Positions 1 through 21,449 of a DNA stretch of 21,449 nt are shown here, one piece after another. The translations under genes were made by a program, and so were the position numbers. The DNA comes from a virus. The notes below the pieces were generated by a model that did not search any database, was not told the origin of the DNA, and was given only the letters and a program-made list of their open reading frames with translations. The stretch covers positions 1 to 21,449 of IMG/VR virus record IMGVR_UViG_3300042556_000778; one strand, given 5' to 3'. Numbering within the stretch: the first letter of the stretch is position 1; the number at the start of each line of letters is the position of its first letter.

Positions 1-981
1 GTTAAAACTATAACGGTTCTTAGTGAGAATACTTTTACTTTTACATGTTTAAACGCTGGCAATTCCTCTGGCGTGTTAACATACACGGCACTTAATAGTA
101 GAATAGGTATACTTTGTAATGAAAAAACTTCTACCACAAGTTCTTATTATACTGTAGATACAGAGCCTGTTAATTTTACATCTGCCGGTGGTTTATATAT
201 GCCTACTATAGATGGTCAAATCACTTATGAAACCCCATATTACATAATTGGTCATAAATCTTTTCCAATTTCTGAAGCAGTTATGGCCGGTGGAACTATT
301 ACTAACTATGATATAACTTATGCTATAGATACCGGTTCTGGATTTGGGTCTTTTAAGAATCTATCTTATTCTAGAGCGGGTGGTGGTGGATCGAATGGTT
401 CTACTAACGTTACTATGACATCTACAACGGGTGTAAATGTTGGTGATTATGTTTTTGGTACTAACATTAATGGAAATGCTAAAGTACAAAGTATAACAAA
501 TGGTACTACTATAGTAGTAGATAAAGCTAATATAGGCACTGTTTCAGGAACATTGCGATTTAATCAACTACCTAATGAAATTATACCAGAAACCGGATTT
601 AAATTAAAGATAAAAATTAAAACAACCACAGGTAACGCTACAGCTATAACATCTTTATATATTAATACAGAATCAGATAATACTACTAGGGCTAGACAGT
701 ATGTAATGGATTATTCTACTATAACACTAACAGGTTTAAAAACCGGTACAGAAGTTAGAGTATATAAAAATAACTCTGGAAATAACGGCGATTATATAGA
801 TGGTATAGAATCTACATCAGGTTCTACATTTTCATTTCAAGCAGAATCTAGTACTACTATTAATATAATGATTAATCATCTTAATTATTTACCTGCTGAT
901 ATATGGCAATATTCAGTTGGGTCTGACAATGTTTCAATCCCAATTTCACAATTCGTAGATAGGCAATATCAAAATACATAA
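1..981 (+). CDS. Phage virion structural protein, 5' partial
   Basis: The reading frame is open from base 1, so the gene starts before the window and the GTG at base 73 is internal. The visible 326 residues are rich in Thr, Ser, Asn and Gly, with alternating hydrophobic residues typical of beta-structured phage tail proteins. A Gly-rich linker (GGGGSNGS) precedes a segment around NVGDYVFGTNINGNAKVQSI, a pattern I recognise from phage structural proteins that often repeat a small beta module. The C-terminal part has TGLKTGTEVRVYKN, another beta-sandwich signature seen in such proteins. There is no enzyme motif, signal peptide or membrane segment. The next gene starts within the stop codon (TAATG), so the two are probably translationally coupled. 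A tail, baseplate or fibre-associated role is inferred. Confidence 0.6.
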   Translation, partial: VKTITVLSENTFTFTCLNAGNSSGVLTYTALNSRIGILCNEKTSTTSSYYTVDTEPVNFTSAGGLYMPTIDGQITYETPYYIIGHKSFPISEAVMAGGTITNYDITYAIDTGSGFGSFKNLSYSRAGGGGSNGSTNVTMTSTTGVNVGDYVFGTNINGNAKVQSITNGTTIVVDKANIGTVSGTLRFNQLPNEIIPETGFKLKIKIKTTTGNATAITSLYINTESDNTTRARQYVMDYSTITLTGLKTGTEVRVYKNNSGNNGDYIDGIESTSGSTFSFQAESSTTINIMINHLNYLPADIWQYSVGSDNVSIPISQFVDRQYQNT

Positions 982-1451
982 TGTTTATATTTGATGGAAT
1001 TAATAAAATTATACAGGGTAATTATGAATCTAATTCTACTGTAGAAATAGACATTAAAAAAGATATATATTCAGCTTGGAAAGAGTGGGTTTGTATTAAA
1101 GATAATGCAAAATATCAACAAGTGTTTTCTACCGCTGGTGGAGACCCTATATCTTTAACTATATCTGTAGGTTCTTATTTTTTCCTAGAAAACGGTTGGA
1201 AAATAAAACCAAAGGAATTTAACCATAGATTAATACTCAATGGTAATTTATATACAAGAGATGATAGTTCCCCATTTTTGAATGTTGATGGTTATTCTAT
1301 TATAACTGAGACTAGAAATTCTTCTATAACCCAATCTATAAATGTTGGAAATGTTGATATATCTAACTTAGCAACTAGAACTCAATTACAAACAATAAAT
1401 GATGGTGTTAAAAAGGCTAGTATATTAATTCCTCATACAGAAGATATATAA
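981..1451 (+). CDS. Conserved phage virion protein (DIYSAWKEW type)
   Basis: This is a complete 156-residue protein whose ATG overlaps the previous stop by one base. Residues 27-50 contain DIYSAWKEWVCIKDNAKYQQ, followed by GGDP and then FFLENGWKIKP and LNGNLYT. This ordered set of motifs is recognisable from a widespread family of phage structural proteins usually annotated as hypothetical or minor tail proteins. The biochemical role of the family is not known to me. The C-terminal third (SITQSINVGNVDISNLATRTQLQ and on) is polar and could be a short linker or coil. It sits between two other virion genes with no gap, so a place in the tail or fibre assembly is the natural inference. Confidence 0.6.
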   Translation: MFIFDGINKIIQGNYESNSTVEIDIKKDIYSAWKEWVCIKDNAKYQQVFSTAGGDPISLTISVGSYFFLENGWKIKPKEFNHRLILNGNLYTRDDSSPFLNVDGYSIITETRNSSITQSINVGNVDISNLATRTQLQTINDGVKKASILIPHTEDI

Positions 1452-1453
1452 TT

Positions 1454-2257
1454 ATGTTTGAAGCAGATTTAACTAAAAGATATACTATAAGTGGATATAT
1501 ATTATCATCTGGCCCAATAGGTCCACCTGGAAATATTGGACCAACCGGAATACCTGGACCATCTGGCGCTCCTGGACCATCTGGAATACAGGGTCCAAAA
1601 GGTGATACTGGAGTTTTAAATATAAATGGTGCTGCATCTACTATAATAGATGATAATTTATCTACAAATAATATTTTATGTAGTAATAACAGTGGAAAAG
1701 TTTCTACAATATCAAATGTATTATTTTATCCACATGTATTAAAACCTGCTAATGGTGGTTTTGTAAGTAATATTGTTACCGGTTCTATAACGGCATCTTC
1801 TCAAATAGCGAACAGAATATATTTATCACCATGGGCATTTCCATGGGAATTGTCTATAGATCAAATTGGTATATCTGTAACTTCTAGTATAGCATCTAGT
1901 TCTGCTAAAATTAGCATATTTGACTGCGACCAATCTGGAAGACCTACCACGCATTTACAAACTAGTTCTGATATAAGTACATCTAGTAATCAAACTATTC
2001 TCACTGGGTTTAATTTTACTTTTCAACCATTTAAAATGTATTGGTTATCTACATGGTGTAGTCATGCTGTTACTATAAGAGTTGGACAATCTTACACCAA
2101 CTACTCTTTGGCTTGGACAAATGCTGCTAGCCCAGTTAGTATAAAAACATTATTTAAAGACAGAACTTATAATTTATCTCAAATCAATTGGGGTGAATAT
2201 ACTATATCACAACATTCTTCTTCTCCTACCCCATTTATTTTAATGAGGGTTGTTTAA
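1454..2257 (+). CDS. Collagen-like virion or fibre protein
   Basis: This is a 267-residue protein starting two bases after the previous stop, with only a weak ribosome site (AGAAG). Residues 1-19 form a short N-terminal anchor. Residues 20-52 are eleven unbroken Gly-X-Y triplets (GPIGPPGNIGPTGIPGPSG and on), the hallmark of a collagen-like triple helix. The remaining roughly 210 residues are Ser/Thr/Asn-rich and beta-like, with aromatic patches (YLSPWAFPWEL, MYWLSTWCSH) that suggest a folded C-terminal head domain. Known phage proteins of this build are trimeric fibres or virion decorations. The rod is short, so it is probably a linker between an attachment domain and a C-terminal domain. A receptor-binding role is inference only. 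Confidence 0.65.
   Translation: MFEADLTKRYTISGYILSSGPIGPPGNIGPTGIPGPSGAPGPSGIQGPKGDTGVLNINGAASTIIDDNLSTNNILCSNNSGKVSTISNVLFYPHVLKPANGGFVSNIVTGSITASSQIANRIYLSPWAFPWELSIDQIGISVTSSIASSSAKISIFDCDQSGRPTTHLQTSSDISTSSNQTILTGFNFTFQPFKMYWLSTWCSHAVTIRVGQSYTNYSLAWTNAASPVSIKTLFKDRTYNLSQINWGEYTISQHSSSPTPFILMRVV
1511..1609 (+). repeat. Collagen-type Gly-X-Y repeat (11 triplets)
   Basis: A nine-base periodic stretch encodes eleven consecutive Gly-X-Y triplets, residues 20-52 of the surrounding gene. Several X or Y positions are proline, serine or isoleucine. Gly codons vary (GGC, GGT, GGA), so the repeat is kept at protein level rather than as a recent DNA duplication. Confidence 0.85.
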
Positions 2258-2301
2258 ATATCATAATATTTGACTATAATTATAATGAGATTCATTAAAA
2301 T
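2258..2301 (+). promoter_or_regulatory. Short AT-rich leader with possible promoter elements
   Basis: This 44-base gap before the sigma-like gene holds TTGACT (2270-2275) and two TATAAT hexamers (2275-2280 and 2281-2286). The hexamers overlap or nearly abut the TTGACT, so they do not form a standard 17-base-spaced sigma-70 pair. They could be a spacer-independent or phage-type promoter, or chance in AT-rich DNA. The ribosome site ahead of the ATG is weak. Confidence 0.25.
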
Positions 2302-2811
2302 ATGAGACAGCTTAAAAATCATACAGAAGAAGAAATTCTTGATGTAATAAATGTCGTTATAAATAGAATATGTGCGGCGTATGTAATCCCTGGATATGAA
2401 CTAGAAGATATAAAACAACAAGGGATTTTAATATGTTTAGAAGCACTAGAAAGATATGACGAAATTAGACCGTTAGAGAATTTCTTATCGCACAACTTAT
2501 CCAACAGATTGAAAAATTTTGTTAGAGATAATTTCTTTTTAAAAGATGATCCAGAAGGCAAGAAAAAACTCTATAAACCATTACCTATAGAAGAATGTAA
2601 TGATCAGTATTATGAAGATAAAAAATGTTTAGATACTTCTAGATTATTAGACATTATAGATAGTAATTTACCTATAAAGTATAGGCAAAATTACCTAAAG
2701 CTTCTAAATGATGTGTATATACCTAAGCAGGATAAACAAGAACTTATATCTGTTTTAAGATCTATTTGTGAGGAAAATGGATTTACAGGAGATGTATTTT
2801 ATGACTCTTAA
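2302..2811 (+). CDS. Putative phage sigma factor (late-sigma type, sigma-70 region 2-like)
   Basis: This 169-residue protein probably redirects host RNA polymerase to phage late promoters. Residues 31-85 look like sigma-70 region 2: a first helix ending in an acidic ELEDIKQQGI, then LEALERYDEIRPLENF, then NLSNRLKNFVRDNFF. This matches the usual order of core-binding helix, A-x-x-x-Y-D turn and basic/aromatic -10 recognition helix. No clear region 4 helix-turn-helix follows; the C-terminal 70 residues are helical and charged. Length and single-domain build resemble T4 gp55 (185 residues), the late sigma factor that reads TATAAATA. A matching octamer lies upstream of the second virion operon at 14693. 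The gene is preceded by a gap with TATAAT elements, and its 3' end overlaps the next gene by 11 bases. The assignment is by motif pattern and could be another DNA-binding helical protein. Confidence 0.62.
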   Translation: MRQLKNHTEEEILDVINVVINRICAAYVIPGYELEDIKQQGILICLEALERYDEIRPLENFLSHNLSNRLKNFVRDNFFLKDDPEGKKKLYKPLPIEECNDQYYEDKKCLDTSRLLDIIDSNLPIKYRQNYLKLLNDVYIPKQDKQELISVLRSICEENGFTGDVFYDS

Positions 2812-3592
2812 AAAGGGTAGAATATCTTTAGAAGAAGATAAAATAATAAAAGATAGTCTTAATATACCATTATCAGAATTGGCTAAAAAACTTAATAGAA
2901 GTGAAGATAGCTTGGGTTCTTATATAAAAAGAAAATATGGTGTAGATCCACAAATAGAACAAGTTGGAGCTTATGCACTAAGAAATAGACAATTCTTTAA
3001 ACAGTTAAAAGATCAATTTACTTCTGCCGAAATAGATCTTTTCGAATATCATTGGAATGAAACTGTAGAACAATTTAATAGAGACATTACATCTACAGAA
3101 GAATTACAAATAATAGATTTAGTTAAACTCGAATTATTATGTAATAGATCTTTAGTAACCAGTAAAAACAATATTCAAGATATCTCTAATATAGAAATGT
3201 GGTTAAAACTTTTTGAATCTTCTTCTGCTAATGCTACACCCGATGAATTAGAAGAAGCTTCCAATAAAGAAAGACAATTAGCCGGTCTAAGATCAGCCCA
3301 AGAAGCTCTTAATAAAGATTATAGAGAATTATTAGCTAAAAAAATGGCTATCTTAAAAGATATGAAAGCTACTAGAGAACAAAGAATAAAAAGAATTGAA
3401 GATTCTAAGGAATCTTTTAGTAGTTGGGTTGCTAATTTAATGTCTAATCATGAAAAGTTAAAACAATATGGGTTAGAAATGGAACTATTAAAATTAGCGG
3501 CACAAAAAGAAAAAAAGAGATTGTCAGAATATCATTCTTATTCAGACAAAGAAGTTGATCAACCATTTTTAAATGTAGATACGGTTTTATAG
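2801..3592 (+). CDS. Probable terminase small subunit
   Basis: I take the ATG at 2801 (263 residues) because AGGAG at 2787-2791 lies nine bases ahead; the upstream GTG and ATGs lack spaced ribosome sites. TerS recognises phage DNA and loads the large subunit. Residues 10-48 read as a helix-turn-helix (EEDKIIKDSLNIPLSELAKK and then NRSEDSLGSYIKRKYG). The middle region has FTSAEIDLFEYHWNETVEQF and TEELQIIDLVKLE, a pattern I associate with small terminase proteins of large phages. The last 130 residues are a long, highly charged coiled coil, suited to the ring-forming oligomer. The gene overlaps the sigma-like gene by 11 bases. It is separated from terL by five genes, which is unusual. The assignment rests on pattern and context. 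Confidence 0.6.
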   Translation: MTLKKGRISLEEDKIIKDSLNIPLSELAKKLNRSEDSLGSYIKRKYGVDPQIEQVGAYALRNRQFFKQLKDQFTSAEIDLFEYHWNETVEQFNRDITSTEELQIIDLVKLELLCNRSLVTSKNNIQDISNIEMWLKLFESSSANATPDELEEASNKERQLAGLRSAQEALNKDYRELLAKKMAILKDMKATREQRIKRIEDSKESFSSWVANLMSNHEKLKQYGLEMELLKLAAQKEKKRLSEYHSYSDKEVDQPFLNVDTVL

Positions 3593-3601
3593 GAGATAGT
3601 T

Positions 3602-3844
3602 ATGACTGGAATAGATTTTGTTTATTGGTTACAAGGGTTCTTAGAAATACAAAACCCACAATCTATAAATAAAGAACAAATAAATATAATAAAGGATCAT
3701 ATAGGTTTAGTTTTAAAAAAAGAAACCCCTAAATATTTAACTATAGATAATAATAATGTTAAATTTGATTCTACTTTACCGTGGAATGATGGCGATAAAA
3801 TTAATGAAAATTTTTGTTTTAGTTTATTTGAAGGAAGTTGTTAA
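3602..3844 (+). CDS. Conserved small phage protein (YWLQGFLE family)
   Basis: This is an 80-residue protein with a good ribosome site (AGGAG at 3591-3595, six bases ahead). It begins MTGIDFVYWLQGFLEIQNP and continues with INIIKDHIGLV and KKETP. This N-terminal pattern is shared by small hypothetical proteins of many phages; no function is known to me. There is no membrane segment or catalytic motif. The stop overlaps the next start (TAATG), and the ribosome site of the next gene lies inside this one, so the two are coupled. It could be a small head, packaging or regulatory protein. Confidence 0.6.
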   Translation: MTGIDFVYWLQGFLEIQNPQSINKEQINIIKDHIGLVLKKETPKYLTIDNNNVKFDSTLPWNDGDKINENFCFSLFEGSC

Positions 3845-5061
3845 TGAAAGCTATAATTACAGGAATAACAGGAATGGACGGTTCGCACCTTGCAGATTTT
3901 TTATTAGAGAAGGGTTATAAAGTCGTTGGAGTTAAAAGAAGATCTAGCCAACCAAACGAAGATAATATAAAAAACGCCCTATTAAATAAAAATTTCGAAT
4001 TAGAAGAGGGCGATATAACAGATGTTTCAAGTATAATTAAGGTGCTTAAAAAACACAAAGATGTAGACGAAATATACAATCTTGCTGCTCAGTCTCATGT
4101 TGGCACATCATTTAAATCACCAGGATTAACTTGGGATGTAACGGCAAAGGGATGTATGAATATTCTAGAGGCTATGGTAGATCTTGAACTGACACATGTT
4201 AAGTTTTATCAAGCTAGTAGTTCAGAAATGTTTGGTTCATCTTTTTCCGCCCTTGTTAATGGAGATTACTCTACAGATGTAAAAGATTTCGACGTATTAA
4301 CTGATCGTGGTCGTAAAATTTTCGAAGAAGTAAAAACCATATATCAAGATGAAAATACTAAATTTTTACCACAATCGCCTTATGCTATAGCTAAATGTGC
4401 AGCACACGAAACCGTTAGACTATATAGAAACGCATATAATATACATGCCTCTTGCGGCATATTATTTAATCATGATAGTGAACGAAGGGGTGAATTATTT
4501 GTGACTCGCAAAATAACAAAATGGATGACGGAATTTTTTTCTTTTATGAAGAATAATTCCCTAACCCTTAACAATATAATGGATACATCAGGAGATAAGA
4601 TAATATTCTCTAAGAGATTAGATAAAAGGTATGTTATAGACGTTGATAATATGGGAGAAGAAGCCCTATTAAACCCCCTTTATTTTTCTAAGATACGCCT
4701 TGGGGATATTGATACATATAGGGATTTGGGTTATGCAGGCGATTATGTTAAGGCTATGTGGTTAATGTTACAGCAAAATACTCCTGATGATTATGTTATC
4801 TGTACTGGGAATACTATAAAGATTAGGGATTTTTTAAAATTGTCTTTAGATTCTTGTAAAGACTATTTGAAGATAGAGGGTGATATTGATATTAACGATT
4901 TATTTGTGCAAGATCCTAAATTTATGAGACCTGCTGAAGTACCGTTTTTAAGGGGTGATTATTCAAAAGCTCATGAAAAATTATCTTGGAGTCCAAAAGT
5001 TTTTATAAATAGTTTGGTAGATATAATGGTGAAAAATGACTTCGAGAGATTGGGATTCTAA
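3844..5061 (+). CDS. gmd: GDP-mannose 4,6-dehydratase, phage variant
   Basis: This enzyme converts GDP-mannose to GDP-4-keto-6-deoxymannose, the first step to GDP-fucose, rhamnose, colitose and related sugars. Start ATG 3844 is chosen over TTG 3838 because AAGGAAG (3831-3837) sits six bases ahead. The 405-residue product has the NAD(P)-binding motif TGITGMDGSHLADFLLEKGY (7-26), RRSS after the second strand, and NLAAQSHVG (79-87). The active site is SSSE (S126, E128; the usual Thr is Ser) and YAIAK (Y180, K184). ILFNHDSERRGELFVTRKIT (206-225), RDLGYAGDYVKAMW and MRPAEVPFLRGD confirm GMD specifically. It is longer than the usual approximately 370 residues because of two insertions, roughly 133-170 and 232-285, while the C-terminus is short. 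It lies between terS and terL. Scattered CGT/CGC arginine codons differ from the AGA-rich neighbours, hinting at separate acquisition. Confidence 0.9.
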   Translation: MKAIITGITGMDGSHLADFLLEKGYKVVGVKRRSSQPNEDNIKNALLNKNFELEEGDITDVSSIIKVLKKHKDVDEIYNLAAQSHVGTSFKSPGLTWDVTAKGCMNILEAMVDLELTHVKFYQASSSEMFGSSFSALVNGDYSTDVKDFDVLTDRGRKIFEEVKTIYQDENTKFLPQSPYAIAKCAAHETVRLYRNAYNIHASCGILFNHDSERRGELFVTRKITKWMTEFFSFMKNNSLTLNNIMDTSGDKIIFSKRLDKRYVIDVDNMGEEALLNPLYFSKIRLGDIDTYRDLGYAGDYVKAMWLMLQQNTPDDYVICTGNTIKIRDFLKLSLDSCKDYLKIEGDIDINDLFVQDPKFMRPAEVPFLRGDYSKAHEKLSWSPKVFINSLVDIMVKNDFERLGF

Positions 5062-5305
5062 GGAATATCGTTCATGGAGAGCGAAAATAAGAAGGAGAGA
5101 TAAGTATACGTGTCAGATGCCTAATTGTGGTTCTAAAAAAGCTATAAAGGTACATCATATACTTCCATGGTCAAGATTTCATTCTAATAGATACGATGAA
5201 AAAAATGGTATTTGTTTATGTAGAAAGTGTCATGATTCTATAGCAAAAAAAGAACATTTTTATGCTAAGATGTTTTTAGATATAGTGAGAAGAAAATATG
5301 AGTAA
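5036..5305 (+). CDS. HNH endonuclease
   Basis: This is an 89-residue single-domain HNH nuclease. Its start lies 26 bases inside the dehydratase gene. The motif set is complete: CQMPNC zinc knuckle, VHHILPW (the paired His), an Asn in EKNGICLC, and CRKCH closing the second knuckle and supplying the last His. The N-terminus (WDSKEYRSWRAKIRRRDKYT) is basic and typical of the family. Small HNH proteins are commonly found next to terminase genes, where some are needed with TerL for DNA cleavage during packaging. That is a plausible role here, though a free-standing homing nuclease is the alternative. The absence of an intron or gene split around it, and the overlaps with both neighbours, favour a resident gene. 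Confidence 0.85.
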   Translation: MTSRDWDSKEYRSWRAKIRRRDKYTCQMPNCGSKKAIKVHHILPWSRFHSNRYDEKNGICLCRKCHDSIAKKEHFYAKMFLDIVRRKYE

Positions 5306-5801
5306 AATTCCCGAATATTGGGTTATTAAAGATACTAGAGAAAAAAATGGATATGATTTCACCCCATTCTTACTTTGTAAGGGTACTAAAGTATCTAAAC
5401 TTGATACTGGAGATTATACTATAGATGGATTACAAGATAGATTAACTATAGAAAGAAAGGCTAGCCCTTCTGAATTCGCTAATAATCTTGGTAAAGAATA
5501 TAAAAGGTTTTATAATGAATTAGGTAGAATGAGTAAATTTGAAGCAAAGTTTTTAATATTAGAATTTACTTTTGATGATTTAATACAATTTCCAAAAAAT
5601 AGTCAAATACCTCCATCATTAGAATCCGGTGTTAGAATTACCGGTAAATTTATGCACAAAAGAGTTGTAGAAATACAGTTAGATTTTAATATACAAGTTG
5701 TATTTGCGGGTGACAAATTTGGAGGTTTTTTCTATACACAACGAATAATGAAAAATATGAATGAAAAATATAGGGATTTAATAAGATGCGAAACCCTCTA
5801 G
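5298..5801 (+). CDS. ERCC4 (XPF/Mus81)-type nuclease
   Basis: This 167-residue protein matches the ERCC4 structure-specific nuclease domain. It has IKDTREKNGYDF (early acidic/RE motif), KLDTGDYTI, then LTIERKASPSEFANNLG, which holds the ERK-type catalytic motif, followed by YNELGRMSKFEAKFLILEF. The C-terminus (FGGFFYTQRIMKNMNEKYRD) is helical. No helix-hairpin-helix or helicase domain is attached, so this is the minimal nuclease. Family members cut branched or flapped DNA. In a phage packaging context it could resolve replication branches before or during packaging, or act in recombination. The start overlaps the HNH gene by eight bases and the end overlaps the protease gene by 16, so the four genes from 3844 to 6436 are coupled. 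Confidence 0.82.
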   Translation: MSKIPEYWVIKDTREKNGYDFTPFLLCKGTKVSKLDTGDYTIDGLQDRLTIERKASPSEFANNLGKEYKRFYNELGRMSKFEAKFLILEFTFDDLIQFPKNSQIPPSLESGVRITGKFMHKRVVEIQLDFNIQVVFAGDKFGGFFYTQRIMKNMNEKYRDLIRCETL

Positions 5802-6436
5802 AAGAATTGCATAATTTTGGAATAGATTGTAAAACGAGAGAAATCTTTGTGCATCGGTCACATGAGAATACCGATAATGACGACGATGTTAATCATTATA
5901 TGTCTTCTGTTTTTATTAAGAATCTAAGAGTTTTAGATTCTACAAAAGGAAATATATTGATTCATTTAAATGCCAATAGGGGTGGGGCTTGGGAAGATGG
6001 TATGGCTATGTTTGATGCTATACAATTCTCTAAAAATTACATAACTGTATTAATATATGGATCAGCTTGTTCTATGGGTAGTGTTATACCACAAGCCGCA
6101 GATTTTAGATTAATTATGCCTAACGCATATATGATGTTTCACTATGGACAAGAAGGTTTAGAAGATGCCCACATGAATAATGTTAGATATTTTGAGATAG
6201 CCAATAAAATGGCTGATAAAATGGTTAATATTTATTCTTCAAAGGTTAAAGACTCTAATTTTGTAAAATCTAGAAAATTAAGATATCCAGATAGATTTGC
6301 TAAAAGTTTTGTAAAAAAGAAATTAGACGAAGGTAATTGGTATCTAACATCTCAAGAAGCTATGTATTATGGACTTGTTGATGAAATATTGGGTAGTGAA
6401 AATTATCCGGATATAGATTCTTTATTAAAGAGGTAA
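5786..6436 (+). CDS. ClpP-like serine protease
   Basis: This 216-residue protein has the ClpP/crotonase fold pattern: ILIHLNANRGGAWEDGMAMF (57-76, the substrate-groove strand), YGSACSMGSVIPQAAD (91-106) with nucleophile Ser96, and YMMFHYGQEG (115-124) with catalytic His119. SQEAMYYGLVDEIL (189-202) is the family's terminal helix motif. In ClpP the Asp of the triad stands just before the (F/W)(L)(S/T)A-EA motif; here that position appears to be Asn184 (GNWYLTSQEA). The His-to-triad gap is also longer than in ClpP. Asp181 or Asp169 might substitute. ClpP-like proteases in phages often process the head or scaffold, but a second, better-placed prohead protease follows the portal. The ribosome site AGGGA lies nine bases ahead of the start. 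Confidence 0.8.
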   Translation: MRNPLEELHNFGIDCKTREIFVHRSHENTDNDDDVNHYMSSVFIKNLRVLDSTKGNILIHLNANRGGAWEDGMAMFDAIQFSKNYITVLIYGSACSMGSVIPQAADFRLIMPNAYMMFHYGQEGLEDAHMNNVRYFEIANKMADKMVNIYSSKVKDSNFVKSRKLRYPDRFAKSFVKKKLDEGNWYLTSQEAMYYGLVDEILGSENYPDIDSLLKR

Positions 6437-6438
6437 TA

Positions 6439-9400
6439 ATGGCTAATATTGATTATGTTAAAAATGCTTGGCTCAATTTAACACAAGAAGAGTATGAGGG
6501 ATCTTTTAATACATACGATTTTATGTTAAATGGTTCTGAAGATTTTCATTATAGATTATCTTATATAATGTCTAATCCAGAATATTTTTCTTTTACAGTT
6601 AAATCTGTATTAGGTATAGAATTATTACCTATACAGTGTGCTATACTAGAAGAAATTTGGAAGAGAAAATTCCCTATGTTAATTGCGACTAGAGGATTTT
6701 CAAAATCTTATATGCTCTCTATATATTCTATATTAAGAGCTTTATTATTAGATGGTAGGAAAATAGTGATTGTCGGTGGCGGATTTAGACAATCTAAAAT
6801 ATTATTTGAATATATGGAAACTATGTGGAACAATTCTCCACTCCTCAGAAGTATGTGCGATGATAGAAGTGGTCCTAAAAAAGATACAGATAGATATAGC
6901 TTAAGAATAAATAATAGTATTATAGTAGCATTACCATTGGGTGATGGGTCTAGAATTAGAGGACAAAGAGCGCATGATATAATTTCCGACGAATTCGCTT
7001 GTTTGCAGAAAGGTTCTTTAGTAGAAACAGGGAATGGATTAATAAGAATAGAAGATTTTGATTCTGCTAGAGGCATATATTTACCAACAGGTGATAATAT
7101 TAATAAGTATGAATCGCCTTCTAAATTTATTAAAACCCCTAAAACAGACGTTTATGAAGTAAAATTAGAAAATGGCTATGTTATAAGATGCTCTAATAAA
7201 CATCAGTTAATGACTCCAAATGGGTGGAAAAATGTGCTATCTTTACAAGACGGAGATTGGATAGAAAAAACCCCAAAAAATATATCTAAGAAATTTGGCG
7301 ATGATAATATAGATAAAAATATAGCTTGGTTATTAGGAGTTCTAATTAGTGAAGGTTCAATTGTTGATAGAAAAAGAATTTCTATTTCTACTACAGATTT
7401 TAATTTAGTAAAAAAGATAGTTAAGATATTTGGTTGGAAATTTAGCGAAAGACCAGCGTATATTGATAAAAGAGGGTGGGTATGTAAGAAAAGTTATACT
7501 ATCTATACAGACGATGAAATTTTTAGAAACAAATTATATTTACTTGGTTTAGATTATTCTTACGCAGAAGATAAAATAATTCCTTATAGCATATTAAAGT
7601 CAAATAAAAAAACGTTATTACATTTCTTGAATGGTTTATTTGATGGAGATGGGTCTTGTTTTTATTGGAAAGATCGTGGAAAAGAAAATTTAATAGGTTT
7701 AGCTTATTATTCTGTTTCAGAAAGGCTTTGTAGAGATGTCCAAATTATAGCAAATAAATTGGGTTTTGATGGATATATTAATAATAGAGATTCGGAAATA
7801 AGTAATAAAAAACAATGGTTCGTAAGATGGAACAATGAAAATGCTTTAGAATTTTCAAAATTATTAAAAATTAATAGGTTTGAAAATATTTTAAACAACT
7901 GTCAAATACCTAAAAAACCTAAACATATAACTTATGATAAATCTAGAAATAAATGGAAAGTCCAAATTAAGTATTTAGATAAATTTATACAAAAAAGATT
8001 TAAAACGAAAATTGAAGCCGAAGATTTCTTAGAAATAATAAAAAATAAAATACAATATAGTAAAATTGTATCTATAAAAAAATTAGATATAAAAGAACAT
8101 TTATATGATTATTATTTACCTATTACGCATAGTTTTTACGCAGAAGGATATAGACAACATAATACAATTCCTAAAGATATATTTGAAACAGTTGTATCTG
8201 GATTTGGTGTAGTATCTTCTAGCCCTATAGAAGGTGTTAAAAAAGCCGCAGCTAAGAAAAAGGCCGAAGAAGAAGGTATAATTTTAGAAAAAGAGCAATT
8301 AGATTATTACGGTTCTACGATACCAAATCAAATTATCTTATCTGGAACGGCTTATTATGATTTTAATCATTTTGCTGATTATTGGAAAAAATGGAGAAAG
8401 ATAATAAAAAGTAAGGGGGATATATCTAAACTAGGCGAAATTTTTTCTGAAGGAGTTCCGCCTAATTTTAAATGGTCAGATTATTCCGTTATAAGAATTC
8501 CATATGAATTAGTTCCAGAGGGTTTTATGGACCCAGAGATGGTTGCTAGATCTAAAGCTACTGTTCACAGTGGTATATATATGATGGAATATGGGGCCGT
8601 TTTTACTAAAGATTCTCAAGGGTTTTTTAAAAGATCTTTAATACAATCATGTGTACCATCGATTGATAATATAATGAGAGATTCTAAAAATGAAGAAATA
8701 AATTTTAATTCATTATTAATAGGCGATAAAAATAAAAAATATATATTTGGCGTAGACCCAGCTTCTGAAGTAGATAATTTTAGTATAGTAATTATAGAAT
8801 TAAATGGAGATCATCGCAGAGTAGTATATTGTTGGACAACCAATAGATCGCAACATAAAGATTTACAAAAGGTTGGACTTTCTACAGAAAAAGACTTTTA
8901 CGCTTATTGTACTAGAAAAATTAGGGATTTAATGAAAAGATTTCCTTGTTATCGTATAGCTATGGATGCTCAAGGTGGCGGTATAGCTATTATGGAAGCT
9001 CTACATGATTCTGATAAAATACAAGAAGGGGAAAATTTAATTTGGCCGGTTATAGATGAAGATAAACCTTCTGATACAGATGATGAAAAGGGTTTACATA
9101 TATTAGAGATGTGTCAATTTGCTAAATATGAATGGTTAGCAGAAGCAAATCATGGTTTAAAGAAAGATTTAGAAGACAAGGTGTTAATTTTTCCATCTTT
9201 TGATAATTCTACAATAGGTTTGGCTACAGCAGACGATATATTAAAAAGTAGAACCAATGATACGTTAGAAGACTGTGTTTTAGATATAGAAGAATTAAAA
9301 GAAGAATTATCTTTAATAGAAATGAGTCAAACGCCAAACGGTAGAGATAAATGGGATACTCCAGAAGTAATTTTAGGCGCTGGCAAGAAAAAGAGACTTA

Positions 9401-9597
9401 GAAAAGATAGATATTCTTCTTTATTAATGGCTAATATGGCGGCTAGGATAATAGACAGAACAAAGACGCCTGAAGAATATCAGTTTTATGGCGGTTTTTC
9501 AGACTCTTTAGGAAAATCGAAGGGTTCTTCACCCAACCAAAAAATGTATAACGCCCCTAATTGGTTCTCAGATAGTATGAATGGTGTATACTATTAG
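6439..9597 (+). CDS. terL: Terminase large subunit precursor with in-frame intein
   Basis: TerL is the ATP-driven packaging motor and genome-cutting nuclease. The 1052-residue precursor becomes about 664 residues after removal of the intein (residues 188-575). N-extein: Walker A-like ATRGFSKSY (83-91) and Walker B IISDEFA (181-187). C-extein: SGTAYYDFNHF (635-645, coupling motif), then the RNase H-like nuclease with Asp773 in FGVDPASE, Asp843 in AMDAQGGG and Asp990 in KDRYSSLLMAN. After splicing the junction reads DEFA-TIPKDIFETV, a normal terminase continuation. The ribosome site AAGAGG lies six bases before ATG 6439. The gene follows the protease by two bases and precedes the portal, as usual. 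Activity should depend on splicing, because the intein separates the Walker B acid pair from the rest of the ATPase domain. Confidence 0.95.
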   Translation: MANIDYVKNAWLNLTQEEYEGSFNTYDFMLNGSEDFHYRLSYIMSNPEYFSFTVKSVLGIELLPIQCAILEEIWKRKFPMLIATRGFSKSYMLSIYSILRALLLDGRKIVIVGGGFRQSKILFEYMETMWNNSPLLRSMCDDRSGPKKDTDRYSLRINNSIIVALPLGDGSRIRGQRAHDIISDEFACLQKGSLVETGNGLIRIEDFDSARGIYLPTGDNINKYESPSKFIKTPKTDVYEVKLENGYVIRCSNKHQLMTPNGWKNVLSLQDGDWIEKTPKNISKKFGDDNIDKNIAWLLGVLISEGSIVDRKRISISTTDFNLVKKIVKIFGWKFSERPAYIDKRGWVCKKSYTIYTDDEIFRNKLYLLGLDYSYAEDKIIPYSILKSNKKTLLHFLNGLFDGDGSCFYWKDRGKENLIGLAYYSVSERLCRDVQIIANKLGFDGYINNRDSEISNKKQWFVRWNNENALEFSKLLKINRFENILNNCQIPKKPKHITYDKSRNKWKVQIKYLDKFIQKRFKTKIEAEDFLEIIKNKIQYSKIVSIKKLDIKEHLYDYYLPITHSFYAEGYRQHNTIPKDIFETVVSGFGVVSSSPIEGVKKAAAKKKAEEEGIILEKEQLDYYGSTIPNQIILSGTAYYDFNHFADYWKKWRKIIKSKGDISKLGEIFSEGVPPNFKWSDYSVIRIPYELVPEGFMDPEMVARSKATVHSGIYMMEYGAVFTKDSQGFFKRSLIQSCVPSIDNIMRDSKNEEINFNSLLIGDKNKKYIFGVDPASEVDNFSIVIIELNGDHRRVVYCWTTNRSQHKDLQKVGLSTEKDFYAYCTRKIRDLMKRFPCYRIAMDAQGGGIAIMEALHDSDKIQEGENLIWPVIDEDKPSDTDDEKGLHILEMCQFAKYEWLAEANHGLKKDLEDKVLIFPSFDNSTIGLATADDILKSRTNDTLEDCVLDIEELKEELSLIEMSQTPNGRDKWDTPEVILGAGKKKRLRKDRYSSLLMANMAARIIDRTKTPEEYQFYGGFSDSLGKSKGSSPNQKMYNAPNWFSDSMNGVYY
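7000..8163 (+). other. Intein with LAGLIDADG homing endonuclease, inside terL
   Basis: This coding segment is 388 residues. It begins with Cys188 (CLQKGSLVETGNGL, block A) and ends with YRQHN, penultimate His574 and terminal Asn575. Thr576 is the +1 extein residue. The block B equivalent is CSNKHQLMT (251-259), with Ser in place of the usual Thr of TxxH. HLYDYYLPITHSFYAEG (554-570) is block F. The endonuclease has both LAGLIDADG helices, WLLGVLISEG (297-306) and FLNGLFDGDG (396-405), with acidic residues in each. Residues about 496-535 (ITYDKSRNKWKVQIK and on) resemble an AP2-type DNA-binding module. The insertion site, just after the Walker B DEFA, is among the most conserved sequences in terminases, as expected for a homing element. 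Confidence 0.93.
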
Positions 9598-9622
9598 TGT
9601 ATAATTGCATTACAATCTAATA
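9592..9622 (+). promoter_or_regulatory. Hairpin and possible late promoter in terL-portal gap
   Basis: The 51-base gap starts with an inverted repeat: TATTAG (9592-9597) and TGTA (9598-9601) pair with TACA (9611-9614) and CTAATA (9617-9622), with a two-base bulge and a nine-base loop. No T-run follows, so it is not a standard terminator. The same stretch contains AGTGTATAA (9596-9604), repeated at 14689 before the second virion operon, and may be a late promoter core. Confidence 0.35.
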
Positions 9623-9648
9623 ACAATTTAATTACAAAAAGGGTGGAT

Positions 9649-11646
9649 ATGTCTACTAATAGAGATTATAATACATGGAAGAATATTTCAGATTTTACTA
9701 TTGCTTTAAATCAATATTCAGAGGCTATATCTTCTTCTAGTTTTAATGGTAGCAAAAGTTCTGAAGGTTTAAGAACTATAAGGCCCGAATTTAATAGAAA
9801 AGATTATGATGGATATAGACCAAATTCTGCTGTACCACAAGATAAAACTAAATCTATTAGTCTATGTAATAAAGCTTATAAACAAAACGGGATAATTCGT
9901 CAAGTTATAGATTTAATGAGCGATTTTGCTTGTCAAGGTGTTAGATTAGTACATAAAAACAAATCTGCACAAACGTTTTATGAACAATGGTTTAATAAAG
10001 TAAATGGTAGAGAGAGATCTGAAAGGTTTTTGAATAATCTGTATAGATTGGGAAATGTTTTTCTTTATAAAGCTTATGCAGACGTTTCTCCTAATATGAT
10101 AAATTTTATGAAAAGTATTGCTTCTGATGTAAAAGTTCCAGAATATAATTTTGATAAAAGTAGAATACCCTTTAGGTATACATTCTTTAATCCTTTAAGT
10201 ATTAATATAAATCCAAATGGAGAATATGTTATAAGTATATCTAATTCTGGAAAATTATCTTTTGGTAATAATATATACAATTTAGATAGGCAAAATAATA
10301 TACCGAAGGAAGTTCTCAATAATTTACCTAAAAAAATGAGGGGCCAGATATTAAATAATGAAAGCGAGATAATCTTAGAAAGAGATAGATTATCAATTTA
10401 TCATTACAAAAAAGACGATTGGGAAACTTGGGCAGACCCAATGATTTTCCCTATTTTAGATGATATTTTTATGTTAGAAAGAATGAGACTCGCAGATTTT
10501 GCAGCATTAGACGGGGCTATTTCTAACATTAGACTTTGGACTATAGGTAATCTTGAACATAAAATATTGCCCAATAAACCTGCTATAGATAGACTTAGAC
10601 AAATTCTTGCATCTAATCAGGGTGGCGGAACTATGGAATTAGTATGGGGGCCAGAACTAACATTTAAAGAGTCTGCAACAGATGTTCATAAATTTTTAGG
10701 ATCTAGTAAATATGAAGCTCCATTAAATGCTATTTATGCCGGTGTTGGAATACCACCGTCTATGACTGGCCAAAGTGGTAGTGGAAAAACAGGTTTTACA
10801 AACAACGCACTATCTTTAAAAACACTAATAGAAAGATTAGAATACGGTAGAATGCTATTAGTAGATTTCTGGACTAAAGAAATAGAAATGGTAAGACAGT
10901 CTATGGGATTTAGATATCCGGCAGAGATAATGTTTGACCAAATGTCTATATCAGATGAAAATGCAGAGAAAGCATTACTTATACAACTTTCTGATAGAAA
11001 TATAATTAGTGATGAAATGGTAATAGAAAAATTCAAGGGTAATCCCGAAATAGAAAGATCTAGAATAAAGAAAGAAAATGAAGATAGAGAAAATGGAGAT
11101 TTGCCAGAAAAAGCTGGACCTTTTCATAATGCTAATTTTGATAAAGAAATGCAAAAATTGGATAAGCAATTAAAACACAATGAGAAAATAAATAAAGATA
11201 GGATGGCTTCTAAACCACCTGGACAAAATGGTAGACCTATAAAAAAGAAAGATTCTACAACTAGAAAACAAAGATCGGTTAAACCTAGATCTTCAGCCTC
11301 TATATCAGAAACAATCAAATGGGTTAATAATTCATGGGCTATTATATCTGAACTTGTTAATTCTGCATTTCTGCATTCTATTGGTAAAAAACACCTAAGA
11401 CAACTTAGTAAATCCGAAATAAAAGATCTTGAATTTACGAAAATAGACGTACTTTGTAATCTAAAAGTATATGAAAACGTATCAGAACAAGATATAATAT
11501 ATTTACTTTCAAAGGGGTGTATTTCTCCAAAAGGCTTCATACAAACCATTGAAAATAAAGGAATTACATTAGATAGAATAGGATTAGAAGATTTTAGAAT
11601 GGAAGTACTTAGTTCTTATACAGAGTATATTTTAAGAGATTTTTAA
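9649..11646 (+). CDS. Portal protein
   Basis: The portal forms the dodecameric ring at one capsid vertex, through which DNA is packaged and the tail attached. I choose ATG 9649 (665 residues) over GTG 9643 because AAAAAGGG sits five bases upstream of the ATG and overlaps the GTG. Evidence is position directly after terL and before the prohead protease, together with portal-like sequence: repeated NKAYKQNGIIRQVIDLMSDF near residue 75, a beta-rich wing, and the conserved GVGIPPSMTG, followed by GFTNNALSLKTLIERLEYGR. The C-terminal 200 residues are charged and helical, with basic PPGQNGRPIKKKDSTTRKQR, followed by a compact helical domain. The GQSGSGKT in the middle looks like a P-loop but lies in the conserved portal loop and is probably coincidental. 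Confidence 0.88.
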   Translation: MSTNRDYNTWKNISDFTIALNQYSEAISSSSFNGSKSSEGLRTIRPEFNRKDYDGYRPNSAVPQDKTKSISLCNKAYKQNGIIRQVIDLMSDFACQGVRLVHKNKSAQTFYEQWFNKVNGRERSERFLNNLYRLGNVFLYKAYADVSPNMINFMKSIASDVKVPEYNFDKSRIPFRYTFFNPLSININPNGEYVISISNSGKLSFGNNIYNLDRQNNIPKEVLNNLPKKMRGQILNNESEIILERDRLSIYHYKKDDWETWADPMIFPILDDIFMLERMRLADFAALDGAISNIRLWTIGNLEHKILPNKPAIDRLRQILASNQGGGTMELVWGPELTFKESATDVHKFLGSSKYEAPLNAIYAGVGIPPSMTGQSGSGKTGFTNNALSLKTLIERLEYGRMLLVDFWTKEIEMVRQSMGFRYPAEIMFDQMSISDENAEKALLIQLSDRNIISDEMVIEKFKGNPEIERSRIKKENEDRENGDLPEKAGPFHNANFDKEMQKLDKQLKHNEKINKDRMASKPPGQNGRPIKKKDSTTRKQRSVKPRSSASISETIKWVNNSWAIISELVNSAFLHSIGKKHLRQLSKSEIKDLEFTKIDVLCNLKVYENVSEQDIIYLLSKGCISPKGFIQTIENKGITLDRIGLEDFRMEVLSSYTEYILRDF

Positions 11647-11676
11647 AGTTTTGTGTATATTTCTTCAGAGGTAAAA

Positions 11677-13125
11677 ATGAAAGTATTTAAACAAGAACAG
11701 AAAGATGGTATAGGGGATTTAATACTAAATTCTTCTATAGCTTATCAATCAAAAGTTAGATTAAATAAAAATCCAACTAATGAACAAATAGAAGGATTGT
11801 TTAAATCTAACGCATTTAATCTTAATCAGCCAGATTTGGCTTATTTAGAGACTGTTTTAGCTTCTACTGGATGGAATTTAAATGACGATATTTTTCTTTC
11901 ATCGGAAATGTGGAAGGCTAAAGATACGCCTATAGATAAGAAGTTAAATATTGAGCATGATGAAGATGATATAGTAGGACATATAACTGGTAGTTATGTA
12001 GTTAGTGGTGATAAAATTATCACATCTTCTACATTAGAAATACCTGATTCATTTGATATAATAACCGCAGCGGTTGTTTATAAATTATGGAGAAAAGAGC
12101 AAAATAATGCTAGAGTAGAAAAAATTCTAGCTGAAATAGATGAAGGACTTTGGTTTGTTTCTATGGAATGTTTATTTCCTAATTTTGATTATGGAATAAT
12201 AGTTCCAGGTGGCGGATCGATTATATTAGAAAGGTCAGAATCAACTTCATATCTGACTAAACATTTAAGAATTTATGGTGGTTCTGGTGAATACGAAGGT
12301 CATAAATTAGGTAGGGTTTTAAGAGATTTTGTTTTTTCTGGAAAAGGTCTAGTATCTAATCCGGCTAATCCTAGAAGTATAATTTTAAAATCTACGGCTT
12401 CATTTGAAAAACCTGAAGAAAAAAAGAAATTTAGTATATCGGAGAAAAAAAGTATGAATGAAGAAGTTTTGAAAGAACAGCTTAAAGCTAATCAAGAAAA
12501 ACTAGATGCAGCCCTATCTCAATTAAAGGCTTTGCAAGTAGAGTTTGATAGAGTTAAAGCTGAAGAATTGAAGAACAAAGAAGATGCTATTAAAGCATCG
12601 TCTGAAGCGAAGGATAAAACTATCGCTGAACTACAAAATAAAATTAAAGAATTTGCTGATACAGTTTCTGAAAAAGATAAGTCTATAACTTCTCTTAATA
12701 CAGAATTGGCAGAATCTAAGAAAAAAATCTCAGAAGTCGAAGGTGAGCTAACAAAAATTGCTATCGCTAGCAAAGAAGCTTCTAGACTTAACAAATTGGT
12801 TGAGGCTGGATTGCAAAAATCTCAAGCTGAATCTTCTGTGAAATTATATGAGACTCTTAGTGATGAAAATTTTGATAAAATTGTCGAAGATATTCGTTCA
12901 ATAGCTAAGAAAGATGAATATAAAGAAAAGAAAGACATGAAGAAAGAAGAAGAAGATAAGAAAGAAAAGAAAGATGCTAAGGCTAATGCCGAAACTCTAA
13001 ATGATCTTTCTGGTGAAGCTAGTCCTAATCAAGGCGAAGCTGATGAAAAATCTAAGAAATTGAAAGCTTCTTTAGCTTCTTGGTTGTCTGAAACAATTGG
13101 CCTTAAAGATAAAGAAGGAGAATAA
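11677..13125 (+). CDS. Prohead protease fused to scaffold protein
   Basis: Start ATG 11677 (482 residues) is chosen over GTG 11653 because GAGG (11668-11671) lies five bases ahead. Residues 1-240 form a serine protease domain of the herpesvirus/S78-like prohead type: NIEHDEDDIVGHITGSYVV with catalytic His94, then a beta core, then LWFVSMECLFP with nucleophile Ser162. LVSNPANPRSIIL closes the domain. Residues 245-482 are a highly charged Glu/Lys/Ala-rich coiled coil ending in KDEYKEKKDMKKEEEDKKE, typical of scaffold. The fused product would enter the prohead, cleave scaffold, then itself. An internal start gives free scaffold (see 12454). It sits between portal and capsid genes, the standard place. 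GTGTATAT at 11653 resembles other gap motifs in the window. Confidence 0.85.
   Translation: MKVFKQEQKDGIGDLILNSSIAYQSKVRLNKNPTNEQIEGLFKSNAFNLNQPDLAYLETVLASTGWNLNDDIFLSSEMWKAKDTPIDKKLNIEHDEDDIVGHITGSYVVSGDKIITSSTLEIPDSFDIITAAVVYKLWRKEQNNARVEKILAEIDEGLWFVSMECLFPNFDYGIIVPGGGSIILERSESTSYLTKHLRIYGGSGEYEGHKLGRVLRDFVFSGKGLVSNPANPRSIILKSTASFEKPEEKKKFSISEKKSMNEEVLKEQLKANQEKLDAALSQLKALQVEFDRVKAEELKNKEDAIKASSEAKDKTIAELQNKIKEFADTVSEKDKSITSLNTELAESKKKISEVEGELTKIAIASKEASRLNKLVEAGLQKSQAESSVKLYETLSDENFDKIVEDIRSIAKKDEYKEKKDMKKEEEDKKEKKDAKANAETLNDLSGEASPNQGEADEKSKKLKASLASWLSETIGLKDKEGE
12454..13125 (+). CDS. Nested in-frame scaffold protein (internal start)
   Basis: Within the protease-scaffold gene, GGAG at 12441-12444 precedes an in-frame ATG at 12454 by nine bases, between the protease domain and the coiled coil. 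Translation from it gives a 223-residue scaffold-only protein starting MNEEVLKEQLKANQEKLDAA. This mirrors phage lambda C/Nu3, where a nested gene makes excess scaffold. The ribosome site is better than those of several real genes here. The Lys/Glu-rich coding makes a purine-rich site possible by chance, so this is a good but unproven call. Confidence 0.6.
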   Translation: MNEEVLKEQLKANQEKLDAALSQLKALQVEFDRVKAEELKNKEDAIKASSEAKDKTIAELQNKIKEFADTVSEKDKSITSLNTELAESKKKISEVEGELTKIAIASKEASRLNKLVEAGLQKSQAESSVKLYETLSDENFDKIVEDIRSIAKKDEYKEKKDMKKEEEDKKEKKDAKANAETLNDLSGEASPNQGEADEKSKKLKASLASWLSETIGLKDKEGE

Positions 13126-13127
13126 AT

Positions 13128-13601
13128 ATGGCGTTAAAAGCTGATCGAAATGAAATCCAACACGACATTAGTTTCTATTGGGGTGGTGGAGTTGCTGATA
13201 GAGGTGGTATAGCTGTACATGGTGCAACTGCTGGTTCAGGTGCATCTATGGATCAAGGCGAAAATATTGCTGTATATCAAGCTGTTGGTGATTCTACGAG
13301 TGGTGTTCCTTTGGGAGTTTTGCTCAACGATGTTGTTAATAAAGATTTAACTCGTACACACATGAATATCTATAAAAATGAAGTTCAGGTTGGTGGAAAG
13401 GTTACTATTCTTAGAAAAGGTTATGTCGTTACCAATATGGTTGACGGAACACCTGCTTATGGTGCGGCTGCTTATGTTAGTAAATCAACCCCTGGTTATT
13501 TTACAGCAACTTCTGGTAATGCTATACATAAAGTTGGAAGATTTTTAACTAGTAAAGACGCAGATGGCTACGCTAAAATCGAAGTCAATCTACCTAACTA
13601 A
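13128..13601 (+). CDS. Head decoration-type protein
   Basis: This 157-residue protein comes two bases after the scaffold stop, with a strong ribosome site (AAGGAG). It is Gly/Ala/Val-rich with short beta strands. FYWGGGVADRGGIAVHGA, VPLGVLLNDVVNKDL, VQVGGKVTILRKGYVVTNM and KVGRFLTSKDADGYAKIEV fit small phage proteins encoded between scaffold and capsid, which bind the outer capsid surface as trimers and stabilise it (lambda gpD-like role). There is no catalytic motif. Codons here and in the capsid gene use more C- and G-ending triplets than surrounding genes, consistent with high expression. The decoration role comes from position and composition rather than from a firmly recognised family. 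Confidence 0.65.
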   Translation: MALKADRNEIQHDISFYWGGGVADRGGIAVHGATAGSGASMDQGENIAVYQAVGDSTSGVPLGVLLNDVVNKDLTRTHMNIYKNEVQVGGKVTILRKGYVVTNMVDGTPAYGAAAYVSKSTPGYFTATSGNAIHKVGRFLTSKDADGYAKIEVNLPN

Positions 13602-13619
13602 TACAGGAGAATTATAATT

Positions 13620-14618
13620 ATGAAGTTGAAATTAGTAAGGCCGGATGATAGCGTAATTGATTTGCTAAGAAAAACCGGCGATTTGAATAGTGAAATTGCT
13701 CACGCCGCTCAGTTAGAATATGCGGAATCTATGGAGACACTATTAAGAAAAACTGTTCTTGTTGGTGGAACGTTAGAAGGTATTTATCAAGGTATTCCTT
13801 TAGAAAAAGGGGCTACTGCTGAATATCCAATTGATATGTTGGCTCCAGGTATGGAAAATGAGCATGTTGCTTATACCAATCCTGGTCATGGTAGGATTCC
13901 AGAAAGAAGTCTTGAATCTGATTATATCGCAATTCCTACTTATAATATTACTTCTTCTGTAGACTGGTTGCTACGATATTCTGAAGAAGCTAAGTGGGAC
14001 GTTGCCGCTAGAGGTCTAGAAATCATGAGACAAGGCTTTGTTAAGAAAGCTAATGATGATGGTTGGCACACCCTTATTGCCGCAGGCGTAGATAGAAACA
14101 TTCTTGTTTATGATGCTAATGCTCCAGCAGGCATGTTTACAAAGAGATTGATTTCTTTGCTACAAAATACTATGCGAAGAAACGCTGGTGGTAATAGTGG
14201 ATCTAGCGTTAGAGGTAAGTTAACCGATTTGTATGTAAGTCCAGAAGCATTGCAAGATGTTAAAAACTGGGGTCTTGATCAAGTTGATGAAATTACTAGA
14301 CGAGAAATTTATTTATCTGATAAGGTAACTAGATTGTTTGGTGTTAATCTTCATGATCTTGATGAACTTGGTTATGGACAAGAATATCAGGTCTTTTTCG
14401 AAGATGTTCTTGGTGGATCTGTAGCTAATGGCGACAGAGAAATTGTTATAGGTCTTGATCTTAGTTCGAATGATAGTTTTGTTATGCCTATCAAGAGAGA
14501 ACTGAGAGTTTTCCCAGACCCAACCATGCACAGACAACAAAGAGTCGGTTTCTATGGATGGCAAGAACTAGGGTTCGGAGTATTGGACACAAGGCGAGTA
14601 ATCTTAGGTTCATTCTAA
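13620..14618 (+). CDS. Major capsid protein (HK97-fold type)
   Basis: This is a 332-residue protein with a strong ribosome site (AGGAGA, nine bases ahead). Gene order terL-portal-protease/scaffold-decoration-capsid identifies it. The sequence fits an HK97-fold shell protein: a helical N-arm (LNSEIAHAAQLEYAESMETL), an extended loop rich in Gly/Pro (LAPGMENEHVAYTNPGHGRI), a long spine helix region (YSEEAKWDVAARGLEIMRQG), and a beta-rich C-terminus with LTDLYVSPEALQDVKNW and RQQRVGFYGWQELGFGVLDT. No long scaffold-like N-terminal extension is present, which agrees with scaffold being supplied separately. Codon choice is less AT-biased than in neighbours, as expected for the most abundant virion protein. 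An intrinsic terminator follows 18 bases after the stop. Confidence 0.9.
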   Translation: MKLKLVRPDDSVIDLLRKTGDLNSEIAHAAQLEYAESMETLLRKTVLVGGTLEGIYQGIPLEKGATAEYPIDMLAPGMENEHVAYTNPGHGRIPERSLESDYIAIPTYNITSSVDWLLRYSEEAKWDVAARGLEIMRQGFVKKANDDGWHTLIAAGVDRNILVYDANAPAGMFTKRLISLLQNTMRRNAGGNSGSSVRGKLTDLYVSPEALQDVKNWGLDQVDEITRREIYLSDKVTRLFGVNLHDLDELGYGQEYQVFFEDVLGGSVANGDREIVIGLDLSSNDSFVMPIKRELRVFPDPTMHRQQRVGFYGWQELGFGVLDTRRVILGSF

Positions 14619-14636
14619 GTTAAATTTGATACTAAG

Positions 14637-14667
14637 AAAAATCCGGCCTTTTGCCGGATTTTTTTTT
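14637..14667 (+). terminator. Rho-independent terminator after capsid gene
   Basis: A seven-base GC-rich stem ATCCGGC (14641-14647) pairs with GCCGGAT (14653-14659) around a CTTTT loop. AAAA before it pairs with the first T residues of a nine-T run after it. This is a textbook intrinsic terminator and ends the head-gene transcript. It is the only clear one in the window. Confidence 0.95.
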
Positions 14668-14670
14668 GTA

Positions 14671-14700
14671 TTGATGGAAATGTGTTAAAGTGTATAAATA
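14671..14700 (+). promoter_or_regulatory. Candidate late promoter for the tail/fibre operon
   Basis: Directly after the terminator is TATAAATA (14693-14700), an exact match to the T4 late promoter octamer, within AGTGTATAA shared with the terL-portal gap. TTGATG (14671-14676) lies 16 bases upstream, so a weak sigma-70 promoter reading (TTGATG/TATAAA) is also possible. Its position between a terminator and a new operon, 36 bases before the start codon, supports promoter function. The octamer occurs elsewhere inside genes, so the sequence alone is not decisive. Confidence 0.6.
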
Positions 14701-14735
14701 GTTGTAATCAACATTTATTAACAGGGGGATATTTT

Positions 14736-15182
14736 ATGTACGGAACTTCTAATTACTTAGAAGAAAAACTTCTTAAACACATTGTTCTAAATCAATCATT
14801 TCCAGCGCCAACTGGTGGATTATCTGTAGCACTAACAAAATCTGTAGTTCATCCAAACCAAACCGGTGCTAGTATTAATGAAGTAAATGGCCCTGGATAT
14901 AATAGGGTTCAAATAAACACTTTAGCTAATTCTGCCGCTAAATGGCAATATTATCCAGAAAGTCATAAGAGCGATTTAGGCCCAATAAGAAACAAAACTA
15001 ATATTGTTTTTCCTACACCGACAGGAGATTGGGGTACAATTTCTGGTATAGCTATAGTAGATAGTAACATCCCTGGTCAAGGAAATGTTTTATTTTTTAA
15101 AGAATTAGATCCCCCAAGAATAATTTATGCTGGAGAAACTGTTAAATTTAATCCTGGTAACTTGGGGCTATCTATAGAATAA
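14736..15182 (+). CDS. Virion structural protein (WGT/beta-sandwich type)
   Basis: Start ATG 14736 (148 residues) is chosen because AGGGGG (14723-14728) lies seven bases ahead; the upstream in-frame TTG has none and lies inside the promoter region. The protein shows a pattern I recognise in small tail or fibre-like proteins of many phages: LSVALTKSVV near the start, GPGYNRVQIN, FPTPTGDWGTISGIAIVDS, LFFKELDPPRIIYAGETVKF and a final short strand. This looks like a beta-sandwich of about eight strands. No catalytic residues are apparent. It is the first gene of the second virion operon and overlaps the giant fibre gene by one base (TAATG), suggesting that the two products assemble together. Confidence 0.6.
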   Translation: MYGTSNYLEEKLLKHIVLNQSFPAPTGGLSVALTKSVVHPNQTGASINEVNGPGYNRVQINTLANSAAKWQYYPESHKSDLGPIRNKTNIVFPTPTGDWGTISGIAIVDSNIPGQGNVLFFKELDPPRIIYAGETVKFNPGNLGLSIE

Positions 15183-18100
15183 TGACTATAAAAAATAAGT
15201 CTCAATTAATTGATTATATATCTCAATATATAACATCTAATACAGAACGAAGGGTTACCCCAGAAGATATTAAAAATAGTTTATTAGATATAATAGACTC
15301 TTTACATATATTAATGTCTGGGGAAAATATTTTATCTAATAATTTGTCAACAAGGGTTATTAATAATACTTCTGTTGGCGAAGATTCTATGCCAAATGTT
15401 ATAGGGGTTAATAACACATCTGTTGGAAGCAACTCTCAACATTGTAATTTACTAGGTAATAATAATACTTCTATTGGGACTTATGCTTTAGAAAATAATA
15501 TGAGCGGAGATTCTAACACTTCTATAGGTGTTGGGTCTTTATTAAACTTAAAAAGAGGAAAAAATAATATAGGGGTTGGTACATACGCCGGTTACTATAT
15601 AGGCCAAAACGATGAAAATCAACTCTATATCGGCTCTCACGATATTAGCGAGGATTTTGTTTCGAATAATCCGAATGGTCACCCATCAGTAACCCCTCTC
15701 TTAAGAGGGGATTTATCAGATTTAATATTGGGGGTTGGTACTAACGATTTACACGAAGATGGAACTCTTCAGGTAAATGGTAATATAACACCATCTACAG
15801 AAAATTCTGATAATACTCTAGGTACATCTAGTTATGTTTGGGATAGAATTTATGTTGGAGAAATTGATTCTGATTCTAACATTTCTCTTAATAAAAATAT
15901 TATTCCAGGCGGCATTGTAAATATTGGGGCTAGTGGAGATGAATTTAATAATCTACATGTAAAAAATTTATATGTAACAGAAACCGCCACAATAAATAAT
16001 GTAACTAATACATCTACAATTAATTCTTTTAATAAGAAAATATTCTTATCTACTAGTGGCGTAGATCCATTAGATAATAACCCTAAACCTATACTAACTG
16101 ATGAAGGTATAAATACCGGTGGTCTTTATATACTTTCTAGTGGCGAGGGATATAATAGAGAATATGGTTTATATTATACTAAGCCGAATTTGCTTTTAAC
16201 TAATTTAGTTTCTGATAACGCCTTATCCAGATCTCACTGGAATTCTAATATTAGTATATCTACTGATGTTGGAAATCATATTATGACCGATGCTCTTAGA
16301 GGTAGAGAATCATTAAGATTATTAACTAATAATGATACAGAGCTTCGTATTACTAATAATGGAATAATAACTGGTAATGATCAATATATCCAAGATTTTG
16401 TAGGATTTTCTGCTTTAACTTATGTAGAAAGTCCATATGCCGAAATAAAGTCTATAGCAATACCCGAACAGAATATGTTCGGGAATTATTCTTCTAGATC
16501 TACAATTGAAGCATCTATATATGAAGATATAGGATATATATCTTTAAATACTACTTATGAAACAAATGGTCCAAGCGGAGATTATTTTAATTATATTAAA
16601 GCCAATAATAATGTAGTATCTGCCGACACTATTTATTTAACATTCATACCATATTTGTCAGGAGCTATTTTATCAGATCAAGTTATAACTCCTAAAGGGG
16701 CTTTTAATGTTTATTTAAGAGATAACTCTAATGTGAGATTCTCTTCTAAAACCGGTCCATCATCTTTAGAATTATCTTCAAGTGGTAACGATTTGAATTA
16801 TGGTTTTAAATTAGAATCTGATGGAATATCTACAAAAGGCAGTTTATATTATGATGGTAATAATACCGATTCTTTTAGTTTACAAAGTGGAGAATTTAAT
16901 CTAGAAACACCGCTTAGAATAAAACGTTCTATCGAACCAGCCGCTAAAACTGGTCATGGCACTATATATGTAGTTACTGGGTCTGGAAATAAATCTGAAT
17001 CTATTTATTTTAAAGATGGCTCTGGGAATATATTTGATCTTTTATCTGAAACTCAACCCGATAAATATAATGATGCGTTTGTTTTTACTGATAATGGTGG
17101 AAATACATTAATAGGTAACAACGGGGATAGAAATGATTTTAATGCAATAGAATGTATAGTGATAGGCCAAAATAATGTAGAAGATTATAATGTAGAAGAA
17201 AATAATATTATTATAGGAAATAATTTATTAGAATTTCTAGCTACGCCACAAGGTAATAATGATGTAGGTAGATTATTAATTGGGTATGGTGGTGAATTAT
17301 TTGTAGATGCAAAAATAAAAGATGGTAATAACCCTGGTTATTTTAAAGTACCAGAAAGATTACAAGTAAGAAAAATTTTAGATACTGTTAGTTATGAATC
17401 TACAAATATAAAACAGGATTTGTCTGGAAAATCTTATTTAAGTTTATTGCGAGATGGTTATAATGAATTTAATTTACTTGAATTTACTAATATTTATTCT
17501 TTTTTAAATCCGCCATCTTTTTCCCATGTGTTTACTAATACAATACCTTCTTTAGGCGTTAAGGGGAACTTAAATTTATACGGCGATTTAAGATTTACAG
17601 ATGGAACTTCTATACCTACAGCTAGTGGAATACCAACGGTTGCTGGCAATGGAATATCTATAGATTATGATTCAGGTACAAAGCTTACTGCTATATCTTT
17701 AGATTTATCAAATATGGATTCGGATAATGGTTCTAATCAATTTGGTAATAATTCTAATATAATAGTGGAAACAGATGGGGAAGTTAAGAAAACTCCTATA
17801 TCACAATTATCTCAATTTGTAAATCATACAAACCCACAGATATTTTTTCAATGTGACGTTGGTTATAATTTAATTTTATCTAACAATACTATAATAGATA
17901 ATGAAAGAATCCGTAATACAATTTTTATCGGAAATCAGGCTGGTGATAGCTCTCAATGGATAACTAATAGTATTTTTATTGGTCCTAAAGCTGGTCAAAA
18001 CGCATATACTTCTAATATTAATCTTGATGCTGATATATCTTTAATAGCTATCGGACATAGGGCTGGTAGAAATTCTTCTAATTGTGATAATTCTGTTTTT

Positions 18101-18706
18101 ATAGGATCTTCTGCCGGTCAAGACACAGATTCTTCTGATAACAGTGTATTTATAGGATCTTCTGCTGGTCAATTTGCCGATTCTGATAATTCTATAGGTA
18201 TAGGGGACAATGCTCTAGAAGGTGTTAAGGGTTCTAATAACTTAGAAATATTACCTAACCAAAGTTTTGGAAAATTGATTAATGGTCATGTTAGCAATAA
18301 AGCTAATATAGCCGGTATAATTGCTGGCGATATATGTATTGGTAGAGTATCTGTTGGCGGTGCTAGCAGGACATATCCGGCAGCATCTTTAGAAGTTTGT
18401 GCTAAATCTGACGATCTTACCGTACCGTTACAACATTGGTATAATTCTAATGGTGATTTGGTTGCATATTTAGATCAAGATGGTAATTTAAGATTAAAAG
18501 GTGAAATATTTGAAGAACAAATTATTTCCGGTAATAATAAAAAACCAGCAACTATGCCTAGTATCGCATCTTGCGGAAATACTAATATTGGGGCTAGTTT
18601 ATCACCGGTTGTTATTACGGGTTCTACAGGTTCAACATCAGACTTTTTAACTTATTCTCCACAAGGATATATGTTAAACTATACTATGATTTATCAGGAA
18701 GAATAA
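15182..18706 (+). CDS. Large tail fibre or tail protein with YadA-like repeats
   Basis: This is a 1174-residue fibrous virion protein. Residues 1-45 (MTIKNKSQLIDYISQYI..., PEDIKNSLLDIIDSLHIL) form an N-terminal attachment module shared with the protein at 20616. Residues 60-151 carry five or six repeats of about 17 residues of the type NNTSIGxxAL, and residues 912-1025 a second block of NSVFIGSSAGQ units. This pattern matches the left-handed beta-roll of YadA-type trimeric adhesin heads. Between them lies a long beta-rich Ser/Asn/Gly/Thr region. Near the C-terminus, LQHWYNSNGDLVAYLDQDGN is a motif seen in phage fibres. I see no S74 chaperone domain. It should form a long trimeric fibre that contacts the host surface. 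The downstream gene is three bases away. Confidence 0.75.
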   Translation: MTIKNKSQLIDYISQYITSNTERRVTPEDIKNSLLDIIDSLHILMSGENILSNNLSTRVINNTSVGEDSMPNVIGVNNTSVGSNSQHCNLLGNNNTSIGTYALENNMSGDSNTSIGVGSLLNLKRGKNNIGVGTYAGYYIGQNDENQLYIGSHDISEDFVSNNPNGHPSVTPLLRGDLSDLILGVGTNDLHEDGTLQVNGNITPSTENSDNTLGTSSYVWDRIYVGEIDSDSNISLNKNIIPGGIVNIGASGDEFNNLHVKNLYVTETATINNVTNTSTINSFNKKIFLSTSGVDPLDNNPKPILTDEGINTGGLYILSSGEGYNREYGLYYTKPNLLLTNLVSDNALSRSHWNSNISISTDVGNHIMTDALRGRESLRLLTNNDTELRITNNGIITGNDQYIQDFVGFSALTYVESPYAEIKSIAIPEQNMFGNYSSRSTIEASIYEDIGYISLNTTYETNGPSGDYFNYIKANNNVVSADTIYLTFIPYLSGAILSDQVITPKGAFNVYLRDNSNVRFSSKTGPSSLELSSSGNDLNYGFKLESDGISTKGSLYYDGNNTDSFSLQSGEFNLETPLRIKRSIEPAAKTGHGTIYVVTGSGNKSESIYFKDGSGNIFDLLSETQPDKYNDAFVFTDNGGNTLIGNNGDRNDFNAIECIVIGQNNVEDYNVEENNIIIGNNLLEFLATPQGNNDVGRLLIGYGGELFVDAKIKDGNNPGYFKVPERLQVRKILDTVSYESTNIKQDLSGKSYLSLLRDGYNEFNLLEFTNIYSFLNPPSFSHVFTNTIPSLGVKGNLNLYGDLRFTDGTSIPTASGIPTVAGNGISIDYDSGTKLTAISLDLSNMDSDNGSNQFGNNSNIIVETDGEVKKTPISQLSQFVNHTNPQIFFQCDVGYNLILSNNTIIDNERIRNTIFIGNQAGDSSQWITNSIFIGPKAGQNAYTSNINLDADISLIAIGHRAGRNSSNCDNSVFIGSSAGQDTDSSDNSVFIGSSAGQFADSDNSIGIGDNALEGVKGSNNLEILPNQSFGKLINGHVSNKANIAGIIAGDICIGRVSVGGASRTYPAASLEVCAKSDDLTVPLQHWYNSNGDLVAYLDQDGNLRLKGEIFEEQIISGNNKKPATMPSIASCGNTNIGASLSPVVITGSTGSTSDFLTYSPQGYMLNYTMIYQEE
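15365..15637 (+). repeat. YadA-like beta-roll repeats, block 1
   Basis: This stretch encodes roughly residues 62-152 of the fibre. The motif N-N/S-T-S-V/I-G recurs at residues 62, 79, 95 and 112, with a diverged copy near 129, a period of 16-17 residues. Codons differ between copies, so the repeat is old and maintained at protein level. Confidence 0.75.
15693..15710 (+). other. Intragenic hairpin, 7-base stem
   Basis: CCCCTCT (15693-15699) and AGAGGGG (15704-15710) are perfect inverted repeats around the loop CTTA. The GC-rich stem stands out in this AT-rich gene. No T-run follows, so it is not a terminator; it might slow ribosomes or protect mRNA, or be chance. Confidence 0.5.
16463..16483 (+). 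other. Intragenic hairpin, 8-base stem
   Basis: CCCGAACA (16463-16470) pairs perfectly with TGTTCGGG (16476-16483) around the loop GAATA. It is the strongest intragenic stem I noticed in the window. It lies in the fibre gene and is followed by AATTATT rather than a T-run, so termination is unlikely. Confidence 0.55.
17915..18256 (+). repeat. YadA-like beta-roll repeats, block 2
   Basis: This stretch encodes residues 912-1025 of the fibre, with repeated units of the form NS(I/V)FIGxxAG. Two units, 18086-18121 and 18137-18172, encode an identical 12-residue DNSVFIGSSAGQ and differ only at synonymous positions, so they are a comparatively recent duplication with a 51-base period. Confidence 0.8.
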
Positions 18707-18709
18707 TAA

Positions 18710-20110
18710 ATGGCTAATTTTGTAAAAACCGTTAGTAATAATTTACACTACGGAAGTGGTTATATCTCTTCAGTTAGAAGTTTTAACCCACCCAATAACA
18801 TTGGTTCAGGATTAGATAGACCGATTTCTAATTATAATCTTTATAGATATTCTGGACCATCTGGTTATATTGGAGAATATTATTATTTTAATTCTTTAAA
18901 GTATGCCGTTATGTCTTCTGGAAATGTTGATCCAGATATAAAAATTGTTGATAATGATGAAGTTAATATATTTAGTACTAATCCAAATACATTTTTTGTA
19001 GAATCCGGTATAAATATACAACCAACACAAGCTTCTAGATTGAGTATGTATTTAAAATTCAATACAGAAGAATCTAAAACTACTATTAGAAAAAGGGTTA
19101 CTTTATATAATAATATTAATAGTTCTATAGAAAATACATATATACATGATAGTGGATTTCCAACATTATCAACAGTTGGATTTAGAATTTTAGCGAATGA
19201 TACACCTATATTAACAGTGTCTGAGAGTTATGACGGTTATATAAATGCTACTATTCCTGCGGGAACTACAGAGGTTAAATTGGAAACTTATGATACAGCA
19301 ATACCTAATTTAGATTTATCTGATAGTTCTAATATATATTTTAAAGAACCTTCTTACGATATATTATATAATGATCTTAAAATCTATATACCAAATGTCC
19401 CAAGTATACCAATACTTAACAATACTAGAACTGGAAACTTTGAATTTATTGATTATATTGACGCTTCTTCTTTATCTATTAATACATGTACTCCGGTTAG
19501 TGGTTATTATGATGTTATAGTTGGACAAGAAAAAAATGGTATTCCGGTTGATTATTTCTTAGTTGGAGATGAATATAGGTCAAACGAATACCCAAATTTA
19601 AAACCGCTTAGCTCAAAAAGGAATACGGTGTTAAAATTTAAGGTTCCCGATTATAGTTATATAGATATTAACGGAAAAGTAGAATTAATATTTGAAATAG
19701 AGGGTATAGATACAGAAGATTTAGAATATTTTAAATCTAAAGATTTAAATAATCATTCTATTAGAACATTTTTCAATGGCTCATTTAATTGGTTAAGTAT
19801 ATCTTGCGAAACTTCTACGGGAGATTTTCCAACATCTGTATCTTCATTATCATCAATTAGTGGAATAAATAAACAAACTACTTTTACTAAGGGTGGATTA
19901 ATAATTTTTGATATTACTAGCTCAATAAAACAAGCTATACTAGATAATAAACAATATATAAATATAATACTAAAATATGATATACCAACGGCTAATCTTA
20001 GTAAGATAGATAAATATAAACATGTTTCGTTTAGGGTTGGTAATAGGGCTAATAACAGACCAAGATTAAGATACAAATTAGGGGCTAAATTGCCAGGGTG
20101 TGATCTATGA
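18710..20110 (+). CDS. Virion protein, possible DNRLRE-like C-terminal domain
   Basis: This is a 466-residue protein with AGGAAG eight bases ahead of its ATG, three bases after the fibre stop. The N-terminal part (residues 1-235) is Tyr/Ser/Asn-rich and beta-like (NLYRYSGPSGYIGEYYYFNS) with no family I can name. The C-terminal part (about 238-466) has an ordered set of beta motifs: FEFIDYIDASSLSI, NTVLKFKVPDY, KGGLIIFDITSSIKQAI, INIILKYDI, and VSFRVGNRANNRPRLRYKLG. The combination of a functional-looking F-D-I-T strand and a final rPrLrY resembles DNRLRE-type beta-sandwich domains found in surface proteins. The match is by eye and weak. Context says it is a tail or fibre component. The stop overlaps the next start (ATGA). 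Confidence 0.5.
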   Translation: MANFVKTVSNNLHYGSGYISSVRSFNPPNNIGSGLDRPISNYNLYRYSGPSGYIGEYYYFNSLKYAVMSSGNVDPDIKIVDNDEVNIFSTNPNTFFVESGINIQPTQASRLSMYLKFNTEESKTTIRKRVTLYNNINSSIENTYIHDSGFPTLSTVGFRILANDTPILTVSESYDGYINATIPAGTTEVKLETYDTAIPNLDLSDSSNIYFKEPSYDILYNDLKIYIPNVPSIPILNNTRTGNFEFIDYIDASSLSINTCTPVSGYYDVIVGQEKNGIPVDYFLVGDEYRSNEYPNLKPLSSKRNTVLKFKVPDYSYIDINGKVELIFEIEGIDTEDLEYFKSKDLNNHSIRTFFNGSFNWLSISCETSTGDFPTSVSSLSSISGINKQTTFTKGGLIIFDITSSIKQAILDNKQYINIILKYDIPTANLSKIDKYKHVSFRVGNRANNRPRLRYKLGAKLPGCDL

Positions 20111-20616
20111 ACTGGAAAGAAATACTTTTAATGTCTCTTAGAATACTTATAGGGGACGTAAATAAAGAAAAATATAGCGACGAATCTTTAGAAAATAATT
20201 TGCTGGTAGGTTCTCAATTTGTGTGTATGGATATACAGAATAAAGATTATAGTATTTCTATACCATTTAATATAACACCTTCGCCAGAAGAAAATAAAGA
20301 TTTGTTATTATTAATAGCTTTAAAAACAGCGTGTTTAATATCTGGTAGTGAATATAAAACCCTGTTAAATAGTGGTGGCGGAAAAAGAATAACAATGAAG
20401 GATGGCGTTTCTGAGATTACTGTAGATAATACTGGGCAACTATCAGCTTCTAAAATTGTGTCCGACAGTATTTGTTTAAAATATCAGGATGCGCTTTTCC
20501 AAATTAAAACTATAGAATCTGGAAATCTTGGTTCAGCTATACTTGGACCTTATACAGATTCTGCTGGTGGTATATATCAAATTTATGACTTAATTTATAA
20601 TAGAGGAACGTTTTAA
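20107..20616 (+). CDS. Putative head-tail adaptor or small virion protein
   Basis: This 169-residue protein has a start overlapping the previous stop by four bases (ATGA). The N-terminus is helical and patterned like phage head-tail connector or adaptor proteins (gp6/gp15 type): LRILIGDVNKEKYSDESLEN, then a strand, then ENKDLLLLIALKTACLISGS. The SDE followed by a hydrophobic helix is the part I compare. The C-terminal half includes GGKRITMKDGVSEITVDNT, a beta hairpin, and a final segment rich in Tyr and Gly. Adaptor identity is tentative, because connectors usually lie nearer the capsid gene, though here only three genes intervene. It overlaps the next fibre gene by one base. Confidence 0.45.
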   Translation: MNWKEILLMSLRILIGDVNKEKYSDESLENNLLVGSQFVCMDIQNKDYSISIPFNITPSPEENKDLLLLIALKTACLISGSEYKTLLNSGGGKRITMKDGVSEITVDNTGQLSASKIVSDSICLKYQDALFQIKTIESGNLGSAILGPYTDSAGGIYQIYDLIYNRGTF

Positions 20617-21449
20617 TGCCAAATTTAAAAAATAAATCCACACTTATATCAGAGATAGGTAGCAGAATACCAGATAATAATGCCGGTAGTATTTCGGCGG
20701 CTGATATTAGAGAGCCGCTTGTTGATTTGACACATTCTATTAATTTAATAGTTTCAAGCGGTGATCATAATGAGGCTTTTCCGTTTGAAAATAATGTTAG
20801 GACAAAAGGGTTTTTTATTACTGAACAAGGTATCACTTTCCCAAATTCTAATGGGCCAGATCAAACTATGCCATATCCAGGACCGTCTGGAATAAATCAT
20901 AATGATTTAGCTAATAGAGATAATATAGCTTCACATCCAGGATTTTTAGATCTAGGTGGAACTAGAACTATGACAGGTAGTATAAAGATGGGTGGTAAAT
21001 ACATAGCTAGTTCTGGCGATTTAGTTTCAAATAGAGGTCTTAAATTTGATTATTTCCCAAGTGGTGATAAAATAACGCTTGGTCAAAATACTACTTTTAA
21101 TTTTCAAGACGGTTCTAATTTTAAATCTGCTCGCGGAATAGCTAAGGCATGGATTAATTTTGACGCATCTGAACCTTCTGTAATTGTTAATAGTTATCAC
21201 AATATAAGTAAAATAGAACGTTTAGACGCTGGAAAATTCAAATTAACTATACCATCAGGGGTATTAAAAAATGAACACTGTGTTTGTTTTGGACATTCTA
21301 ATTCTAGGTCTGCCGCTGGAAGCGCGGAAGACTTTGATAGAAATCATATAGGTATAGTAGATAGGGTTTCTGTAAGTGGTACTGTTGTTGTAAGTTTTCA
21401 AGTTTTAAATGAAATGAGTCAATATACCGATGCCGAAATAAATGATTTA
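20616..21449 (+). CDS. Tail fibre protein, 3' partial
   Basis: ATG 20616 overlaps the previous stop (TAATG) and the frame stays open to the end of the window, giving at least 278 residues. The N-terminus, MPNLKNKSTLISEIGSRIPD followed by SISAADIREPLVDLTHSINL, resembles the first 45 residues of the protein starting at 15182. It also fits the I-x-x-N-x-x-x-I-T-x-x-D-(I/V)-R module of many phage fibres. The middle has GFLDLGGTRTMTGSIKMGGK, a common fibre motif that introduces short beta repeats. Residues about 185-215, AKAWINFDASEP followed by YHNISKIERLDAGKFKLTIP, match a small beta domain seen in numerous phage tail fibre proteins (KAW-NF ... N-S-I ... G-y-t-v). It is therefore a second fibre or fibre-base protein using the same anchor. 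Confidence 0.72.
   Translation, partial: MPNLKNKSTLISEIGSRIPDNNAGSISAADIREPLVDLTHSINLIVSSGDHNEAFPFENNVRTKGFFITEQGITFPNSNGPDQTMPYPGPSGINHNDLANRDNIASHPGFLDLGGTRTMTGSIKMGGKYIASSGDLVSNRGLKFDYFPSGDKITLGQNTTFNFQDGSNFKSARGIAKAWINFDASEPSVIVNSYHNISKIERLDAGKFKLTIPSGVLKNEHCVCFGHSNSRSAAGSAEDFDRNHIGIVDRVSVSGTVVVSFQVLNEMSQYTDAEINDL

Follow-up and report, generated by a model that had tools for sequence, protein, structure and literature searches.

Inteins in the large subunit of the phage terminase (TerL) are already established, those in the Walker B motif included (PMC5050341), and several inteins within one TerL have been described as well (PMC7156551). TerL is the commonest host gene of mycobacteriophage inteins (~40%), and five TerL inteins tested in a reporter, among them one in Walker B, splice quickly; published assays further showed cleavage of intein-free alleles by two other TerL inteins (PMC5050341). 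The TerL1-e intein of Gaia gp2 in particular was shown to splice in the reporter (PMC5050341). The intein described here adds to these known cases from an uncultured clade.

The window, that is, the whole stretch of 21,449 nucleotides analyzed, is the record of a linear virus of 21.4 kb and represents a fragment. The terL open reading frame encodes a large terminase, with Walker A, Walker B and an RNase H-like nuclease in one protein. Matches to PHROG terminases were obtained for the window protein and are stronger for the intein-free homolog encoded by contig L006 (5e-25), for which a structural model of modest confidence, low in the ATPase part, shows a fold like T4 gp17 and HK97 TerL. A prohead protease (ClpP-like) is encoded upstream of terL and head genes lie downstream. 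Just 5′ of the protease and terL, an HNH endonuclease gene is followed by an ERCC4-type nuclease gene (5036-5801), both conserved in contig L002. We also noticed a GDP-mannose 4,6-dehydratase-like gene (3838-5061) that its family model matches in three stretches, below the equivalog cutoff; compared with the model, two in-frame insertions are present (at about residues 140-175 and 228-285), and L002 has similar ones. A putative tail fiber protein (1454-2257) has collagen-like GPxGxxG repeats near its N-terminus.

Among GenBank phages, the nearest TerL is only ~26% identical to that of the window, too distant for a named phage to be given as a relative, and sequence searches of the PDB found no TerL relative. 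Many IMG/VR contigs, on the other hand, encode TerLs 60% to 78% identical to it; this terminase clade is common in environmental data and uncultured as far as the searched collections show. A single match came from a genome collection, contig L214 (VFHP01000009.1, 93.7 kb) in a metagenome-assembled genome (MAG) bin of the SAR202 cluster, whose TerL is 100% identical to that of L006; it is either a possible host hint or a mis-binned virus, and was considered too weak for a host assignment.

Features of the intein-containing terL gene, with positions in the window
Feature	Positions	Strand	Basis
terL ORF, intein-containing large terminase precursor, 1052 aa	6439-9597	+	PHROG terminase matches
N-extein, residues 1-187, last four DEFA (184-187)	6439-6999	+	Alignment with empty-site relatives
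Walker A / P-loop ATRGFSKS, residues 83-90, intein-free in the window	6685-6708	+	Sequence
Walker B IISDE, residues 181-185	6979-6993	+	Sequence
Class-1 intein, codons 188-575, 388 aa, Cys1 to Asn388	7000-8163	+	Pfam/NCBIfam, fold match, empty sites
Block B SNKH (S65-H68 of intein; CSNKH with the preceding Cys)	7192-7203	+	Sequence
LAGLIDADG homing endonuclease domain, limits approximate	7282-7869	+	Pfam Hom_end, LAGLIDADG_3
LAGLIDADG motif 1 WLLGVLISEG, catalytic E118	7327-7356	+	Sequence
LAGLIDADG motif 2 FLNGLFDGDG, catalytic D217	7624-7653	+	Sequence
AP2-like tail, intein residues ~308-349, putative extra DNA-binding domain	7921-8046	+	Predicted fold, weak profile matches
Blocks F and G, HLYDYYLPITHSFYAEGYRQHN; His387-Asn388 at 8158-8163	8098-8163	+	Sequence, alignment
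C-extein, Thr576 (+1) to stop	8164-9597	+	Sequence, alignment

A sequence-only reading had described a 388-residue insert in terL with a leading Cys188, two LAGLIDADG motifs and a terminal His-Asn followed by Thr, and this proved codon-exact on re-reading, with Cys188 of the ORF starting at nucleotide 7000, His-Asn at residues 574 and 575, and Thr576 as the +1 residue. Its placement "exactly after" Walker B needs a small correction: the site is at the motif and DEFA lies directly 5′ of the insert, but the insertion falls two residues past the Walker B Glu. When the insert was searched alone, Intein_splicing (5.6e-12), LAGLIDADG_3 (2.6e-12) and Hom_end (5e-6) of Pfam all scored above their gathering cutoffs, and the NCBIfam model TIGR01445 (intein_Nterm) gave 26.1 bits against a cutoff of 24.5. 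An AlphaFold model of the intein (pLDDT = 80.8) is matched by Foldseek to PI-PfuI (5e-15), TliVMA and PI-SceI inteins. With Cys1, an SxxH Block B, a C-terminal His-Asn, a +1 Thr and the splicing profile and fold, the insert is assigned as a class-1 intein carrying a two-motif LAGLIDADG endonuclease and is predicted to splice. It is somewhat AT-richer than its extein (GC 25.5% and 31.4%, respectively).

Relatives of the window show what the gene looks like without the insert. Nearly all of the best 80 TerL relatives read DEFA↓S-IPRDIFE (the arrow marks the insertion point) with no insert, and a pattern scan recovered the exact empty Walker B site in at least 120 contigs, compared with 7 contigs carrying an occupied junction in a scan of like strictness. 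These relatives align across the junction, in agreement with the earlier claim that excision restores a continuous terminase, and their exact empty sites led us to reject a structural domain of the enzyme; the sequence-only reading had named the same segment, kept as such a domain in related terminases, as fatal to its proposal. The same reading had proposed a comparison with empty sites of related phages, which is at its closest in the near-isogenic pair L219 and L226 (83-93% nucleotide identity in the flanks): in L219 the Walker B site is occupied and a second site, GA↓VF, is empty, and in L226 the reverse is found. The closest TerL to that of the window among the matches listed, from L002 (78% identity, same upstream gene order), is likewise empty at Walker B and carries a different intein of 406 aa (L002:4490-5707) at GDG↓SKIRGQR, some 14 residues further upstream. 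Homologous inteins at the Walker B site were found in about ten other contigs; they were located solely through junction-pattern scans of contigs, and a direct search with the intein itself found no close relatives.

The same-site inteins of these contigs appear to have traveled independently of the genes that hold them. Between L003 and L086 the inteins are 80.6% identical in nucleotides (dS = 1.44) but the exteins only 60-63% (dS from 2.6 to saturated), and between L084 and L085 the corresponding values are 87% (dS = 0.55) and 71-77% (dS of at least 2.3). Identity falls sharply just past the 3′ end of the intein, and at its 5′ end the transition falls inside a 30-codon bin containing the junction. 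Inteins so much more alike than their own exteins indicate horizontal movement, and dN/dS values of ~0.06 and 0.12 for the endonuclease in two homolog pairs indicate that it is maintained; from these alignments we conclude that the same-site inteins of the relatives moved horizontally with their endonuclease under purifying selection. The last move of the window copy itself cannot be dated, because its nearest intein relative, that of L085, is only 54% identical (the L085 extein is 58-63% identical to that of the window). Taken with the empty sites, this comparison identifies the window insert as a homing element rather than a structural domain, with DNA cleavage as its predicted activity.

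A closer inspection of the endonuclease shows that the acidic catalytic position is kept in both LAGLIDADG motifs of the window intein (E118 and D217). The endonuclease is followed, ahead of the C-terminal splicing blocks, by an additional segment, the AP2-like tail, in which residues 310 to 348 are predicted as β-β-β-α in the AlphaFold model, the order found in the AP2 fold. HNH endonuclease families match it through their C-terminal ends, weakly (1e-4 to 1e-5) but repeatedly, and the Pfam AP2 profile reaches it solely in the homolog from L219, at 0.008 and under the cutoff, and is not called in the window copy. Two shortened inteins at the same site, in L087 (262 aa) and L227 (227 aa), have no intact LAGLIDADG motifs and keep the splicing blocks, and they are the only ones among eight aligned same-site inteins in which the tail is missing. 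Since the tail is lost together with the endonuclease and not with splicing blocks, it most likely serves DNA recognition rather than splicing. In PI-PfuI, too, an additional DNA-binding domain separates the endonuclease from the C-terminal splicing region; a literature search on that domain found nothing. A paper pairing "AP2" with LAGLIDADG was set aside, AP2 there being a protein or plasmid name.

We therefore favor, at a probability of roughly 0.93, a mobile class-1 LAGLIDADG intein inserted two residues past the Walker B Glu, in both its identity and its general mechanism, and infer from it in vivo splicing, cleavage of DNA and the role of the tail. The splicing blocks and both endonuclease motifs are all intact in the window. 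Cys1 would undergo an N-to-S acyl shift, followed by transesterification to Thr+1 and cyclization of Asn388 assisted by His387, and a final acyl shift to a peptide bond would leave a ligated terminase with a computed length of 664 aa and release an intein of a predicted 45.7 kDa. During co-infection the endonuclease, probably helped by the AP2-like tail, would cut a relative's terL that lacks the intein, at the codons for DEFA↓S/T-IPRDIFE, which hardly vary, and repair would then copy the intein in. The decayed mini-inteins found at the Walker B site in L087 and L227 agree with this homing cycle, which predicts them.

The sequence-only reading had also proposed that splicing sets the time at which the packaging motor becomes active. 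One part of this is retained: with the intein inside the catalytic core of the ATPase, an inactive precursor is to be expected, and the motor would presumably start to work only after excision. A conditional switch, delaying the motor until a signal such as late infection, DNA or redox, goes beyond this, and control of that kind was proposed by the authors of the cyanophage Mic1 genome for its two TerL inteins (PMC7156551). For the window intein we regard it as unlikely, however, as no feature of conditional splicing was seen, the Walker B site is occupied in few contigs and intein-free relatives package without an intein, occupancy differs even between the near-isogenic L219 and L226, and the TerL inteins tested in the reporter spliced quickly (PMC5050341). 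Rare, patchy occupancy together with movement independent of the exteins is what is expected of a selfish homing element. The reading had further singled out the +1 Thr and the SNKH of Block B as uncommon choices that may affect splicing rate. Both residues were read correctly and both turn out to be typical of the lineage. In the TerL set, mostly gathered with patterns that allow Ser or Thr, the +1 residue is Thr in the window and L002 and Ser in all others; L002, being empty at Walker B and also reading DEFA↓T, places this Thr with the extein lineage. SxxH is present in eight of the eight aligned same-site inteins, so that no special argument about splicing rate is called for.

That the block stays in the protein, as a permanent domain or as a dead, non-splicing intein, is very improbable. 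Some inteins are indeed known as unspliced precursors, and splicing here is a prediction from sequence, but exact empty sites in relatives and the intactness of every splicing residue both speak against it, and because tailed phages cannot do without terL, an insert next to Walker B that no longer splices would be expected to be lethal. Removal at the RNA level as an in-frame intron, for which the precedent is that phage genes can hold in-frame open introns, is hardly credible given the continuous frame, the intein-fold splicing blocks that end exactly at the boundary, and an Rfam search that found no match in the window. The mobile intein remains by a wide measure our preferred explanation.

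Across the clade, junction scans of contigs, in which some contigs are duplicates, place inteins at four sites of terL: Walker A at GK↓S (site a, 16 contigs), GDG↓SKIRGQR (site b, 5 contigs), Walker B at DEFA↓S (site c, 7 contigs in addition to L219/L222, L227 and the window) and GA↓CF, ahead of the nuclease (site d, 9 contigs). Genes with two inteins occur in L003, L227 and L219 (a and c), L226 (a and d), and L236 and L090 (b and d). The terL of L087 (IMGVR_UViG_3300044998_001357, 148.8 kb; minus strand) has three inteins (a, b and c) in 1723 codons, with a decayed endonuclease in the Walker B one. We think it probable that terL of this clade is an intein hot spot, with four sites within or close to the motor core, several two-intein alleles and one allele whose three inteins would all need to splice to yield a single motor subunit, and that the Walker B LAGLIDADG endonuclease and its AP2-like auxiliary domain are lost together. 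To our knowledge, no terminase with three inteins has been reported; the literature searches nearest to this subject turned up none, which is no proof of novelty. As a separate observation, Walker A in the window reads RGFSKS, not RGFGKS, and in L086 similarly RGMSKS, and both are empty at GK↓S, the intein site occupied in relatives.

Alone, the window intein would be one more terminase intein, and its value lies in the comparative set that it opens: many terL alleles lacking an intein, full inteins, mini-inteins without an endonuclease and two near-isogenic phages that differ in occupancy, all at one defined Walker B site. Such a set suits tests of the phage homing cycle and of how a motor protein copes when one, two or three splicing events are obligatory. 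Its nearest counterparts are the IMG/VR terL inteins of L084, L085, L003, L086 and L219, which share the insertion point and the domain order including the tail, are 35% to 54% identical to it, and differ in having Ser at +1 where the window has Thr (exteins 55-66% identical where measured). PI-PfuI and the archaeal VMA inteins (PDB: 1dq3, 7qsu, 7qss) have the same splicing fold and two-motif LAGLIDADG architecture by fold comparison, at 15% to 19% sequence identity and in unrelated host genes. The TerL intein of Psychrobacillus phage Perkons was rejected as a counterpart, as it occupies the P-loop site in another terminase family. In cyanophage Mic1, one TerL intein is in the ATPase domain and has an endonuclease, and a second is in the nuclease domain (PMC7156551); the window TerL has a single intein, and the TerLs of its relatives have up to three. 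Among mycobacteriophages, the TerL1-e intein of Gaia gp2 (Kelley et al. 2016, PMC5050341) is, like that of the window, located in the Walker B motif of the large terminase, a likeness compared at the level of the motif; the window enzyme belongs to a different, uncultured family.
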